From: Methylococcus mesophilus
GTDB lineage: Bacteria; Pseudomonadota; Gammaproteobacteria; Methylococcales; Methylococcaceae
NCBI RefSeq assembly: GCF_026247885.1
Contig: NZ_CP110921.1
Span: forward strand, 2,785,001 to 2,849,000
Length of the DNA stretch: 64,000 nt
Reading direction: 5' to 3'
The notes beneath the pieces were generated by a model. That model had not been told where the DNA came from. It did no database searches and saw only the letters and a program-made list of their open reading frames with translations. This document shows, piece after piece, positions 1 through 64,000 of this stretch; positions within the stretch are counted from its first letter, which is position 1; the number at the start of each line of letters is the position of its first letter. A program made the position numbers and the translations under genes.

Positions 1-52
1 AGTTATCGACTGTCCCTTGCGCGGCTCCGAAAGCCGTCATGCTGCGGATCAT
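1..52 (-). CDS. yicC: YicC family protein, N-terminal fragment cut by window edge
   Basis: Reading leftward from the ATG at 52, the first 17 codons give MIRSMTAFGAAQGTVDN. MIRSMTAF is the conserved start of YicC-family proteins, now described in E. coli as an endoribonuclease. A strong ribosome binding site (AAGGAG) lies 8 bases upstream at about 56-61. Only the start is inside the window, so the identification rests on this N-terminal signature and the RBS. yicC often sits near RNA-processing or gmk genes in gammaproteobacteria, and here it shares the strand of the penicillin-acylase gene that ends at 133. Confidence 0.8.
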   Translation of the reverse strand, partial: MIRSMTAFGAAQGTVDN

Positions 53-132
53 GGTGTCTCCTTAATCTCCGTTCAAAGCCCCGCATGCTATGCCGAGCGG
101 AGGATCGGGTAAAACCCCCGGACGGCGAGGCG

Positions 133-2496
133 TCACGGCGCCGGCCTTAGCCGTAGCTTCTCCTGCGCCGGGCCCGGCTCGAACGGCAGGGGCCGGCCGG
201 CGGCCCAGGCATTTTGCTGATCGCGGTAGTGCGGTGAAAACGGATGGCCCGACTGCCCGGCCGGCATGTGCAGGATGCCGTCGCCATGATGACCGGGCGA
301 GACCACCAGCCGTTCGCTGGCGCCTTGATTGGGCGTCAGCACGCGAACGCAATAGCCGCCACAGCCTGCACCGTCTACCGGCGGCATGTCCAGCAGCGCC
401 GACACCAGGGGCAGGTTCTCGCTGAACGGATGCCGGACCTCCACCCGGTTGACCCGGCCCCAGGGCAGATCCTTGAGTTCGGCAACGCCGAATTCCTCCT
501 TGAGTTCGTTCACGCTTTGCCTGAGGACGCCGCGCAGAAAGTCTTCCCAGGACCCGCTCCGATCCGGGACGGTGTGCGGCAGGCGCGAGGCAATCAGCGC
601 GCGCAGCGGCGTCTCTGCTTCGCGCCAGGCATAGACGAAGCCGGGATCGGCCTGGTTGCACTGAGCCAGGAGGCGGGAGAATATCGTGCGGGCGAGATTA
701 CGGCGGTAGCGGACCAGCAGCGCGATCCCGCGGCTGTCCGCCTCCATCCGGCCGTCCCAGGTTTCCACCGCCCGGCGGGCGTCGGCCAGCGCCGGGTCGC
801 CGGTGTCCGCCGTCAATGCCAGGACCAGGTCGCGGTAGAACTCGAAGAATTCGCTGCGGGTATCCAACTGCAAACCAAACAGCTCGGGCTCGGTCAGCGC
901 CTGCGCATTCTTCAGGCTTTCGCCGATGCGGTAGGCGCGGTAGCTGTTGGAATAGTTGTGGCCAAGGACATAGGGGTAATCGCGCCCCACCGTGCGGTTG
1001 TTGGCCGTGGCCAGGAACCCCGAGGCGGGATCGACGACCCGCGGCAACCGTTCGGGCGGGACGAAGCCGTCCCAGGCGGTGCTGCCGTCGCTCCAGCTCC
1101 GGCTCACCGAACCATCGAAACCGCGCCGCAGCGGAAAGTGGCCGGTCAGGGTCCAGGCGATACGCCCTGTCCGGTCGGCGAGAACCACGTTCTGGGGCGG
1201 GCTTCCGGTGCGGTTCATGATGGCGATGGCCGATTCCAGGTCGCCGGCGCCGTCCATGTCCAGCAATCCGAGATCGACCCCTTGGGCCTCGAGCGCGGTC
1301 CAGCGCAGCGCCACCGGTTGGCCCAGCAGCGGCTCGGTCACGACCGGTCCCCAGCGGCTGGATTTCAGCGCCAGCGTCTGATCCGCGCCGTCCTTCACGC
1401 GCACGGTTTCGGTACGCGTGTCCAGCGTCGCCCAGCCTTCGGGCGTGCGGTAGCGGTCGGGCTCGGATGCGTGCATTTCCAGCCTCACCAGGTCGAGCAC
1501 GTCCGCGTCGACGTTGGTGAAGCCCCAGGCGATCCGGCCGTTGCTTCCCGCTACCAGCAGCGGCAGGCCGGGAAGGGTCACGCCGCTCATCACGGCCTCG
1601 CCATAGCGCAGTTCGGCCCGGTACCAGATGTTGGGCACGCCCAGGTTCAGATGCATGTCGTTGGCGACGATCGCCCTACCGTCCCGGGTCCGGCTGCCGG
1701 CCACGGCCCAGTTGTTGGAGCCGGCGGCCAGCGCCTCGGCGTCCACCCTGGCGCCCAGCTTCAGCGGCCGGGCCTCACCCAGCAGTTTGGCCAGCGCGGT
1801 CGCAGGGACCGGCTGTGCGGGACGACGCGATCCGTTGCCCCCGGCGATGACCGAGGTATAGGCGTCGACGTCCGGTGTCAGGAACGCCACGACTTCCGGC
1901 GGCAAAGTTTCGGCCATCACGCTGAGCATGCGCTCCTCCTCTGGATGGCCGTTGAGGGTTTGGAACATGTTGAGGCCGACCAGCAGGCTGTCCGCGGTTC
2001 GCCAAGGTGCCGGCACGTAGCCGAGGACCAGCATTTCCGGTGGCGGGACGGTCTGTTCGGCCATGCGGGCGTTGACGCCTGCGACGTAAGCCTCGAGCAC
2101 CCGCCGCTGGGATTCGGGCAAGGCCGCGACGATGGCCGCCGCGGCACGCTCGAAGGCATAAACGCGCTGCGCCCGGTCGTGGGCCAGGGCCTGTTCGCCG
2201 AAGATTTCGGCCAGCCGGCCTGCGCTCTTGCGCCGCATCAGGTCCATCTGGAACAACCGGTCGCGCGCGTGCAGATAGCCCAGCACGCGCATAGCGTCTT
2301 CCCGGTTCGCCGCGTACACCCGTGGAATGCCGAGCGCGTCGAACTCGACGGTAGCGGGATGGATGAGCCCCGGCAGGACGCTTTCGCCACCGCGGGCCGG
2401 GAGCGATGCCGCTGCCTTTTCCAGGCGGGTGCCGGCATAGGTCGCAAGGGCCAGTACGCCAAAGCCGATCAGATACAGGATATGCTTGAATTTCAT
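133..2496 (-). CDS. Penicillin acylase family protein (N-terminal nucleophile hydrolase)
   Basis: A 787-residue protein of the penicillin amidase / acyl-homoserine-lactone acylase family, which are periplasmic Ntn hydrolases that cleave amide bonds after self-processing into alpha and beta chains. I chose the ATG at 2496 (MKFKHILYLIGFG) because it starts directly with a signal-anchor-like hydrophobic segment; a TTG start at 2526 would only add ten residues. The GSNNWAV motif gives the expected beta-chain N-terminal serine at about residue 260, and ANDMHL follows it as in the family. The true substrate (beta-lactam, AHL, peptide) cannot be told from sequence. A TATACT-like box at 2531-2538 may serve this gene. 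Confidence 0.88.
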   Translation of the reverse strand: MKFKHILYLIGFGVLALATYAGTRLEKAAASLPARGGESVLPGLIHPATVEFDALGIPRVYAANREDAMRVLGYLHARDRLFQMDLMRRKSAGRLAEIFGEQALAHDRAQRVYAFERAAAAIVAALPESQRRVLEAYVAGVNARMAEQTVPPPEMLVLGYVPAPWRTADSLLVGLNMFQTLNGHPEEERMLSVMAETLPPEVVAFLTPDVDAYTSVIAGGNGSRRPAQPVPATALAKLLGEARPLKLGARVDAEALAAGSNNWAVAGSRTRDGRAIVANDMHLNLGVPNIWYRAELRYGEAVMSGVTLPGLPLLVAGSNGRIAWGFTNVDADVLDLVRLEMHASEPDRYRTPEGWATLDTRTETVRVKDGADQTLALKSSRWGPVVTEPLLGQPVALRWTALEAQGVDLGLLDMDGAGDLESAIAIMNRTGSPPQNVVLADRTGRIAWTLTGHFPLRRGFDGSVSRSWSDGSTAWDGFVPPERLPRVVDPASGFLATANNRTVGRDYPYVLGHNYSNSYRAYRIGESLKNAQALTEPELFGLQLDTRSEFFEFYRDLVLALTADTGDPALADARRAVETWDGRMEADSRGIALLVRYRRNLARTIFSRLLAQCNQADPGFVYAWREAETPLRALIASRLPHTVPDRSGSWEDFLRGVLRQSVNELKEEFGVAELKDLPWGRVNRVEVRHPFSENLPLVSALLDMPPVDGAGCGGYCVRVLTPNQGASERLVVSPGHHGDGILHMPAGQSGHPFSPHYRDQQNAWAAGRPLPFEPGPAQEKLRLRPAP

Positions 2497-2569
2497 GGTG
2501 AAAACGCTTCGGCGCCACAACAACAATTAGAGTATACTGACCTGCTTTTCATCGTATAAGCAAGCCCAT

Positions 2570-3301
2570 ATGAGACCCAGCGGACGCAGTCCCGATCAAC
2601 TCCGGCGTATCGCCTTCACCTGCAACTACACCAAACACGCCGAAGGCTCGGTGCTCGTCGAATTCGGCGATACCCGCGTCATCTGCACCGCCAGCGTGGA
2701 AGAGCGGGTTCCGCCTTTCCTCAAGGGCAAGGGCAACGGTTGGATCACCGCCGAGTACGGCATGCTTCCCCGCGCCACCCACGAACGTACGGGCCGCGAG
2801 GCCGCTCGCGGCAAACAGGGCGGGCGGACCATGGAGATCCAGCGCCTGATCGGCCGCTCCCTGCGCGCCGCGCTGAACCTGGAAGCCCTGGGCGAGCGCA
2901 CCGTCACCATCGACTGCGACGTCATCCAGGCCGATGGCGGTACCCGCACCGCCTCGATCACCGGCGGCTACGTCGCTCTGGTGCTGGCCGTGCAGCGGCT
3001 GCTGAAGAATCGCAAGATCAAGACCAATCCGGTGCACGGCCAGATCGCTTCGGTCTCGGTCGGCATCTGCCAGGGGGTTCCCGTCCTCGACCTGGACTAC
3101 GCCGAGGACTGCGACGCCGAAACCGACATGAACGTGGTCATGAACGACGCCGGTGCCTTCATCGAAATCCAGGGCACGGCCGAAGGCCACGCGTTCCGCC
3201 GCGACGAACTGGACGCCATGCTTCGCCTGGCCGAGAGCGGCATTGCCGATCTCCTACTGCACCAGCAGGAAGCGCTGGAGAGCTGCGGTATCGCACGCTA
3301 G
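2570..3301 (+). CDS. rph: Ribonuclease PH
   Basis: 243 residues, the usual length of RNase PH. This is the phosphate-dependent 3'-5' exoribonuclease that trims tRNA 3' ends before CCA maturation and works as a hexamer in the cytoplasm. It begins [12 protein letters not shown] and contains the family blocks [37 protein letters not shown]-type active-site residues and [18 protein letters not shown]. It is followed seven bases later by rdgB, a common pairing. The divergent acylase gene starts 74 bases away, so the short gap at 2497-2569 should contain both promoters. Confidence 0.97.
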
Positions 3302-3308
3302 ACATCCC

Positions 3309-3914
3309 ATGTCGGGAAAGCTCGTCCTCGCCAGCAACAACGCGGGCAAAATCCGCGAACTCCAGGTCCTACTCTCACCGCTCGGTTTCGAGATCGTCGC
3401 CCAAGGGGCCTTGGGGATTCCGGACGCTGAGGAAACCGGCTCCAGCTTCCTCGAAAATGCCCTGATCAAGGCGTGGCACGCGGCCACGCTCAGCGGCCTG
3501 CCGGCCATCGCCGACGATTCGGGACTCGAAGTCGATGCGCTGGACGGCGCGCCCGGCGTCTATTCGGCGCGCTATGCCGGCCTCTCGGCCTCCGACGGCG
3601 ACAACATCGATAAACTTTTGGCCGCTTTGAGCGGCGTCGAGGCCGGGCGCCGCAGTGCGCGCTTCCGCTGCGTCATGGTGTTCGTCCGCGACGCGGGGGA
3701 TGCCGATCCCGTCGTGGCGGAAGGGTGCTGGGAAGGCCGGATCGGCGAGGCCTGCCGCGGGGAAGGCGGCTTCGGCTACGACCCCGTGTTCATCGTACCG
3801 GAAACCGGCCTGTCGGCTGCCGAACTCTCACCGGAAGACAAAAACCGCCTGAGCCATCGCGGCCAGGCCGCTTCACTGTTGGCCAGCCGATTGAGGGACT
3901 TGGCAAGCGGTTGA
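3309..3914 (+). CDS. rdgB: dITP/XTP pyrophosphatase (HAM1/RdgB)
   Basis: 201 residues from the ATG at 3309 (MSGKLVLASNNAGKIREL). The SNNAGK nucleotide-binding motif near residue 9 and IADDSGLEVDALDGAPGVYSAR are diagnostic of the HAM1/RdgB family, which removes non-canonical ITP, dITP and XTP from the nucleotide pool. A longer in-frame reading begins inside rph, but the start seven bases after the rph stop fits the family length and the conserved N-terminus. rph-rdgB co-occurrence is common in proteobacteria, and the two are probably co-transcribed. Confidence 0.95.
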   Translation: MSGKLVLASNNAGKIRELQVLLSPLGFEIVAQGALGIPDAEETGSSFLENALIKAWHAATLSGLPAIADDSGLEVDALDGAPGVYSARYAGLSASDGDNIDKLLAALSGVEAGRRSARFRCVMVFVRDAGDADPVVAEGCWEGRIGEACRGEGGFGYDPVFIVPETGLSAAELSPEDKNRLSHRGQAASLLASRLRDLASG

Positions 3915-4035
3915 CCAGCAAGGCTCTGTGGGCTGTCATCCAACTGTGCATCGACAGCCTGTGGAAAAGCCACCACAATTCAAATATGGCCCGGCTGTTC
4001 CGAAGCGCCGGCTCGCGCGACAACGGAAGGTGCAC

Positions 4036-4761
4036 ATGACCAGTTCCGATACGCTCAAGTTTCTCGAATCGCTCCTGGCCAAGGACTTCAAGGCCGAACA
4101 CCACCGGCGCCAGCCCCGCAAGCGCGCCGAGCCCCTCATCATCACCCTGTCCCGCGATTTCGGCGCCGGCGGCGAAGCGCTGGTCGCGGAGCTGGCCCGC
4201 TTGCTGGATCTGCCGATCTACGACAAGGAGGTCCTCGACCGGGTTGCCAAGAAGACCCGGATCGACAAGATCCACCTCGAGCATCATGACGAAGACAGCG
4301 CCGAGCGGATCAGCGACCTGCTCTACAACCTGGTGTTCGGCACGGCGGCCACGCGCCACGATTACCGGCGGGCGCTGATCGAGGTGGTGACCGATCTGGC
4401 GAAGAACGACTGCATCATCGTCGGCCGCGGCGCCCACCTGATCCTTGCCGGCCGCAAGGTGTTCCGCCTGCGCGTGGTCGGGTCGCGGCCGGTCTGCGGC
4501 GAGCGCGTCGCTGCGGAACTGGGCATCGGCCAGGCCGAGGCCGAGCGCCTGGTGTTCGAGACCAACAACAAGCGGCACAAGTCGGTCCAGACGCTGTTCA
4601 GCGACCTGTATGATGAATGCTCGCTGGAACACGCCATCAATTTCGATCTCGTGCTCAACACCGATCATCTGCCGCCGGGCAACGCCACGCCGACCGTACT
4701 CGTCGCGGCGCAGCAGTTCGGCTTCGAAATCTTCGACCTCCACCAGCGGGAAGCCACATGA
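4036..4761 (+). CDS. Cytidylate kinase-like family P-loop protein
   Basis: 241 residues starting [18 protein letters not shown], with a good RBS (GGAAGG) six bases upstream of the ATG. The central block [20 protein letters not shown] is a P-loop of the cytidylate-kinase-like family (PF13189), followed by [17 protein letters not shown] and [11 protein letters not shown], all typical. These proteins are related to CMP kinase but usually are not the housekeeping Cmk, and their substrate is unknown. The stop overlaps the start of the next gene (ATGA at 4758-4761), so the two are translationally coupled. That is odd because the partner is an F1 epsilon subunit. Confidence 0.82.
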
Positions 4762-5219
4762 ACCTGGCGGACGGACAGGCCCCCTCCCGTCTGCTCCGAG
4801 TCGAGATCGTCGACGTTTGTCGAGAGATATTTTCCGGGCGCTGCAGCCGCGTCGTCGCTCCGGCGGCAGATGGTGAGGTCGGCGTTCTGCCCCGGCATAC
4901 GCCGTTCCTGACCCGGCTTCGGCCCGGCGAGATCAGGCTTAGGACCGAGAGCGGCGAAGATCTGTACTACTATCTGTCGGGCGGCTACATGGAAGTCCAG
5001 CACTGGGATGTCAGCATTCTGGCCGACCAGGTGCTCCGTTCCGAAGAGATCGACCGCGAGGCCGCCTTGGAGGCCAAGCGCGGCGCAGAGCGCATGCTCC
5101 GCGAGAACCGGATTCCCAGCGAGCGTGACCGCGCCTATCTGGAATTGCTCAAGGCTCTGGCTCAGTTGCGCCTGCTGGAACGGCTGAGCGCGCAACAACT
5201 GGGCCGCACCCGGCCCTGA
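4758..5219 (+). CDS. atpC: Stand-alone F1 ATP synthase epsilon subunit-like protein
   Basis: 153 residues. The N-terminal beta-sandwich of AtpC is clear: [38 protein letters not shown] is easily aligned with epsilon subunits, followed by LSGGYMEVQ and a C-terminal helical hairpin rich in Arg/Glu/Leu ([13 protein letters not shown]-like and [13 protein letters not shown]). Epsilon normally sits at the end of an atp operon beside the beta subunit. Here it is coupled by ATGA overlap to a kinase-like gene and followed by ppdK. It is therefore an orphan copy, either a paralogue with a regulatory role or a displaced subunit. The family call is firm, the assignment to a particular ATP synthase is not. 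Confidence 0.85.
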
Positions 5220-5265
5220 TCCTGCGGCGGCAAGCCGCGAACGCGATAGTTCGAGGAGATCCATC

Positions 5266-7992
5266 ATGACGATGAAGAAGCGTGTCTATGCCTTTGCCGA
5301 AGGCGACGGCAAGAACAAGCGCCTGCTCGGCGGCAAGGGCGCCAACCTCTGCGAGATGACGCAGATCGGGCTCAACGTGCCGCCGGGCTTCGTCATCACC
5401 ACGGATGCCTGCCTCGAATACCAGGCCGGCAAGACCCTGCCGGAAGGGCTGATGGACGAGGTAAGAGGCCACATGGCCCGGCTCGAACAGGCGACCGGCA
5501 AGCGCTTCGGCGATCCCGGCAATCCCCTGCTGGTCTCGGTGCGTTCCGGTTCCGCCCTGTCCATGCCGGGGATGATGGATACCGTCCTCAACCTCGGCCT
5601 CAATCACGACACCCTCCAGGGGCTGATCCGGCAGACCGGCAACGAGCGCTTCGGCTACGATGCCTACCGACGGTTCATCCAGCTGTTCGGCAAGGTGGCC
5701 CTGGGGGTTCCCGACGACCTGTTCGACGCCGAGTTCGAAACCGTCAAGCATCAAGCCGGGGTTGCCGCCGACATCGGCCTGAGTGCCGCCCACCTCGCCG
5801 ACATCGGCGAACGCTTCCTCGCCGTCGTGCGCCGCCATACCGGCAAGCCTTTCCCCGAGGACGTCTACGAGCAGCTCGAAATCGCGATCCGGGCGGTGTT
5901 CGGCTCCTGGATGGGGAAACGCGCGGTGGATTACCGCCGCGAATTCCGCATCACGCCCGACCAGGCCAACGGCACGGCGGTGAACGTGGTGACCATGGTG
6001 TTCGGCAACATGGGCGATGATTCCGCCACCGGGGTCGGCTTCACCCGCAACCCCGGCACCGGCGAGAACGAAATGTTCGGCGAGTACCTCGTCAACGCCC
6101 AGGGCGAGGACGTGGTCGCCGGCATCCGCACGCCGAAACCCGTGCACGAGATGGCGAGCGAGATGCCGGAGCTTTACGCCCAGCTGGTGGAGCTGCGCGA
6201 CAAGCTCGAAGGCCATTACCACGAGGTGCAGGACTACGAGTACACCATCGAAAAAGGCGTGCTGTACTGCCTGCAGACTCGCAACGGCAAGATGAACGCG
6301 CAGGCGATGGTGCGCACCTCGGTGGAAATGTGTACGGAGAGTTTGATCACACGGGAGCAGGCCCTGCTGCGGGTCAATCCGAGCCATCTGGAACAGCTGC
6401 TCCATCCCTGCCTCGACACCTCCCACAAGCCCGTGCCCCTGGCCCAAGGGCTGCCGGCCTCGCCCGGTGCGGCCAGCGGCCGGTGCGTGTTCGACGCGGA
6501 CCAGGCCGAGCTGCTGGGGCGGGCCGGCGAAAAGGTCATCCTGGTGCGCGAGGAGACCAAGCCGGAAGACATCCACGGCTTCTTCGCCTCCCAGGGCATC
6601 CTCACCAGCCGCGGCGGCAAGACTTCGCATGCCGCCGTGGTCGCCCGCGGCATGGGCAAGGCCTGCGTCGCCGGCGCCGAGGGCATCAGGGTGGACAGCC
6701 GGGCGCGGCTGGCAACGGTGGGGGATGTCACGCTGCGCGAGGGTGACATCATCACCATCGACGGCAGCACCGGCAACGTCTACCTGGGCGAGATTCCCAC
6801 CATCGCGCCGACCTTTTCCGAGCACCTCAAGACTCTGCTGTCCTGGGCCGATGCGGCAGCCCATCTTAAGGTGATGGCCAACGCCGATACGCCGGAGGCG
6901 GCGAAAGAGGCGCGCGAGTACGGCGCCGTGGGCATCGGTCTGTGCCGCACCGAACGCATGTTCAACGCCAGCGACCGGCTGCCAGTGGTAGTGGAAATGA
7001 TCCTGGCCCCCGGCACCGAGGAGCGCAAGGCCGCGCTGGACAAGCTGCTGCCGATGCAGCGCGGCGATTTCCAGGCGATCTTCACCCTCATGGCGCCGCA
7101 TCCCGTCACCGTCCGCCTGCTGGACCCGCCCATCCACGAATTCCTCCCCGGCGAGCATTCGCTGACGGATGAGATCCAGGCGCTGAGGGAATACAGATTG
7201 GTCGCCAAAGGGCGGGCGGCGGCCTTGAGCGCGCTCGGTCGTGCCGCCGATGCCGACGGCGTCGGCGAAGACGCCGTCGCAGCCGTCATCGTCCGCAAGG
7301 AGCGGCTGCTGGCCAAAGTCCGGGAGCTCCACGAGATCAACCCGATGCTGGGGCACCGCGGGGTTCGGCTCGGTGTCACCTTCCCCGAAATCTACGAAAT
7401 GCAGATCCGCGCCGTGTTAGAGGCCGCGGCCGAGTGCGCCAAGGCAGGCGTGGCAGCCGCCCCGGAAATCATGGTGCCCCAGGTCGTCGACGGCGCGGAA
7501 CTGGAATGCGTCCAGGCGATGGTCGAACGCTTGCGGGCTGAAGTCGAGGCCAGCCACGGCGTCCGGCTCCATTTCAAATTCGGCAGCATGGTGGAAACCG
7601 TCCGCGCCTGCGTCAGCGCCGACGGACTGGCGCGAACCGCGGAATTCTTCTCCTTCGGCACCAACGACCTGACCCAGGCGACCTGGTCGTTCTCGCGCGA
7701 GGATGCGGAAAACAAGTTTCTGCCGCAGTACATCGGTGGCGGCATCCTCAAGGACAACCCGTTCGAAGTGCTCGACTTCGCCGGTGTCGGTGCTCTGATG
7801 CGGATGGCGGTGGAAAAGGGGCGCAGTGTCCGTCCGGACCTCGAAATCGGCATCTGCGGCGAGCACGGCGGGCATCCCGGCTCCATCCGCTTCTGCGACG
7901 GCATCGGCCTCAGCTATGTCTCCTGTTCGGCCCCGCGGGTGCCCGTTGCCCGCCTGGCGGCGGCCCACGCCGCCTTGATGAACGGGGGTTGA
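5266..7992 (+). CDS. ppdK: Pyruvate, phosphate dikinase
   Basis: 908 residues, slightly longer than the usual ~880. The enzyme interconverts pyruvate, ATP and phosphate with PEP, AMP and diphosphate. The N-terminal ATP-grasp domain starts GGKGANLCEMTQIGLNVPPGF, the phosphohistidine domain has GGKTSHAAVVARGMG with the catalytic His at about residue 455, and the C-terminal TIM barrel ends with the active-site Cys in GICGEHGGHPGSI at about residue 864. The RBS GAGGAG precedes the ATG. In methanotrophs PPDK lets carbon from formaldehyde assimilation pass between pyruvate and PEP at low ATP cost, which suits the neighbouring C1 genes. Confidence 0.96.
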   Translation: MTMKKRVYAFAEGDGKNKRLLGGKGANLCEMTQIGLNVPPGFVITTDACLEYQAGKTLPEGLMDEVRGHMARLEQATGKRFGDPGNPLLVSVRSGSALSMPGMMDTVLNLGLNHDTLQGLIRQTGNERFGYDAYRRFIQLFGKVALGVPDDLFDAEFETVKHQAGVAADIGLSAAHLADIGERFLAVVRRHTGKPFPEDVYEQLEIAIRAVFGSWMGKRAVDYRREFRITPDQANGTAVNVVTMVFGNMGDDSATGVGFTRNPGTGENEMFGEYLVNAQGEDVVAGIRTPKPVHEMASEMPELYAQLVELRDKLEGHYHEVQDYEYTIEKGVLYCLQTRNGKMNAQAMVRTSVEMCTESLITREQALLRVNPSHLEQLLHPCLDTSHKPVPLAQGLPASPGAASGRCVFDADQAELLGRAGEKVILVREETKPEDIHGFFASQGILTSRGGKTSHAAVVARGMGKACVAGAEGIRVDSRARLATVGDVTLREGDIITIDGSTGNVYLGEIPTIAPTFSEHLKTLLSWADAAAHLKVMANADTPEAAKEAREYGAVGIGLCRTERMFNASDRLPVVVEMILAPGTEERKAALDKLLPMQRGDFQAIFTLMAPHPVTVRLLDPPIHEFLPGEHSLTDEIQALREYRLVAKGRAAALSALGRAADADGVGEDAVAAVIVRKERLLAKVRELHEINPMLGHRGVRLGVTFPEIYEMQIRAVLEAAAECAKAGVAAAPEIMVPQVVDGAELECVQAMVERLRAEVEASHGVRLHFKFGSMVETVRACVSADGLARTAEFFSFGTNDLTQATWSFSREDAENKFLPQYIGGGILKDNPFEVLDFAGVGALMRMAVEKGRSVRPDLEIGICGEHGGHPGSIRFCDGIGLSYVSCSAPRVPVARLAAAHAALMNGG

Positions 7993-8044
7993 GGCAGGCT
8001 TTACGGGGAGGGAATTCGCCCGCGCGAAGCGCGGAGGCCGCGGT

Positions 8045-8073
8045 TTGCCATCGTTCCACCGCGTCCGTATACT
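8045..8073 (+). promoter_or_regulatory. Sigma70-type promoter of the first mtdB
   Basis: TTGCCA at 8045-8050 and TATACT at 8068-8073 are separated by exactly 17 bases, matching five of six consensus positions in each box. The start codon follows about 40 bases downstream, with a GAGGAG Shine-Dalgarno in between. It shows that mtdB can be transcribed independently of ppdK. Confidence 0.7.
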
Positions 8074-8114
8074 TCGCCGACCCTGTAACGACTGGCCGAA
8101 TCGAGGAGCGCGCC

Positions 8115-9020
8115 GTGGAAAAGCCTTATATCCTGCACATGTTCACGCCGGAAAAGAATCTGAGCCCGTTCGATGCGAACATGGCGCTCGATGCCGGCTG
8201 GTTGTCCCTGGTGCCCTATACGAACCTGGAGCCGGGGGAGATCACCGCCATGGTGCAGGACGCGATCTTCTCGCGCAGCCTCTCCGGCGTGAAGCGCACC
8301 GCGATCTTCATCGGCGGACGCGACGTCGGCACCGCCATGAGCATGCTGCGCACCGCCCAGACATCGATGGTGCCGCCGTTCGAGATTTCCGCTTTCGCCG
8401 ATCCGAGCGGCGCCTTCACGACTGCCGCGGCGATGGTCGCGATGGCCGAGGGCGAGCTGCGGAAGCATCACCAGACCGGCCTCGAAGGCAAGTCTGTGCT
8501 GGCACTTGGCGGGACGGGCCCGGTCGGCCAGATCGCCGCCGTGCTGGCGGCCCGCGCCGGCGCCAAGGTCAAGATCATCGGACGCCAGCTCGAAAAGGCC
8601 CAGAAAGTGGCCGAGCTCTGCAACGCGGAATTCGGTGAAGGCCAGACCTCCATCGAGGGCGACGCCGATGCCAACAAGGGCGAACTGCTGAAGACCGCCG
8701 ATGTGGTATTCGCTACCGCCGCCGCCGGCATCCAGGTGCTGAGCGCTGAGCTGCTGGCGGCATCGCCCCAGCTCAAGGTGGCCGCCGACGTCAACGCCGT
8801 GCCGCCGTCCGGCATCGCCGGATTGGGGCCCCATCACAAGGGCACGCCGATCGAAGGTTCGCCGAGCGGGGCCATCGGCATCGGTGCGCTGGCCATCGGC
8901 AACGTCAAATACCAGGCCCAGCACCGGCTGCTGCTGCGGATGCGCAACACCGACAAGCCGGTCTATCTGGCATTCAACGAGGCTTTCGAGATTGCCCGCG
9001 AAGTCGTCCGCGGCGGCTAA
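8115..9020 (+). CDS. mtdB: Methylene-tetrahydromethanopterin dehydrogenase, copy 1
   Basis: 301 residues from a GTG start at 8115 with GAGGAG upstream. The N-terminus (YILHMFTPEKNLSPFDANMALDAGW) and the signatures KRTAIFIGGRD, FADPSGAFTTAAAMVA, ALGGTGPVGQIAA (Rossmann motif) and AADVNAVPPSGIAG match MtdB rather than MtdA, which reads YNAQPP there. MtdB oxidises methylene-H4MPT to methenyl-H4MPT with NAD(P)+ in the formaldehyde-to-formate pathway of methylotrophs. A good promoter precedes it and an intrinsic terminator follows four bases after its stop, so it is a single-gene unit next to a second mtdB. Confidence 0.93.
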   Translation: MEKPYILHMFTPEKNLSPFDANMALDAGWLSLVPYTNLEPGEITAMVQDAIFSRSLSGVKRTAIFIGGRDVGTAMSMLRTAQTSMVPPFEISAFADPSGAFTTAAAMVAMAEGELRKHHQTGLEGKSVLALGGTGPVGQIAAVLAARAGAKVKIIGRQLEKAQKVAELCNAEFGEGQTSIEGDADANKGELLKTADVVFATAAAGIQVLSAELLAASPQLKVAADVNAVPPSGIAGLGPHHKGTPIEGSPSGAIGIGALAIGNVKYQAQHRLLLRMRNTDKPVYLAFNEAFEIAREVVRGG

Positions 9021-9023
9021 AGT

Positions 9024-9054
9024 CCAGCCCGAGGCAGCGCCGGCTGGATTTTTC
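9024..9054 (+). terminator. Intrinsic terminator after mtdB copy 1
   Basis: TCCAGCC (9024-9030) pairs perfectly with GGCTGGA (9043-9049) around a 12-base loop and is followed by five Ts. It separates transcription of the two mtdB genes. Confidence 0.65.
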
Positions 9055-9110
9055 GCCGGGCGCGGCCCGACACCCTCTTTCTTACTGATTTTTTCCGAGA
9101 CCCACCCAGA

Positions 9111-10016
9111 ATGGAAAAACGCGCCGTCCTCCACATGTTCGATCCCATGCCGCATGTCAGCCCGTTCGACATCAACATGGCGATTGATGCCGGCTTCGAG
9201 GTCATCGTGCCCTACAGCAACGTCAAGGCGGAAGAGGTGCATGGCCTGGTCCAGGATGCGATTTTCTCGCGCGGCCCTGCCGGGGTGAAGCGGACCGGCA
9301 TCTTCATCGGCGGACGCGATCTGGCGGTTGCGCTCACCATGCTGGAAACCGCCAGGGCTGCGATGGTGCCACCGTTCGAAGTGTCGGTGCTGGCCGATCC
9401 CAGTGGCGGGTTCACCACCGCAGCGGCGCTGGTGGCGCTGGTCGAGAAGCAGTTGAAGCTGAAGCATGGTGCGGAGCTGGCCGGGCAGCGCGCCGTGGTG
9501 TTCGGTGGCACCGGTCCCGTGGGCATTGCAACCGGCGTCATTGCATCGCTGGCGGGGGCGGACGTGACCCTCGTCGACCCCTTCAATGTCGAAACCGCGC
9601 TGGCCAAGGCCGACGAATACAATCAGCGCTGCGGTGCACATCTGCACGGCACTTTCGCCGGCTCGGAAGCCGACAAGGCGCGCCTCTTGTCGAATGCGGA
9701 CGTCGTGTTCTGCACCGCCAAGGCCGGTGTCGAGGTGCTGAACGCTTCGGTTCTGGCCGATGCTCACCGACTCAAGGTCGCCGGCGATGTCAATGCGGTG
9801 CCGCCGCTCGGTATCGAAGGGATCAAGCTTAAGCACAACGGCGAGTCGCTGGTGCATGCCGTCAACAGCCCCGGCGCCGTCGGCGTGGGAGCGCTTGCCG
9901 TCGGCAACGTGAAATACCAGCTGCAGAATCACCTGCTGGCGCTGCTGTTGCAGTCGGAAAGCCCGGTCTTCTTCGATTTTCGGGCTGCGTTCGAGCGGGC
10001 ACGCGAAATCGTCTGA
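9111..10016 (+). CDS. mtdB: Methylene-tetrahydromethanopterin dehydrogenase, copy 2
   Basis: 301 residues (MEKRAVLHMFDPMPHVSPFDINMAIDAGF). It has the same block order as copy 1: VKRTGIFIGGRDLAVAL, LADPSGGFTTAAALVA, VFGGTGPVGIATGV and AGDVNAVPPLGIEG. Its MAIDAGFE start resembles characterised MtdB more closely than copy 1 does. The two copies are clearly paralogous but far from identical, so this is not a recent duplication. The RBS is weak. A strong bidirectional terminator follows. Which copy carries the main formaldehyde-oxidation flux, and the NAD/NADP preference of each, cannot be read from the sequence. Confidence 0.92.
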   Translation: MEKRAVLHMFDPMPHVSPFDINMAIDAGFEVIVPYSNVKAEEVHGLVQDAIFSRGPAGVKRTGIFIGGRDLAVALTMLETARAAMVPPFEVSVLADPSGGFTTAAALVALVEKQLKLKHGAELAGQRAVVFGGTGPVGIATGVIASLAGADVTLVDPFNVETALAKADEYNQRCGAHLHGTFAGSEADKARLLSNADVVFCTAKAGVEVLNASVLADAHRLKVAGDVNAVPPLGIEGIKLKHNGESLVHAVNSPGAVGVGALAVGNVKYQLQNHLLALLLQSESPVFFDFRAAFERAREIV

Positions 10017-10042
10017 CAGCGGATTTCTCTTGGGGGGGAACT

Positions 10043-10074
10043 AAAAAACCCTGCCTTTATGGGCAGGGTTTTTT
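10043..10074. terminator. Bidirectional intrinsic terminator
   Basis: AAAAAACCCTGCC (10043-10055) and GGCAGGGTTTTTT (10062-10074) are a perfect 13-bp inverted repeat around a six-base loop, with T-runs on both strands. It serves mtdB copy 2 on the plus strand and the transporter operon that ends at 10098 on the minus strand. Confidence 0.9.
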
Positions 10075-10097
10075 GTTGCCGGAATATCCTGCTGGGA

Positions 10098-10583
10098 TCA
10101 GGTGCCGTCGGCCGAGCCTGGCAGCTGGACGGCTTCAATGGCAGCGGTGTCGAGCGTTGCCAGCCGCACGGCCTGCCGTGCATTGAGCCAGCGCCCCGCT
10201 GCGAGCCCGCCGAACATACAGGCGAGGAACACCCAGACGCCGGCATCGGCAGTGACCAGTGAAACCACGGCGGGCCCGGGACAATAGCCGGACAGTCCCC
10301 AGCCAATCCCGAAAAGTCCGGCGCCGCCAACGAGGCGCCCGTCGACGTATTTCCGGACCGGAAGGTCGAAGCGGTCGCCCAGGACAGGGCGACCGCGTCG
10401 CAGGATCCGCGGAAACAGGATAAAGGTCAGGCCCACCGCGCCGCCCATCACCAGCATCAGCGAGGGATCCCAATTTCCGCCGATGTCCAGGAACCCGAGA
10501 ATTTTCTCGGGCCGGGTCATTCCGGCCAGACCCAGCCCCAAAGCGAAGATCAAACCCCAGAGGAAAGCGCTGACAATCGGCAT
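10098..10583 (-). CDS. YeeE/YedE (DUF6691) family membrane protein, second half-transporter
   Basis: 161 residues, about four membrane segments. MPIVSAFLWGLIFALGLGLAGMTRPEKILGFLDIGG and WDPSLMLVMGGA are signatures of the DUF6691 branch of COG2391. GWGLSGYCPGPAVVSL holds the conserved cysteine that, in the related thiosulfate transporter YeeE/TsuA, is thought to take part in substrate passage. It lies six bases behind its partner half-gene, so the two likely form a single two-subunit transporter for a reduced sulfur compound. The substrate is inferred from the family. Confidence 0.82.
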   Translation of the reverse strand: MPIVSAFLWGLIFALGLGLAGMTRPEKILGFLDIGGNWDPSLMLVMGGAVGLTFILFPRILRRGRPVLGDRFDLPVRKYVDGRLVGGAGLFGIGWGLSGYCPGPAVVSLVTADAGVWVFLACMFGGLAAGRWLNARQAVRLATLDTAAIEAVQLPGSADGT

Positions 10584-10589
10584 GCCGGC

Positions 10590-11012
10590 TCAACCTCCGT
10601 TCAGGCGGTTGAAAAGGAACACGGTCGCCATGCCGGTGCCCATGAAGGTCAGGGTCGCGACCAGAGAGCGCAAGGACCGCCGGCCCAGCCCGCAGACGCC
10701 ATGCCCGCTGGTGCAGCCGTTGCTGATCTGCGCACCCAAGCCGACCAGAAAGCCGCCGAAGCCCAGCACCCACAGCGGCCTCGGAGCGGCTCCGAAGGCC
10801 TGCGGGTAGACAGCGAGCAACAGCATCCCGGCAGCCAGCAGCCCCAGCACGAAGGCGAATCGCCATGGCATGTCGCCGGTGCCGGGCGGCATCAGCCCCG
10901 TCAGCAGATTGCTGATACCGGCCAGGCGGCCGTTGAAATAGAGGAGGCCACAGGCGGCCGATCCGATCAGTACGCCGCCGCCGAGGGTCGACAGGAGGGT
11001 TTGAATATTCAT
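10590..11012 (-). CDS. YeeE/YedE family membrane protein, first half-transporter
   Basis: 140 residues from the ATG at 11012 (MNIQTLLSTLGGGVLIGSAA). A longer reading frame exists upstream but adds charged, non-homologous residues. QISNGCTSGHGVCGLGRRSLRS is the hallmark cysteine loop of COG2391 (YeeE/YedE, sulfur compound transport). It is the 5' gene of a two-gene minus-strand operon with the DUF6691 half. Such half-size pairs usually accompany sulfur-oxidation or persulfide genes, but none is visible next to this pair. Confidence 0.82.
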   Translation of the reverse strand: MNIQTLLSTLGGGVLIGSAACGLLYFNGRLAGISNLLTGLMPPGTGDMPWRFAFVLGLLAAGMLLLAVYPQAFGAAPRPLWVLGFGGFLVGLGAQISNGCTSGHGVCGLGRRSLRSLVATLTFMGTGMATVFLFNRLNGG

Positions 11013-11231
11013 AGCGGATGAGATCGAAGTTTGAATCTGCCCCGAAAGGAGGCTCCATATTGCAGGCACTATAGGCATCTCGGGGGGACTAGGCAAAGAG
11101 CTTTTTCTGATTTGCTTATATTCGAGTTTCATCATGCGCTTCGCGCCGGCTTCTTCCGCTCATTTTCCCTCCGCCGCGAAGTGCGTTATCTTGAAGGCCG
11201 AAAACCCGCGATTGCCGGAGGGCCTTGAGCC

Positions 11232-12425
11232 ATGAAAAAGGCTTTGTGGTATCTAGTCTTGCCTGCAATGCTGATCCTCGTCGTGGCGCAGCGGTTCGGC
11301 CATCTGACGGTCAATTTCCCTCTCAAATCCGTGCTCGGCGGCGCGGCGCCCCCGGCCGAGGAGGCTTTGCGCCACCGCCTCAGCCTCCCTCCCGGCTTCA
11401 GCCCCGCGGTTTACGCGGCGGATTTGCCGGGGGCCAGGATGCTGCGTTTCACCAGGACCGGCGATCTGCTGGTCAGCCAGCCGAATGCCGGTGCCATCGT
11501 CCTGCTGGAAAAGGACGCCGACGGCGACGGTCACCCTGACGGCCGGCAGCAATTGCTGGCTGGGCTGAGCCGACCTCACGGCCTCGATCTTTGGAACGGA
11601 TGGCTCTACGTCGCCGAGACCTACGGCGTCGTCCGCATCCGCTACGACGCGGCCCAGCGGCAGACCTCCGGTGCGCCCGAAACGGTCGTCAGCGGCATTC
11701 CCGGCGGCGGCAATCACTGGAGCCGAACCCTCAAATTCGGTCCAGATGGCGGCATGTACGTTTCCGTGGGGTCGAGCTGCAACGTCTGCGTCGAAGACGA
11801 TCCGCTTCGCGCCACGCTGTTGCGCTTCGAGCCGGACGGCACCAAGCGGGAAATCTATGCCTCTGGCCTGCGCAATACCGTTGGTTTCGACTGGCGCCCC
11901 GGCACCCGCGAGCTTTATGGCACCGACAACGGCCGCGACCTGCTGGGCGACGATTTCCCGCCGTGCGAACTCAACCGCATCGAAAAAGGCGCCTTCTACG
12001 GCTGGCCCTATGCCAACGGCAACCGCATCGCGGATCCCGATTACGGCAAGGGGCATGAGGTTGACATCCAGCGAAGCCTTCCGCCCGCACATGAATTCAA
12101 GGCGCATGTCGCACCGCTGGGCATGGCCTTTCTCAAAGGCGCCAAACTTCCGCAGGAATACCGCGGTGCCGCCTTGGTCGCTTTGCACGGCTCCTGGAAC
12201 CGATCGAAAAAGCAGGGCTACGAAGTCGTGTCGCTGCACTTCGGTCCCAACGGACGGATTGCCGAACGCCCCTTCATCACCGGTTTCAATATCAACGAGG
12301 ACGTTATCGGTCGGCCGGTAGACCTCGCTGAAGGGCCCGACGGCGCTATTTATGTGTCCGACGACTACGCCGGGACCATCTACCGTATTCGGTACGAAAC
12401 GACTCCCGACAATTCGCACAATTGA
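11232..12425 (+). CDS. PQQ-dependent sugar (sorbosone) dehydrogenase-like protein
   Basis: 397 residues with an N-terminal signal or anchor (MKKALWYLVLPAMLILVVAQ) followed by a beta-propeller of the glucose/sorbosone dehydrogenase type. Recognisable pieces are LSRPHGLDLWNGWLYVAE, SRTLKFGPDGGMYVSVGSSCNVC, IYASGLRNTVGFDWRPGT, YGTDNGRDLLGDDFPPCELN and DLAEGPDGAIYVSDDYAGTIYRI. These enzymes are periplasmic and oxidise sugars or aldehydes, often with PQQ. Methylotrophs make PQQ for methanol dehydrogenase, so cofactor supply is plausible. The exact substrate is unknown. Confidence 0.85.
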   Translation: MKKALWYLVLPAMLILVVAQRFGHLTVNFPLKSVLGGAAPPAEEALRHRLSLPPGFSPAVYAADLPGARMLRFTRTGDLLVSQPNAGAIVLLEKDADGDGHPDGRQQLLAGLSRPHGLDLWNGWLYVAETYGVVRIRYDAAQRQTSGAPETVVSGIPGGGNHWSRTLKFGPDGGMYVSVGSSCNVCVEDDPLRATLLRFEPDGTKREIYASGLRNTVGFDWRPGTRELYGTDNGRDLLGDDFPPCELNRIEKGAFYGWPYANGNRIADPDYGKGHEVDIQRSLPPAHEFKAHVAPLGMAFLKGAKLPQEYRGAALVALHGSWNRSKKQGYEVVSLHFGPNGRIAERPFITGFNINEDVIGRPVDLAEGPDGAIYVSDDYAGTIYRIRYETTPDNSHN

Positions 12426-12472
12426 CTTGACTTGATGGGGCGTTCGCTGGTCTAATTACCAGCTCTTGTGCT

Positions 12473-12548
12473 GGCCAGGTAGCTCAGTTGGTAGAGCAGG
12501 GGACTGAAAATCCCCGTGTCGGCGGTTCGATTCCGTCCCTGGCCACCA
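12473..12548 (+). tRNA. tRNA-Phe (anticodon GAA)
   Basis: A full cloverleaf with encoded CCA: acceptor GGCCAGG pairs with CCTGGCC, the D arm is GCTC-AGTTGGTA-GAGC, the anticodon arm is GGGGA-CTGAAAA-TCCCC with GAA at 12506-12508, and the T arm contains GGTTCGATTCC. Its 3' part (from the anticodon loop on) is repeated at 19293-19341, so this tRNA is the integration site of the island that follows. The 3' half now present was supplied by the island. Confidence 0.97.
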
Positions 12549-12552
12549 GAAA
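12504..12552 (+). repeat. Left attachment repeat (attL), inside tRNA-Phe
   Basis: These 49 bases, starting CTGAAAATCCCCGTG and ending GGCCACCAGAAA, are identical to 19293-19341. They include the 3' 45 bases of the tRNA plus GAAA. Confidence 0.92.
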
Positions 12553-12564
12553 ATTTCTTATCCT

Positions 12565-13019
12565 TCATGCGGTTAGAGCTTCATCGCCGCAATCCAACGA
12601 TCTGACGCTAAAACTTGCGTGACCAGATCGTGACTTCCCCCCATCAAGGACAGCTACAGCGGCCCGAATATTTTCTGGCGCGAGGTGGGCATATTTCTCG
12701 GTCATCTTAACCGTGGAGTGCCCCAGCAAGTCCCGCACGTCCGCCAATGCGACACCGGCCGAGACGAGCCAAGCCGCGCACGTATTCCGAAGATCATGAA
12801 TCCGGAAATCCGAGATTCCAACCTTTCGACATGCAGTGGCGAAGCTTCGACGCACCGATGCGATCCGTTGTCCTGTTTCGTCACAAAACACACGGGTGCT
12901 ACCGGAGCAGTGTCGCGCACGAAATCGAGCAGGACTGATAATCGCTTGCCTAGCAGTTTGGTTAAGCGGTACCGACGAGGTTTACCAGTCTTTGCATGGT
13001 CCGTTTCAAGATGGATCAA
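12565..13019 (-). pseudogene. Tyrosine recombinase (island integrase), frameshifted and N-terminally decayed
   Basis: The C-terminal catalytic domain is readable in two frames. From 13019 the frame gives TGKPRRYRLTKLLGKRLSVLLDF, then the other frame gives VFCDETGQRIASVRRSFATA, the Arg box FRIHDLRNTCAAWLVSAG and LLGHSTVKMTEKYAHL with the final His and Tyr. The frames join if one extra GT in GTGTG near 12889-12893 is removed, so a two-base duplication broke the gene. Upstream, as far as about 13100, only fragments resembling the integrase core remain. Position next to attL and orientation fit an island integrase. Confidence 0.82.
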
Positions 13020-13265
13020 CCCCGCCTTGATGTCTACCCTCTTCCATCCCGGCCCGAGCAGCCCTCTCCCAACCAGCTCAAGATCCGGTATTCAGATCTG
13101 GCTGCATAACGCCGTTTGAATTTTCGGCAACGCTTGACGAATCGGCTTGGACTCCATAACGTGTCCCAGGAAAGCCACATTTCGTCTCAGCATCTACTGA
13201 TAGTGTCAAGATCATCCGATATGAGCTGATCCAGCCCATATACTAATGATAAAGAAATTAATGTC

Positions 13266-13306
13266 ACGTACCCCCCCCTCTTCCTCTGGGAGAGGGCTGG
13301 GGTGAG
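13266..13306. repeat. REP-like GC-rich palindrome
   Basis: CCCCCCTCTTCCTCTGGGAG and AGAGGGCTGGGGTGAGG together resemble the widespread intergenic CCTCACCCC-AGCCCTCTCCC-type repeat, with an internal hairpin (CCCTCTTCCTCTGGGAGAGGG). It lies in an otherwise AT-rich, gene-free gap at 13102-13363 in which I see nothing else. Confidence 0.45.
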
Positions 13307-13363
13307 GAGGCTCGTATATGGCATTGCTTTCTTAGCTCTTAGTATGTCCGACAATTATGATCC

Positions 13364-13588
13364 ATGATCAAAGACCGTCTTCGAGAGATTAGAACCTTCC
13401 AGGGATTCAGCCGACGCGGCTTGGAGAGGCTGACAGGAATCGAAGAGTACAAATGGAAGAACGTTGAGAGTGGCCACCCAAAGATGAACGAGGACCATAT
13501 TGAGGCGTTCAAGAAACAAAGACCTCAAAGTACCTGCTCCCTCATCATTGGGAGAAACGCTACCCGAAGTGGGTCAAGTCAGCCGTAA
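13364..13588 (+). CDS. XRE-like helix-turn-helix regulator, probably C-terminally frameshifted
   Basis: A 74-residue protein. MIKDRLREIRTFQGFSRRGLERLTGIEEYKWKNVE is a helix-turn-helix of the XRE/Cro type, and HPKMNEDHIEAFKK continues as in small phage/island repressors. After about residue 50 the frame turns into an unlikely sequence, while the +1 frame reads SLGETLPEVGQVSRKEG, a familiar repressor tail. A frameshift near 13520-13550 is therefore likely. It precedes the SLATT-like gene by about 340 bases and could once have controlled island genes. Confidence 0.55.
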   Translation: MIKDRLREIRTFQGFSRRGLERLTGIEEYKWKNVESGHPKMNEDHIEAFKKQRPQSTCSLIIGRNATRSGSSQP

Positions 13589-13926
13589 AGAAGGACTGGG
13601 AAAGGGAATGAGCAGCCGTGGCAGTCGGCTAGCCGGGAAGGCGATCGAAAGATGAGGGAGAAGGGGTAATTTTGGGAGGCTTTTTGAATTTACAGTAGGG
13701 GCAATTGGTTAACTGCTGATTAAGACATCATAAGAAGTTGCAGGATTGAATTAATCGTCAGATTTATTAAACAGGGCCGGCCTGTTGCGCATTAGATAAC
13801 TTCTATCACGTCGCTTGTCGGTAAACCAACAGATATAATAACAGCTTGAAGAACCTGGTGGCTTTTTTATGGGCCGCGCCAACGCACCGCACCGCTAGAC
13901 AAATCGCTGTATTGGGAGGTAAAACC
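13589..13926. other. AT-rich leader before the SLATT-like gene
   Basis: No gene seen. A perfect TATAAT lies at 13834-13839 and a GGGAGG ribosome binding site at about 13914-13919, just before the ATG at 13927. No good -35 box sits 16-18 bases upstream of the TATAAT, so the promoter would be weak or activator-dependent. Confidence 0.4.
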
Positions 13927-14457
13927 ATGAAGCCAGATCAAAGAACCCTATTGAAATCCTGGCGTGATGAGATTGGTACGATGATGGCCACTCATTACCA
14001 GTTATCAACCAAAATTAGGCGCTTGAACTATTTATTGGGTGTCCCGGCAATCGTAATGGCGATGCTAATCGCTACCTATGTGTTTTTCACAGTCAACCGA
14101 GACCCCGACTTATGGATAAGAATGGTCGTCGGGTTGATTGCGCTGCTTGTGGCAATCCTTTCTTCATTGCAGACTTTCTTAAAATATTCGGAGCAGGCTG
14201 AGAATCACCGGAATGCAAGCGCCCGTTACCAAGCCTTGTTCAACGCCCTTGATCAGTCTCTAGTTATCCCGCCTAAAGACGAGACCGCCCTTGGGGAGTG
14301 GTGCAATAAGTTGCGCGAACGCTGGGACGAGCTCAACCTTGAGGCACCGACCGTGCCAAACCGGCTGGAAGTCCGTTCTATTCTGGATCTCGAAGCGACG
14401 GCTATACATTCGTGGCAGAAACACGATGCGGAAAACAGTGAGCGGCAGGCCACGTAG
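13927..14457 (+). CDS. SLATT-like (DUF4231-type) two-transmembrane protein
   Basis: 176 residues from the ATG at 13927. The architecture is an N-terminal amphipathic helix (LLKSWRDEIGTMMATHYQLS), two membrane helices (about residues 37-55, LLGVPAIVMAMLIATYVFF, and 64-85, IRMVVGLIALLVAILSSLQT), then a long cytoplasmic helix with AENHRNASARYQALFNALDQ. This layout, with the Arg-x-x-x-Tyr-x-x-Leu stretch after the second helix, is that of SLATT domains, predicted pore-forming effectors in bacterial conflict systems often paired with nucleotide-sensing or synthesising partners. No SMODS, SLOG or reverse transcriptase partner is visible, so here it stands alone on the island. Confidence 0.65.
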   Translation: MKPDQRTLLKSWRDEIGTMMATHYQLSTKIRRLNYLLGVPAIVMAMLIATYVFFTVNRDPDLWIRMVVGLIALLVAILSSLQTFLKYSEQAENHRNASARYQALFNALDQSLVIPPKDETALGEWCNKLRERWDELNLEAPTVPNRLEVRSILDLEATAIHSWQKHDAENSERQAT

Positions 14458-14609
14458 CCCGAGTAATATCCACTGGCGGAGGAAGCGTATCAAGCACGAC
14501 TCCCTTCACTCGGATGTTGGATCTTTGCGAGGAATAAGACGGAACAAGGACAGCCCGTATAGGGTCAATTTCTTTTGAGAGTTTTCGGACTTATAGACCA
14601 GGAGAGTAT

Positions 14610-14855
14610 ATGGAAGCCATTTGGTTTATCTTAATTGGTCTCGCCGCCGGTTGGCTGGCAGGGCGATTGATCACAGGCGGCGGGTCTAGTGTCATCGGAT
14701 ACATTATTGTAGGCGTGTTTGGCTCAGTGATTGGCGGCGTTCTATTCGATGTGCTAGGTGTGTCTACTGGCAGTGGCGTTTTAGGCAAATTGACCGTCGC
14801 TACGGTTGGCGCCATTACATTCTTGCTTCTGCTACACGTGATCAAGAAACCTTAG
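14610..14855 (+). CDS. GlsB/YeaQ/YmgE family stress-response membrane protein
   Basis: 81 residues with three hydrophobic segments. MEAIWFILIGLAAGWLAGRL, GGGSSVIGYIIVGVFGSVIGG and LGKLTVATVGAITFLLLL are the repeated glycine-rich pattern of the transglycosylase-associated family (PF04226), small inner-membrane proteins linked to general stress. The family is commonly carried on islands and plasmids. A 150-base gap separates it from the SLATT-like gene, in which I saw nothing notable. Confidence 0.85.
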   Translation: MEAIWFILIGLAAGWLAGRLITGGGSSVIGYIIVGVFGSVIGGVLFDVLGVSTGSGVLGKLTVATVGAITFLLLLHVIKKP

Positions 14856-15197
14856 CCCGCATTGGGGCGCTGCAGGATGAGGCTCGCCGTTCAAGCTTAG
14901 GCAGCCAGTACGCCTCAACAGGCGGAGGTACGAAGCCCATCAATCAAGAACAGGGGAGCTCGATACCGTGAGAATCCCGGCTCAACGCTAGAAGGAGGAA
15001 GCTTGCAGCTCGTGCGAACCTTGATTATGGCCTGAATAAGTACTGCCGTAGGCCCGTTTTGCTTATTCCATGTGTTTGCACGTAAACCGTCGCTTGAGTG
15101 CCCTTCGTAAGGTTTTCGTAGACTTCGTCGCCTAAAGCATCGCCGTTCGCCCAGGAGATGGCGTCTCCGATCTCGAGGTCCTGACCTGCTCCCCGAT

Positions 15198-16046
15198 TTA
15201 GTCCGAAACGGACATAGAGTCTGCGGTTAAAAATGTGTCTGCAAACTGATCTGGCGTCAGGTAAGCCAACGAACTGTGGGGGCGTTGCTCATTGTATTCT
15301 CGACGCCACTCCTCAATGACTTGGCGAGCATGGCACATCGAGACGAACCAATGCTCGTTCAGGCATTCATCCCGGAATTTGCCGTTGAAGCTTTCGATGT
15401 AGGCGTTCTGCTGTGGCTTACCTGGCTGGATGAAGCTCAAGCACAGTCCTTGGCTATCGGCCCATTCATCCAAAGCCTTGCCGGCAAACTCGGGGCCGTT
15501 GTCGACGGTGACTGATTTGGGCAATCCGCGGATCTCTGCCAGCCGTTGCAGCACACCGACTACACGTCTGCCAGGCAGCGAAGTATCGACTTCGATGGCC
15601 AAGCACTGCTTCGTGAAGTCATCGACGATATTCAGGCACCGCAGCCGCCGACCATCGGCCAAACCGTCCGAAACATAGTCCATAGACCAACTCTCGTTAG
15701 GCGCCGATGGCGCGACCTTGATTTGGCGCTCCACGCCGGCAATGCGCTTCCGCTTTCGTTTGCGGACCATCAGGCCGGCCTCGTGATACACGCGATAGGT
15801 GCGCTTTCGGTTGATTTCCCAACCCTCTCGGCAAAGTAGCACGTGCAGCCGGCGATACCCATAGCGCCGCTTCTGCGCTGCCAATTCGCACAGTCGTTCC
15901 TTGAGCTCCTGGTCTGCTGGCCGCTTAGCTTCGTAGCGATACAGCGACCGAGAAATACCGATCAGCCCACAAGCCCGCGTGACGCCCATCTGGTGCTTTG
16001 TCATCAGATGGGAGACCGCCACCCTCTTGGCTTGTGGGCTTACCAC
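15198..16046 (-). CDS. IS3-family transposase OrfB (DDE catalytic part)
   Basis: Integrase-core transposase. The DDE residues are visible in WSMDYVSDGLADGR, VTVDNGPEFAG and YIESFNGKFRDECLNEHWF, and the C-terminus has RREYNEQRPHSSLAYLTP. A GTG at 16046 could start it, but in this family it is made as an OrfAB fusion by -1 frameshifting near the end of orfA: around 16045-16055 the two frames overlap at GGCCGAAAGTGG. The open frame itself extends upstream to 16226, where it overlaps orfA and is not meaningful protein. Confidence 0.93.
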   Translation of the reverse strand: MVSPQAKRVAVSHLMTKHQMGVTRACGLIGISRSLYRYEAKRPADQELKERLCELAAQKRRYGYRRLHVLLCREGWEINRKRTYRVYHEAGLMVRKRKRKRIAGVERQIKVAPSAPNESWSMDYVSDGLADGRRLRCLNIVDDFTKQCLAIEVDTSLPGRRVVGVLQRLAEIRGLPKSVTVDNGPEFAGKALDEWADSQGLCLSFIQPGKPQQNAYIESFNGKFRDECLNEHWFVSMCHARQVIEEWRREYNEQRPHSSLAYLTPDQFADTFLTADSMSVSD

Positions 16047-16303
16047 TTTCGGCCTACAACCTCTTTCAACGCAGCATTGTCCAGCATCGCCTCCGCCAGC
16101 AGGCGCTTGAGCCGGGCATTCTCGGTCTCCAGTGCCTTGAGCCGCTGCGCATCCGACACTGTCAGGCCGCCGTATTTCGCTTTCCAGTTGTAGTACGTCG
16201 CCTCGCTGAGCCCGTGCTTGCGGCACAGCTCCGCTACTTTTAGGCCGGCTTCGGCTTCCTTCAGGATGCCAATGATCTGTTCTTCGGTGAAACGCTTCTT
16301 CAT
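16040..16303 (-). CDS. IS3-family transposase OrfA (DNA-binding part)
   Basis: 87 residues. MKKRFTEEQIIGILKEAEAG, VAELCRKHGLSEATYYNWKAK and a leucine-zipper-like ENARLKRLLAEAMLDNAALK are the classic HTH_Tnp_1 OrfA of the IS407 group. It begins just inside the right inverted repeat and overlaps orfB. Confidence 0.95.
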   Translation of the reverse strand: MKKRFTEEQIIGILKEAEAGLKVAELCRKHGLSEATYYNWKAKYGGLTVSDAQRLKALETENARLKRLLAEAMLDNAALKEVVGRKW

Positions 16304-16471
16304 GCTGCCTCCTATCGAGGCAGACTCTACATCACGACCGGACTAATCTCGGGGAGCAGGTCAGTCCCACTCCGGCAAGAGTTCAATGATTGTGTAGCCG
16401 TCATCTTCAGTTGCAATCGCAACTAAGCCGTGAGGAGGGACTATAACAGCTATTGTTCCATTTCTTCGCAT

Positions 16472-16772
16472 TGCGGTTCTCCGAAAAGGAACGTGATATC
16501 GCTTTCAGGGTGCAGTCATCTCCTGTGTCAGCAGGAGGTAAAGCATCTAGGACGTGTTCACGGGACTGAAAACAATCTCTCATCGAACTTTGAATCTGTC
16601 CGGATATCAGGTTCGGTTAGCAGCCCAATACGGATTCAACGAGCTAATGGAAGGAAAAAGGGGAGGAAATCTGAGATACGCAATTTGAACATCGGTGGAT
16701 TGATGGCGGGTTTCCTGACCTATTTGCACGAGTTTTATGTCAAGCAATCACCAATCATATTTCAGTCTAGGC
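16472..16772. other. Gap without a supported gene
   Basis: AT-rich island DNA. One plus-strand open frame of about 150 codons starts at 16430, but it runs antisense through the split gene's start and has no RBS or recognisable composition. I see nothing else. Confidence 0.4.
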
Positions 16773-17027
16773 TTAGACTACCCCGAAGATCTTGCTTGCA
16801 AATTTCTTTTCGGCGACACCTTCAATCATTGTATCGACGAATATTTCGATTCGACGTTTTTCCTCCCGGCTAAGGGATGGGTACGCTTCCTTGTACGCGT
16901 CGTTGAACCCTCGAATATCTTTGAGCGTGAAGGGTGCTTTTATGCCGGCGATGTAGCTCGAAACGTCTAGAAAAGCCGGTGAAAATAGATGGACAACCGG
17001 CGCGGGGTGAACTTGAACGGTGTTCAT
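16773..17027 (-). CDS. Small hypothetical protein
   Basis: 84 residues, MNTVQVHPAPVVHLFSPAFL.., ending FASKIFGVV. A ribosome binding site (GGAAGG) lies nine bases before the ATG. The composition is that of a soluble helical protein (SLSREEKRRIEIFVDTMIEG), not a random frame. No family recognised. It is the only convincing frame in this AT-rich stretch. The next gap (17028-17267) holds nothing I can name. Confidence 0.5.
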   Translation of the reverse strand: MNTVQVHPAPVVHLFSPAFLDVSSYIAGIKAPFTLKDIRGFNDAYKEAYPSLSREEKRRIEIFVDTMIEGVAEKKFASKIFGVV

Positions 17028-17267
17028 ACGGGGGTGCCTTCCAAAATAAATCGCCGCAGTGCGTGATTTGTTTGGAGTCTATACGGTTTTCCAGGAATAA
17101 ACAATGGCAAAAAAGCAAATCCTTGTTTCATTTTGACACAATTTTGTAGTGCCGCCGGCATGGTTGATAGACGGAATGCGGATGTTTGAGGCTCATATAT
17201 TTGACATGTTGAAGTGCATATCTGGATTGTCAAATTATGTTGCCTCGGAAGCGTCTTTGATGGGTTT

Positions 17268-17684
17268 TCAACTAAATGCTGCCGGGTCGCCGGATCTCTT
17301 GAGCACAAAATAAGTTACAGATAAACCTAGTAGGATTGCTGCTATGCCGAAGAGAAGCTCCGGAGCCGTATGTTTTAGATCCAGAGTAATGAGCTTATTG
17401 CCAAGTGCAATAATGGCGACTTCTATCACGAACGCAGGGTTAATGGAGCCGCGCACGAGATAGCTTTTTATCGATTTCAACAATTCTAATCCGACTACGA
17501 TGACGAGAAAGAGCGCAAAGGAGTCGAAGAGCGTGTTGACTTCGATCAGCATATGAGGAGCGTTGTAGATCCCTTTTAAGAGGACCCAGCTCAAATCAGC
17601 GGTGCCGAGGATGATGGATATGAGCAGCAGGAAAACCAGGATATAGACCACATACCGTTCAATTCTCTCGATGATGTTCAACAT
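17268..17684 (-). CDS. PsiE-like (phosphate-starvation-inducible family) membrane protein
   Basis: 138 residues with four hydrophobic helices: VVYILVFLLLISIILGTADL, TLFDSFALFLVIVVGLELL, VIEVAIIALGNKLITLDL and ELLFGIAAILLGLSVTYFVL. The order, the length and the LKSIKSYL-x-x-G and PAFVIEVAIIALGNK segments fit PF06146 (PsiE and its archaeal/bacterial relatives). Its function is unknown beyond induction by phosphate starvation in E. coli. It sits in the island, on the same strand as the small gene downstream. Confidence 0.78.
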   Translation of the reverse strand: MLNIIERIERYVVYILVFLLLISIILGTADLSWVLLKGIYNAPHMLIEVNTLFDSFALFLVIVVGLELLKSIKSYLVRGSINPAFVIEVAIIALGNKLITLDLKHTAPELLFGIAAILLGLSVTYFVLKRSGDPAAFS

Positions 17685-17789
17685 GAGTCTGATTTCCGGA
17701 TTTAGGGATACGGCGACGCGCGGAGAGTTCTAAGATTCTTCCGCTCACCCGGTGGATCGGAACGTAACAGTCCTATGCTGCGTGCCCCG

Positions 17790-18611
17790 TCACAGAGCCT
17801 CGACACTCACTTCTTCTGCCCAAACCCTAAAACCCTTCAAGGTATTGGGGCCGAACGTATTGCTAATCGCTACATCGGCAGCATCTCGACCACGCGCTAT
17901 CAATACGCGGCCGATGCGGGGTACATTATTCCGCGGGTCAAAGGTATACCAGTCACCGTCAAGGTACGCTTCGAACCAGGCCGCGAAATCCGGCGGGCTG
18001 TAGGGTTGGGGTGCGCCGATGTCAGTCAAGTAGCCTGTACAGTAGCGCGCTGGAATATTCATACAGCGACAGAGTGCAATGGCAAGATGCGCGAAGTCAC
18101 GGCATACACCGGTCCGCTCGTTGAAGGTCTCCCAGGCTGTCCGTGTAGGCCGGGCATGTTCGTAACCGAACACGACATGTTGATGGACAAAATCGCAAAT
18201 CGCTTGGACGCGACCCCAGCCGGTAGACGATGCGCCGAAAAGGTCCCAAGCCGTTTGGGAGAGTCGATCAGTTTCGCAATAACGGCTTCCCAAAAGAAAT
18301 AAGAGGGTGTCCTCGGGCAGGTCTTGCACTGCGCGTTGTGCAAGCCAAGGGGCAACAATATCGCTCTGCCTTGAGTCGTTCACGAGTGCTTCCGCTGATA
18401 TCCGGGTTTGGCCCTTCGGTGCGACGATACGGCTGCACCAGTTGCCGAAGAGATCACGATAGGCAGTGATCGGGATCGATGGGAGGGTGAGAATGCGGTC
18501 AGGGATGACGATGTCAAAGGCGCGTGTGAAGTGGATGTGTACCGTCAGGACCATGGGCGTCGGTTGGGGACAGTCGTAGACCAATTCATAGCCGACACGG
18601 AGTTGCATCAT
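17790..18611 (-). CDS. Transglutaminase-like domain protein
   Basis: 273 residues. The N-terminal half is the beta-rich domain typical of this group (MMQLRVGYELVYDCPQPTPM..), and the second half holds the transglutaminase/cysteine-peptidase core: TGVCRDFAHLAIALCRCMNIPARYCTGYL with the catalytic Cys, and FEAYLDGDWYTFDPRNNVPRIGRVLIARGRDA. The usual catalytic His position reads FAAWFEAYL, with Ala or Ser where many members have His. My recollection is that this subfamily often lacks it, so I do not treat it as damage. Function unknown. It sits a few bases after the frameshifted higA on the island. Confidence 0.85.
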   Translation of the reverse strand: MMQLRVGYELVYDCPQPTPMVLTVHIHFTRAFDIVIPDRILTLPSIPITAYRDLFGNWCSRIVAPKGQTRISAEALVNDSRQSDIVAPWLAQRAVQDLPEDTLLFLLGSRYCETDRLSQTAWDLFGASSTGWGRVQAICDFVHQHVVFGYEHARPTRTAWETFNERTGVCRDFAHLAIALCRCMNIPARYCTGYLTDIGAPQPYSPPDFAAWFEAYLDGDWYTFDPRNNVPRIGRVLIARGRDAADVAISNTFGPNTLKGFRVWAEEVSVEAL

Positions 18612-18615
18612 TGGC

Positions 18616-18920
18616 CTATTTCACGCTGGTTCTGCGGTATTGCAAGCGACCAGGTTCGGTGTCGCACCCCCCAGCTTTTTGTTCGGCCCGGCGCAGTTCG
18701 TAAAGCTTTTGCAGGTTGAGGCAGAATTCGGCGCTGGTGCCGAAGAATTGGCCGAGGCGAAGGGCGGTATCTCCGGTGATGGAACGCTGGCCGTTGAGAA
18801 TCTTGGTGGTCCTGTTGGTGGGCACCTGGATTTGCCAGGCGAGTTCGGCGGCGCTCATGTCCAGCGCTTCGAGTTGTTCGGTGAGTTGTTCGCCGGGGTG
18901 GATGGGGGGATGCGTGCCAT
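18616..18920 (-). pseudogene. higA: HigA-type antitoxin gene with a frameshift in a C-run
   Basis: From the ATG at 18920 (with CGAGGAG upstream) the frame reads MARIPP and then goes out of phase. One base later the normal HigA sequence HPGEQLTEQLEALD-MSAAELAWQIQVPTNRTTKILNGQ.. continues to the stop at 18616. The break is in a run of six Cs (18903-18908) where seven would restore the frame. Translation could restart at the internal ATG of MSAAEL (18858), giving 80 residues with a complete HTH. No HigB toxin is visible upstream. Confidence 0.75.
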
Positions 18921-19292
18921 GATGCTCCTCGGAAGCCTGGGATTACCGAGAGAAGCCACCTGCCGTTTCATTGAAACCGCGCACTGGCGCCCCTGAAACG
19001 ACAAACTCCGAGTTCGTCATCGGCTGTAAGCCGGGAGAGAAATAGCTCGGGGACTGCTTGGTCATCATAGGGATGGGATCACCTGAGTGCAAGAAGACAG
19101 GACCGGGGGCGGTGTTGCGGGCCTTGGGTTGAAATCTGCGCAGGACACGAATCATGAAGCGCACTATAGCGTGACCAAATCGTGACTAACGCTGGTCGTC
19201 GGATGGCTTCCTGTGTCAACTTGGGTCACGTTTGCGCGGGGCGTATATGTTTAACTTGTTGATTTTAAAGTTTGCTTTTGCCGGGCTAGTGT
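18921..19292. other. Gap between the higA remnant and attR
   Basis: No supported gene. I looked for a HigB/RelE toxin on the minus strand upstream of higA and found none; the frames here have no toxin signature. Confidence 0.4.
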
Positions 19293-19341
19293 CTGAAAAT
19301 CCCCGTGTCGGCGGTTCGATTCCGTCCCTGGCCACCAGAAA
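19293..19341 (+). repeat. Right attachment repeat (attR)
   Basis: These 49 bases are identical to 12504-12552 in tRNA-Phe. This is the original 3' part of the tRNA, left behind when the island integrated; no D arm or 5' acceptor precedes it. Confidence 0.92.
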
Positions 19342-19354
19342 GCATAGGATTTTT

Positions 19355-19382
19355 AAAGGCTTGCTATCACGCAAGCCTTTTT
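19355..19382 (+). terminator. Displaced tRNA-Phe terminator
   Basis: AAAGGCTTGC (19355-19364) pairs with GCAAGCCTTT (19371-19380) around TATCAC, followed by more Ts. It lies 14 bases after the attR copy of the tRNA 3' end, where the native terminator of tRNA-Phe is expected, now 6.8 kb from the functional tRNA. Confidence 0.82.
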
Positions 19383-20112
19383 ATTGCTCCTTGCGTAGCC
19401 ATGTCGTAACGACTTTTCGGGTCGGCCCGGTAAAGCTCTCAGCCAGCCCGACGCGTGTGCAGCGGCCGCTCCCGGTAACCTCGCGGCCCTCGCTCCGCTC
19501 ATGCTTCCCCGCACCAAGCCGGTTCGAAACCTCTCCCAGGGACCGCAAAAATCCTCGCCACCCTGTTGTTCCAAGCTCTCCAGACATTCCATGCCATGCT
19601 TTCTTCGGCCATCGCTGTCTCCACGTTCAGGTGGTCTTTCGCACTGTCAACCTTACCGCAGTTCTCGATGGCCTCCCATCTCCGACCCTCAACTTACACC
19701 GCCTCCCTGGACGCTACCCGCTGGAGCCTGAAGCGCACGGACCAACGGGCGTGCAGTACCAGCGCAAGTGTCTCAACCGCACCAGATGAAAGCGCGGAGT
19801 ACCTCCCGCGTGCAAACTTGGAATTGATCGATTCGGCGGGGCTGACGTGGCGCTAACCAGCTTGCCGTGGTGCGGCCGATTCATTGCCGGGTTGGACGGC
19901 GGATGGTGCTGGATGTCGGTGTAGCCATATCATCGGTGCGCAATTTGCTTGCCGATTGGGACATCCTCTTAAAATCCCTTCCAGATGGGCTATCCCTGTG
20001 GCGTTTACATCAATTCCTCTCAAGAGTGCAGTGATCTCCAGGCCGATGCCGAGTGGTGAAGCCCCTGCGTCAACCCGTGGTCACTTCACGGCGACGTGCC
20101 AGGAGATAGCTC
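19383..20112. other. Gap without a supported gene
   Basis: Several short frames overlap in both directions but none has an RBS plus a recognisable protein. GC is back to the core level. It may be decayed DNA at the chromosomal side of the island junction. Confidence 0.35.
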
Positions 20113-20649
20113 ATGCATGACAGCCCGCGGCCTGCGGATAAAGAGCAATGGGTCATATGGAACGGCGGTTCCGGCATCCTCATGACGGCGACGATCGGCC
20201 GGATCGAGGTCGACGCGGGCGGCCGACGCGCCTGGATGGACCCGCCTTTCGAGATGTTGGGCCCGTTCAGCCTCGATGAGTTGGAGACACGCGGCCGGGT
20301 CGCCTTCGCTGCTTGTATCGTGATGTCACGCCAGCGATGGCGAGACGATCAAGTGGAGTTGCGTCGGGAGGCCTACGAAAGACGCCGTGCGGCGGAGGAG
20401 CGACTGAACGCGGGCCATGGGCGATTCAGGGAAGGCCGGAGGAGACGCCGAAGCCCCCGGCAGGATTTCGACGAGAGGCGATACCGAGAGACATTAAAGC
20501 TACCGATCGACGGAACGCTTGAGCCATCCCAGATCAAGGCGGCTTATCGGCGGCTCGCCCAGAAGGTGCATCCCGACGTCGGAGGCAGCCACGACCGGTT
20601 TGTTCTGATTACGGAAGCGCGCAACGCGTTGCTCGAGCGCATTTCGTAG
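20113..20649 (+). CDS. J-domain (DnaJ-like) protein
   Basis: 178 residues; AGGAGATAGCTC stands before the ATG. The C-terminal ~50 residues form a J domain with the HPD signature (IKAAYRRLAQKVHPDVGGSHDRF) that would stimulate an Hsp70 ATPase. The middle is very Arg/Glu-rich (residues ~75-125) and the N-terminus (WVIWNGGSGILMTATIGRIE..) is unfamiliar. J domains at the C-terminus with an unrelated N-terminal region are usually adaptors. Its partner and client are unknown. Confidence 0.85.
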   Translation: MHDSPRPADKEQWVIWNGGSGILMTATIGRIEVDAGGRRAWMDPPFEMLGPFSLDELETRGRVAFAACIVMSRQRWRDDQVELRREAYERRRAAEERLNAGHGRFREGRRRRRSPRQDFDERRYRETLKLPIDGTLEPSQIKAAYRRLAQKVHPDVGGSHDRFVLITEARNALLERIS

Positions 20650-20810
20650 CCGGCATGGGGTGTCGGCCGAAGCATGAACGCACCGTTGAGCTTAAGCGGC
20701 GCGTTCGCAATAGTCGACTACCGCGGAAGGAACGGGAACCTGCTCCCCGTTCAACCCTTATAGCGTTTGTTTCGTAGCAGGTTAGCCACCCGGTCCTCTA
20801 GCCGATGGGC

Positions 20811-22316
20811 TCAAAAATTGTTCCACGGCAGGTAGCACACACTCCCAGAGCAGTTGACCAAATAATTTGGGTTGCTGCAGCTGGTACGCGTCCAGGTCGG
20901 TGCGTTCGGGGCACTCACGGCGGCGGTGAAGGTGCAGGATGCACCGGAGGTCTGCCCCGTAATGGTCACCGTGGCTCCATCGAAGATCAAGAAATACGGC
21001 CACGGGGTAACGCTGAGGTTCGAGCGATCCTGATTCGGCACCGTCACGGTCATGTTGGCAGGCCGCGAGGTCGATGGATTGGTCTGCTGCATCGTGACGA
21101 TGAACGGTGGCTGATTCGTCGTGCTGCCCGGCTGAGTTCCGGCGACGGAAAAATAAACCCCTTGTGTGAATCCCTGGCAGCCGAGGTTGACGCCCGGCAC
21201 GAAAACCGTGTTAGGCAGGAGGTTCGTATTAGAATTCTTGAGCTTGCAGTTGGCATCGAAGACGCCATAGAAATTTTCGGCGTCGTTTGGGTGGGAGGGA
21301 TCTTTCGCGGGTTCGTCGTACGCTTCGAAGACCAAGGCGCCGGCTGTGTTGAGGGGATTCTTGACGAAGCCGTATAGCGCACGCAGGTAGGTTGCCGCGT
21401 TGGTTACGCCCGGCTTGCAGTTTTGCTGCTGATAACAATAGTAGTTGGCATACTGCCCGGTTCCCGCAGTTGCCCAACCAGTCTCCGCCATGAGGATGGG
21501 GCGTGGTGGCGTATAAAAACTCTGGGATTTCACTTGTGAGTAATCCCATGCGATTGAATTTGTAAGCGTGGCGTTGGTGACGGCTTGGTCGGCTGGCCAG
21601 GTGCCCCATTGGAACGGGTAGGGGTCGAAGGCCAATGGAGCGGCTGCCGAGTAGCTTGCGACCAGCCTTTCTATATCGCCGTTAGGCGGCGGGGAAACGA
21701 GATCACCGCTGACCAGGGCCGAACTGACCGGTATCTTTCCGAGATTTGCGGCGGCAAGCGTCGTCTGCAGTCCTTGTACGGCATCGATCAGATAGTCTAC
21801 GTTCGCGCCGTTGTAATTCTCGTGACCGGCAAGCACCAGGGTTACGACATTCTGAAATGTTGTTGTTCCGACTGCGCCGATCACGTTATTCAAGACGGTT
21901 TCGGCCTCGTTGATGCTGTCCTGGTTGCCGTCCATGGGAATTACGGCTTCATAAATCACGGACATACTCAAGGCATTCGCACTCTGAATGATTTCGATCC
22001 AGGAGTATGGATCCGTCTGATAGGAACGAACGGTGTTGAACCCGGCAGCTTTCAATTGCGAAAGTTCCGCATAAACGTTGGTTATGGGCTTGAACGCGGC
22101 GTTGCTACCCACGTAGAACACATCATGGGCATTGAACGGGCTTCCCGACGCGTAATGATTGGGGTTGTAGTCGGTTCCGATCAGACCGATCCAAGCAGGA
22201 GGAATTTTCGCTCTTGCTTTCGCCCTTGCGGCGGAGACTTCACCGCTCAGCGTGGATGCAAGGACGAAGCTTAATCCGAGGACTAACAGATGCGGCTTGG
22301 TAATGCGGGCTGACAC
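20811..22316 (-). CDS. Secreted glycoside hydrolase family 17-like beta-glucanase
   Basis: 501 residues from a GTG at 22316 with CAGGAG nine bases upstream, beginning with a signal peptide (KPHLLVLGLSFVLASTLSGEVSA). The TIM-barrel features of GH17 are present: IGTDYNPNHYASG, NTVRSYQTDPY, VLAGHENYNGA (acid/base Glu) and PILMAETGWATAGTG (nucleophile Glu), then VFEAYDEPAK. A C-terminal ~110-residue domain (PFIVTMQQTNPSTSRPANMTV..) with four cysteines may be a carbohydrate-binding or all-beta extension. GH17 acts on beta-1,3-glucans; in bacteria some members are transglycosylases making cyclic glucans. Substrate inferred. Confidence 0.85.
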   Translation of the reverse strand: MSARITKPHLLVLGLSFVLASTLSGEVSAARAKARAKIPPAWIGLIGTDYNPNHYASGSPFNAHDVFYVGSNAAFKPITNVYAELSQLKAAGFNTVRSYQTDPYSWIEIIQSANALSMSVIYEAVIPMDGNQDSINEAETVLNNVIGAVGTTTFQNVVTLVLAGHENYNGANVDYLIDAVQGLQTTLAAANLGKIPVSSALVSGDLVSPPPNGDIERLVASYSAAAPLAFDPYPFQWGTWPADQAVTNATLTNSIAWDYSQVKSQSFYTPPRPILMAETGWATAGTGQYANYYCYQQQNCKPGVTNAATYLRALYGFVKNPLNTAGALVFEAYDEPAKDPSHPNDAENFYGVFDANCKLKNSNTNLLPNTVFVPGVNLGCQGFTQGVYFSVAGTQPGSTTNQPPFIVTMQQTNPSTSRPANMTVTVPNQDRSNLSVTPWPYFLIFDGATVTITGQTSGASCTFTAAVSAPNAPTWTRTSCSNPNYLVNCSGSVCYLPWNNF

Positions 22317-22458
22317 GGCGGGTTTCTCCTGTATTTCAAGAGTGAAGGATGCTGAGAATAATGAAAATGACTTCGCGCGTACACCCATTCTTCTGGGAAC
22401 CGCGTAGCGTGCGCTGAAATATGAAGCACATCGCAAGATATTCGACTTTTCCGTTTGG

Positions 22459-22815
22459 TTAAGCGGCGGTCGATTCGCGCGGAATCACTTCCCGCTCGAT
22501 GCAGGAGCTCCGAGCGGCCATCTTCAAGTCAAAGTTGGCCTGGAGGTTCAGCCACATCCGGGCGTCTCCTCCGAAGTAGCGGGCCAGGCGCAATGCGGTG
22601 TCCGGGGTGATGCCTCTGCGTTCTTTGACGATTTCATGGATGCGGGTGGCGGGCACTCTTAACGCTTGGGCCAGGGCGTTCACGCTGAGTCCTAAGGGCT
22701 TCAAGAACTCTTCGCGCAGGATTTCACCGGGATGGATGGGCGCAAGCTTTCCCAGGTGGGGGTCGGCCACGTCGCAGAAGTCGAGGGCGTTGATTTCTTC
22801 AATGCGGATGGTCAT
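22459..22815 (-). CDS. higA: HigA/VapI family antitoxin, intact
   Basis: 118 residues. KLAPIHPGEILREEFLKPLGLSVNALAQALRVPATRIHEIVKERRGITPDTALRLARYFGG is a textbook HigA: the HPGEIL start and an XRE helix-turn-helix. It lies 12 bases downstream of a toxin gene that has lost its function, so it is now a solitary antitoxin. It may still repress its own promoter near 23086. Confidence 0.93.
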   Translation of the reverse strand: MTIRIEEINALDFCDVADPHLGKLAPIHPGEILREEFLKPLGLSVNALAQALRVPATRIHEIVKERRGITPDTALRLARYFGGDARMWLNLQANFDLKMAARSSCIEREVIPRESTAA

Positions 22816-22827
22816 GCGCTTACCTTG

Positions 22828-23085
22828 TCAGTGGTAGTCGATGAATTCTACGTCGTAGGCGTGGCCGTCTTCGAACCGGAAGCAGATACGCGATTAGTCG
22901 TTCCGATCGCCGCCCAGAGCTTCGATGCGGTTGCCGGGTGGAACCTTCAAGCTTTCGATCCGTTCGGCCCGGTCCAGCCAAGCCAGTATCCGCCGGGCCA
23001 TTTGGAGCAGTTTGGCCGGGTATTTGCGGACTCTTTCGCCGGCAAACACGGCATCGGTGGCTTTTTCGGCGAAGGTCCTTATCAT
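22828..23085 (-). pseudogene. higB: HigB/RelE-type toxin, inactivated
   Basis: From the ATG at 23085 the protein reads MIRTFAEKATDAVFAGERVR, then SLKVPPGNRIEALGGDRN, then an in-frame stop. SRICFRFEDGHAYDVEFIDYH continues in the same frame to the end at 22828. Intact HigB relatives have about ten more residues (GQYSIRINDQW-like) between these parts, so a small deletion created the stop and removed the catalytic strand. The higA downstream is complete. Confidence 0.82.
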
Positions 23086-23519
23086 GCGAGGGACAATATT
23101 ACGGTCGGCGTAATACGTCAACCGTTTCAGGCGATGTTTGCTGCGGAGCCGTCGAGCTCAGGCGGTCACTTCGTCAGCGAGCAAGGCCCTCGTTCAATGG
23201 TGGACCGATGCGGTGGAAGTTCCGCCAGAAGCCAAATACGCTTCTTCATGTGTCGAGAGCCGAATACGCTGCTTGGGCTCAAGCAAACGGCGAAACTGGG
23301 GCATCCGATCCTGCATTCCCACGCCTGTACTGCGTCCGCAGGATGGAGCGGGCCACTGCATGCATACGGTTGTCCGTGGCATTTGCCACCCCACTCGTCT
23401 TCCTGGCCCGAATCCGTTCGTCGAACTTGTCCCGGTCGATATCGGCAAGACGACAGCCGCTCAGGGCGGCAGTTGGAGAACGGCCGGCAGATTTGCGGGT
23501 CCCGAACGGGCGAGCCGGT
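23086..23519. other. Gap without a supported gene
   Basis: Should contain the promoter of the higBA pair. Open frames here on both strands lack RBSs and recognisable domains. Confidence 0.35.
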
Positions 23520-24683
23520 TTATCCGGCAACGGCAACGCGGTTACGGCCTGTGTGCTTGGCGGTGTAAAGAGCCCGATCGGCATGCTGCTTGATGGCGGT
23601 TAAGTCGAACGGCGGCTGATCTATACAAGCGACACCTATGCTCACTGTGAGCGGGATTTCCTTTTCACCGTAACGGAGGCGGGCTTCCATTGCCGCGACC
23701 CGCAGGCGCTCGGCGATGGCGGTCGCTTCTTCTCGGGGCGTCGCGGGAAGCAGCGCGCAAAATTCTTCGCCACCATATCGGCAAAACAGGTCCATACGGC
23801 GCAGGCAGTCCGCCATGATTTCGGCGATCCTGTGCAGGGCGACATCGCCCGCCACATGGCCGAATCGGTCGTTCACCTGCTTGAAGTGATCGATGTCGAT
23901 CATGAGCAGGGAGACGGGTTCGCGCTTGATGCGTGCTCGGGCAAGTTCGTCGCCGGCCAGATCTTCAAAAGCACGCCGGTTGTAGATGCGGGTAAGCGCG
24001 TCGAAGGATGCCAGTTGGTGCAGTTCGGCGTTGAGTTCTTCCGCGAAGATGAGGCCGAAGCACAAAGAGATGATCCCGGTACCGACCAAAAGTACGGCAA
24101 ACGTGACCTGCTGCAGCCAGTTGCCGCTCAGCGGACTCAGAATCGGATGATACAGGAACAGTGGGTTTGCGCTGCGCATGCCCCAGACCAGGCCGACGAC
24201 CATCGTCAAGGTTCCTGTGACCCGGTAAATCGACCGGCCCGACTGCGGCGCGGAACGCAGAAGAGCGAAGGCGATCAGGAATGTCACCACGGCCGAGATG
24301 GCGCTGTTGATGACGATGCGCAGCTCGGAGCCGCCCAGGTAGAGGAGATAGGCGTTTATGGCTGCGGTCAAGAGAACCGGCACAGCCAAGGCGGTCTTGC
24401 TATAGGGACGCTCCTGAATTTCCTGCACCGCCACGAACACCAGCAAGGCTCCGCCCACACCGACCGTCACGGCGCTCCCCATCACCAGCGGTTCGGGAAC
24501 GATGCCGAGGTCCGACAGCACGAGCAATCCGAAATCCGTGCCCATCATCAGCACACCCAGAGCCCAGCAACGCATGGCGCGCATAAGCCGGGGCGGATAT
24601 TGCGAAGCGATGAGAAAGATGACGCCGGCCTTGCCATAGCAAACCAGGGCAATGATGGCCAACAGGGTAAAGATATCGATCAC
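23520..24683 (-). CDS. Membrane-bound diguanylate cyclase (GGDEF)
   Basis: 387 residues: six or seven membrane helices in residues 1-215, then a GGDEF domain (FDALTRIYNRRAFEDLAGDE.., DIDHFKQVNDRFGH, YGGEEF, TVSIGVAC, ADRALYTAKHTGRNRV). The active-site loop is GGEEF, competent for making c-di-GMP from GTP. A product-inhibition I-site RRMD stands five residues before it, as expected for RxxD. The N-terminal sensor is not a named domain to me. It is a single gene with no EAL partner close by. Confidence 0.93.
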   Translation of the reverse strand: MIDIFTLLAIIALVCYGKAGVIFLIASQYPPRLMRAMRCWALGVLMMGTDFGLLVLSDLGIVPEPLVMGSAVTVGVGGALLVFVAVQEIQERPYSKTALAVPVLLTAAINAYLLYLGGSELRIVINSAISAVVTFLIAFALLRSAPQSGRSIYRVTGTLTMVVGLVWGMRSANPLFLYHPILSPLSGNWLQQVTFAVLLVGTGIISLCFGLIFAEELNAELHQLASFDALTRIYNRRAFEDLAGDELARARIKREPVSLLMIDIDHFKQVNDRFGHVAGDVALHRIAEIMADCLRRMDLFCRYGGEEFCALLPATPREEATAIAERLRVAAMEARLRYGEKEIPLTVSIGVACIDQPPFDLTAIKQHADRALYTAKHTGRNRVAVAG

Positions 24684-25182
24684 GACCGGATCCGCCTGGG
24701 GTCGGGAGGGTAGTCTAGTCTGCTGCTTTTTTGCCGACGCGCATAGCGGCGCGCGGGCGTGAGATCGGATTTTGAAGGCGCTTCGGGGCGGGCCGCGAAC
24801 GGAGCACCGGCAAAAGAGAGGGCGACCAACCGCCTGAAGGGTAGCGGCCGGCCGCCATCTGCTGGTTTCTATGACATGAAACTTGGGATTTCATATGGCC
24901 AGGGAACCACCCCTGGCCACGATTGGGATTTAAGCCCTTTCTTCGCGGGAATGCAACTTATTATCATTCCCTGCTCGTGGATGCGGGATACGAAAATGCG
25001 GATCGATGCCCTGAATGGAGAACCGAGGCCCGTTGCTGTCGCGGGATGAGGCCCAGACGCGGATGGCGAACGGGCGATGGCTGACGATCTCGCCGGCTTT
25101 GAACACTTCCCTGGAAAAGCGCTCCTCGGTGCGGCTGCCTTTTCTCAGCCCTTCAGTCCGGCCGCATCATGCAGGCATGGCT
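24684..25182. other. Gap without a supported gene
   Basis: About 500 bases between the diguanylate cyclase and the DUF1501 gene. GGCCAGGGAACCACCCCTGG at 24898-24917 can form a short hairpin. No convincing frame. Confidence 0.35.
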
Positions 25183-26598
25183 TCATGCCATGAATCCCAA
25201 ATCCACCGCCACGCCCTGCGTCGCCGGGAACAGGAGGCTCCAGTCCACGGTCGGATCGGGCACGAACCAGCGGCCCAGGGTGGCGGCGAACTGGTCGGTG
25301 GAAATCGCCGGTATCCAGGCCCCGCGGCCGTTGGCGTCGTCGTTGCCGCCGAGAACGTAGGCCGGCATCGTGCCGTACACCCCGCCCTGCACCGCATCCC
25401 CCAGCACGAAGTGATGGCTCCCCCAACCGTGGTCGCTGCCGTCGCCGGAAGGTTGCAGGGTGCGGCCGAATTCCGACTGGGTAAACGTGGCGACCTTGTC
25501 GGCGGCGCCGATGTTAGCCATCTCCTGGTAAAACGCGTCCATGGCGTCCGCCAGCTCGCCGAGCAGGTCATACTGCTGGTAGCTCTGTCCGCTGTGGGTA
25601 TCGAAGCCGCCCAACATGCAGAAGAACACCTGGCGGCCGGTACCGGTGCCGCCGCCGACGGGGTCGAGCCGCTTTTTGATGATTCGGGCGACCGTCTGCA
25701 GCTGGCCGCTCAGCCCGCCTGACCCGGTCTGCGGCCAATTCGCCGTCAGTGCCACCGAACTGAGAGTCTGAATGTTTGCGGCGAGTTGGATACCGTCGCC
25801 GAAGATGCGGTTGGCCACCTGGCGCAGAGGGCTGCCGCCGTCCTGCTTCAACAAGCCGTTCTTGATGCCGGCCAAAGCGGGGCTGGCGTTGTTGTCCGGC
25901 CACCAGCCGACGCCGGACAGGGCCAGGTTGCCGCCGACGGGGATGACGTTGTAGGCCGCGTTGCCTCCCCGCGGCAGGAAGGCGTTGCCGGCGACCGACA
26001 CCGCATCGAGGCTGGTGAGCAGACTGGGATCGATCAGGTCCAGCAGCCGGCCGCCCCAACCGTTGCCGTCGGATTTCGAGCCGGCCTGGGCGTCGATCAT
26101 CTGGTCCGAGTGCGAATACAGGTTGCTCGGCTTTTTCTTGAGCGGATCGTTGAAGTCCGCCAGCCCCGCCGGCAACGGCTCCACGAGGCTCCCCATGTTC
26201 AGCACCACGGCCAGCCGGCCCTGGTCGTAGCGGTCGCACAGCTTCTGCAAAGCGCCGTGCAGGGCATAAGGCGCCTCCAGCGGAGTGTTGAGACCGAGCT
26301 TCGAACTGACGCCGTTATATTGGCCGCCCGCGTGTAAAGCCAGCGTGGAGCCTCGCGCGTACCGGTAAGTCCCCGGGGTCTGGAAATCGCCGTAGGCGGG
26401 ACTGTCCAGCGAGGGAATCACGGTGTTGTGGCCGTCGTTGCCGCCAGCCAGGTAAATGCACACCAGCGCCTTGTAATCGCTCGGCGCCCAGCCCGCGGCC
26501 GAGGCCGGACGGCCGTTGGCGAGCAGATTGAGGGCGGCCAGGCTGCCGGTGAATTTGAGGAAATTGCGGCGGGATACGCAGTGGTCGTGAATCGTCAT
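25183..26598 (-). CDS. DUF1501 family Tat-exported protein
   Basis: 471 residues from the ATG at 26598. The N-terminus has a twin-arginine signal, SRRNFLKFTGSLAALNLLA. YLAGGNDGHNTVIPSL, GWGSHHFVLGDAV and FTQSEFGRTLQPSGDGSDHGWG are the conserved blocks of DUF1501 (PF07394), proteins in the alkaline-phosphatase-like/sulfatase superfamily of unknown activity. It lies 14 bases behind a DUF1800 gene; the two are almost always neighbours and are thought to act together outside the cytoplasm. Confidence 0.93.
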   Translation of the reverse strand: MTIHDHCVSRRNFLKFTGSLAALNLLANGRPASAAGWAPSDYKALVCIYLAGGNDGHNTVIPSLDSPAYGDFQTPGTYRYARGSTLALHAGGQYNGVSSKLGLNTPLEAPYALHGALQKLCDRYDQGRLAVVLNMGSLVEPLPAGLADFNDPLKKKPSNLYSHSDQMIDAQAGSKSDGNGWGGRLLDLIDPSLLTSLDAVSVAGNAFLPRGGNAAYNVIPVGGNLALSGVGWWPDNNASPALAGIKNGLLKQDGGSPLRQVANRIFGDGIQLAANIQTLSSVALTANWPQTGSGGLSGQLQTVARIIKKRLDPVGGGTGTGRQVFFCMLGGFDTHSGQSYQQYDLLGELADAMDAFYQEMANIGAADKVATFTQSEFGRTLQPSGDGSDHGWGSHHFVLGDAVQGGVYGTMPAYVLGGNDDANGRGAWIPAISTDQFAATLGRWFVPDPTVDWSLLFPATQGVAVDLGFMA

Positions 26599-26612
26599 CG
26601 TCCGGCTCCAGG

Positions 26613-28733
26613 TTAACGGTGAACGGCATATTCGCTGGACAGCGCCGCCAGATAGAGCAAGGTCCTGGCGCGCTGGGTCATGTCGCAATAGGGCAGCGCG
26701 GTGTCGTACAGGGTCTGGCGCAGCTCCGGCGACATCCGGCCGTGGAACAGGGTGGTGTTGATGAGATCGGCCAGCTTGTTGGGATCGGACGCCGCGGTGA
26801 CGTAGGGCGTCAGGTCGAACGCGTAAGCCGTCTTGGCCGACCCCGAGATAAGCTCCCAGAACAGATCGGCCCGCAGGATCGCCTGGCTCGGGGAATAGAT
26901 CTGATACTCCGGCCCGTACAGCCCGGAGCCATCCGGCAGCCGGCCCAGCGGAGAGTAATAGCTGAATACGCTGGGCGGTGCCAACACCGCTTCCCCGGCC
27001 AGCCGCAACTCCCATTGGAACAGTGCAGGATCGAGCAGGTTCGCGCCCACCGCGCGGGTGAAGCCCAGCATGTGCAGCACGGGGTCCTTCAAATGGCCCT
27101 GGTTGGCCGACGGCACATCGTGGCGGGCTTCGGCATCGGTCAGGATTCCCCGCACCACGGCCTTCAGATCACCGTCGGTGGTAGCGAAGACGTCCGCTAC
27201 CCGCTGAACGTAGGCCGGGCTGGGATTGCTGGTCACCAGGCTGCGGATCAGGCGGATCGCCACGAACGGCGCGACGTTGGGATGGTGGAAAATGCCGTCG
27301 ATCGCCAGATCCAGCTCGGCGGCGGTGGACTGGCCGGCAGGCAGGCTGAAGGCGCCGGGCGTATTCGCGAACAGCGTCTTGGCGCCCGTGGCATGGCTGC
27401 CGTCCCGCGTCTCCATGCCGCCCACGAAGTACTCGGGGTTCTTGGTCCGCGGAGTAGCGCCGGGCTGGGTCGGATAGGTCCAGCCGGTGAGGGCCAAAGC
27501 CAGTTGCTGGATGGTGGTCTGATCGTAGCTGCTCAGCGGCTTGCCGTAGGCATCGGTCTTGGCGCTGCCGTCCTGATTGAGCTGAACCAGCCCGACGCTG
27601 AACAGCTGCAGCAGCTCGCGCGCATAGTTCTCGTTGGCGCCGCTGGGATTGCCCGGCGAGGGCTTCACGCTGTTGGCCAGGTCCAGGAACTTGCCCATGG
27701 TTGGCGATACCGTGACCTGCCGCATCAGGCTCTCGTAATTGCCGAAGGCGTTATGCACCAGCAGGTTGACCCAGGGGATCAGGTCGTCGCCGTTGGTGTT
27801 CTTGTTGGAAGACACCACGAAGATCTGCGACAGCGCGAACGCCACCCGCTGCCGCAACTGGTCCGGCGCCGCCGCCATGTTGCCGAACCACAGCGCTGCC
27901 ACCTGCGAGGTGTTGAGGCCGTTCGGGATCAGCGATTCGGGTGTCTGCGCGGGATCGAACTGCTTGTCCAGCCAGGCGTCGATACCGGACTGCTTCACCT
28001 CGGTCAGCGTGGCCGGGGTCGGGCCGAAACTGGCCTGCTCCAGGAACCGGGCCGCCCGGACGTCCAAGGCGTCGGCGGCGGCGCCCGCGACATACGGCGC
28101 GGACGGACAGCTCGGATTGGATACCGTGCTGCAGACGCCGAAGCAGAACTTGTAGGCGGCAGAGGTCAGGTTGCCGGGATTGACCAGCACCAGGCTGGCG
28201 GTGCCCTGGTCCGCGCTGCCCGCCGTGCCGGTGACGGTCACCGTACCGTTGGGATTGATGACGGCAGCGGCCGGCTTGTTGTTGACCAGCGCCTGCAGCG
28301 GCGTGTACAGGCGGGTGGCCTTGACCGTGAGGCTGTAATTGCCCAGCGGTACGGGATTGGGCGCGACGCTGGAGATCAGCGGGCGCGGCAGTCGCACTGT
28401 GACCAGGGCGCTGCCGGACACCGCGGGATCGGCCTGGGCGGTCGCCGTAACCACCACGGTGTTCACCGCCGGGATCGCCGCCGGCGCGGTGTACGCGCCG
28501 GTGCTGCTATCGATCGTGCCCGGACTGTCGGTGCTGCCCGGCGCCCCGCTTACCGACCAGATCACCGCGGTGCTGGCCAAGCCGCTGACGGTGGCGGTGA
28601 ACGTCCGGCTGCCATTGATCGGCACCGAATCCGTCGCGGGACTCACCGTAATGTCGGCGGCCCATGCTCCCGCCTGGACACATAGGGCCACGCCCCAGGC
28701 CAAGCGAAACAGAAATGGAATGACGAGTCGCAT
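26613..28733 (-). CDS. DUF1800 family exported protein with N-terminal Ig-like domains
   Basis: 706 residues with signal peptide (MRLVIPFLFRLAWGVALCVQAGAWA). Residues ~25-115 form a bacterial Ig-like domain (ITVSPATDSVPINGSRTFTATVSG) and ~115-200 an IPT/TIG-like one. The rest is DUF1800 (PF08811): AARFLEQASFGPT, QLRQRVAFALSQIFVVS, NENYARELLQLFSVGL, DPVLHMLGFTRAVGA. CAGGAGG stands nine bases before the ATG. It is the first gene of the DUF1800-DUF1501 operon, and the 22-bp direct-repeat operator shared with two other secreted-protein genes lies about 90-120 bases upstream of its start. Confidence 0.93.
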   Translation of the reverse strand: MRLVIPFLFRLAWGVALCVQAGAWAADITVSPATDSVPINGSRTFTATVSGLASTAVIWSVSGAPGSTDSPGTIDSSTGAYTAPAAIPAVNTVVVTATAQADPAVSGSALVTVRLPRPLISSVAPNPVPLGNYSLTVKATRLYTPLQALVNNKPAAAVINPNGTVTVTGTAGSADQGTASLVLVNPGNLTSAAYKFCFGVCSTVSNPSCPSAPYVAGAAADALDVRAARFLEQASFGPTPATLTEVKQSGIDAWLDKQFDPAQTPESLIPNGLNTSQVAALWFGNMAAAPDQLRQRVAFALSQIFVVSSNKNTNGDDLIPWVNLLVHNAFGNYESLMRQVTVSPTMGKFLDLANSVKPSPGNPSGANENYARELLQLFSVGLVQLNQDGSAKTDAYGKPLSSYDQTTIQQLALALTGWTYPTQPGATPRTKNPEYFVGGMETRDGSHATGAKTLFANTPGAFSLPAGQSTAAELDLAIDGIFHHPNVAPFVAIRLIRSLVTSNPSPAYVQRVADVFATTDGDLKAVVRGILTDAEARHDVPSANQGHLKDPVLHMLGFTRAVGANLLDPALFQWELRLAGEAVLAPPSVFSYYSPLGRLPDGSGLYGPEYQIYSPSQAILRADLFWELISGSAKTAYAFDLTPYVTAASDPNKLADLINTTLFHGRMSPELRQTLYDTALPYCDMTQRARTLLYLAALSSEYAVHR

Positions 28734-28822
28734 TTTCCAAACCTCCTGATCAAGTGATATGGCCAGCCCCGACGAACCTGTCGGCGTTTACAGTGCCACG
28801 ACATGTACTCGAAATCTTGGAC

Positions 28823-28853
28823 GATACCGCAGAGATATAAGGATGATTCCGCA
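28823..28853 (-). promoter_or_regulatory. Predicted AraC-type operator upstream of the DUF1800 operon
   Basis: GATACCGCA (28823-28831) and GATTCCGCA (28845-28853) on the plus strand are direct repeats exactly 22 bp apart, two DNA turns, as AraC-family dimers prefer. CTTGGAC precedes the first half-site. The same arrangement occurs at 32157-32187 and 38105-38135. Confidence 0.6.
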
Positions 28854-28931
28854 TATATGCGGTGTGCGCGGAGCACGATTGCCGGACATCGCTTAAACCC
28901 GGGTCTTTACCGGTCAATGAAAAACGGAGCC

Positions 28932-29238
28932 TCACTCGCAGTCCGGCGACTCACTACCGTCTCCTGCGGACGTGGCCACCCCTCGCATCTCTTCACGCTC
29001 GAGCTCCATCAAGAGCCGGAGGCGGTCGTCCCTGGCAACCTCGCGCCAGGATTTTCCCGAAATCCCCCCCCTCGATCGCCCACAGCAGGTTGAGGCTGGC
29101 ACAGGCACCGCACCCCTTGACCTGAACGAATGCCCGGACGACACCGAGTGCCTGAAGCTGCTCAAGCGTATGGATACCGGCTCGCGCAGGCATCTCGCCT
29201 GATTTCGGCCCAAAAGTTGGAAGGTCGCAGATGTTCAA
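28932..29238 (-). pseudogene. TfoX C-terminal-domain protein, frameshifted in a G-run
   Basis: From a TTG at 29238 the frame gives ICDLPTFGPKSGEMPARAGIHTLEQLQALGVVRAFVQVK, then LNLLWAIEG, the start of a TfoX_C domain (PF04994). The remainder, SWREVARDDRLRLLMELE, is in the next frame and ends at 28932. The frames meet at eight consecutive Gs (minus strand, 29064-29071), where seven would give the continuous domain. Stand-alone TfoX_C proteins are short and of uncertain function, with a helix-hairpin-helix-like fold. The start is uncertain, with no RBS. Confidence 0.75.
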
Positions 29239-29365
29239 CGGCGAATCCGGCCCAGATTCTGTGTTGACGCTTGTTTCTCAGCCTTCCTCAGAAGGCACGA
29301 ATGCCGTTCCATCTGCTGGCCTTCCATAGGTTTATCTGAATACCTCAGCAGGAATACCCCTTGGC

Positions 29366-31924
29366 TCAGGGCAGTACCTTCACGAACTTCGCCTTGACCT
29401 GTTTCGACTTGTTCAGGGTGACTTCACAGAGGAGTTGTGGCGGCAGGGTGCCGCCCTGCACTTTGAGCTTGCAGGGACCCGACCAGCCGAGGAAGAGATA
29501 TTTCGGCGCCGCCGTGGCCGTCAGGGTGACGACCGATCCCTGGGCGAAACTGCCCTGGCAGGTGGGGCCGCAGTCGACGCCGGCGGGGGCGCTGGTGACC
29601 TTGCCTTTGCCGTTCTTGACGACGCTGAGATTGTAGGTTGGCGTCACCGATACGAAACTGGCGGTGACGGCCTTGGCCTGGTTCATGGTGACTTGGCAGG
29701 TGGCGCCGACGCTGCTGTCGCAGCCGCTCCAGCCGGAAAAGGCGTAGCCCGCAGCCGGCACCGCCGTCAGGGTGACGCTGCTACCGGCCTTGAAGTCCGC
29801 ACCGCAGGCGCTGCCGCAGTCGATGCCCGCCGGATTGCTGGCAACCGTTCCGCCACCGGCATTGGTAACGGTGAGTGCATACCGCAGCGTGTAAACATAG
29901 GCCGCGCCGCAATGGCTCCCCTGCGCGCAGGACTGCCCCAATGCGCCCACCAGCAAGGTGTCGCCGGCCAGCGCAACTTCACCGAAATAAGCATCCGCTT
30001 GGGTGTCCTCACTGCCATCGGTGTTTTGCGCGGACATCTTTCCTTGAATGTTCCAGGCCGTCCCGGTCCGCCGGTATACGTACGCAGCACCGCAGCTAGC
30101 TCCAGCCGAACAAGAGCGCCCCCAAGCGCCGACCAGTGCGGTATCCCCGGACAGCGCCACCGAATTGCCAAAGTTGGCACTTGCCTCGGCATCATCGGTC
30201 CCCTCCGGATTCTGCGCGGTGATTTTCTGTTGGATCGTCCAAGCCGTGCCCGATCGGCTGTAGACGTAAGCCGCCCCGCAACTCGCCCCTCCGGCACACG
30301 AACGGCCGGAAGCTCCTACCAATGCCGTGTCACCGGACAGCGCCGCGGAGTTGCCGAAATGCGCAGCGTCCGCGATGTCATCGCTGCCGTCGCTCTTCTC
30401 GGCGAATATTTTTTGCTGAATATGCCATTGGGTTCCGCTACGGGCATAGAGATAAGCGGCGCCGCAGGCGCCCCCCCATGTGCAATCCAAGCCAGGGGCG
30501 CCCACAAGCGCAGTGTCGCCGGATAACGCAACGGAGCTCCCGAAATAAGCATGCATTGCCTGGTCGTCGGTACCATCCGTGTGGAGAGCAACCAGTTTCT
30601 TCTGGATGTCCCAACCGCCTCCGCTGCGGGTATAGACGTACGCCGCTCCACAGCCTGCCGCCCCTCCCGGACATTGCCGAACATCGGCACCGATCAAGGC
30701 GGCATTGCCCATCAATGCGACCGACCGGCCGAACTCGGCAAAGCCGGTCACATCGGACGTGCCGTCCGTGTTCTGCGCCGTAATTTTCTGCTCGATACTC
30801 CATGTGGTACCGCTGCGGTTATAGACGTAAGCCGCTCCACAGGAATAGCTCCCTGCACAGGACCGGTCTTGTGCTCCGACCAATGCCGTATCGCCGTCCA
30901 ACGCAACAGCAATGCCGAAATCGGCTTTCGCCTCGGTATCGTCGCTACCGTCGGTATTCTGTGCCGTGAGTTTCTGCTGGACCTCCCATGTGGTACCGGT
31001 GCGGGTATAGACATAGGCCGCCCCACAGCCGGCACCCGCCGAGCAATCTCGACCGTTGGCCCCGACCAGCGCCGTATCGCCTGAGAGCGCTACGGAGTAG
31101 CCGAGCTGTGCATTTTGTTCGGTGTCGCCGCTGCCGTCCGTATTCTGTGCCGAAAGCTTCTGCTGAATGCTCACGATCAAGGGATCGACCGTGACGGGCC
31201 AAGCCGCGCCGCGGACGTCCACCTCGATGGTGAGCTGATCTTCGACCGCCGCCAGATGCGCCGGCAGGGTCTTGCCGTTGGCGTCGATCACGCTGAGGTC
31301 CTTGTACGCCAGCACTTCCTGGCCGCTCCTGTCGCGGAACCTGGCGCTCCTGCCGCCGGCCTCGATCCCGGCTTTGAGGTCGCCGCCGGTTCCCAGCCGC
31401 AGTTCCACCGCGGCGGCGGCGGTCTCCGGCGGGCGCGCCAAGGTGAAGCCTTGCTCCAGGCCTTCGGGCCGGTTCTCGTACCATTCCGTCACCGCACCGC
31501 GGCGGTATTCCAGCCGTTGCCCGCTGGCTGAGACTTCGGCTTTCACGATGGGCTGGAGATGCCCGGACGTGCCGTAGCCGGTGAGTTTCATCGACCAGCG
31601 CCAGTCGCGCGGCTTGCCGCCGGGCGCGATTTCCAGGCCATCGCCGTCGAAGTTCAGCGCCATCCGGTTATCGGGGTTCAGCGCGGTGTAATGGCCTGCG
31701 CCCGCCGGTTCGATGCTGCGCAGGCGCTGGTCGATAGCATTCCGTAATTCCGGAGGAACCGCGTTGCGGGCCGGCTGCGCCTCCGCGCCCCCAGCGACCA
31801 GCACCACCAGCAGCGCAATGCCCACGCGCGCCTGCGCCGAACCGGAATCATCGAAGTTCGGCACGATGCCGCGCCATTTCGACAGACTCAGCCACGCAGG
31901 CACGTTCGTAAAGTTGAATCTCAT
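29366..31924 (-). CDS. Secreted FG-GAP seven-repeat propeller protein with InlB-like C-terminal repeats
   Basis: 852 residues from the ATG at 31924 (GGAG eight bases upstream); a start seven codons earlier is possible. After a signal segment (ARVGIALLVVLVAGGAEA) comes a ~200-residue N-terminal domain. Then seven ~60-residue repeats with the pattern QQKLTAQNTDGSDD-x-FG-x-VALSGDTALVG-x-CGAAYVYTRSGTTW form an FG-GAP-like beta-propeller. Two ~75-residue divergent InlB B-repeat units (GGTVASNPAGIDCGSAC.., KGKVTSAPAGVDCGPTC..) end the protein. Likely a surface or extracellular protein. The predicted AraC operator lies 233 bases upstream. A decayed partial copy is at 33734-34140. Confidence 0.85.
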   Translation of the reverse strand: MRFNFTNVPAWLSLSKWRGIVPNFDDSGSAQARVGIALLVVLVAGGAEAQPARNAVPPELRNAIDQRLRSIEPAGAGHYTALNPDNRMALNFDGDGLEIAPGGKPRDWRWSMKLTGYGTSGHLQPIVKAEVSASGQRLEYRRGAVTEWYENRPEGLEQGFTLARPPETAAAAVELRLGTGGDLKAGIEAGGRSARFRDRSGQEVLAYKDLSVIDANGKTLPAHLAAVEDQLTIEVDVRGAAWPVTVDPLIVSIQQKLSAQNTDGSGDTEQNAQLGYSVALSGDTALVGANGRDCSAGAGCGAAYVYTRTGTTWEVQQKLTAQNTDGSDDTEAKADFGIAVALDGDTALVGAQDRSCAGSYSCGAAYVYNRSGTTWSIEQKITAQNTDGTSDVTGFAEFGRSVALMGNAALIGADVRQCPGGAAGCGAAYVYTRSGGGWDIQKKLVALHTDGTDDQAMHAYFGSSVALSGDTALVGAPGLDCTWGGACGAAYLYARSGTQWHIQQKIFAEKSDGSDDIADAAHFGNSAALSGDTALVGASGRSCAGGASCGAAYVYSRSGTAWTIQQKITAQNPEGTDDAEASANFGNSVALSGDTALVGAWGRSCSAGASCGAAYVYRRTGTAWNIQGKMSAQNTDGSEDTQADAYFGEVALAGDTLLVGALGQSCAQGSHCGAAYVYTLRYALTVTNAGGGTVASNPAGIDCGSACGADFKAGSSVTLTAVPAAGYAFSGWSGCDSSVGATCQVTMNQAKAVTASFVSVTPTYNLSVVKNGKGKVTSAPAGVDCGPTCQGSFAQGSVVTLTATAAPKYLFLGWSGPCKLKVQGGTLPPQLLCEVTLNKSKQVKAKFVKVLP

Positions 31925-32156
31925 TGGCTCATCTCCATGTGTCATGTGTCAGGCATCATCGAAACGCCATCCAATCGACTGTCCCCGGGTATCTCCCGTT
32001 TGTTTCAGATTAGCCGGGGTGCGCCGCGCTATCCTGCGAATTCCCTGGAACTTGGCTGCAACCAAGCTGCAATCCGGCTGCCGCCTCGGAGTGAAGTCAG
32101 GGCGGCGTGGTTCTTCCCTGCCAATCTACCAAAGCCCATGGACAGCGCTCTACGTC

Positions 32157-32187
32157 GATTCCGCACAGTTGCAGGGACGATTCCGCA
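32157..32187 (-). promoter_or_regulatory. Predicted AraC-type operator between the FG-GAP gene and an AraC regulator
   Basis: GATTCCGCA at 32157-32165 and again at 32179-32187, a perfect direct repeat with a 22-bp period. It lies between the divergent FG-GAP gene (start 31924) and the first AraC gene (start 32378), so it could act on either. The rest of the 450-base gap holds nothing else I recognise. Confidence 0.62.
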
Positions 32188-32377
32188 CAGGGATTTAAAG
32201 ACCAGGCACAGGAAGACTCGAGCCGGCGAGCCGGGCTGTCGGCTCCCTGTAACCCATCTATGCCTCCGATCCCATTGGTGATAAACATATAAAATCGGAT
32301 GCAAACTAGTGCCTTTTTGGGCATCCGCAGCGGATGCCGCCGAATCACCAGTCAGAAGAAACCAGAAAATCCGGAAG

Positions 32378-33394
32378 ATGGACTGTCCAAAATCCAATTT
32401 TGCGATGACTTTTTGCACGGACGACTTCCCCGCCGTCAGCCGAACGGAAATGTGGCAGGAACTGATCGCCGCCAAGGTGTTCGGCCAGGAAGTGTCGCCG
32501 GTCACGTCGGCCCCATTTTTCGCCCAGGCGAACTGCCTGCGCCTGGGCAAGGTGGACTTGGCCTATGGCTGGTCCAGTCCCGCCGTGTACCGCCGGACAC
32601 CGCGGCTGATCGCCGCCGACGGCAATGACGATCTGGTTATGGTGATCAACATTGCCGGACGTCTGGAAGTGACCGACGACTCGCACCAAAGCCGAACCCT
32701 TGATGAACTCAGCGCCACGGGATTCCGCTGCGGGAAGCCGGTCGCCTTGTTTTCTCAAGCAACGGCGTATTCGGACGAGCGCAACCACCACGCGACCAGC
32801 ATCCGGATTCCGCGCCAGGAACTGCTGCGGCGCGCACCGCAAGGAGAAAGGCTCATCCTCGGCCGATTCGACAGCCGGGGAGAGCCTTTCAGCTTGCTGT
32901 TGGGATATCTGCAACTGCTCAGGAGCACCGGCACCCTCCTGCAGAACGCGGATCTGGCCCGGCTGGCGGGCGACCATATCCTGGATATGGTGACGCTGAT
33001 GCTCAACCCGACCCGCGATGCCCGGCGGGAGGCCGCCCACGGCGGCCTGAGGGCGGGCCGGCTGGCCGCCCTGCAACGCTACATCGCTCTGAATTATCGG
33101 GACTTCGAAATATCCGTGGGAAAAGCCGCAAGCGCACTGCGTATTTCAGAGAGGTACGTGCAGAGCTTGATGGCCGAAACCGGCTCCAGCTTCACCGAAA
33201 CGGTCAACTGGCATCGATTGGACTTGGTTCGAGGGCTGCTCGGCGACGCCGGGAATCAGCGCCAGCGGATCAGCGACCTTGCCTTTGACGCCGGCTTTCG
33301 AGACTTGGCTTACTTCCACCGGTTGTTCCGGCGTCGGTTCGGCGACTCACCCGGAGCCTTCCGGATCGGCAAGGATTCCGCTGACGAAAAATAG
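32378..33394 (+). CDS. AraC family transcriptional regulator, paralogue 1
   Basis: 338 residues from the ATG at 32378 (MDCPKSNFAMTFCTDDFPAV). The N-terminal ~200 residues are the sensor part of the AraC-binding-like group (PF14525-type: SRTEMWQELIAAKVFG.., LGKVDLAYG.., YRRTPRLIAADGNDDLVMVINIAGRLEV). The C-terminal ~110 residues carry two helix-turn-helices (SVGKAASALRISERYVQSLMAETG and ISDLAFDAGFRDLAYFHRLFRRRFGDSPGAFR). It is paralogous to 34318-35355 and 36009-37049. The divergent neighbour is the FG-GAP protein gene and the operator repeat sits between them. Confidence 0.92.
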   Translation: MDCPKSNFAMTFCTDDFPAVSRTEMWQELIAAKVFGQEVSPVTSAPFFAQANCLRLGKVDLAYGWSSPAVYRRTPRLIAADGNDDLVMVINIAGRLEVTDDSHQSRTLDELSATGFRCGKPVALFSQATAYSDERNHHATSIRIPRQELLRRAPQGERLILGRFDSRGEPFSLLLGYLQLLRSTGTLLQNADLARLAGDHILDMVTLMLNPTRDARREAAHGGLRAGRLAALQRYIALNYRDFEISVGKAASALRISERYVQSLMAETGSSFTETVNWHRLDLVRGLLGDAGNQRQRISDLAFDAGFRDLAYFHRLFRRRFGDSPGAFRIGKDSADEK

Positions 33395-33503
33395 GACCGG
33401 CCTCCCCCTGGACTCCTCAGACCAAAGAGCAGGGCAACCGCAGCGTAGGATTTCTCCGCTGCGGGGCTGCACACCCAAAGTCACTGCTTAGGATTTGGCA
33501 AAG

Positions 33504-33671
33504 AATAACTTCCCGAAATTAACAGCCGTCGTTCCGGCATGGATTGCCGGACTCCAGGTTCCAGGGGTGGAATGGCCTGGGAACATCCATGTAGTCTGGA
33601 TGCCGGCGATCCTTGCCGGCATGACGGTGCTTTGAACGAAAAATGTTGTTCGGTCATTCAGGGAAGTTATT
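33504..33671. repeat. Nested inverted-repeat (MITE-like) element 1
   Basis: Outer arms AATAACTTCCC (33504-33514) and GGGAAGTTATT (33661-33671) are perfect inverted repeats. Inside them, CCGTCGTTCCGGC and GCCGGCATGACGG form a second, imperfect pair. The element resembles 35638-35828 in its inner CCGTC(A/G)TTCCGGC sequence. It fills most of the gene-free stretch after AraC paralogue 1 (33395-33733). Confidence 0.6.
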
Positions 33672-33733
33672 TTCGGCCATATCCTTACCCTCCAGCGGAT
33701 CATCTGGATACCTCAGCAGGAAAGTTTCCTGGC

Positions 33734-34140
33734 TCAGGGCAATACCTTCACGAACTTCGCCTTGACCTGTTTCGACTTGTTCAGGGTAACTTCGCAGAGA
33801 AGCTGCGGCGGCAGGGTACCGCGCTGAACCCGGACCGCGAGCTTGCAGGGGCCCGACCAGTCGAGGAAGAGGTATTTCGGCGCCGCCGTGGCCGCCAGGG
33901 TGACGACCGATCCCTGGGCGAAACTGCCCTGGCAGGTCGGGCCGCAGTCGATGCCGGCGGGGGTGCTGGCGACCTTGCCTTGCCGCTCTTGACGACGCTG
34001 AGGTTGTAGGTCGGCGCCCCCGCCACCACGGTGTCTCCGGAAATCGCGACCGCATAGCCGAGACTATTATTCGACGCTGCATCCGAGGCGGTCGCCTTGA
34101 AGGACTCGGTACCATCCGCACAGACGCCGATTCCGCGCAT
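33734..34140 (-). pseudogene. Decayed copy of the FG-GAP/InlB-like protein tail
   Basis: The first half (TESFKATASDAASNNSLGYAVAISGDTVVAGAP) is an FG-GAP repeat from a different family member. It is joined directly to TYNLSVVKSGK.., the start of the last InlB-like repeat of the gene at 29366, after which one base is missing and the frame is lost. In the restored frame the sequence continues as GPTCQGSFAQGSVVTL and ends KSKQVKAKFVKVLP with a stop at 33734. DNA identity to 29366-29640 is very high, including about 30 bases beyond the stop. A recombination or deletion scar between related genes is the simplest reading. Confidence 0.75.
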
Positions 34141-34317
34141 ATGAGCCGCTTTGAACCCGTCGAAGTCGCCACAACCCGATCGATCAGATAGAATCGGCGG
34201 CGCACAACTTCCCGGGGCTCACCGTACCGGCTTCCAGCTCTGAAACGTTTCGACAGCCAGCGCAGGAACCGAAGCGCCAACGAATCGGAACTCAAGTCCT
34301 TTTGGAACAAACGCTGA

Positions 34318-35355
34318 ATGGAACCTCTGGAAGTCAACGCCGATTTGACTTTTTGTACCACCGACTTTCCTCGCGCAAAGCGGATGGAAATGTGGCGCGA
34401 ACTCGTCGCCTCGGCGGTGTTTGGGCAAGACATGACGCCTGCAGATCCGCTCTCGTTTTTCGCTAGAGCCAGTTGCCTTCCCTTGGGCATAGTCGACGTG
34501 GTACGGGGCACATCCAGCGATGCCGTCTACCGCCGGACGCCCCGGCTGATCGCCGCCGACGGTAATGACGACTTCGTATTCGCGGTGAACCTCGCCGGCC
34601 GTCTTGAGGTCACAGATAGCTTGCGCCACAGCAGAAGCCTCGCCGGTGTGGGCGCTACCGGATTCCACTGCGGCAAACCCGTGACTCTGTCCTGTCTTTC
34701 ATGTTCGGACGGACACCCGTACGGCGCCGTCAGCCTGCGTATTCCGCGGATGGAGTTGCGCCGGCGGGCGCCCCACGGCGAGAAAAACATTCTCGGATGT
34801 TTCAGCGGGACGGAGGAACCTCTGCGTTTGCTGATGGGATATTTGCGGATGTTCGGCAAAGCCGGTACTCCGATACCCAAAGGGGAATTGGCGCAACTGG
34901 CGGGTTCTCATATCCTGGATCTGGTGACGCTGATGGTCGGCCCCACCCGCGACACCCGGTGGGAAGCTTCTCAAGGCGGCCTCCGGGCGGCTCGGCTTTC
35001 AGCCGTCCAGTCACTTCTGGGACGCGATTTCCAGGACCACGAGCTTTCCGTGCGAAAGGTCGCAGGCGCCCTCGGGATTTCCGAACGCTACGTGCAGAAT
35101 CTGATGGCCGAAACCGGCGAGAGCTTTACCGAAACGGTCAACCGCCTGCGACTGGAGCACGCGCAACAGATGCTCGGCGAGCCGAGGTATCGACATTGGC
35201 GCGTGAGCGACGTCGCCTTTGCTTCTGGCTTCAGCGATTTAGCTTATTTCCATCGCTTGTTTCGGCGCCGGTTCGGTGACTCACCGGGCAACTTCAGAAC
35301 CGGCATCAAGCGCAACGATCACCGGCGAACCGCCAACGAAACATCCAACACATAG
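34318..35355 (+). CDS. AraC family transcriptional regulator, paralogue 2
   Basis: 345 residues (MEPLEVNADLTFCTTDFPRAKRMEMWREL). Same two-part build as paralogue 1, with closely matching blocks: YRRTPRLIAADGNDDFVFAVNLAGRLEV, LAGSHILDLVTLMVGPTRD, GISERYVQNLMAETGESFTETVNRLRLEHA and SDVAFASGFSDLAYFHRLFRRRFGDSPGNFR. The recognition helix GFSDLAYFHRLFRRRFG is almost identical in paralogues 1 and 2, which suggests they bind the same or very similar sites. Confidence 0.93.
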   Translation: MEPLEVNADLTFCTTDFPRAKRMEMWRELVASAVFGQDMTPADPLSFFARASCLPLGIVDVVRGTSSDAVYRRTPRLIAADGNDDFVFAVNLAGRLEVTDSLRHSRSLAGVGATGFHCGKPVTLSCLSCSDGHPYGAVSLRIPRMELRRRAPHGEKNILGCFSGTEEPLRLLMGYLRMFGKAGTPIPKGELAQLAGSHILDLVTLMVGPTRDTRWEASQGGLRAARLSAVQSLLGRDFQDHELSVRKVAGALGISERYVQNLMAETGESFTETVNRLRLEHAQQMLGEPRYRHWRVSDVAFASGFSDLAYFHRLFRRRFGDSPGNFRTGIKRNDHRRTANETSNT

Positions 35356-35637
35356 GCGCAGCGCCGGCATCCAGGCCCCAGGATGGACCTTGCCTCCCAC
35401 GGCCTCTGGGTTTCGTCGATCCAGGTGCGACGGTTGCAGTTTTTCCTGGGCTTTCCGTGCAGATTGGGTCTTATTTTGACACCCTCCCTGTCCATGAACC
35501 TCAAGGTCAAAGCGCCCTTCAGCCCGCGACGAATGCCAATCGTGGGCCGAAGCCCGTCTCGAGCGACGCCGGAGGACCCACTCCCACGATCGGTCCAAGT
35601 TCCCGGGCGCCTTCGGCGCGGGCAATACGCTTTACCT
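35356..35637. other. Gap without a supported gene
   Basis: Short overlapping frames on both strands, none convincing. Together with element 2 that follows it makes a 650-base gene-free stretch between AraC paralogues 2 and 3. Confidence 0.35.
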
Positions 35638-35828
35638 GATTAGCAAGAATCCTCAGCCGTCATTCCGGCAGGGAGCTCGGATTCCAGGCCAGGGACGGTA
35701 GGTCGCCACCCAAGGCGCGCTTCGTCGAAGTTCGCGAGACTACCGGCCTAACATCCTTGTCGCTGGATTCCGGCTTCCCGGCCGGAATGACGGAGTTTTT
35801 CGAGGTTGGCTGAAGATTCTTGCTAATC
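35638..35828. repeat. Nested inverted-repeat (MITE-like) element 2
   Basis: Outer arms GATTAGCAAGAATC (35638-35651) and GATTCTTGCTAATC (35815-35828) are perfect 14-bp inverted repeats. Inner arms CCGTCATTCCGGC (35657-35669) and GCCGGAATGACGG (35781-35793) are perfect 13-bp inverted repeats. The inner sequence matches the common proteobacterial CGTCATTCCGGC intergenic repeat. Confidence 0.72.
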
Positions 35829-36008
35829 AGGATGCTTTATGGCCTCCCAGAGGCGAGAGCAGACATGGCCACGGCGATCGCCTCTGGGCTGGCACTCTTT
35901 TTGATAGACAATCACGCAATCCGGGCAGCACAATTTCACAACCGTGCGGTTCCAATTTGCTCGGGAGTCGGACATCGGCGTTGCGACATCAGTCGAACAG
36001 GAGTCAAT

Positions 36009-37049
36009 GTGGGCAGCCTACTCGTTTTTTGCAGCAATGAACTGCCGGAGCGCGATCGCTTCGATCTCTGGCGGGAGATGGCCTCCGGCGGGCCGGGGGC
36101 AGTCGATGTCGTCCATGTCGATCGGCGCCCTTTTTTCGGGCGGGTCGAATGGCTTCCATTGGGGTGTATCGACGCCTACAAGGCATCGTTCAGCGCTGCG
36201 ACTTTTACCCGCTCCCGCCGCTGGATCGAACGGGACGGTTTCGACGGCTTCTGCTTCCACATCAATCTGAGCGGACGCAGCGAGACCTCGCGCCACAAGG
36301 AGAAAACGGTGCTGGACGGTTTCAGCGCAACCGGCTATTCGTACGGCAAGCCCTTCGAAGCCTCGCTCGTTCCGCAGGCCGGCCGGTACTGCGAGAGCCT
36401 GAATCTGGTCGTTCCCCGCGGGGAGATGCTGCAAAAGGCGCCCAATGCGGAGCGGTCTATCGGCGCACTCCAGGCGGATCAGGCACCGCTGCGATTGCTG
36501 TCGCAGTATCTGATGCTGCTGGGCAATACCCCGCCGGTTGCCGAGGATTCCCGGCTGTCCCAGCTTGCCGGCAACCACGTCCTGGACCTGCTCGCCTTGG
36601 TGCTGGGGCCGACCCGAGAGGCCGAGCACGAGGCCGGGCTTTGCGGCTTGCGAGCGGCGCGTTTGGCGACGTTGAAAAAATACCTTCAGGACCATCATCA
36701 CCGGCCGCAGCTGTCGGTGGCCGCGGCGGCCCGGGCCTTGAATATTTCAGAGCGGTATCTGCATGATTTAATTGGAGAAACCGGCGAGAGTTTTACTGAA
36801 ATGGTAAACCGCCTGCGGCTGGAGCGGGCGCGCGGGCTGCTGTGCGACCCGAAGTATCGGCACCTTCGCATCGGCGAGATCGCTTTCGCCTCGGGTTTCA
36901 ATGATTTGTCTTATTTCAACCGGCTGTTCCGGCGCCGGTTCGGCGAAACACCGGGGACCTTCAAGGCTGGGGAGCAGATGGCCGCCGACTCTTTCCGTGC
37001 GCTCGACCGGCTGGTGTTGCCCGGCAGTATGGAAACCGGGCACGACTGA
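36009..37049 (+). CDS. AraC family transcriptional regulator, paralogue 3
   Basis: 346 residues from a GTG at 36009 preceded by CAGGAG at the right distance; the frame is open back to 35820, but this start gives the length of the two paralogues. It keeps the scheme (ERDRFDLWREMASGGPG.., FNDLSYFNRLFRRRFGETPGTFK at the C-terminus) but is more diverged in the sensor part (DVVHVDRRPFFGRVEWLPLG). A bidirectional terminator separates it from the convergent haem-binding protein gene, whose promoter has the same operator repeat. Confidence 0.92.
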   Translation: MGSLLVFCSNELPERDRFDLWREMASGGPGAVDVVHVDRRPFFGRVEWLPLGCIDAYKASFSAATFTRSRRWIERDGFDGFCFHINLSGRSETSRHKEKTVLDGFSATGYSYGKPFEASLVPQAGRYCESLNLVVPRGEMLQKAPNAERSIGALQADQAPLRLLSQYLMLLGNTPPVAEDSRLSQLAGNHVLDLLALVLGPTREAEHEAGLCGLRAARLATLKKYLQDHHHRPQLSVAAAARALNISERYLHDLIGETGESFTEMVNRLRLERARGLLCDPKYRHLRIGEIAFASGFNDLSYFNRLFRRRFGETPGTFKAGEQMAADSFRALDRLVLPGSMETGHD

Positions 37050-37107
37050 CCGCTGCGAGGCTTCACCCCGCTTTGAACTCAAACGCTTTCCGGAAAATAG
37101 CGGAAAC

Positions 37108-37137
37108 AAAAAACGCCGACGAACCTCGGCGTTTTTT
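37108..37137. terminator. Bidirectional intrinsic terminator
   Basis: AAAAAACGCCGA (37108-37119) and TCGGCGTTTTTT (37126-37137) are perfect inverted repeats around a six-base loop with T-runs on both strands, between the convergent AraC paralogue 3 and the haem-binding gene. Confidence 0.92.
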
Positions 37138-37166
37138 GCATGGCAAAACCGGCTTTGGCCGTTGCC

Positions 37167-37973
37167 TTATTGAGCCGGACCGTAAATCGAACCGGCATTT
37201 ACACCCGGCCCGGGGTTGTTGAGGCAGGTCGGGTGCCCGAATCCGCTTGTGCTGGCCTGGTTGCCGATGCCGTTGTCCTTGACGATGTCCTGAATCATCG
37301 CATCGTTGTTGCCGGGGGAAACGCCGGCCGGGACGTTCTTGACGGCGAAGGCGCCGCCCGCCAGCAATTCGCGCACCTTCCAGGCCACGACATGGTCGGT
37401 ACAGGAGGTGTCCCCTGAAACGCCGATCGCGCCGACCTTCTGCTTGGCGGAGTTATAGAGCGCGAGCCCGCCGCCGAATACATTGATGCCGCCGATGCGC
37501 TTGCCCTTCAGCGGATCGTTCTTGGCGCCGAACTTGATTGCGCTGCCGAGGTAAGACAAGGTCGGGTCGATGGGATTGCTGGCCTGCAAGCCGTAGAGGC
37601 TGCCGCTGGGCTGAGTCGCGGTGTAGAGGTTGGCGGTCGACAGGGCGAGGTCACCGGTGCTGAAAGCATTGGCCGCATTGGCCTTCTGGGCGGAAATGTT
37701 ACGGCTGCCCAGCCAGATGTCCGCCGTCACGTCCTGCGATGCGCTCAGGGAATTGGTCACGTTGCAGATGGTGCCGCTGCCGTCCACCAGGGTCAGCCAC
37801 ATCGGGAAACCCAAGCCGCCGTTGTCCAGCGATACGACGCTGCTGATCGTGGACTTCATGTTGTCGTAGGTCAGCCCCTGCTTTTCCAGGTCGGCGCAAG
37901 TCGCTGCCCAGGCGGCACTCGAGGAAAGAAGCAGGCCGGTCACGGCCCCGCAGATTTGTTTGGCGTTGAACAT
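37167..37973 (-). CDS. Secreted GlcG/HbpS-like haem-binding family protein
   Basis: 268 residues with a signal peptide (MFNAKQICGAVTGLLLSSSAAWA). NPIDPTLSYLGSAIKFGAKNDPLKGKRIGGINVFGGGLALYN and KVGAIGVSGDTSCTDHVVAWKVRELL are the GlcG/HbpS (PF03928) blocks, although this member has an insertion and a long N-terminal part. Some relatives bind haem or cobalamin. A promoter (TTGTCC-17-TATTCT) and the shared AraC operator lie 105-162 bases upstream, with the operator touching the -35 box, consistent with activator control by one of the neighbouring AraC proteins. Confidence 0.85.
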   Translation of the reverse strand: MFNAKQICGAVTGLLLSSSAAWAATCADLEKQGLTYDNMKSTISSVVSLDNGGLGFPMWLTLVDGSGTICNVTNSLSASQDVTADIWLGSRNISAQKANAANAFSTGDLALSTANLYTATQPSGSLYGLQASNPIDPTLSYLGSAIKFGAKNDPLKGKRIGGINVFGGGLALYNSAKQKVGAIGVSGDTSCTDHVVAWKVRELLAGGAFAVKNVPAGVSPGNNDAMIQDIVKDNGIGNQASTSGFGHPTCLNNPGPGVNAGSIYGPAQ

Positions 37974-38077
37974 GGAATCTCCGTGGTTACCTTGGTATTT
38001 GATGGTTGGACTGATTGCCGGTCAAGGGATGTGCTCCTCCACCGGCGCCGGCTTCGACATCCGGCTGTCGAAGTTTA

Positions 38078-38106
38078 AGAATAAAACGCCGGATTTTCTT
38101 GGACAA
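38078..38106 (-). promoter_or_regulatory. Promoter of the haem-binding protein gene
   Basis: On the minus strand TTGTCC (38106-38101) and TATTCT (38083-38078) are 17 bases apart, four of six matches each. The proximal operator half-site overlaps the -35 box by two bases, the class II position of AraC-type activators. Confidence 0.5.
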
Positions 38107-38135
38107 TAGCGCAATCCGACGGAGCAGATTCCGCA
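38105..38135 (-). promoter_or_regulatory. Predicted AraC-type operator upstream of the haem-binding protein gene
   Basis: AATAGCGCA (38105-38113) and GATTCCGCA (38127-38135) on the plus strand, period 22 bp, preceded by CTTGGAC as at 28823. Third member of the set. Confidence 0.58.
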
Positions 38136-38210
38136 CTCACCAAAGACAGTGTTCCGTGCCGCCTCCAGACAAAGCCGGTTCTGGCGTGCGGGAAATTCCC
38201 AGACGGGCCG

Positions 38211-39233
38211 TCAGTCGCCTCTACGTCGAAACCACAACGGGCGGTCGGTTTTCAAAAAAGCCTTGAGTCCAGCGTAGCCGATCTGCACCTCTTCCGCGGT
38301 GCCGGCGGAAGAGCGCGGTCCGTGCCCCAACAGTACGACGACCCCCCGGTCATCGAACAGCCAGTTCGCGTCGTCCTTCACATCGGCGGATACGGAATCG
38401 AGCCAGCCATCGACGTCCGCTGTGTCGGAATTTTCCTTGAGGTATTTCCTGGCCTGCGCGAAGACGGCTTCCCAGAATTTCCGGTCGACGCGGAATACGT
38501 CGTCAAGCTTGAGCGGCCTGCCGCGATCGAGGTCCCAGTTGAGGGTGTATTCGGACATCCAGGTGTGTCCGGTCGGGCCCGCGTTGGTGTGAATGACCTC
38601 GAGACTGATCAAATGGCCGTCGAAATGGTGAACTTCGAAAGTGCGCGCGAAGTGCTCGACTCCTTCGCCCATCGCCTGAAGGTCACCGGGAGTGAAACGG
38701 GACAGGCGGGATGCGAGGGCCAGAGTCTTGTCGATGTGCCGATTGAAGGCCTGCGCCTTGTCGGCCGGCGTTCCGGTAAGCCAGGGATAGCTGTCATCCT
38801 CGACTTCCGCGGTTGATGCCACTTTCCTGTTTCTGAAGATCAGCCGTCCTTCCAGTTTCAGAGTCCCGCTGGTTTGGCTGGGAAGTGCGAGCACGCCTTC
38901 CCGCTCCTCGTACTCGGTGTTCAGGCAGTCGGCAACACCCGACGGAAGGGAGGCGTCCTCCGCAGACTTCTTCGCGCCACACCAGCCCCGAACCCAGCTC
39001 ACCCAGTCCCGCTGTGCGTTTCGCACCGTCGCAAAACTTTCTGGCGACAGGTCTTTTTCAAGCCGCGCGAACTGTTCGGCGAGGCCCCGGTCGCGGGCTG
39101 CGAGATTCTCGTCGGAACAGATGGCTCGTTCGATCGATCCTTTGGCTTTGGCGCAGTCGAAGCTGGGATGCGGATCGGCATGAGCCGCAGCGGTCGTTGC
39201 CACGGCTGCCGCACAAAAGAACAGGGTTTTCAC
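38211..39233 (-). CDS. LprI-like / DUF3298 exported protein
   Basis: 340 residues with a signal peptide (MKTLFFCAAAVATTAAAHA). FDCAKAKGSIERAICSDENLAARDRGLAEQFARL is the lysozyme-inhibitor LprI-type N-terminal domain (PF07007) with paired cysteines. The C-terminal ~170 residues (SLEVIHTNAGPTGHTWMSEYTLNWDL..) match DUF3298. Such proteins are periplasmic; lysozyme inhibition is known for a few relatives only. Single gene; the 237-base gap to the haem-binding gene holds the operator described at 38105. Confidence 0.82.
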   Translation of the reverse strand: MKTLFFCAAAVATTAAAHADPHPSFDCAKAKGSIERAICSDENLAARDRGLAEQFARLEKDLSPESFATVRNAQRDWVSWVRGWCGAKKSAEDASLPSGVADCLNTEYEEREGVLALPSQTSGTLKLEGRLIFRNRKVASTAEVEDDSYPWLTGTPADKAQAFNRHIDKTLALASRLSRFTPGDLQAMGEGVEHFARTFEVHHFDGHLISLEVIHTNAGPTGHTWMSEYTLNWDLDRGRPLKLDDVFRVDRKFWEAVFAQARKYLKENSDTADVDGWLDSVSADVKDDANWLFDDRGVVVLLGHGPRSSAGTAEEVQIGYAGLKAFLKTDRPLWFRRRGD

Positions 39234-39448
39234 GATTCTTTCCTCGTGGGGGTTCGACCAGGAACGGATGCGCGCCGGCCGGCATGCCTTCCAAGAAACG
39301 CTTCACAGCTTGCGGTGCCTGCAGTACCTTGAGCGTGACGGGGATACAGGTCTTGACAAATCCTGTAGGCCGCTCCTTCGGATACCCCGGCGGCCACCGT
39401 CTACCGCAACATACTACAACGCCAATAACAACCTTTGAGGAGGAAAAC

Positions 39449-40159
39449 ATGGAAATCATCACGACCAAAGCCGGCATCGAAATGCTGTTGCGTTGGGGGC
39501 ATTTTCTGGGCGGCATCACCTGGATCGGGCTGCTCTATTATTTCAATTTCGTCCAGACCGAATACATGAAGGAAGCGGACGCCGGCGCTAAACCGGACGT
39601 GCTGCGCAAGCTGGCGCCCAGGGCGCTGTGGTGGTTCCGCTGGGGGGCGATGGCGACCTTCCTGACCGGCGTTGCCATCATGGGGGTCCGGGGCGGCGGC
39701 ATGTCGATCGACATCTACGTCGGCGCCCTGCTCGGCACGCTGATGTTCCTGAACGTGTGGCTGGTGATCTGGCCCAACCAGAAGATCGTCATCGCCTCCG
39801 CCGAAGGCGTGGCGGCGGGCGGCGAGCCGCTGCCGGACGCGGCCGACGCGCTGGCGGCGGCGGGCGTGGCCTCGCGCAGCAACGCGATGTTCTCGGTGCC
39901 GATGCTGTTTTTCATGGGGGCCTCCGGCCATTATCCGCACGGCGGCTTCGGCGTGGTCGCGTTCCTGGCGATTTTCCTCGCGGTCATGGTGCTGGAATAC
40001 AACGCCGTCTACAAGGCACTGGTCCGCTGCCCGCAATGCAACAAGTTCAAGCTACCGCCCGCCGGCATTCTCGGCCCGATGGCCAGTGTGCCCGGCGTGA
40101 TCGGCTGTGGATTCGGCCTCACGGTGGTTCTGTTCGTCATCCTGGAAGTTCTGACCTGA
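39449..40159 (+). CDS. PuuD-like (urate hydroxylase family) membrane protein without cytochrome domain
   Basis: 236 residues from the ATG at 39449 with AGGAGG directly upstream. About six membrane helices, starting LLRWGHFLGGITWIGLLYYFNFVQTEYM, with LRKLAPRALWWFRWGA and VIWPNQKIVIASAEG, correspond to the membrane part of PuuD (PF06181). The C-terminal cytochrome c domain of true PuuD is missing; instead a short CPQC motif (VRCPQCNKFKLPPAG) near residue 196 could bind metal. No purine genes are nearby, so urate oxidation is not supported. A membrane redox or metal-related role is possible but unproven. Confidence 0.8.
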   Translation: MEIITTKAGIEMLLRWGHFLGGITWIGLLYYFNFVQTEYMKEADAGAKPDVLRKLAPRALWWFRWGAMATFLTGVAIMGVRGGGMSIDIYVGALLGTLMFLNVWLVIWPNQKIVIASAEGVAAGGEPLPDAADALAAAGVASRSNAMFSVPMLFFMGASGHYPHGGFGVVAFLAIFLAVMVLEYNAVYKALVRCPQCNKFKLPPAGILGPMASVPGVIGCGFGLTVVLFVILEVLT

Positions 40160-40343
40160 GCCCATTGGCCAGGGCGCTTGACTTGACCGGTAAGCAACGG
40201 CGAGAATCGGACCCATGAAACTTTCGCTGAAACCCTTCGACTTCGTGAGCTTTACGCATCTTTGGCGCAAGCCGATGCGATGGCTGGCGCTTGCCTGCGG
40301 GGTTCCATAGAGAGTCGTCTGATTACAGGCGTTTTCGCAAAAG

Positions 40344-40377
40344 AGGCCGCAGGTTCCCACGAATCTGCGGCCTTTTT
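40344..40377 (+). terminator. Probable intrinsic terminator after the PuuD-like gene
   Basis: AGGCCGCAG (40344-40352) pairs with CTGCGGCCT (40365-40373), followed by TTTTG and further Ts. It lies about 190 bases after the PuuD-like stop and just before the EamA gene. Confidence 0.65.
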
Positions 40378-40402
40378 GTTTTTTCCGACCGGGAGGTGTG
40401 AA

Positions 40403-41281
40403 ATGAGCGTTACCGTCGCTTACCTGAGCGTCATCCTGCTCTGGGCCACAACCCCGCTGGCCATCAAATGGAGCGGGGAAGGGCCGGGCTATCTGTTCGG
40501 CGTCACCGGCCGCATGGCCATCGGCACCCTGTGCGTGCTGCTGGTCATGCTCGTGCTGCGCCGCCGCATGCCCTGGCACCGGAAAGCGGTCCGCACCTAC
40601 CTCCTGGCGTCGATCCAGGTTTACGGCGCGATGCTCGCCGTGTACTGGGCCTCCCAGTTCATTCCTTCGGGCTGGATCTCGGTCGTGTTCGGGCTGTCGC
40701 CCCTGCTCACGGCGCTGATGGCGGCGGCCCTGCTGGGCGAGCGCAGCCTCACCTTGGCCAAGCTGTCCGGCTACCTGCTGGGACTGGCCGGACTTGCGTC
40801 CATATTCGGTTCTGCCTTGGAACTGGGGCCACACGGGGTCTATGGCATCATAGGAGTGCTGCTGTCGGCCTTCCTGCAATGCCTCAGCGCGGTCGGCATC
40901 AAGCGCCTGGATGCCAAGCTGCCGGCCCTGACGACGGTCGCCGGCGGATTGATGATCGCCTTGCCGGCCTATCTGCTGACCTGGGTGCTGGTCGATGGCC
41001 AATGGCCGGAGTTGCTGCCCACCACCAGCATCGCCGCCATCGCTTATCTCGGCGCGATCGCCACGACGGTCGGGTTCGCGCTCTATTATTATGTCCTGAG
41101 CCATTTGTCGGCGACGCGGGTGGCGATGATCAGCCTGATCTCACCGGTGCTGGCCTTGTACCTGGGCCATGTCCTGAACGACGAGCCCTTGTCGCTCAGG
41201 ATCGTCGGCGGCACCGCCCTGATCCTCGGGGCGCTGTTGCTGCACCAGTGGGCCGAGCGGCGAGTGGCGCAAGAGGCGTAA
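40403..41281 (+). CDS. EamA/DMT family transporter
   Basis: 292 residues, ten predicted membrane helices in two EamA repeats (VAYLSVILLWATTPLAIKWSGEGPGYL.. and VYGIIGVLLSAFLQCLSAVGIKRLD..). GGGAGG precedes the ATG. The drug/metabolite transporter superfamily exports metabolites or amino acids; substrate unknown. The next gene starts 13 bases after its stop, so the two are probably co-transcribed. Confidence 0.92.
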   Translation: MSVTVAYLSVILLWATTPLAIKWSGEGPGYLFGVTGRMAIGTLCVLLVMLVLRRRMPWHRKAVRTYLLASIQVYGAMLAVYWASQFIPSGWISVVFGLSPLLTALMAAALLGERSLTLAKLSGYLLGLAGLASIFGSALELGPHGVYGIIGVLLSAFLQCLSAVGIKRLDAKLPALTTVAGGLMIALPAYLLTWVLVDGQWPELLPTTSIAAIAYLGAIATTVGFALYYYVLSHLSATRVAMISLISPVLALYLGHVLNDEPLSLRIVGGTALILGALLLHQWAERRVAQEA

Positions 41282-41294
41282 TAACGGGCGATCG

Positions 41295-42263
41295 ATGCTG
41301 GAAGTCCATTTGAATCTTGAAACCGGACCGGAGCACCGGGCGGACCTGCAAAGCCGCCTGGAACCCGGCATTCGCCTGAATATGGGCGAATGCCGGTCGA
41401 AGGCCGGTTTCGATATTCTGGTAACCGGGGAGCCGACGGTCGAGGACCTGGCAGGCAATCCCCGTCTGCGCGCCGTGATCGTACCGTGGGTGGGCGTGCC
41501 GCTGGCGACGCTCGATCTCATGCGGGAATTTCCGCGCATCGCCCTGCACAACCTGCCCTACAATATCGGGCCCACCGCGGAAATGGCGGTGGCCCTGCTC
41601 CTGGCCGCCGCCAAGCGGATCGTCCCCTACGACCAGCGGTTCCGCCGGGGCTATTGGTCGGGCGAGCACCCGGAAGTGCCCGGCTCGGTGATGCTGGATG
41701 GCGGCTTGGCTCTGATCCTGGGCTACGGCCGCATCGGACGGCGTATCGCCTTGGCCTGCCGGGGCCTCGGTATGCGGGTCGTCGGTGTGCGGCATAGTCC
41801 CGGACCGGCCGCTGAAGAATACGCCATCGCCGACCTGCCCGTGCTTTTGCCGCAGGCTGCGGCATTCATCGTCTGCCTGCCGCATACCCACGAAACGGAA
41901 GGCATGATCGGGAAGCGCGAACTGGAACTGCTGCCGGCGAATGCCGTTCTGGTGAACGTGGCGCGAGGGGGGATCGTGGAAGAGGAAGCGCTTTATCGGA
42001 CATTGCAGGCGCGGCGTATCTACGCGGCCGGGATCGACGTCTGGTACCGCTACCCTTCTGCCGCCGAGCGTAAGGAGGGTTTGCCGCATCCGCCCTCCAC
42101 CTTCCCCTTCCATGAACTGGACAATGTGGTGATGAGTCCGCACCGGGCCGGCTGGTCGGAAGAAAAGGAGCCGGCGCGGCTCGGCGAGCTTGCGAACATG
42201 CTCAATGCCGCCGCCCGCGGCGAGCCGATGCCGTACCGGGTCGATCCCCTGCGGGGCTACTGA
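41295..42263 (+). CDS. D-isomer-specific 2-hydroxyacid dehydrogenase
   Basis: 322 residues. Rossmann motif LILGYGRIGRRIALACRGLGM, VLVNVARGGIVEEEAL with the catalytic Arg region and VMSPHRAGWSEEKE with the catalytic His identify an NAD(P)-dependent 2-ketoacid reductase family member (glyoxylate/hydroxypyruvate reductase-like). The gap between catalytic Glu and His is normal. Lies between the EamA transporter and yigZ with short spacings, probably one operon. The specific acid is unknown; hydroxypyruvate reductase is an option in a methylotroph but is not shown. Confidence 0.88.
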   Translation: MLEVHLNLETGPEHRADLQSRLEPGIRLNMGECRSKAGFDILVTGEPTVEDLAGNPRLRAVIVPWVGVPLATLDLMREFPRIALHNLPYNIGPTAEMAVALLLAAAKRIVPYDQRFRRGYWSGEHPEVPGSVMLDGGLALILGYGRIGRRIALACRGLGMRVVGVRHSPGPAAEEYAIADLPVLLPQAAAFIVCLPHTHETEGMIGKRELELLPANAVLVNVARGGIVEEEALYRTLQARRIYAAGIDVWYRYPSAAERKEGLPHPPSTFPFHELDNVVMSPHRAGWSEEKEPARLGELANMLNAAARGEPMPYRVDPLRGY

Positions 42264-42286
42264 TAACCGACCCTCAGAATGCACAT

Positions 42287-42889
42287 ATGAACGCAAGGGG
42301 CTTCGTCACCCTGAAAACGACGGCCGCGCACCAGACCGAGGTGAAAGGCTCGCTGTTCCTGGCCTATGGCGCACGGGCCGATACGCCGGAACAGGGGCTC
42401 GCCTTTCTCCGGACCGTGGCCGCCAGGCATCCCGACGCGTCCCACCTGTGCTGGGCCTATCGGATCGACGATCAGTACCGCTTCAGCGACGCCGGCGAAC
42501 CGGGCGGTACCGCCGGTCAGCCCATCCTCCGGGCCATCGAGGGACAGGGGTTCGATCACGTGGTGGTCGGGGTGATCCGCTATTTCGGCGGTACCAAACT
42601 CGGAGCGGGCGGGCTGGTGCGTGCCTACGGAGGAACGGCGGCGGAGGCATTGCGCACCGCCGAGCGGCAGGAGGAACTGCCGCGGGCCGAAATCACGGTC
42701 GAAGTACCGTTCGAGCACATGGGCGCGCTATACCGGCTGCTGGAGTCGCTCGGCGTGGACCAGCGGATGGAGACGTACACCGAACAGGGCCTGAAGGTCA
42801 CGATCAGCGTTCTGGAAAGCCTCGTCGACCAATTCCGGGCGGACCTGCGGGATGCCACGCGCGGCCAGTTTTCGCTGATCGAACCCTAA
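42287..42889 (+). CDS. YigZ/IMPACT family protein
   Basis: 200 residues. RFSDAGEPGGTAGQPIL, VVVGVIRYFGGTKLGAGGLVRAYG and the C-terminal EF-G-like fold (VEVPFEHMGALYRLLESLG) are the UPF0029/DUF1949 pair of YigZ. Probable RNA- or ribosome-associated regulator; function undefined. It converges on pgl with only three bases between the stop codons' outer ends (42889 and 42893). Confidence 0.93.
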   Translation: MNARGFVTLKTTAAHQTEVKGSLFLAYGARADTPEQGLAFLRTVAARHPDASHLCWAYRIDDQYRFSDAGEPGGTAGQPILRAIEGQGFDHVVVGVIRYFGGTKLGAGGLVRAYGGTAAEALRTAERQEELPRAEITVEVPFEHMGALYRLLESLGVDQRMETYTEQGLKVTISVLESLVDQFRADLRDATRGQFSLIEP

Positions 42890-42892
42890 GGC

Positions 42893-43615
42893 TCAGGCAA
42901 AGTCGAAAGCTTCCAGTGTCACGCAGATATCCACACCGCATGCCGGCGTGATCGCCGCTGCCGGCAAGGGTTCTCCGCAGCGCCAGCGCTGAACCGCGCT
43001 GAATTTGCCGAAGCCGGTCGCGAGAAATATCACCTCGCGGCTCCGGCTCAATCGGCTGGCGCTGAGGCTGACGCGCTCGGCGCTGGCGCCCGGTGCATCC
43101 GTCACCGCTAGAACGTCGGGACTGTCCGGATCGGCACCCCAATCGCGGCCCGGAAACAGGGCGGCGGTGTGACCGTCCGTACCCAGGCCGAGCAGAACGA
43201 GATCGAATTCTTCGACGCCGGCGACCACTTCCGCATACAGCTCGGCTCCGCGTTGATGCCCCAGCTCCCCGGGAATGGGGTGGACCTGAGCGGCCGGAAT
43301 CGGGCTGTCGTCGAGCCAGACGCTTCGGGCGACGGCGGAGTTCCGCCCCGGATCGTCCGCCGGCAGGCAGAACTCATCGCCCCAGTAGACCTGCCATTTG
43401 CTCCACTCGGCTTCCGCCCGCGCCGCCGCCAGTCTCCGATAGATAGGTTCCGGGGTCTTGCCGCCCGCCAGCACGATGCAAAATGTGCCACGGACCGCTA
43501 TGGCCTCCCAAGCCATTCGCAAAATCCCCCGCACCACCCGAATTTCGAAGTCCTCCGCCGTGGGGTAGACATGCCAGCGCTTCTGTTGTCTCGGATACAT
43601 CGGGCTTGCCCTCAT
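42893..43615 (-). CDS. pgl: 6-phosphogluconolactonase
   Basis: 240 residues from the ATG at 43615, which overlaps the zwf stop (ATGA). VLAGGKTPEPIYRRLA, WSKWQVYWGDEFCLPADDPGRN and LVLLGLGTDGHTAALFPG are the SOL/DevB-type blocks. It hydrolyses 6-phosphogluconolactone after G6P dehydrogenase and is translationally coupled to it. An alternative start five codons later (MYPRQQ) is possible. Confidence 0.93.
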   Translation of the reverse strand: MRASPMYPRQQKRWHVYPTAEDFEIRVVRGILRMAWEAIAVRGTFCIVLAGGKTPEPIYRRLAAARAEAEWSKWQVYWGDEFCLPADDPGRNSAVARSVWLDDSPIPAAQVHPIPGELGHQRGAELYAEVVAGVEEFDLVLLGLGTDGHTAALFPGRDWGADPDSPDVLAVTDAPGASAERVSLSASRLSRSREVIFLATGFGKFSAVQRWRCGEPLPAAAITPACGVDICVTLEAFDFA

Positions 43616-45096
43616 AGCTGGTTGCGCCAGGCTTGTTCGACTTTGTCGAACAGCCGGTCCGCTTCCGGCGGCCCCCACGAACCCGCCGGATAGGTGTGGA
43701 TGAAATCGCGCTGCCGCGTCCAATGCCTGAGAATGGGATCGACCACCCGCCAGGCCCATTCCACTTCATCGAAGCGGAGAAACAGCGAACGGTCGCCTTC
43801 CATGACATCGAGCAGCAGCGTCTCATAGGCCTCAAGCGTCTTCTCGCGGCCGCGGCGGTACGAGGCGTCGAGGCGGATGACCCGGGTATCCATGCCGAGG
43901 CCGGGCTGCTTGGAGTGCAGCTCGATATGCATGCTCTCCGAGGGTTGCAGGGAAAGCAAGACCCAATTGGGCTCGATGAATTCCAGCGGCGTTTCCCTGA
44001 ACAACTGCTGGGGCGGATGGCGGAAGCGGATCGCGATGAGCGAGAGCTGCTGCGCAAGGCGCTTGCCGGTGCGCAGATAGAACGGCACCCCGCGCCAGCG
44101 CCAGTTGTCGACATAGAACTTGGCGGTGACGAAGGTCTCCGCGATGGAGCGAGGCGCCACACCGGGCTCCTCCTGATAGCCGGGTACGGCGACGCCGTCG
44201 ATCGAACCGGCGCCGTACTGCGCCCGGAAGGCATGGGCGTGAATCGATTGTTCGGCGATGGGACGGATCGACCGCAGCACCTTCACCTTTTCGTCGCGCA
44301 GGGCATCGGCCTCCAGCGCCGGCGGCGGCTCCATCGCCACCAGTGTGAGCAACTGGAGCAAATGGTTCTGCAGCATATCCCGCAGTGCACCGGCTTTGTC
44401 GTAGTAATCGGCGCGGGTCGCAACGCCGGCCTGTTCCGCCACGGAAATCTGCACGTGGTCGATGTAATTGCGGTTCCACAGCGGCTCGATGAGCGTGTTG
44501 GCGAATCGGAACACCAGGAGATTCTGGACCGTTTCCTTGCCCAGATAATGATCGATCCGGTAGATCTGCTCCTCGTCGAAGGAGCCGTGCAGCAACCGGT
44601 TCAACTGCCGGGCGCTGTCGACGTCCTCTCCGAACGGCTTTTCCACCACGATCCGGTGCAGGCCGCGCGGCCGGTTCAAACCGGTTCGATCGAGCTGTTG
44701 AATGACCGCGCCGAAGTCCGAGGGCTTGATGGAAAGATAGAATACGGTGTCGGCGCAGCTTTGATCGGCGCAGAGTTTGTCGCTCAAGGTTTGGTAGAGG
44801 GCCGGATCGTGCAGATCTCCCGCAATATAGGTGAAACGCGCCGCGAAACGTCGGTAGACGCGTGCGTTGAACTGGTCGCCCGTCCGTCTCCGGATGCTGT
44901 CCTCCAGATGCCGAAGCCAATCCGCCTCGCTCCAGGGCCTCCGGCCCAGGGCGATGATCGACATTCCAACCGGCAAACGCCCGCCCGCCTCCAGATGGTA
45001 AAGCGCGGGGAGCAGCTTGAATGCGGACAGATCGCCCGTGGCTCCGAAGATGACGAAATGGCACGGAAGTGCCTGAGGCGGTTGCGGCAGGGTCAT
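43612..45096 (-). CDS. zwf: Glucose-6-phosphate 1-dehydrogenase
   Basis: 494 residues, the usual length. FVIFGATGDLSAFKLLPALY is the NADP-binding start, VEKPFGEDVDSARQLN and RIDHYLGKETVQNLLVFRFAN contain the active-site His/Lys, and the C-terminal domain is complete. GGAAGGAGG stands before the ATG. With pgl it makes 6-phosphogluconate for the oxidative pentose phosphate or Entner-Doudoroff route. In RuMP-cycle methanotrophs this also feeds formaldehyde oxidation and the KDPG branch. The 276-base gap upstream holds the promoter region; I saw no clear boxes. Confidence 0.97.
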   Translation of the reverse strand: MTLPQPPQALPCHFVIFGATGDLSAFKLLPALYHLEAGGRLPVGMSIIALGRRPWSEADWLRHLEDSIRRRTGDQFNARVYRRFAARFTYIAGDLHDPALYQTLSDKLCADQSCADTVFYLSIKPSDFGAVIQQLDRTGLNRPRGLHRIVVEKPFGEDVDSARQLNRLLHGSFDEEQIYRIDHYLGKETVQNLLVFRFANTLIEPLWNRNYIDHVQISVAEQAGVATRADYYDKAGALRDMLQNHLLQLLTLVAMEPPPALEADALRDEKVKVLRSIRPIAEQSIHAHAFRAQYGAGSIDGVAVPGYQEEPGVAPRSIAETFVTAKFYVDNWRWRGVPFYLRTGKRLAQQLSLIAIRFRHPPQQLFRETPLEFIEPNWVLLSLQPSESMHIELHSKQPGLGMDTRVIRLDASYRRGREKTLEAYETLLLDVMEGDRSLFLRFDEVEWAWRVVDPILRHWTRQRDFIHTYPAGSWGPPEADRLFDKVEQAWRNQL

Positions 45097-45372
45097 GGAA
45101 CCTCCTTCCCTTGAACCTCAGAAGATGGGGCAGAGCCCGAAAGGCATGCAATCGCATGGATCGACAGGCGTCCGCCGGCTTTGGGCTTGCCTCCTGGAAG
45201 CCGAACTTCAGCCCGCCACCCGCGGAGGACTCGGCCCACTGCCATCGATTCCCAGCGGACGCCGCCTGCGTAGGCATCCAGAATCAAAAGTCGGCAAGCG
45301 CCGCTGGGGCCGAGTTGAATTATGGAACCACGAAATCGCAGTGCGGCTCAAGCGAAGGTGGAACGGGTGAGC

Positions 45373-45897
45373 TCAGTCCAGGGCTTCGACTTCGACACGC
45401 CCCAGACCGCTCAGCCGCAGCGCCTTTGCCGCGCCATGCGAGAGGTCGATCAAGCGCCCGCCGACGAAAGGTCCGCGATCGTTCACGACGAGAACAATCG
45501 AGCGCCGGTTGCTGAGATTGGTGACCCTGACTCGCGTGGGCAAGGGGAGGGTGCGGTGCGCAGCGCTCAAGCCCTGGGGATTGAAGCGGGTTCCCATCGC
45601 AGTGCGATGGCCGGACTCCTCTCCATACCATGACGCCGTACCCCGCTCCCGGTATCCCCTGGCGCTGGTCAAAGGGTAATAGATCCGGCCCTTCACACGA
45701 TAGGCCCGATTGTAGGCGGCGCCATGGCGGGGAGTGGAATGAGATGGCGCTTCGAGGTGAGCCACGGATTTGCCGTGATCGATATGGTTTGCACAACCCG
45801 AGAGCAGGATCACCGCCGCGAGGCCAGAACGGACGCTGCGCAGCAATGCCCGCCCAAGCGGGTGTCGGAGAGCGCGGTAATTTCCCTTGACGGCCAT
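45373..45897 (-). CDS. rlpA: RlpA-like septal ring lipoprotein
   Basis: 174 residues from the ATG at 45897; an ATG at 45921 is also possible. A lipobox LLSGCAN follows a hydrophobic stretch, then the double-psi beta-barrel: GTASWYGEESGHRTAMGTRFN, LPLPTRVRVTNLSNRRSIVLVVNDRGPF and DLSHGAAKALRL. RlpA proteins bind or cleave denuded peptidoglycan at septa. The SPOR domain found in E. coli RlpA is absent, so this is the short form. Confidence 0.88.
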   Translation of the reverse strand: MAVKGNYRALRHPLGRALLRSVRSGLAAVILLSGCANHIDHGKSVAHLEAPSHSTPRHGAAYNRAYRVKGRIYYPLTSARGYRERGTASWYGEESGHRTAMGTRFNPQGLSAAHRTLPLPTRVRVTNLSNRRSIVLVVNDRGPFVGGRLIDLSHGAAKALRLSGLGRVEVEALD

Positions 45898-46295
45898 TGC
45901 TATCGATTCGAAACCGAGCATTGATAAGAGTGGAATCGGCGTTTCGGTGCCGATTTCAGAGATGCCAAGCAAGAATCGTGACTAGATTCTTCCTTCTTAT
46001 CACGCTGATTTTTCTTGTATTCGAAAACAGGCCCGAAAGGCGTCGTCGTGCCAGGACGACAGCGATTCCATGGCCTGGAAACCAAAATTGCTGAACGGGC
46101 TGTAATTAAACGTGGTTAAGCGGCACCCGTGCCGTCGCCAAACAACATCACCGGCGTTGCCGGGGACAGGTGAGAGGCTGGGCGAAAGAGAGGATTGAGC
46201 GGAGGAGGTAGGGCTGCTGCAGGGAAGTGTCGTCGACGGGCCGTACATGCGGATGGGTAGGCAGTCCCACCCGCACGTATGTCCGGTAGTTGCCG
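45898..46295. other. Gap without a supported gene
   Basis: Contains the rlpA upstream region and the region after the HAF protein stop. TTTCTTGTATTCGAAAACAG around 46010-46030 is AT-rich, but I could not define promoter boxes with confidence. Confidence 0.35.
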
Positions 46296-48863
46296 TTATC
46301 GCTTCAACAGCGAGTTGTATAGCGCACCATCGTCAACACAGCTTTCCTTCTTTTTCAAAGGTACGCATACCTTGACGGTACCTTCGCAGACGTTTTGCTG
46401 TGCATCGGTCGCACTGAACCCGATGGTATAGACCCGCCCATTCCCGTTTTTCTTCTTACCGGCCCGTTCGGCGCGCAGCCTCAGTTTGTCGCCGGTCGCC
46501 TTATGCACGATGACGGCATCGGGACTGCTGTCGGAACTGTTGATCCGGCGGACCGGTTCGTCCTGCATGACCGAAAGAATCTTGACCGTCATGTCGTTCG
46601 CCGCCGCAGATCCGGCTTCGCCTGCCAGCGACTGGGTACTTTCCCCGAGTTCCTTGAGAATTATCCGCCGCATCTTATGATCCGGCGCCCAGAGTCGAGC
46701 GGGGTCGACCACCGCGCGATCACAGACGGGATTCGGTGTCGGGGACGGCGTAGGTGTGGGTGCCGGCGTGGGGCTTGGGCTGGACGTCGGCCCGGGTGTC
46801 GGGTTCGGAGACGACGTAGGTGACGGGGTTGGAGACGACGTAGGCGTCGGGTTCGGAGACGACGTAGGTGTCGGGTTCGGAGACGACGTAGGTGTCGGGT
46901 TCGGAGAGGAACCGGCGCTCAAGACCTTGACGTTCATTGACGCATTCGCCGTCAAGAAGCCGTCGCTCACGGTTAGCTGGAATACCAGAGTATCGTTCTC
47001 GGCCGTCGTTGCCGGAGCCACGAAACTCGGCGCCGCCGTGTTGGCGTCATTCAAGCCTACCGCGGGTCCGCCGGTTTGAGCCCAGGCATAAGTCAAAGGA
47101 TCGCCGTCCGGGTCGCTGCTGCCATTGCCGCTCAGGTTAACCGTGTCTCCGGTATGCACCGTAAGATTGGCGCCTGCGTCCGCCACCGGAGGGTGATTGG
47201 TGTTGTCCACCGTTACATTGACGTTCGAGGGTGCTGAAGCCAATCCCTTGTCGTCGGTCACCGTGAGAGAAAATGCGCAGGTGTGCAGCGTCTGGCCGAC
47301 CAGTGGGGCTGTGAAGCTCGGCGAGGGGCTCGCATTGTTGTCCAGGGCTACCGCATTGCACGGCTCGCCCGTCGAAACGTTGCTCCAGGCATAGCTAAGC
47401 GCGCTTCCTTCCGGATCATAACTCCCGGAACCGTCGAGATGTACGCTCGCCCCTTCCCTCACCGTCTGGGTCTCGCCGGCATCAGAGATCGGGGGCTGAT
47501 TGGCGGCATTGTCGGATACCACGGTGACATCGATAAGCTCTTCGTCACTGAACAAGCCGTCGCTGACGTTCAGTTTGAAGCTGAGTACACGGCTTTTTTG
47601 GCCGGCATCCAATACGGGCGTGGTGAAGCTTGCTTTAGCGGTTTTGGCATCCTTCAGGCTGACGCCCGGACCTGCGACCTGCGACCATGAGTAAATCGGG
47701 CAGGGTGCGGGAGCACCTTGGCGGGAACATGCGGGCGCGCTGCTGTGGGACCCGTCCAGCGTCACTTTTATGTTCTCTGCCACGTTGCCGAGGGGACCCT
47801 CGACGACTGCCGCCGGGAGATTCGGCGTAAGCAGCAGGGCTCGTCGGTTCGCGCCCGTCTTGGCCGTGAGCGCGATCTGGCCGGCATTGTTGATAGCGAT
47901 GCCTTGAATCTCGGTGCCCGATGCGATGTTCGCCTCTGCCGGCATCAGGCCGTACAGGTCGTACATCTTGCCGTCGCTGTAGAGAAAACCGTGCTGCTGG
48001 CCGCCGGCCACTGCGGACACGCCGACGATCTTGCCGGCATCGTTGATGCCCATGGCTTGGCTGGTGCTGCCCCCCAGGGTGCCGATATCGGCCATGCCGC
48101 CGTTGCTATACAGGAAAGCATGCGGCACGCCGGCCGAAACATCGGAGTATCCTACAACCTGCCCGGAATTGTTGACGGCGGTAGCCCAACTGGGATTTGC
48201 ATTCGGGTTGCCCAGCGCCCCCAGGTCGACCTTCCCACCGTTGTCGTACAGAAATGCGTGGGTAGCATGCGTTGCCGTCTCTGCATACCCCACGGCCTGG
48301 CCCACGTCGTTGATGGCGGTGCCGAAACTGAACTCCCCTCCCAGCGTACCGAGGTCGGAAAAAGCGCCGTTGCTGTATAAAAACGCGTGTCTGTTACCTT
48401 CGATCTTCGCCCATCCCACAATCTGGCCGTTGTTGTTGATGGCCGAAGCAACGGCGGCTGTCGCCCCTTCAGGCAAGCCTAGATCGACTATCTTCTTGTT
48501 GCCGTAATAGCTGTAATAAAAAGCGACAGGATTCTGGTCGTTACCCGATTGCCCTACGACGGCACCCGCATTGTTGGCGCCCCGCGACTTGCTCTGGCCG
48601 CCGGCCAACACGCCGAGATCGATCATGCCGCCATCGGCGAACAGAAAAGCATGAGGAGGTTGCTTGTCGTCCCCGGAAGCGAAATAGCCGACGACTTGGC
48701 CGTTATCGTTGACGTCGGTGATATCGACATTCCCGGCCAGCGACGTGATATTGGTGACGCTGTAAGCGGCCGCCATCACACCTGACGGAGAAGTGGCGCC
48801 AAGCGCGCCGAAAATCGATATAACCAAAGATTTCAAGTGGAATTTATCGTTAAATGGCTTCAT
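46296..48863 (-). CDS. Large secreted HAF-repeat / PKD-like protein with Pro-rich linker
   Basis: 855 residues from the ATG at 48863 ([32 protein letters not shown], a signal-like start); a longer start at 48935 is less likely. Residues ~30-370 hold about six HAF repeats ([36 protein letters not shown]). Residues ~375-645 are three PKD/K319L-type Ig domains ([34 protein letters not shown]). A Ser/Pro/Thr linker built from 8-residue units (SPNPTPTS) follows, then a ~140-residue C-terminal domain (ICD-like [21 protein letters not shown]..). Likely an extracellular or surface-exposed protein; function unknown. No sortase or autotransporter anchor seen. Confidence 0.82.
46804..46899. repeat. Tandem 24-bp repeat coding the Pro-rich linker
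   Basis: Four 24-bp units (TTCGGAGACGACGTAGGTGT plus CGGG, with few changes) starting at 46804, 46828, 46852 and 46876. Each codes eight residues, SPNPTPTS, on the minus strand. Near-identity of the last two units suggests recent copy-number change. Confidence 0.9.
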
Positions 48864-49243
48864 GTCCTCACCCGTTGCCCAAATCATATGTACCACTATT
48901 CGATATATGGGATTGCATTTTACCCTCCCCCGCAATCGCTTTTGTGCGCCGCCAGCTCCTGCAGCCCTCGAGGCTTACAAGTCCGCAATCGATAGTCTCT
49001 TAAAGTACACCATATTGCTGTTCAATCAACCCGGATGTGTCCACCGGGATAGTTTTGATGCGAAACCGCGCCGGTTCGGACAAAAAGCGGATTTCTACGG
49101 CGCGCATTGCCTTCGCGGCAACTCCAGTTGGTCCCCAGCCCGCCAAGAAAGTTCCCTCCCCTGATAGAATACGAGCGTACCTGATCGGCCCCCTCACGCG
49201 TACCCCTAAAGCGAATTTCAGGCCAACATCCCCGACTCGATCA
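48864..49243. other. Divergent promoter region of the HAF protein gene and gmk
   Basis: AT-rich at 48880-49020 on the side of the HAF gene. No gene. TAGAAT at 49165-49170 could be a -10 box for gmk, but no matching -35 is evident. Confidence 0.35.
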
Positions 49244-49858
49244 ATGACACAGGGAATCCTTTACGTCATTTCCGCACCGTCCGGAGCAGGAAAAACCAGT
49301 CTGGTCAGCGCGCTTTGCGATGGCGCTCCCGACCTCGCGGTGTCGGTGTCGCACACGACGCGACCGCGGCGGCCGGGTGAGGTGCCCGGCCAGGATTACT
49401 GCTTCGTGGAAAAGCCCGAGTTCGAGCAAATGATTGCGGACGAAGCATTTCTGGAATACGCCCGCGTCTTCGACAACTACTACGGTACGGCGAAAGCGAC
49501 GGTCGAGGAGATGCTGGCAGCCGGACAGGATGCCGTGCTCGAGATCGACTGGCAAGGCGCCCGCCAAGTCCGCGAGCTGATGCCCGCATGCGTCTCCATC
49601 TTCATCCTGCCGCCCTCCCGCGAGACGCTGGAACAGCGCTTGCGCAGCCGCCGGCAGGACTCCGAAGCGGTCATTGCCCGCCGGATGGAGGCGGCCATTT
49701 CCGAAATGTCGCATTATGCGGAGTACGATTACCTGATCGTCAATGACGACTTCAATCTCGCCCTTAACCAGCTCCGCGCGATCGTCCAAACCCAGCGTCT
49801 CGCCGTCCGGCGACAGGCGCCGCGACTGGAATGCCTGATTGCCGGCCTGCTGGGCTGA
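49244..49858 (+). CDS. gmk: Guanylate kinase
   Basis: 204 residues from the ATG at 49244. P-loop [34 protein letters not shown] (GMP binding), [13 protein letters not shown] and [12 protein letters not shown] are all present. It phosphorylates GMP to GDP and is essential. In many gammaproteobacteria yicC precedes gmk; here yicC is 49 kb away at the window start. The stop abuts the regA stop from the opposite strand (49858/49859). Confidence 0.97.
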
Positions 49859-50413
49859 TCATTCTTTGACGGGACGCTTTTCCAGCTTGCGCTGAAGCGT
49901 GCGACGATGCATGCCAAGCGCGCGCGCGGCTGCCGAAATGTTCCCATCGTGCTCGACCAGGATCTTCTGCAGATGCTCCCATTCGAGTCGCTTGACCGAA
50001 AGCGGCTTTTCCTTGATTTCGACTGACGTATCTCCCTCGTCCTTGTGAAGTGCCGCCAGGATTTCGTCCGTGTCGGCAGGCTTGGTGAGATAGTGGGTAG
50101 CCCCCAGCTTGATGGCTTCGACCGCCGTCGCGATGCTGGCAAATCCCGTCAGCACGACGATGCGGGTGTTGGAATCCAGTTCGTGCAACCGCTTTACCAG
50201 GGTCAGGCCCGACTCGTGCCCGATCCGTAGATCGATGACTGCGTATTCCGGCTCGATCCGCGCGGCCAGATCGAGGCCGGTTTCCACATCGTTGGCAGCG
50301 TGAACGGTGTAGTTCCGCCGGGCCAAAGCCTGCCGCAGTACCTCGCAATAGGTGGGATCGTCATCCACCAGCAGCAGATGGGGGCTCTCGTTTTTTTCTT
50401 CGTGCGTACTCAT
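49859..50413 (-). CDS. regA: Response regulator of the RegA/PrrA/ActR family
   Basis: 184 residues. Receiver domain with HLLLVDDDPTYCEVL, phosphoacceptor Asp at about residue 61 (AVIDLRIGHESG), VLTGFASIATAVEAIKLGA and Lys in YLTKPAD, then a four-proline-free short linker and a Fis-type HTH: LEWEHLQKILVEHDGNISAAARALGMHRRTLQRKLEKRP. This HTH is nearly invariant in RegA orthologues, global redox regulators. Its ATG overlaps the regB stop, so the sensor gene is upstream in the same operon. Two RegA-type boxes are found at 51936-51965, upstream of regB. Confidence 0.93.
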   Translation of the reverse strand: MSTHEEKNESPHLLLVDDDPTYCEVLRQALARRNYTVHAANDVETGLDLAARIEPEYAVIDLRIGHESGLTLVKRLHELDSNTRIVVLTGFASIATAVEAIKLGATHYLTKPADTDEILAALHKDEGDTSVEIKEKPLSVKRLEWEHLQKILVEHDGNISAAARALGMHRRTLQRKLEKRPVKE

Positions 50414-51771
50414 GTCGGTGATGGCAACAAGGGTAGAACAATGCGGGTTCGGGTGCCGCCCTGCATGCGAGCAGACATGCTGATGACGCCGCCGATGCGT
50501 TCGATAGTGGAGAAGGCCAGGAACAGTCCGACCCCCAGGCCGTGATCCTTGGTAGTCACAGGGGACTTGCCGAGCTGCTGACTGAGTTCGGGCGTTACGC
50601 CCGGCCCATGGTCGATGACGTCCAGCGTCACCCGTTCCGCGGTCCAGCGCGCCTCGACTTGTATGCCTTCCGGAGATACGTCCGCGGCGTTGTTGATGAT
50701 GTTGACCAGCGCATGGGTCAGGCTGCGCTCGGCGATGATCGAGGGAATCGGCCGGGTGCCGTTGCGGTAGTAGCCGAGCGGCGTCGGCAGGCTTTGCTGC
50801 TTCCAGTCTTCGACGACGGCATCGAGGTAGTCCGGCAGCGGCATGACATGGCCGCTCTCCGCCCGCCCCTCGCCCGCGGAGGCCGACATCACGGCGAGAG
50901 CGTTCTTGCAGCGCTTGACCTGCTCGCGGAGTATCTGCATCTTTCCTTGGAGATCGTCGCGCTGCTCGGCTTCGAACTCCTGCTCCAGTTCGCTGATCAG
51001 GATGGCCATGGTACCCAAGGGAGTACCCATTTCGTGGGCTGCGCCTGCGGCGAGCGTTCCCAGCGCGATGACGCGCTCGTTTCTCAAACTCTGTTCGCGG
51101 ACCTCGGCGAGCTTGCGCTCCCGCTCCCGCAGATTTTCCGCCATTTCCGCGACGAAATACGCCACCAACGCCGCGCTGAAGACGAACCCAAACCACATGC
51201 CGAACGCATGGAGCTGCACGTGGTGCTCCTCGATGACCGCGTGCAGATGGGCGTGCTGAGGGTCGATCATGAACGCATGAGCCGGGACGGGGGGCGTCAA
51301 CGTTTCTGGATTGAGCGCCGGAAGCGGCTGGTAGTAGCCGATCAGAATCGTGTAGCAGCCGGAAGCCAGAATGACGAGATGCCAGGTGAACGCGCGCGAC
51401 AGCACCGTCGCCGCGATGATGAGGGGAAGCAGGAAAAACCAAGCGATGGGGTTGTTGGCGCCGCCGGTAAAATAAAGGATCAGGGCGATGGCGAAGACAT
51501 CGACCATGAGCTGTACGAACAGATCGATCTGCGTAGTCGGCTCGATATCGGACAGCTTGAGCCAGGTCCACCAGTTGAATACCGACTGGATCGTCACGAT
51601 TCCCCAAAGCGGCGCCTGGCGCAAGGGGATTTCGAGACCGTAGACGCTGAACAGGATCATGAAAGCCTGAGCGCCGATCATCAGATTGCGGAGAACGAAC
51701 AACCATTGAAGATTCTTGCGGTTGGTGTTGTCCGAATCCAATGGGATAGGGATGTTCATGGAGTCGGTCAT
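50410..51771 (-). CDS. regB: Redox sensor histidine kinase RegB/PrrB
   Basis: 453 residues with six membrane helices. The quinone-sensing loop GGANNPIAWFFLLPL between helices 3 and 4 is conserved. ALGTLAAGAAHEMGTPLGTMAI is the H-box with the phosphorylated His at about residue 246. The redox-active cysteine of the dimer interface is kept in VKRCKNAL (about residue 288). ATP-binding N, G1 and G2 boxes follow (NIINNAADVSPEG, VIDHGPGV, GLGVGLFLAFSTIERIGG). Both known redox inputs are therefore retained. It forms an operon with regA. The usual senC gene is not adjacent. Confidence 0.94.
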   Translation of the reverse strand: MTDSMNIPIPLDSDNTNRKNLQWLFVLRNLMIGAQAFMILFSVYGLEIPLRQAPLWGIVTIQSVFNWWTWLKLSDIEPTTQIDLFVQLMVDVFAIALILYFTGGANNPIAWFFLLPLIIAATVLSRAFTWHLVILASGCYTILIGYYQPLPALNPETLTPPVPAHAFMIDPQHAHLHAVIEEHHVQLHAFGMWFGFVFSAALVAYFVAEMAENLRERERKLAEVREQSLRNERVIALGTLAAGAAHEMGTPLGTMAILISELEQEFEAEQRDDLQGKMQILREQVKRCKNALAVMSASAGEGRAESGHVMPLPDYLDAVVEDWKQQSLPTPLGYYRNGTRPIPSIIAERSLTHALVNIINNAADVSPEGIQVEARWTAERVTLDVIDHGPGVTPELSQQLGKSPVTTKDHGLGVGLFLAFSTIERIGGVISMSARMQGGTRTRIVLPLLPSPT

Positions 51772-51935
51772 ACGCTTATCTTACTGTTGGGGACGGCGAG
51801 GAGGACGTCTGCGGCAATTTGCCACATCGGCCGGACTTTGCGGGCAACCAGTATTCTGCGTGAGGAAGCGATGGAAAAACTGATACGGAGACGGACTTCA
51901 ACCTGAAGCTCAACAAGAGGGACTTGACAAAATGT

Positions 51936-51965
51936 GCGACATCCTGCCACGCGACAATTTGTCAC
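51936..51965 (-). promoter_or_regulatory. Two abutting RegA/RegR-type boxes
   Basis: On the minus strand 51965-51951 reads GTGACAAATTGTCGC and 51950-51936 reads GTGGCAGGATGTCGC. Both fit the RegR/RegA half-sites GNGRCR-N4-GNCGC described for rhizobial and Rhodobacter RegA-type regulators, and they touch without a gap. They lie about 165-195 bases upstream of the regB start and directly upstream of the predicted promoter of the small RNA at 52006, so autoregulation and control of that RNA are both possible. Confidence 0.6.
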
Positions 51966-52005
51966 ATTCACGTCACAGGTGTCGCTTGATAAGCTATAGC
52001 CGTCA

Positions 52006-52097
52006 TCGAGACTACCTCCCTCGAGTTGACGCGCCGCACGGTAGTGCGAGCGACTCCTCCTCTTTCGACGCAGGGCTGATCCCCCTGCGTTTTGTTT
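52006..52097 (+). ncRNA. Candidate small RNA with anti-Shine-Dalgarno loop
   Basis: A plus-strand unit in a 350-base gap between two minus-strand genes. Hairpin 1: TCGAG (52006-52010) and CTCGA (52020-52024) enclose ACTACCTCC, which contains the anti-SD ACCTCC. Hairpin 2: CGCAC (52035-52039), loop GGTA, GTGCG (52044-52048). A single-stranded CTCCTCCTC (52054-52062) follows. Terminator: ACGCAGGG (52068-52075) and CCCTGCGT (52083-52090), then TTTGTTT. A promoter GTCACA (51972-51977) and TATAGC (51995-52000), spacing 17, fits a start near 52006. No coding gene uses this terminator. Confidence 0.6.
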
Positions 52098-52121
52098 ACT
52101 TCCCCTATCCCGCCTGATTCG

Positions 52122-52916
52122 TCAGCTGCCCCCGGTCCGCATCCCGTCGCACCGCGGCCGACGCCCTTTTGCGTCCGCCTGACGCTGCAAGTCGAGCGCC
52201 TGGGGTATCCGCTTCGCCAGGTCCTGCATGCGGGTGGCGTGCGAAGGATGGGTCGATAGAAATTCGACCGGTTGGCTGCCTCCCGAGCTTTCCATGTTGT
52301 TCCACAGTTCGACGCTTTGGCGTGGATCGAAACCGGCGCGCGCCATGAGATCCAGGCCGAGCAGGTCCGCCTCGCTTTCCTGGGTGCGGCTATAGGGCAT
52401 CAGGATGCCATACTGCGCGCCGATCCCCAGCAGTCCCATGAGCGTCTTGCCCGACGCGGACGTCGGATCGGCTACGGCTTGCATGGCATTCAGCCCCTGT
52501 TGGACGGCGACCTGCTGGGACAGCCGCTCATTGGCGTGGCGGGAAAGCACATGGGCGACCTCATGGGCCAGCACCGTCGCCAGTTGATCCTGGTTCCGGG
52601 CAATGCGGAGCATTCCGGTATGCACCCCGATCTTACCTCCGGGCAGGGCGAAGGCATTGGGGCTGTCCCGCCTGAACAGCGTAACTTCCCAGCTTCCGCC
52701 GACTTCGCGCGTCACCGCGTCGGCGACACAGCGCACATAATCGTTGGCCTGCCGGTCCGGCTCGACCGGCACGTCACGCTTCACCGCGGCGAACGATTGA
52801 TCGCCCAGCATTTCCATTTGGCTGTCCGGCAACAGCATGAGCTGGCTGCGTCCCAAGGGGGACGTGGCGCAGGCGCTCATGGCAATGCCCAGGAGCAGTA
52901 CGGCTGCTTTCTTCAT
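52122..52916 (-). CDS. M48 family metalloprotease lipoprotein (YggG/LoiP-like)
   Basis: 264 residues. A lipobox (LLLGIAMSACATS) marks an outer-membrane or periplasmic lipoprotein. HEVAHVLSRHANER is the HExxH zinc site, with the third ligand Glu in RTQESEADLLGLDLMARAGFDP. NAFALPGGKIGVHTGML is also typical. These proteases act in outer-membrane protein quality control. It runs in the same direction as msrA, 34 bases behind it, so both may belong to one envelope-stress operon. Confidence 0.92.
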   Translation of the reverse strand: MKKAAVLLLGIAMSACATSPLGRSQLMLLPDSQMEMLGDQSFAAVKRDVPVEPDRQANDYVRCVADAVTREVGGSWEVTLFRRDSPNAFALPGGKIGVHTGMLRIARNQDQLATVLAHEVAHVLSRHANERLSQQVAVQQGLNAMQAVADPTSASGKTLMGLLGIGAQYGILMPYSRTQESEADLLGLDLMARAGFDPRQSVELWNNMESSGGSQPVEFLSTHPSHATRMQDLAKRIPQALDLQRQADAKGRRPRCDGMRTGGS

Positions 52917-52950
52917 GAGTTAAGGATCGAGGCGAAACAAAGTGGCGGGA

Positions 52951-53619
52951 TCATATCGGATCGGCTTGCCGCTCTTCAATCCGAAAAGGCGGGCACTCGA
53001 CCCCCGTGCCCTGCAGCCCGCAGTAGCCGTCCGGATTCTTCGCCAGATATTGCTGGTGATGGCTTTCGGCATAATAGAATGCAGGGGCCATTCGAATTTC
53101 CGTCGTAATGGCGCCGCGGCCGGCTCGTTCAAGCGCCCGCTGATAGGCCTCCCGTGAAGCCAGAGCCAACCGGAGTTGCTCCGGCGTGGAGGCGAAAATC
53201 ACAGAGCGATACTGTGTCCCCAGATCATTGCCCTGACGCATACCCTGCGTCGGATCGTGCGAGGTCCAGAACACCTGCAACAGGGCGTCGAACCCGACCG
53301 CATCGGGCTCGAATACGACGAATACGACCTCGGCGTGTCCCGTCCTGCCGGTACACACCTCCTTGTAGGTGGGGTTGGGCGTCAATCCTCCGGCGTACCC
53401 CACCGCCGTCGAGTAGACCCCAGGCAAGGTCCAGAACCGCCGCTCCGCTCCCCAGAAGCATCCCATCCCGAAGAATGCCCAGGCCGAGCCCGGCGGAAAA
53501 GGCGGCCTGATCCGCCGGCCATGGACGAAGTGTGTCTCGGTCACTTGCATGGGCGTGGAGCGACCCGGCAGGGCATCGTGAGGATCGGGCAATGCCGACT
53601 CGGCTGACTTGAACCACAT
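52951..53619 (-). CDS. msrA: Peptide methionine sulfoxide reductase A
   Basis: 222 residues. [28 protein letters not shown] contains the catalytic Cys (GCFWGAE), with [36 protein letters not shown] and [13 protein letters not shown] also conserved. It repairs methionine-S-sulfoxide using thioredoxin. The N-terminal ~45 residues are a non-conserved extension seen in many long MsrA proteins. It diverges from hslO, another oxidative-damage gene, with a 77-base gap. Confidence 0.96.
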
Positions 53620-53696
53620 AGCGAACTCCCGCGTTGAATAAGAGGGAAATGAAAACCCTATAATGCCGGCCTTTCCATCGGAAAAATGCGGGCATC

Positions 53697-54566
53697 ATGA
53701 AAAATTCCGACAGCTTTCAGCGCTTCCTGTTCGAAGACATGGGCATCCGCGGCGAATTGGTCCGCCTCGATGCGAGCTGGCAGGCCGTACTTCAGCGGCA
53801 CACCTATCCTCCGAACGTGAGCCGTCAGTTGGGCCAGGCACTCGCCGCCGTGACGCTGCTGTCCGGAACCATCAAGTTCAAAGGGGCATTGATCCTCCAG
53901 ATCCAGAGCCGGGGTCCCTTGCACACGCTGGTGGTCCAGGCCACCCATCGCCAGACCATACGCGGCCTTGCCCACTGGCGCGATCCGGTGCCAGCAGGAG
54001 CCATGAGCGAAGTCTTCGGGGATGGCCGACTGGTTCTCACCATTCAGAACGAAGGTGCGGACCCTTATCAGGGCGTCGTGGCACTCGAAGGCCAGAACCT
54101 GGCTTCTGCGCTGGAAAGCTATTTCTCCAATTCCGAACAGTTGGCAACCCGGCTCTGGCTGTTCGCGGACGGACAGCGTGCCGCCGGACTGTTTCTGCAG
54201 GCCCTTCCGGCCCAGGCGCACGCCGAGGACGACTGGACACGGCTGATCACCCTGGCCGACACGATTACGGAGCAGGAAATGCTCAACCTGCCGTTCGAAG
54301 ACGTGCTTTACCGGCTTTATCACGAGGAAAAGGTGCGCTTGTTCGAGGCCGAACCCGTGGTGTTCCGCTGCACCTGCTCCCGCCAGCGGATCGAAGCCAT
54401 GCTGCTCGCCCTCGGTAAGGCGGACGTCGAGGACATACTTGCGGAAAAAGGCCGCGTCGAGGTCGATTGCGATTTCTGCAACAAGCGCTACCAGTTCGAC
54501 CCCGTCGATATCGGCGCACTGTTCTCGGAAGAAATCAAGAGCACACCTTCCTTTACCAAGCATTGA
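53697..54566 (+). CDS. hslO: Hsp33 redox-regulated chaperone
   Basis: 289 residues. The C-terminal zinc switch has all four cysteines: FRCTCSRQRIEAML and VDCDFCNKRYQF. The N-terminal chaperone core (FLFEDMGIRGELVRLDASWQ, LSGTIKFKGALILQIQS) is complete. It is activated by oxidation and unfolding to hold aggregating proteins. It sits back to back with msrA. Confidence 0.97.
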   Translation: MKNSDSFQRFLFEDMGIRGELVRLDASWQAVLQRHTYPPNVSRQLGQALAAVTLLSGTIKFKGALILQIQSRGPLHTLVVQATHRQTIRGLAHWRDPVPAGAMSEVFGDGRLVLTIQNEGADPYQGVVALEGQNLASALESYFSNSEQLATRLWLFADGQRAAGLFLQALPAQAHAEDDWTRLITLADTITEQEMLNLPFEDVLYRLYHEEKVRLFEAEPVVFRCTCSRQRIEAMLLALGKADVEDILAEKGRVEVDCDFCNKRYQFDPVDIGALFSEEIKSTPSFTKH

Positions 54567-55012
54567 ACGGCACTGCCTCCGGCGGATGAGTGAAATAGCT
54601 CGAGCAAGAGGCATATCACGCAATCGTCCTTCCCCGATGAAAGCCGTCCGAGGCATGGAGGGGAGGCCGCCAACCCGCAACCCATGCGGCATAAGGTCGC
54701 AGCGCCAGCCGATTCGGCGAAGACGTGCCGATACTGTCACGGCTGGGCCGGCGCGCATTCTCGATAAACACACCACTCAATAAATTCACCGGCTTGACAC
54801 AGATCCTGCCGGCGGCGGCGCCATCAGGAGGAAATCCGGGCCGGCCGGCTTTCCCACGCCGAGGCGGGTCATCGGCATCGACGCCAACTGTGCATTGAAC
54901 GTCTGATCAATGCCATTGGCACCGTTATTGCGGAGCAGTCACGCCATAGGGGGTGTCATTTTGCTCCAGCCTGTGGCCAGCTATCGCGCTCCCGAAAATA
55001 CCAGGAAACGAC
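54567..55012. other. Gap without a supported gene
   Basis: About 450 bases before the methionine-rich pair. TTGACA occurs at 54793 but without a matching -10. CCAGGAAACGAC just before 55013 is the RBS of the next gene. Confidence 0.35.
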
Positions 55013-56047
55013 ATGACAGAAGAAACCACTAAGACCTCGGGATATTTCGATCTGCAATTGAGGTTCGACAGCGCCAACCGAGTGGTGTCCATCAAGGTCA
55101 ACGATGTTTCCCTCCCCCTGGCTCCCCTCCCGGAAGAGTCCTGCTGCGGAGATTCCGACGACACGATAGCGGCTGGCCTAACCGTTCCGGGCATCTCCAA
55201 TCCAGCCATCGAAACGGCGCCCGCGGGGCCTTCGCTGGATCCGCTGCTGGGGCTTGGGCTGAACGTCCTCACGGTCATCGGCGCGGTCCTGGCGTTGCAG
55301 GGGCTGGTCTACTGGAACTATTTCGCCGACGACCCCCAATTTCTCGACCGCTATGGATGGTGGATGGTCTACCTCGATGTCAGCGTCGTGCCGCTGATTG
55401 CGACATTGGGGTATCTCCGCAGCTACATGTACGCCCATGCCTCCCACATGATGGGCATGGTGATAGGCATGACCATCGGGATGCAGGTCGGGACCATGAT
55501 CGGCGGCGTCGTGGGCGCGACCAACGGCTTCTTCATCGGCGCCATGGTGGGCATGTCGCTCGGCACCCTTTACGGCGTGCTGACGGCTTGGTGTTGCGGC
55601 CCGATGGCCGTCATCCACGGTCTCATGGCGGGCGTCATGGGGGGCACGATGGGCGCCATGGTCGTCGTCATGATGATTCCCGACCATGTCCTGATCTTCA
55701 TGCCCGTCTTCACCACGGCCAATCTGCTGATCCTGATCTGGTTCACCTATCTCTTCTACAAGGAGGGCGTGGCGGCGGGCAAATGCCAGCTTCGCGGACC
55801 GCTGACCCTGGCTCAGCTCAGTTCCTTCAGCCTGGTAACGATCGGCCTCCTGTCGGCGCTCATGGTGCTGGGGCCGAAGGGGCCGATGGTCTGGAAAGGG
55901 CACAAGCGCGCCACCGTGGGGGCCAACGCCGCCGAAAACCCGCTCCAGCCCAAGGAGATCGCAAAGGACGGTTCGTCCGCCGAGAAGCCTGAACTGGAAA
56001 TGGCATGTGGAGCCATGATGATGGAAGGAGGCAGCAGTCAGAAATAG
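55013..56047 (+). CDS. Glycine/methionine-rich membrane protein, unknown function
   Basis: 344 residues from the ATG at 55013 with AGGA upstream. A soluble N-terminal ~70 residues includes EESCCGDSD. Then come two membrane helices and a remarkable stretch of glycine-zipper helices loaded with methionine: HASHMMGMVIGMTIGMQVGT, GFFIGAMVGMSLGTLYG and GLMAGVMGGTMGAMVVVMM. The C-terminal tail ends ELEMACGAMMMEGGSSQK. The next gene starts 65 bases downstream and shares the EMACGA motif. I do not recognise the family. Met, Cys and His enrichment suggests a soft-metal (copper) link, which would suit a methanotroph, but this is inference. Confidence 0.75.
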   Translation: MTEETTKTSGYFDLQLRFDSANRVVSIKVNDVSLPLAPLPEESCCGDSDDTIAAGLTVPGISNPAIETAPAGPSLDPLLGLGLNVLTVIGAVLALQGLVYWNYFADDPQFLDRYGWWMVYLDVSVVPLIATLGYLRSYMYAHASHMMGMVIGMTIGMQVGTMIGGVVGATNGFFIGAMVGMSLGTLYGVLTAWCCGPMAVIHGLMAGVMGGTMGAMVVVMMIPDHVLIFMPVFTTANLLILIWFTYLFYKEGVAAGKCQLRGPLTLAQLSSFSLVTIGLLSALMVLGPKGPMVWKGHKRATVGANAAENPLQPKEIAKDGSSAEKPELEMACGAMMMEGGSSQK

Positions 56048-56112
56048 CCGGTCCCGCCCCGTTCGAATGCCGCCCTCCCGTAACTTCATGATGCTCAAAG
56101 AAGGATGATGCC

Positions 56113-57474
56113 ATGGAAACGAAACGTGTCTTCAAGCTCAACTGCTGTTTTACCGCCGTACTAACGGCCGTCGCGACGATACCCGCCGTCGCAGCAGCCA
56201 AGAGCAATAGCACGCAGGCCCGCGTCCACACACTCGAAGATGAAAACGCCGAACTCCGGCGGCAGGTCGAAGAATTACAGGCGAAACTGCGCGATGCCCA
56301 GGAAAATACAGCGAAACAGGGCGTTGTTCCGGCGGCGGCCAATCCGTTTGCAGCGAAAGAAGTAGCCAGGACGGCGGCAGCCGGCGGAGCCAAGGACAAG
56401 GCTGCCGGTGAAATGGCCTGCGGTGCACAAATGGCGGGCGGTGGCAGCGGCATGAAAATGGAACCGGGATCGCAGTTCTACTTCAACCCCGTGTTCGGCG
56501 GCCTGGACATGTTCCACACCCATCCGAAGGGAATGTGGATGGCCAACGTCAAGTGGATGCATTCGCAGGACAACGGCCTCATGGCGGGCACCTCGCCGGT
56601 GAATCCGCAGAACGTCTACACCGGGACGAAGAACGGCGTGCCGTCGAAGTACCCTTACATGATGCCTGCTACCGGCCAGACCATGGACATGTTCATGTTC
56701 ATGCCCATGTACGGCGTGACGGACGACCTGACGCTCATGGCCATGATCAACTACCAGTACATGTCGATGCCCATGGTGATGAACATGGGTATGAGGATGG
56801 GGTACATGACCGAGGGCATGGCGCCGATGGATTCGGGCGGACTGGGTGACACTCAGGTCGACGCGATCTACAAGATCGGCCACTGGGGTCAGCACAACCT
56901 GACCGGCACGATGGGGTTGAATATTCCAACCGGCAGTACTTCCCAGCAGACCGCCAACATGATGGGCGGAGATAACCAGCCGGCGCAGATCCTTTCGCCC
57001 TACGACATGCAGAACGGCCAGGGGACCGTGAACCTCATGCCGGCGCTGACTTACCAATGGCTATCGGACGACGCCCTGTGGAATCTCGGCGGCCAGGCTT
57101 CCGGCGTGTACCACATCGGCACCAACAACGGCTACAGCATGGGCGACAGCGTGACGCTGTCCGCCTGGGGACAGCGCGCCTTCGGCGATGCGACCACTTG
57201 GCTCCGGGCGAAATACATCAATACGGCCCAGATCTACGGCTCCAATCCCAACATGACCAAGTCGACCTATATGGGTAACGGAGCCTGGCTGATGCCCGAT
57301 TATAACCCCCAGAATTACGGCGGCGACGTTCTCAACATGCTCGTCGGCGGCAGTTACCAGTATCACGGCTACAGCATCGGCCTCGAAGGCGGCATACCCG
57401 TGTACCAGGATCTGAACGGCATCCAGTTGCGCAATAGCTGGTATCTGAACGCCGGCTTTCAAGCCATGTTTTGA
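56113..57474 (+). CDS. Methionine-rich outer-membrane barrel protein (PF13557-like)
   Basis: 453 residues: signal peptide, a coiled-coil (VHTLEDENAELRRQVEELQAKLRDA), a linker with GEMACGAQMAGGGSG, then a beta-barrel of the putative phenol-degradation MetA / transporter type (MFMPMYGVTDDLTLMAMINYQ, GLGDTQVDAIYKI, GLNIPTGS, LMPALTYQW) ending NSWYLNAGFQAMF with a C-terminal Phe, as outer-membrane proteins do. Met is extremely frequent around residues 195-240. Probably operonic with the preceding gene and sharing its EMACGA motif. Export or uptake of a metal or hydrophobic compound is possible; unproven. Confidence 0.78.
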   Translation: METKRVFKLNCCFTAVLTAVATIPAVAAAKSNSTQARVHTLEDENAELRRQVEELQAKLRDAQENTAKQGVVPAAANPFAAKEVARTAAAGGAKDKAAGEMACGAQMAGGGSGMKMEPGSQFYFNPVFGGLDMFHTHPKGMWMANVKWMHSQDNGLMAGTSPVNPQNVYTGTKNGVPSKYPYMMPATGQTMDMFMFMPMYGVTDDLTLMAMINYQYMSMPMVMNMGMRMGYMTEGMAPMDSGGLGDTQVDAIYKIGHWGQHNLTGTMGLNIPTGSTSQQTANMMGGDNQPAQILSPYDMQNGQGTVNLMPALTYQWLSDDALWNLGGQASGVYHIGTNNGYSMGDSVTLSAWGQRAFGDATTWLRAKYINTAQIYGSNPNMTKSTYMGNGAWLMPDYNPQNYGGDVLNMLVGGSYQYHGYSIGLEGGIPVYQDLNGIQLRNSWYLNAGFQAMF

Positions 57475-57495
57475 TGCCGGAACGCATCCCTCCGT

Positions 57496-58173
57496 TCACG
57501 GCGGGTTTCCGGCAGCCGCCCCCACCGGCGCAAGCGCCCGGAAATCGTCTATCGCCGGAAACTCGGTGATATCCGCCGCCGCCCTCTTGCTGTCGGCCTT
57601 GCGCACAGCCACGAGATGCCGGGGCCCCGATTGCCGCGCCGAGCGCAACACCGGCAGGCTGTCGTCGACCAGCAGGGTGGCTTCGGGATCGTAGGGCTCG
57701 ACCTCGTGCAGCCGCCGCCAGAACAGAGGGTCTTCTTTCGGCAGGCCGACGGAATGCGAGCTGATGATGGCGTCGAAGAACACGTTGAGGGCGGTTTTCT
57801 CGAGCTTGAGCCCCAGGCTCTTGGGATGGGCATTGGTCACCAGGACCAGCCGTAGCCCCGCCGACCGTACAGCCTCGAGAAACTCGGTCGCATGGGGCAG
57901 CACTGCGATCAATCCGGCGATTTCGGCTTTCATCGCCGGAATGTCCAGTCCCAGCGCCTGGCTCCAATAGTCCAGGCAGTACCACTCCAGCCGGCCTTCC
58001 ATCGCCCTGAATTTTGGCATCAGCTCGGCTTTGGCTTCCGCCAGGCTCAGGCCATTGCGCTCTGCGTAGCGCCGGGGCACGAATTCGAGCCAGAAGTGAT
58101 TATCGAAATTGAGATCCAGCAGCGTGCCGTCCATGTCGAGAAACACGCTGCGCATGCGTTTCCAGGGAATCAT
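57496..58173 (-). CDS. yrfG: HAD family GMP/IMP nucleotidase-like protein (YrfG)
   Basis: 225 residues. FLDMDGTLLDLNFDNHFWLEFVPRRYAE, LVTNAHPKSLGLKLEKT, SSHSVGLPKEDPLFWRRL and LLVDDSLPVLRSAR are the four HAD motifs in the order and spacing of YrfG, which hydrolyses GMP and IMP. The partner NudE gene common elsewhere is not adjacent, but CysQ lies divergently nine bases away. Confidence 0.85.
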   Translation of the reverse strand: MIPWKRMRSVFLDMDGTLLDLNFDNHFWLEFVPRRYAERNGLSLAEAKAELMPKFRAMEGRLEWYCLDYWSQALGLDIPAMKAEIAGLIAVLPHATEFLEAVRSAGLRLVLVTNAHPKSLGLKLEKTALNVFFDAIISSHSVGLPKEDPLFWRRLHEVEPYDPEATLLVDDSLPVLRSARQSGPRHLVAVRKADSKRAAADITEFPAIDDFRALAPVGAAAGNPP

Positions 58174-58238
58174 CGGTTACCATGTCCCGCTTGATTTGTC
58201 GAAAGCCCAGCCCCGTGAGTAGCCAAGGAAATCAGTCC

Positions 58239-59057
58239 ATGCCCATGATGAAGGAGCCTTCCCGCCTGCTCGAATCCGTGGTCGCGCTGGCCAGGGAGGC
58301 CGGCCGGGCCATCCTTGCGATCTACGGCTCGGAGTTCGGCGTGGCGCAGAAATCGGACCAGTCGCCGCTGACGGCGGCGGACTTGGCGTCGCACGAGTTG
58401 ATTGTAGCCGGACTCGGCCAGCTCAAGCCTAAGTTTCCGGTGCTCTCGGAGGAGTCCGCAGCCACCGCTTTCGAAGATCGGAAGAAGTGGATCTCGTTCT
58501 GGCTGGTCGACCCGTTGGATGGCACCAAGGAATTCGTGAAAAGAAACGGGGAGTTCACGGTAAATATCGCCCTGGTGCATGAACACACCCCGGTCCTGGG
58601 CGTAGTTCATGCCCCGGCGCTGGGACTGACGTATTTCGCCGCCGAAGGTTGCGGCGCCTTTCGCCAGCACGGCGAGGAGACGCCCCAGCGCATCCGGGCG
58701 CGGCCCAGGGCGCCGCTGGTCCCTGTTGTCGTCGGCAGCCGGTCGCACGTGAACGCCGAGATGGAGACTTACCTGAGCCGGCTGGGAGAATGCGAGTTGC
58801 GGCCCGTGGGCAGCTCGCTCAAGCTCTGTCTGGTGGCGGAGGGAGCCGCCGATCTGTATCCGCGGATCGGCCTGACTTCCGAATGGGATACGGCGGCGGC
58901 GCATTGCGTCGTGACCGAGGCCGGTGGCGCGGTGACCGATCTCAGGGGCGGCCCGCTCGTGTACAACGCGCGGGACGGCCTGTTGAATCCCTACTTCCTG
59001 GTCTACGGCGACAAGAGCCGTCCCTGGCTCGACTACGCGCAAGGAATCGAAGGCTAG
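58239..59057 (+). CDS. cysQ: 3'(2'),5'-bisphosphate nucleotidase CysQ
   Basis: 272 residues from the ATG at 58239, preceded by AAGGAAAT; an ATG at 58182 would add 19 residues without an RBS. SPLTAADLASHELIV, LSEESA, WLVDPLDGTKEFVKRNGEFTVNIALV and LTSEWDTAAAHCVVTEAGG are the metal-binding motifs of the inositol-monophosphatase superfamily, CysQ type. It recycles PAP from sulfate assimilation. The stop overlaps that of the convergent glycosyltransferase gene through CTAG. Confidence 0.94.
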   Translation: MPMMKEPSRLLESVVALAREAGRAILAIYGSEFGVAQKSDQSPLTAADLASHELIVAGLGQLKPKFPVLSEESAATAFEDRKKWISFWLVDPLDGTKEFVKRNGEFTVNIALVHEHTPVLGVVHAPALGLTYFAAEGCGAFRQHGEETPQRIRARPRAPLVPVVVGSRSHVNAEMETYLSRLGECELRPVGSSLKLCLVAEGAADLYPRIGLTSEWDTAAAHCVVTEAGGAVTDLRGGPLVYNARDGLLNPYFLVYGDKSRPWLDYAQGIEG

Positions 59058-60118
59058 GCGGCGTTCGCCCGGCGCTCGGGGGCGGAGCCGTAATCGTAGC
59101 GGACCTCGTCCCATACGCTGCGGACCCAGGCATGGTCGATATGCCGGTCTCCGCTTTTCAGCCAGCCGACGATGTGGGAAGCCACGTCGGGGTAGACGAC
59201 CCGGACGGCGTGGCCGTTCTTGAGCCAATGCGTCACCGACGCCCGGTCCAGCTCCGGCATCACCGCACCGAGCTGCGTCTGCTCCAGCCCCAGGGCATTG
59301 GAAAGCTGTTCCATTTGCGCTCTCAGGGGCTTAACCAGCAGCTTCTTGCCCATTTGCAAAGCTTCGCTCGCGAGCTCGAAGCCGGCATTGCAGATCACGG
59401 AGCCGCAATCGCGCAGATCCTGCTGGAACCCGGCGCGGGACAGTTGCTTGATATGGATGTGCTCGGGCCGGTCCCGGCTTACCGCGGGGCTGTAGACGTG
59501 GAATTCGTAGTCGCGCAAGGGCTCCAGCAGCGCCACGATCTCGCGGATGTCCTCGAAAGGGAGGTAGACCAGAATCTTCTGTTCGAGCACGGTCTCCGGT
59601 TCCGGCGGCGTTTCGATGATCGGCGGCAGGATCGGCTGGTCGAAATGGTGCCAATGCAGGCCCAGCCCGACGCTGGCCGGGGCGAAATATTTGAGCACGG
59701 TACGCGCGAGAATGTCGTCCCCTGTCTTGGGGATGGGATAGCCGAACGCGTACTGATGGCCGATGCCGATGACTTCGCGCTTCTGCATCCTGGCCGCCCA
59801 CGCCGTAACCGGCTCGAAATCGGTGATGATCAGGTCGTAATGGGAAAGATCCAGCGCCTTGACGTCGCGGACGAAGCGGAGGACGTCATTGTGAACCGAG
59901 GTCTTCAGGTAGGATACCCGCCCGGCCTTGGTCGAAAACGTCAGCCCCTTGCGCCACAGGTAGTCGCCGAAAACCTCCATTTCGAACAAATGATCCCAGG
60001 GGCGGCCGGTAAACAGATAGGTCACCTCGAACCCGGCCGCCTTGAGCGCGGGCGCCATGACCCGCGCCCGTGTGATGTGTCCGTTGCCCGTGGCCTGGAC
60101 GCCGTAAAAGATTCTCAC
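59054..60118 (-). CDS. Glycosyltransferase of the MJ1255/VC2487 family
   Basis: 354 residues from a GTG at 60118, overlapping the stop of the PAP2 gene (GTGA). RIFYGVQATGNGHITRARVMAPALKAAGFEVTYLF is the GT-B N-terminal domain of the MJ1255-like family, and SVICNAGFELASEALQMGKKLLVKPLRAQMEQLSNA is the nucleotide-sugar-binding region. Acceptor and sugar unknown. Coupling with a PAP2 phosphatase gene suggests that both work on a lipid-linked substrate in the membrane. Confidence 0.86.
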   Translation of the reverse strand: MRIFYGVQATGNGHITRARVMAPALKAAGFEVTYLFTGRPWDHLFEMEVFGDYLWRKGLTFSTKAGRVSYLKTSVHNDVLRFVRDVKALDLSHYDLIITDFEPVTAWAARMQKREVIGIGHQYAFGYPIPKTGDDILARTVLKYFAPASVGLGLHWHHFDQPILPPIIETPPEPETVLEQKILVYLPFEDIREIVALLEPLRDYEFHVYSPAVSRDRPEHIHIKQLSRAGFQQDLRDCGSVICNAGFELASEALQMGKKLLVKPLRAQMEQLSNALGLEQTQLGAVMPELDRASVTHWLKNGHAVRVVYPDVASHIVGWLKSGDRHIDHAWVRSVWDEVRYDYGSAPERRANAA

Positions 60119-60642
60119 GTCAGAAAGACTCCCAAACTGAGGAAAGCGACGGTCGTGCCCATGGCCAGCCCGACGAGCACGTCGGTGGGAAAGTGGACGC
60201 CCAGGAAAATGCGTGACAATCCCACCGCGGCGGCCCAGCCGTATAATGCCGGCGACCAGGCGGGATGAGCGTTGGCGACGACCGTCGCCATCAGGAACGC
60301 GCCGGAGGTGTGCCCGGAAGGAAAGCTGAACCGGTCGGACGGAATGATGAAGCTGCGGTAATCCCGAATCGCTGCGGCAGGCCGGTCGCGGCGCAGGCCG
60401 TTCTTGACGATGAAATACAGCGGCCGCTCGACCGCGAATGCCAGCAGAGCGGATTTCAGCAAAGCCAGATTGAGGTCGTCGCCGCTGGCGAACCAGTACA
60501 GGCCGAGCAAAGCATAGAGAAAACCATCTCCGGTGCGCGAAATCCAACGGCTGCACTGCGCGCAGAGCTCAAGGTGCTTGCGGTTCATGAACCAGATGAA
60601 CATGAATACGTCGCATCGGTGAATCGCGTGGATCAGTTTCAT
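60115..60642 (-). CDS. PAP2 superfamily phosphatase
   Basis: 175 residues with several membrane helices. VKNGLRRDRP, SFPSGHTSGAFLMA and GLSRIFLGVHFPTDVL are the three acid-phosphatase motifs of the PAP2 family. Likely acts on phosphatidic acid, a polyprenyl diphosphate or a similar lipid phosphate at the periplasmic face. First gene of a two-gene operon with the overlapping glycosyltransferase. Confidence 0.93.
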   Translation of the reverse strand: MKLIHAIHRCDVFMFIWFMNRKHLELCAQCSRWISRTGDGFLYALLGLYWFASGDDLNLALLKSALLAFAVERPLYFIVKNGLRRDRPAAAIRDYRSFIIPSDRFSFPSGHTSGAFLMATVVANAHPAWSPALYGWAAAVGLSRIFLGVHFPTDVLVGLAMGTTVAFLSLGVFLT

Positions 60643-60690
60643 GGCAACGCTCCGGGGAAACGAACGCTTTACCCATGATAGAGGACGAGC

Positions 60691-61479
60691 ATGACAGAAA
60701 GCGGTCGCGACGGTGACGATTCGATGAATGCGTCAGCCGATCCGGCGGAGGAGAAGGTGGCGCTGATCACGGGCGCGGCCCGAAGAGTCGGCGCGGCCAT
60801 TGCCGCGCACCTGCACGATCAGGGTTACCGTGTCATCGTGCATTACCACAGCTCGGAACGGGATGCCTTGATGCTTTGCGAGGAGCTCAATCGCTGCCGA
60901 AACGATTCTGCCACGGCCATCGGAGCCAATCTGCTGGAACTCGGAGCCCTGGGCGCGCTGGTCGACGCCGCAGCCGGACGCTGGGGCCGGCTCGACGCCC
61001 TGGTCAACAACGCCTCAGCCTTCTATCCGACACCGATGGGATCGGTGACCGGACAGCAGTGGGACGAGTTGCTGGGCAGCAATCTACGCGCACCGTTTTT
61101 CCTGGCTCAGCACGCCATGCCCTGGCTGTCGGCCAGCCGCGGCTGCGTGGTGAACCTCGCGGACATCCATGCCGACAGGCCGCTCAAAAACCATCCGGCG
61201 TACGCCGTCGCCAAGGCGGGGCTGGTGGCGCTGACGAAGTCGCTCGCCAAAGAACTGGCGCCGGCCATACGCGTGAACGCTGTCGCGCCGGGCGCGATCC
61301 TGTGGCCCGAACAGGGCGCCGATACGGAAATGCAGGCCGAAATCCTGAACCGCATCCCGCTGGGAAGGCCAGGTACCCCGCTGGACATCGCAAAGGCCGT
61401 TGCCTATTTCCTGGACCAAGCTCCCTATGTCACGGGGCAGGTACTTGCAGTGGATGGAGGACGCAGCCTGTTCGGCTAG
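60691..61479 (+). CDS. folM: Pteridine reductase (SDR family, FolM-like)
   Basis: 262 residues. VALITGAARRVGAAIAAHLH is a TGxxxRxG dinucleotide-binding motif characteristic of pteridine reductases rather than ordinary SDRs. LVNNASAFYPT and NLADIHADRPLKNHPAYAVAKAGL provide the active site, with Asp in place of the usual Ser. It converges on folK with overlapping stops (CTAG). The folate neighbourhood supports a dihydropterin or dihydrofolate substrate. In methanotrophs a role in H4MPT supply is also conceivable. Confidence 0.85.
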   Translation: MTESGRDGDDSMNASADPAEEKVALITGAARRVGAAIAAHLHDQGYRVIVHYHSSERDALMLCEELNRCRNDSATAIGANLLELGALGALVDAAAGRWGRLDALVNNASAFYPTPMGSVTGQQWDELLGSNLRAPFFLAQHAMPWLSASRGCVVNLADIHADRPLKNHPAYAVAKAGLVALTKSLAKELAPAIRVNAVAPGAILWPEQGADTEMQAEILNRIPLGRPGTPLDIAKAVAYFLDQAPYVTGQVLAVDGGRSLFG

Positions 61480-61970
61480 GAATGCCACGGCGGGCGAATA
61501 CGCGCCTGCTGCAGACCGGTCTTCTCGTAACGCTCCCAAATCTCCCGAAAACTCAATCCCAGTACCGGATGGTTCAGATCCGGCGCGATTTCCGCCAGCG
61601 GTTCGAGCATGAAGGCATATTCGATCAGTTCCTTGCGCGGAAGCTTCAGTTTGCCTTCGCTGACGACCGCATCGCCGTAAAGCAGCAGGTCGAGGTCCAG
61701 GGTCCTGGCGCTGAACTTCTTGGATTCCCGCGTACGCCCATGATCCGCTTCGATCCGGGCCAGTTCGTTTGCGACCTCGGCGAGCGGCAGATCCGTTTCG
61801 AACCCGACCACCAGATTGTAGAAGGGGTCGCCTTCGAACCCCACGGCGGCCGTTTCGTAGACGCTGGAAACGCGCAGAGGCCCGAAAGAATCCCCCAGTG
61901 CCGCGAGCGCGGACGGAATATGCCGATCCCGGTCGACATTGCTGCCGACGCTGACGAAGACCTCAGGCAT
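61476..61970 (-). CDS. folK: 6-hydroxymethyl-7,8-dihydropterin pyrophosphokinase
   Basis: 164 residues from the ATG at 61970, which overlaps the folB stop by eight bases. VFVSVGSNVDRDRHI, SSVYETAAVGFEGDPFYNLVVG and ARTLDLDLLLYGD are diagnostic HPPK blocks. It transfers diphosphate from ATP to the pterin for dihydropteroate synthesis. Operon with folB upstream. Confidence 0.96.
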   Translation of the reverse strand: MPEVFVSVGSNVDRDRHIPSALAALGDSFGPLRVSSVYETAAVGFEGDPFYNLVVGFETDLPLAEVANELARIEADHGRTRESKKFSARTLDLDLLLYGDAVVSEGKLKLPRKELIEYAFMLEPLAEIAPDLNHPVLGLSFREIWERYEKTGLQQARIRPPWHS

Positions 61971-62328
61971 CGGCCGGCTTTGCCCCACGCTCGATCAGGA
62001 CGCCGACATCGCTGGCGCCGCGGATGGCGCCGCGCTTGTTCAGGGTAATGCGCACCCACGGGATCGAGAATTCGTTCAGCAGAATGGCCGCGACCTTCTC
62101 AGCCAAGGTTTCCACCAGAAAGAACTGGCTGCCCTCGACGAATTCGATAAGGCGTTTCGACACTGCCTTGTAGTCGAGAGCATGCACGATGTCGTCGGTA
62201 GCTGCCGCCCTGCGGATATCGGTCGCCATTTCGAGATCGAACACCACGGTCTGTCTGATTTCCCGTTCCCAGTCGTAGATGCCTATGATCGTCTCGATCT
62301 GCAGGCCCCGCAGAAATATAATGTCCAT
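61963..62328 (-). CDS. folB: Dihydroneopterin aldolase
   Basis: 121 residues. MDIIFLRGLQIETIIGIYDWERE is the family's standard start, followed by ALDYKAVSKRLIEFVEGSQFFLVETLAEKVA and ITLNKRGAIRGASDVGV. It makes 6-hydroxymethyl-dihydropterin, the substrate of FolK. It is the first gene of the folB-folK pair and diverges from plsY with a 78-base gap. Confidence 0.96.
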   Translation of the reverse strand: MDIIFLRGLQIETIIGIYDWEREIRQTVVFDLEMATDIRRAAATDDIVHALDYKAVSKRLIEFVEGSQFFLVETLAEKVAAILLNEFSIPWVRITLNKRGAIRGASDVGVLIERGAKPADA

Positions 62329-62406
62329 TCCGGCCTCTGTCGGTCACGCGTTCAAGACGGCCATTCGTAACATAGAATTCAAATTCATGACAACTGCGGA
62401 GCGTTC

Positions 62407-63003
62407 ATGCTGATCGAATGGCTGCTGATTCCCTTTGCCTATCTGCTCGGCTCGGTTTCGAGCGCCGTCATCGTCAGCCGCGCGCTGGGATTGCCCGATC
62501 CGCGCCAGGAAGGCTCGAAAAATCCCGGCGCCACCAACGTGCTGCGCCTGGGAGGCAAACAGGCCGCAATCCTGACCTTGCTGGGTGACGCCTCCAAGGG
62601 GCTGATTCCCTTGCTCATCGCCAAAAGCATGGCGGTTTCTCCGCCGTTGATCGCCGCGGTCGGTTTCGCGGCGTTCGTCGGGCATCTCTACCCGGTCTTT
62701 TTCCAGTTCAAGGGGGGGAAAGGCGTGGCAACCGCCCTGGGTGTGCTGCTGGGGTTCGCCTGGCCGGTGGGCGTCATGGCGCTTTTGACCTGGCTCGGCG
62801 TGGCCGCACTGTTCCGGTTCTCGTCCCTGTCCGCGCTGGCGGCGGCAGTCCTGGCCCCGGTTTACGTCTGGTTCTGGCTGGGCTCCGCCGAGCTGGTGGT
62901 CGCGACGATGTTCATGTCGACACTGCTCGTCTATCGCCACAAGGGCAATATCGAACGTCTGCTCAAAGCCGAAGAAACCCGGCTCGGCGCTAAGCGCCGG
63001 TGA
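62407..63003 (+). CDS. plsY: Glycerol-3-phosphate acyltransferase PlsY
   Basis: 198 residues, five membrane helices. The three conserved cytoplasmic/periplasmic motifs are [33 protein letters not shown] and [15 protein letters not shown]. It uses acyl-phosphate to acylate glycerol-3-phosphate, the first step of phospholipid synthesis. Divergent from folB and overlapping the tsaD end by 14 bases, the usual gammaproteobacterial neighbourhood. Confidence 0.97.
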
Positions 63004-64000
63004 GCGTATCCATCGGCCAGCGCGCCCTGGCTTCGATCGCGGACGCTTCGAACTGCCCCGCCAGCAGGCGCCGGCAACCGGCGAAGGCGATCATCGCCCC
63101 GTTGTCGGTGCAGAATTCCGGCCGCGGGAAGTAAACCCGGCAGCGCTCGCTTTCGGCCATCGCCTGGAGTTTCTTTCGCATGGTCCGGTTGGCGCTCACG
63201 CCCCCCGCCACCACCAGGCGCCCCAGCCCCGTTTCCCGCAGTGCCCTGCGGCATTTCAACACCAGCGTATCGACGACCGCTTCCTGAAATGCACAGGCTA
63301 TGTCCGCCTTGTCCTGCGGCGTGCCCTCCAGGGCGGCAAGCGCGTTCAATGCGTGGGTCTTGAGACCGCTGAAACTGAAATCCAGGCCCGGCCTGTCCGT
63401 CATCGGACGGGGAAAGTGGAATCGCCCCGCATCTCCTTCCTCCGCCAGCCGGGCCAAAGCCGGCCCGCCCGGATAGCCCAGCCCCAGCAGCTTAGCGGTT
63501 TTGTCGAAAGCTTCTCCAGCCGCATCGTCCAGCGACTCGCCCAGCACCTGGTAGGACCCGACTCCGCGCACATCGACCAGGAGTGTGTGGCCGCCCGAGA
63601 CGAGCAGGGCGACAAAGGGGAATTCAGGGGGCTCCGGCTCGAGCAGGGGAGCAAGCAGATGGCCTTCCATGTGATGGACCGCGACCGACGGAATGTTCCA
63701 GGCCCAGGCGAGGCTGCGCGCCACGGCGGCACCGACGAGGAGCGCCCCGATCAGACCCGGTCCCGCCGTGTAGGCGATCCCGCCGATCGCGGTCCGCTTA
63801 AGGCCTTCAGCATCGAGTACTTCCCGGATCAGCGGCAGGAGCTTGCGCAGATGATCGCGTGACGCGATCTCGGGCACCACGCCGCCGTATTCCGCATGCA
63901 CGTCGACCTGGCTGTAAAGCCGGTGCGCCAGCAGCCCCTTGCTCGAGTCGTAAAGCGCGACGGCGGTTTCGTCGCAGGAAGTTTCGATGCCTAAGACCAA
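62990..64000 (-). CDS. tsaD: tRNA N6-threonylcarbamoyladenosine transferase TsaD, start just outside window
   Basis: 336 visible residues. [17 protein letters not shown] at the right edge is the TsaD N-terminus, so only one or two codons are missing beyond 64000. [11 protein letters not shown] holds the metal-binding histidines, and [35 protein letters not shown] and [12 protein letters not shown] are all conserved. With TsaB/C/E it installs t6A37 on ANN-decoding tRNAs. The stop lies inside the plsY 3' end on the opposite strand. Confidence 0.97.

What the first reader, a model, noticed from the sequence alone, without database searches (positions are those of the whole stretch)
28823..38135. 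A shared 22-bp direct-repeat operator at three secreted-protein promoters, inside a cluster of three AraC paralogues
Seen directly: GATACCGCA/GATTCCGCA at 28823 and 28845, GATTCCGCA twice at 32157 and 32179, AATAGCGCA/GATTCCGCA at 38105 and 38127. The period is exactly 22 bp each time, in the same orientation relative to the downstream gene (DUF1800-DUF1501 operon, FG-GAP protein, haem-binding protein). Two of the three also share CTTGGAC just before. AraC-family proteins bind direct repeats one or two turns apart, and three paralogous AraC genes lie among these targets with nearly identical recognition helices in paralogues 1 and 2. At the haem-binding gene the proximal half-site touches the -35 box, a class II activator position. 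I infer a local regulon for exported proteins.
Basis: partly seen in the sequence, partly recalled or inferred. Interest (0 to 1): 0.8.

Follow-up and report, generated by a model that had tools for sequence, protein, structure and literature searches.

The report
AraC-type operators before exported-protein genes
Three genes in this methane-eating bacterium share a real two-part DNA switch that is most likely read by a family of duplicated AraC-type regulators and mostly controls exported proteins.

Summary
The true half-site is longer: TGCG-N5-GTCC(AAG), read toward the gene. A profile built only from relatives' sites gave 20 hits at E<=0.1 in 38 family genomes. All 20 precede one of five gene classes: two integrase-like genes, hbpS-like, FG-GAP, DUF1800. 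All fall in the 6 Methylococcus genomes that hold this AraC subfamily; 32 genomes without it gave none. The hbpS operator is 0.83 conserved, the DNA before it 0.32. The genome has 12 AraC paralogues, not 3. Eight lie in a second cluster with a sister operator; each of its 8 strong sites faces a signal-peptide-like ORF. Recognition helix and box A fall into three matching groups, with exceptions. A -10-like hexamer follows at a constant 23 bp. Best reading: XylS-like class II activation of a Methylococcus regulon. Binding, inducer and expression are untested. The FG-GAP site (32157) is the weakest: its proximal box B is degenerate and the profile did not list it. New member of a known kind.

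The parts
28815..28853 (-). Operator of the DUF1800-DUF1501 genes: TGCGGAATCATCC-N9-TGCGGTATCGTCC-AAGA, period 22
   Evidence: R1 E=0.0045 in the whole genome with no DUF1800 site in training
28790..28795 (-). Putative -10-like hexamer CACTGT, 23 bp after TCGTCC (poor match; place inferred)
   Evidence: place inferred from the hbpS, int-1 and int-2 promoters
26613..28733 (-). DUF1800 protein, signal-peptide-like start
   Evidence: Pfam PF08811 E=1.8e-84; home-made export rule
25183..26598 (-). DUF1501 protein, probably co-transcribed with the DUF1800 gene (inferred from the 14-bp gap)
   Evidence: Pfam PF07394; gene
32149..32187 (-). Operator of the FG-GAP gene: distal half-site TGCGGAATCGTCC intact, proximal TGCGGAATCGACG with degenerate box B
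   Evidence: not in the R1 lists, 9.3 bits on the distal part when scored alone; two G005 FG-GAP homologues (by eye) also carry sites
29366..31945 (-). FG-GAP repeat protein, signal-peptide-like start (start codon at 31945 or 31924)
   Evidence: Pfam PF14312, 7 stretches
38096..38135 (-). Operator of the HbpS-like gene: TGCGGAATCTGCTCCGTCGGATTGCGCTATTGTCCAAGAA, period 22
   Evidence: R1 E=5.9e-8; an operator is present in 6 of 6 genus genomes, period 23 in two of them
38072..38077 (-). Putative -10 TAAACT, 23 bp after TTGTCC
   Evidence: TAAACT or TAGGCT at the same place in 6 of 6 genomes
37167..37973 (-). HbpS-like (haem-binding/degrading fold) protein, signal-peptide-like start
   Evidence: Pfam PF03928 E=3.1e-9; 86-96% identical in the 5 relatives
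32378..33394 (+). AraC1 (AraC_binding_2 + HTH_18)
34318..35355 (+). AraC2, 58% identical to AraC1
36009..37049 (+). AraC3, convergent with hbpS
35907..35935 (-). Weak operator-like site upstream of AraC3, pointing away from it; possible autoregulation
   Evidence: R1 E=0.17; block partly conserved in relatives

Best explanation
The repeats are operators for dimers of an AraC/XylS-type activator subfamily that, within this family of bacteria, was found only in Methylococcus. Each monomer's two helix-turn-helices read box A (TGCG) and box B (GTCC) of one half-site. Two half-sites in direct repeat two helical turns apart place the second monomer directly upstream of a poor -35 region, so the regulator recruits RNA polymerase to a promoter with a fixed -10 (class II activation). 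AraC1-3, with similar recognition helices, probably share the operator. Targets are mostly exported proteins (HbpS-like, FG-GAP, DUF1800-DUF1501) plus two integrase-like genes. In this strain the regulator-target unit has been duplicated into a second cluster with a different box A. Shown here: the operators, their conservation, their positions, and co-occurrence with the regulators. Inferred: binding, activation, and which paralogue acts where.
For: R1, trained on 12 sites of relatives only, gave 20 hits at E<=0.1 in 38 genomes: before int-1 (5), hbpS (6), int-2 (6), FG-GAP (2) and DUF1800 (1). All are in the 6 genomes that hold the AraC subfamily and none in the 32 that lack it at E<=1e-20. 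Of the 20, 12 are the training sites and 8 are not; most of the 8 are orthologues of training sites, but DUF1800 is a gene class the model had not seen. The extended pattern gave 13 hits and 0 control hits in 6 genomes. hbpS footprint 0.83 against 0.32 upstream. AraC3 lies beside hbpS and AraC4 divergent from int-2. Recognition helix 1 groups with box A: ISERY with TGCG, ISESY with TA-type boxes, ISRRY with GCAC. A -10-like hexamer starts 23 bp after T[TC]GTCC in 6 of 6 hbpS, 5 of 5 int-1 and 5 of 6 int-2 promoters of the genus. The box A/box B direct-repeat layout matches that described for XylS (PMC5481539, passages). Cluster B: 8 R2 hits at E<1e-3, all within 2298505-2340897, 3 of them not training sites, each facing a signal-peptide-like ORF 60-227 bp on.
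Against: No binding or expression data. The integrase-like family has the same genus-only distribution as the AraCs, so co-occurrence alone cannot choose between them. The FG-GAP operator lacks a good box B in its proximal half and R1 did not list it. The G005 DUF1800 orthologue has only a degenerate site that R1 did not list. hbpS spacing is 23 bp in 2 of 6 genomes and int-2 spacing 21 in 5 of 6. The helix/box match rests on three groups and has exceptions: GCAC stands in 5 of 5 distal but only 3 of 5 proximal half-sites of the R2 training set, the second hbpS copy does not fit either group well and has its -10-like hexamer one base off. R2 was trained on cluster-B sites, so its locality is partly built in. 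For hbpS, TTGTCC could itself be a -35 with TANNCT or TACCTT 17 bp on.
Confidence: 0.82

Rival explanations
1. The repeats are bound by the degenerate tyrosine-recombinase-like proteins (int family), which act as DNA-binding regulators, the AraC genes being mere neighbours.
For: int genes are found in the same 6 of 38 genomes as the AraCs; int-1 and int-2 carry the operator themselves; they look catalytically dead (residue roles recalled).
Against: The bipartite half-site in direct repeat at two turns is the layout described for the AraC-family protein XylS (PMC5481539); cluster B has 8 AraC genes and 8 strong sites but one int about 3 kb from its edge; box A varies with the AraC helix.
Confidence: 0.07
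2. The conserved GTCCAAG plus fixed -10 is a promoter of an alternative sigma factor rather than an activator site.
For: GTCCAAG and the -10-like hexamer keep a constant distance.
Against: A sigma promoter does not explain a second copy of the half-site 21-23 bp upstream at hbpS, int-1, int-2, DUF1800 and FG-GAP, nor the AraC adjacency.
Confidence: 0.06
3. The sites are AraC-type operators but act by repression or looping instead of class II activation.
For: A reversed, weak site lies upstream of AraC3; AraC itself loops DNA (recalled).
Against: The strong sites have one orientation toward the gene and one fixed place just upstream of the -35 region, which fits activation.
Confidence: 0.12
4. 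Chance repeats or a dispersed repeat element.
For: The single nonamer is at chance level and the copy at 38105 has three mismatches.
Against: 0.11 paired matches expected per window; 13 hits to 0 controls in the genus; orthologous footprints; spacers are not conserved between the three sites.
Confidence: 0.01

Closest known systems
XylS / Pm promoter (Pseudomonas putida TOL plasmid)
   Same: AraC-family activator; two 15-bp direct repeats, each a box A (TGCA) and a box B (GGTA); a title in the reference list says that XylS and polymerase sites overlap (PMC5481539, passages only).
   Different: Boxes here are TGCG/GTCC with 5 bp between them (XylS 6), period 21-23; targets are mostly exported proteins, not aromatic degradation; the inducer is unknown.
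FeaR and other AraC_binding_2 regulators
   Same: AraC_binding_2 plus HTH layout (that FeaR shares it is recalled); FeaR is the best NCBIfam match of AraC2 and AraC3.
   Different: FeaR scores are 56.3-74.7 bits against a cut-off of 199, so none of the three is FeaR.
HbpS of Streptomyces reticuli
   Same: HbpS-like Pfam domain and likely export.
   Different: That HbpS is described as part of HbpS-SenS-SenR (PMC3754957, start of the abstract in the listing); here the neighbour is an AraC gene.

Membership tests
AraC/XylS transcription regulators | C-terminal double HTH (HTH_18 / HTH_AraC) | tested here: met
   AraC1-3 HTH_18 E 8.9e-16 to 3e-21, above the curated cut-off
AraC/XylS transcription regulators | AraC_binding_2 N-terminal domain (of this subfamily) | tested here: met
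   38.8-43.4 bits against a cut-off of 27
AraC/XylS transcription regulators | DNA binding and response to an inducer | not testable with these tools
   Needs gel shift, footprint, reporter
XylS-type class II operator | Two direct half-sites about two turns apart, each with box A and box B | tested here: met
   Periods 21-23; half-site TGCG-N5-GTCC; but the FG-GAP proximal box B is degenerate
XylS-type class II operator | Proximal half-site at the -35 region | tested here: inconclusive
   Constant 23 bp to a -10-like hexamer in most promoters, but no start site is mapped
XylS itself | TGCA/GGTA boxes | tested here: not met
   TGCG or GCAC and GTCC instead
FeaR | NCBIfam equivalog cut-off | tested here: not met
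   56.3, 67.6 and 74.7 bits against 199
HbpS-like | PF03928 match above cut-off | tested here: met
   37.4 bits against 25

The most novel reading that the evidence does not exclude
In Methylococcus a regulator-operator-exported-protein unit has been copied repeatedly, and the copies have split into at least three specificity groups in which the AraC recognition helix and box A of the operator changed together, so that a set of surface or secreted proteins is driven by insulated parallel regulators, with inactivated recombinase-like proteins as further members of the circuit.
Probability: 0.4. Interest if true: 0.6.

Novelty: new member of a known kind. Interest (0 to 1): 0.45.

Why it matters
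It defines, from sequence alone, a regulon in a model genus of methane oxidisers that my literature searches did not turn up (open-access library only), with a precise operator that can be tested at once. Twelve paralogous regulators with sister operators in one genome are a natural experiment on how activators and their sites diverge together. It also gives a first lead on the control of little-studied exported proteins (HbpS-like, DUF1800-DUF1501, FG-GAP).

Tried and rejected
Scanning cluster B for the window's own nonamer gave no pair there at period 22, only one weak pair at 21. Exact 9-mer direct repeats in cluster-B intergenic DNA gave only scattered hits at 20, 24 and 26 bp; the sister operator was found by following GTCCAAGA. 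The search for related loci with AraC2 confirmed no relative among 42 pattern matches. R2 outside G000 gave no hit below E=0.04; of those at 0.04-1.1 several are the known int-1 and hbpS sites, and the one other that I opened, G005:C73:4265, lies inside a coding frame that looks like a replication gene and is taken as chance. R1 over 24 HbpS loci from other genera of the family, with 1.5 kb flanks where the contig allowed (several are shorter), gave none. Copper control was considered: a term search in the main text of PMC4831470 (passages) shows 0 mentions of AraC, integrase, DUF336 or DUF1800, so it does not bear on it. The FeaR operator was searched for in papers without a useful result. 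Papers were seen only as listings, except passages of PMC4831470 and PMC5481539.

Full report
All six nonamers are present at 28823/28845, 32157/32179 and 38105/38127. The paired pattern with up to 3 mismatches occurs 3 times in the window against 0.11 expected, never more than once in 100 shuffles. The single nonamer is at chance level. Between the three sites 15-17 of 18 core positions agree but only 2-7 of 13 spacer positions. In the whole genome the pair with at most one mismatch is found only at 28823 and 32157; at up to three mismatches 7 hits stand against 3 of the backward control, so the nonamer pair alone would not have established 38105.

Read toward the genes, all on the - strand, the half-site is longer, about TGCG-N5-GTCC followed by AAG in the proximal copy. 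The pattern TGCGGNATNNTCC-N9-TGCGNNATNGTCC with up to 3 mismatches gives 13 hits in 6 genomes of the genus and 0 for the backward control. They precede an integrase-like gene (int-1, 5), hbpS (4), FG-GAP genes (3, two of them named by eye) and DUF1800 (1). The genus is taken to be Methylococcus: the hbpS match of G001 has the same contig coordinates and identity as a record of M. capsulatus Texas.

To limit circularity a profile (R1) was built from 12 sites of the five relatives only. In the window's genome its best hits are int-1 at 66236 (E 4.6e-9), hbpS (5.9e-8), int-2 at 2782966 (2.8e-5) and DUF1800 (0.0045); the first three have orthologues in training, DUF1800 has none. Then come a reversed site before AraC3 (0.17), a cluster-B site (2) and the second hbpS copy (2.4). 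FG-GAP at 32157 is not in that list; scored alone it reaches 9.3 bits on its intact distal half, because the proximal box B reads GACG. Over 38 family genomes R1 gives 20 hits at E<=0.1: int-1 5, hbpS 6, int-2 6, FG-GAP 2, DUF1800 1; 12 are the training sites and 8 are not. All are in the 6 genus members, none in the 32 others. The tool scored only 150 first-look candidates per genome, so weak sites may be missed.

The AraC subfamily has the same distribution: 6 of 38 genomes at E<=1e-20. HbpS-like genes occur in 30 of 38 genomes; the 24 such loci from other genera showed no R1 site, though several of these loci are cut short by the contig. The integrase-like family is also found in 6 of 38 at E<=1e-15, so distribution alone does not separate AraC from int as the binder. 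Upstream of hbpS, mean pairwise conservation is 0.83 over the operator and 0.32 over the DNA before it. At DUF1800 the G005 orthologue keeps a degenerate copy with 4 mismatches that R1 did not list; the other four relatives have no DUF1800 homologue at E<=0.001.

The regulators number 12 in this genome (38-100% identical to AraC2; five further matches are distant AraC proteins): AraC1-3 in the window, AraC4 just left of it, and eight in cluster B at 2.298-2.341 Mb. AraC3 and hbpS are convergent neighbours in G000-G004; in G005 a 52% relative of AraC3 lies 1.7 kb from hbpS. AraC4 relatives lie divergent from int-2 in all five relatives. Helix 1 of the DNA-binding domain falls into three groups: ISERY (AraC1-3 and relatives), ISESY (AraC4 and relatives), ISRRY or ISKRY (cluster B and relatives). 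Neighbouring operators have box A TGCG, TA-type (TAAAG and TACG or TACA; TGCG in the G005 proximal copy) and GCAC respectively. There are exceptions: GCAC stands in 5 of 5 distal but 3 of 5 proximal half-sites of the R2 training set, the second G005 FG-GAP site has a poor proximal half, and the second hbpS copy fits no group well.

Cluster B was reached by the shared GTCCAAGA. A second profile (R2, five cluster-B sites) gives 8 hits at E<1e-3 in this genome, three of them not in training (2299785, 2298505, 2334630), all inside 2298505-2340897. Every one of the 8, and the second hbpS copy, faces an ORF with a signal-peptide-like start; for the 8 it begins 60-227 bp downstream. With a home-made signal-peptide rule 12 of 12 non-integrase targets in the two regions are positive against 41 of 114 other called genes (Fisher p 1.1e-4 with int-2 counted as a negative). 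The rule is permissive, and three targets were scored from hand-picked ORFs, so this is supporting evidence only. Pfam names two of the seven cluster-B targets tried: DUF3455 and, below its cut-off, PQQ_2.

Promoter geometry: counting from T[TC]GTCC, a -10-like hexamer starts after exactly 23 bp: TAAACT or TAGGCT in 6 of 6 hbpS promoters, CAGAAT or CACAAT in 5 of 5 int-1 promoters, TAGGGT, TAGTGT or TACGGT in 5 of 6 int-2 promoters (one base later in G005) and one base earlier in the second hbpS copy. DUF1800 has CACTGT and FG-GAP GTAGAT at that place, poor matches. With a 17-bp spacer the -35 would be AAGAAN, a poor one, directly after box B; that is a class II activator position. For hbpS alone TTGTCC could itself be a -35 with TATTCT-like hexamers 17 bp on.

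Mechanism: an AraC dimer on two direct half-sites, as in XylS, whose half-sites are a box A (TGCA) and a box B (GGTA) six bases apart (PMC5481539, passages). Shown: sites, conservation, positions, co-occurrence. Inferred: binding, activation, sharing of sites by AraC1-3. Unknown: inducer, conditions, function of the targets. It is a new member of a known kind. Its interest lies in the duplicated regulator-target units with diverging operators and in the integrase-like members.

Noticed in passing
genome 66445-67377, 2781780-2782724, 2294654-2295589 (L222, L211, L217): Tyrosine-recombinase-like proteins found only in the genus among 38 family genomes: in all 12 copies aligned the His of the HxxR motif reads E or D and no Tyr stands at the usual place after LLGH, a Trp being nearby, so they look catalytically dead (residue roles recalled, read by eye).
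   Followed up: partly
genome 2337855-2338658 (L060): Second HbpS-like copy, 82% identical, in cluster B with a diverged operator upstream.
   Followed up: partly
window 35906-35940: Operator-like block before AraC3 pointing away from it, partly conserved in relatives; maybe autoregulation or AraC3's own promoter.
   Followed up: partly
G002:C1:706908-707006 (L048): A 33-residue match, 79% identical, to the AraC2 C-terminus beside AraC3: probably a remnant of a lost AraC2 copy.
   Followed up: no
genome 2307804-2320042 (L027, L028): Two very long ORFs in cluster B (2378 and 1653 aa) whose starts resemble SpvB/TcaC and Rhs-type proteins by eye; not examined.
   Followed up: no
window 15198-16303: IS3-type transposase genes by eye, in two ORFs.
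   Followed up: no
G001 and G003 hbpS promoters (L058, L055): One extra base between the half-sites gives period 23 instead of 22, a natural test of spacing tolerance.
   Followed up: no
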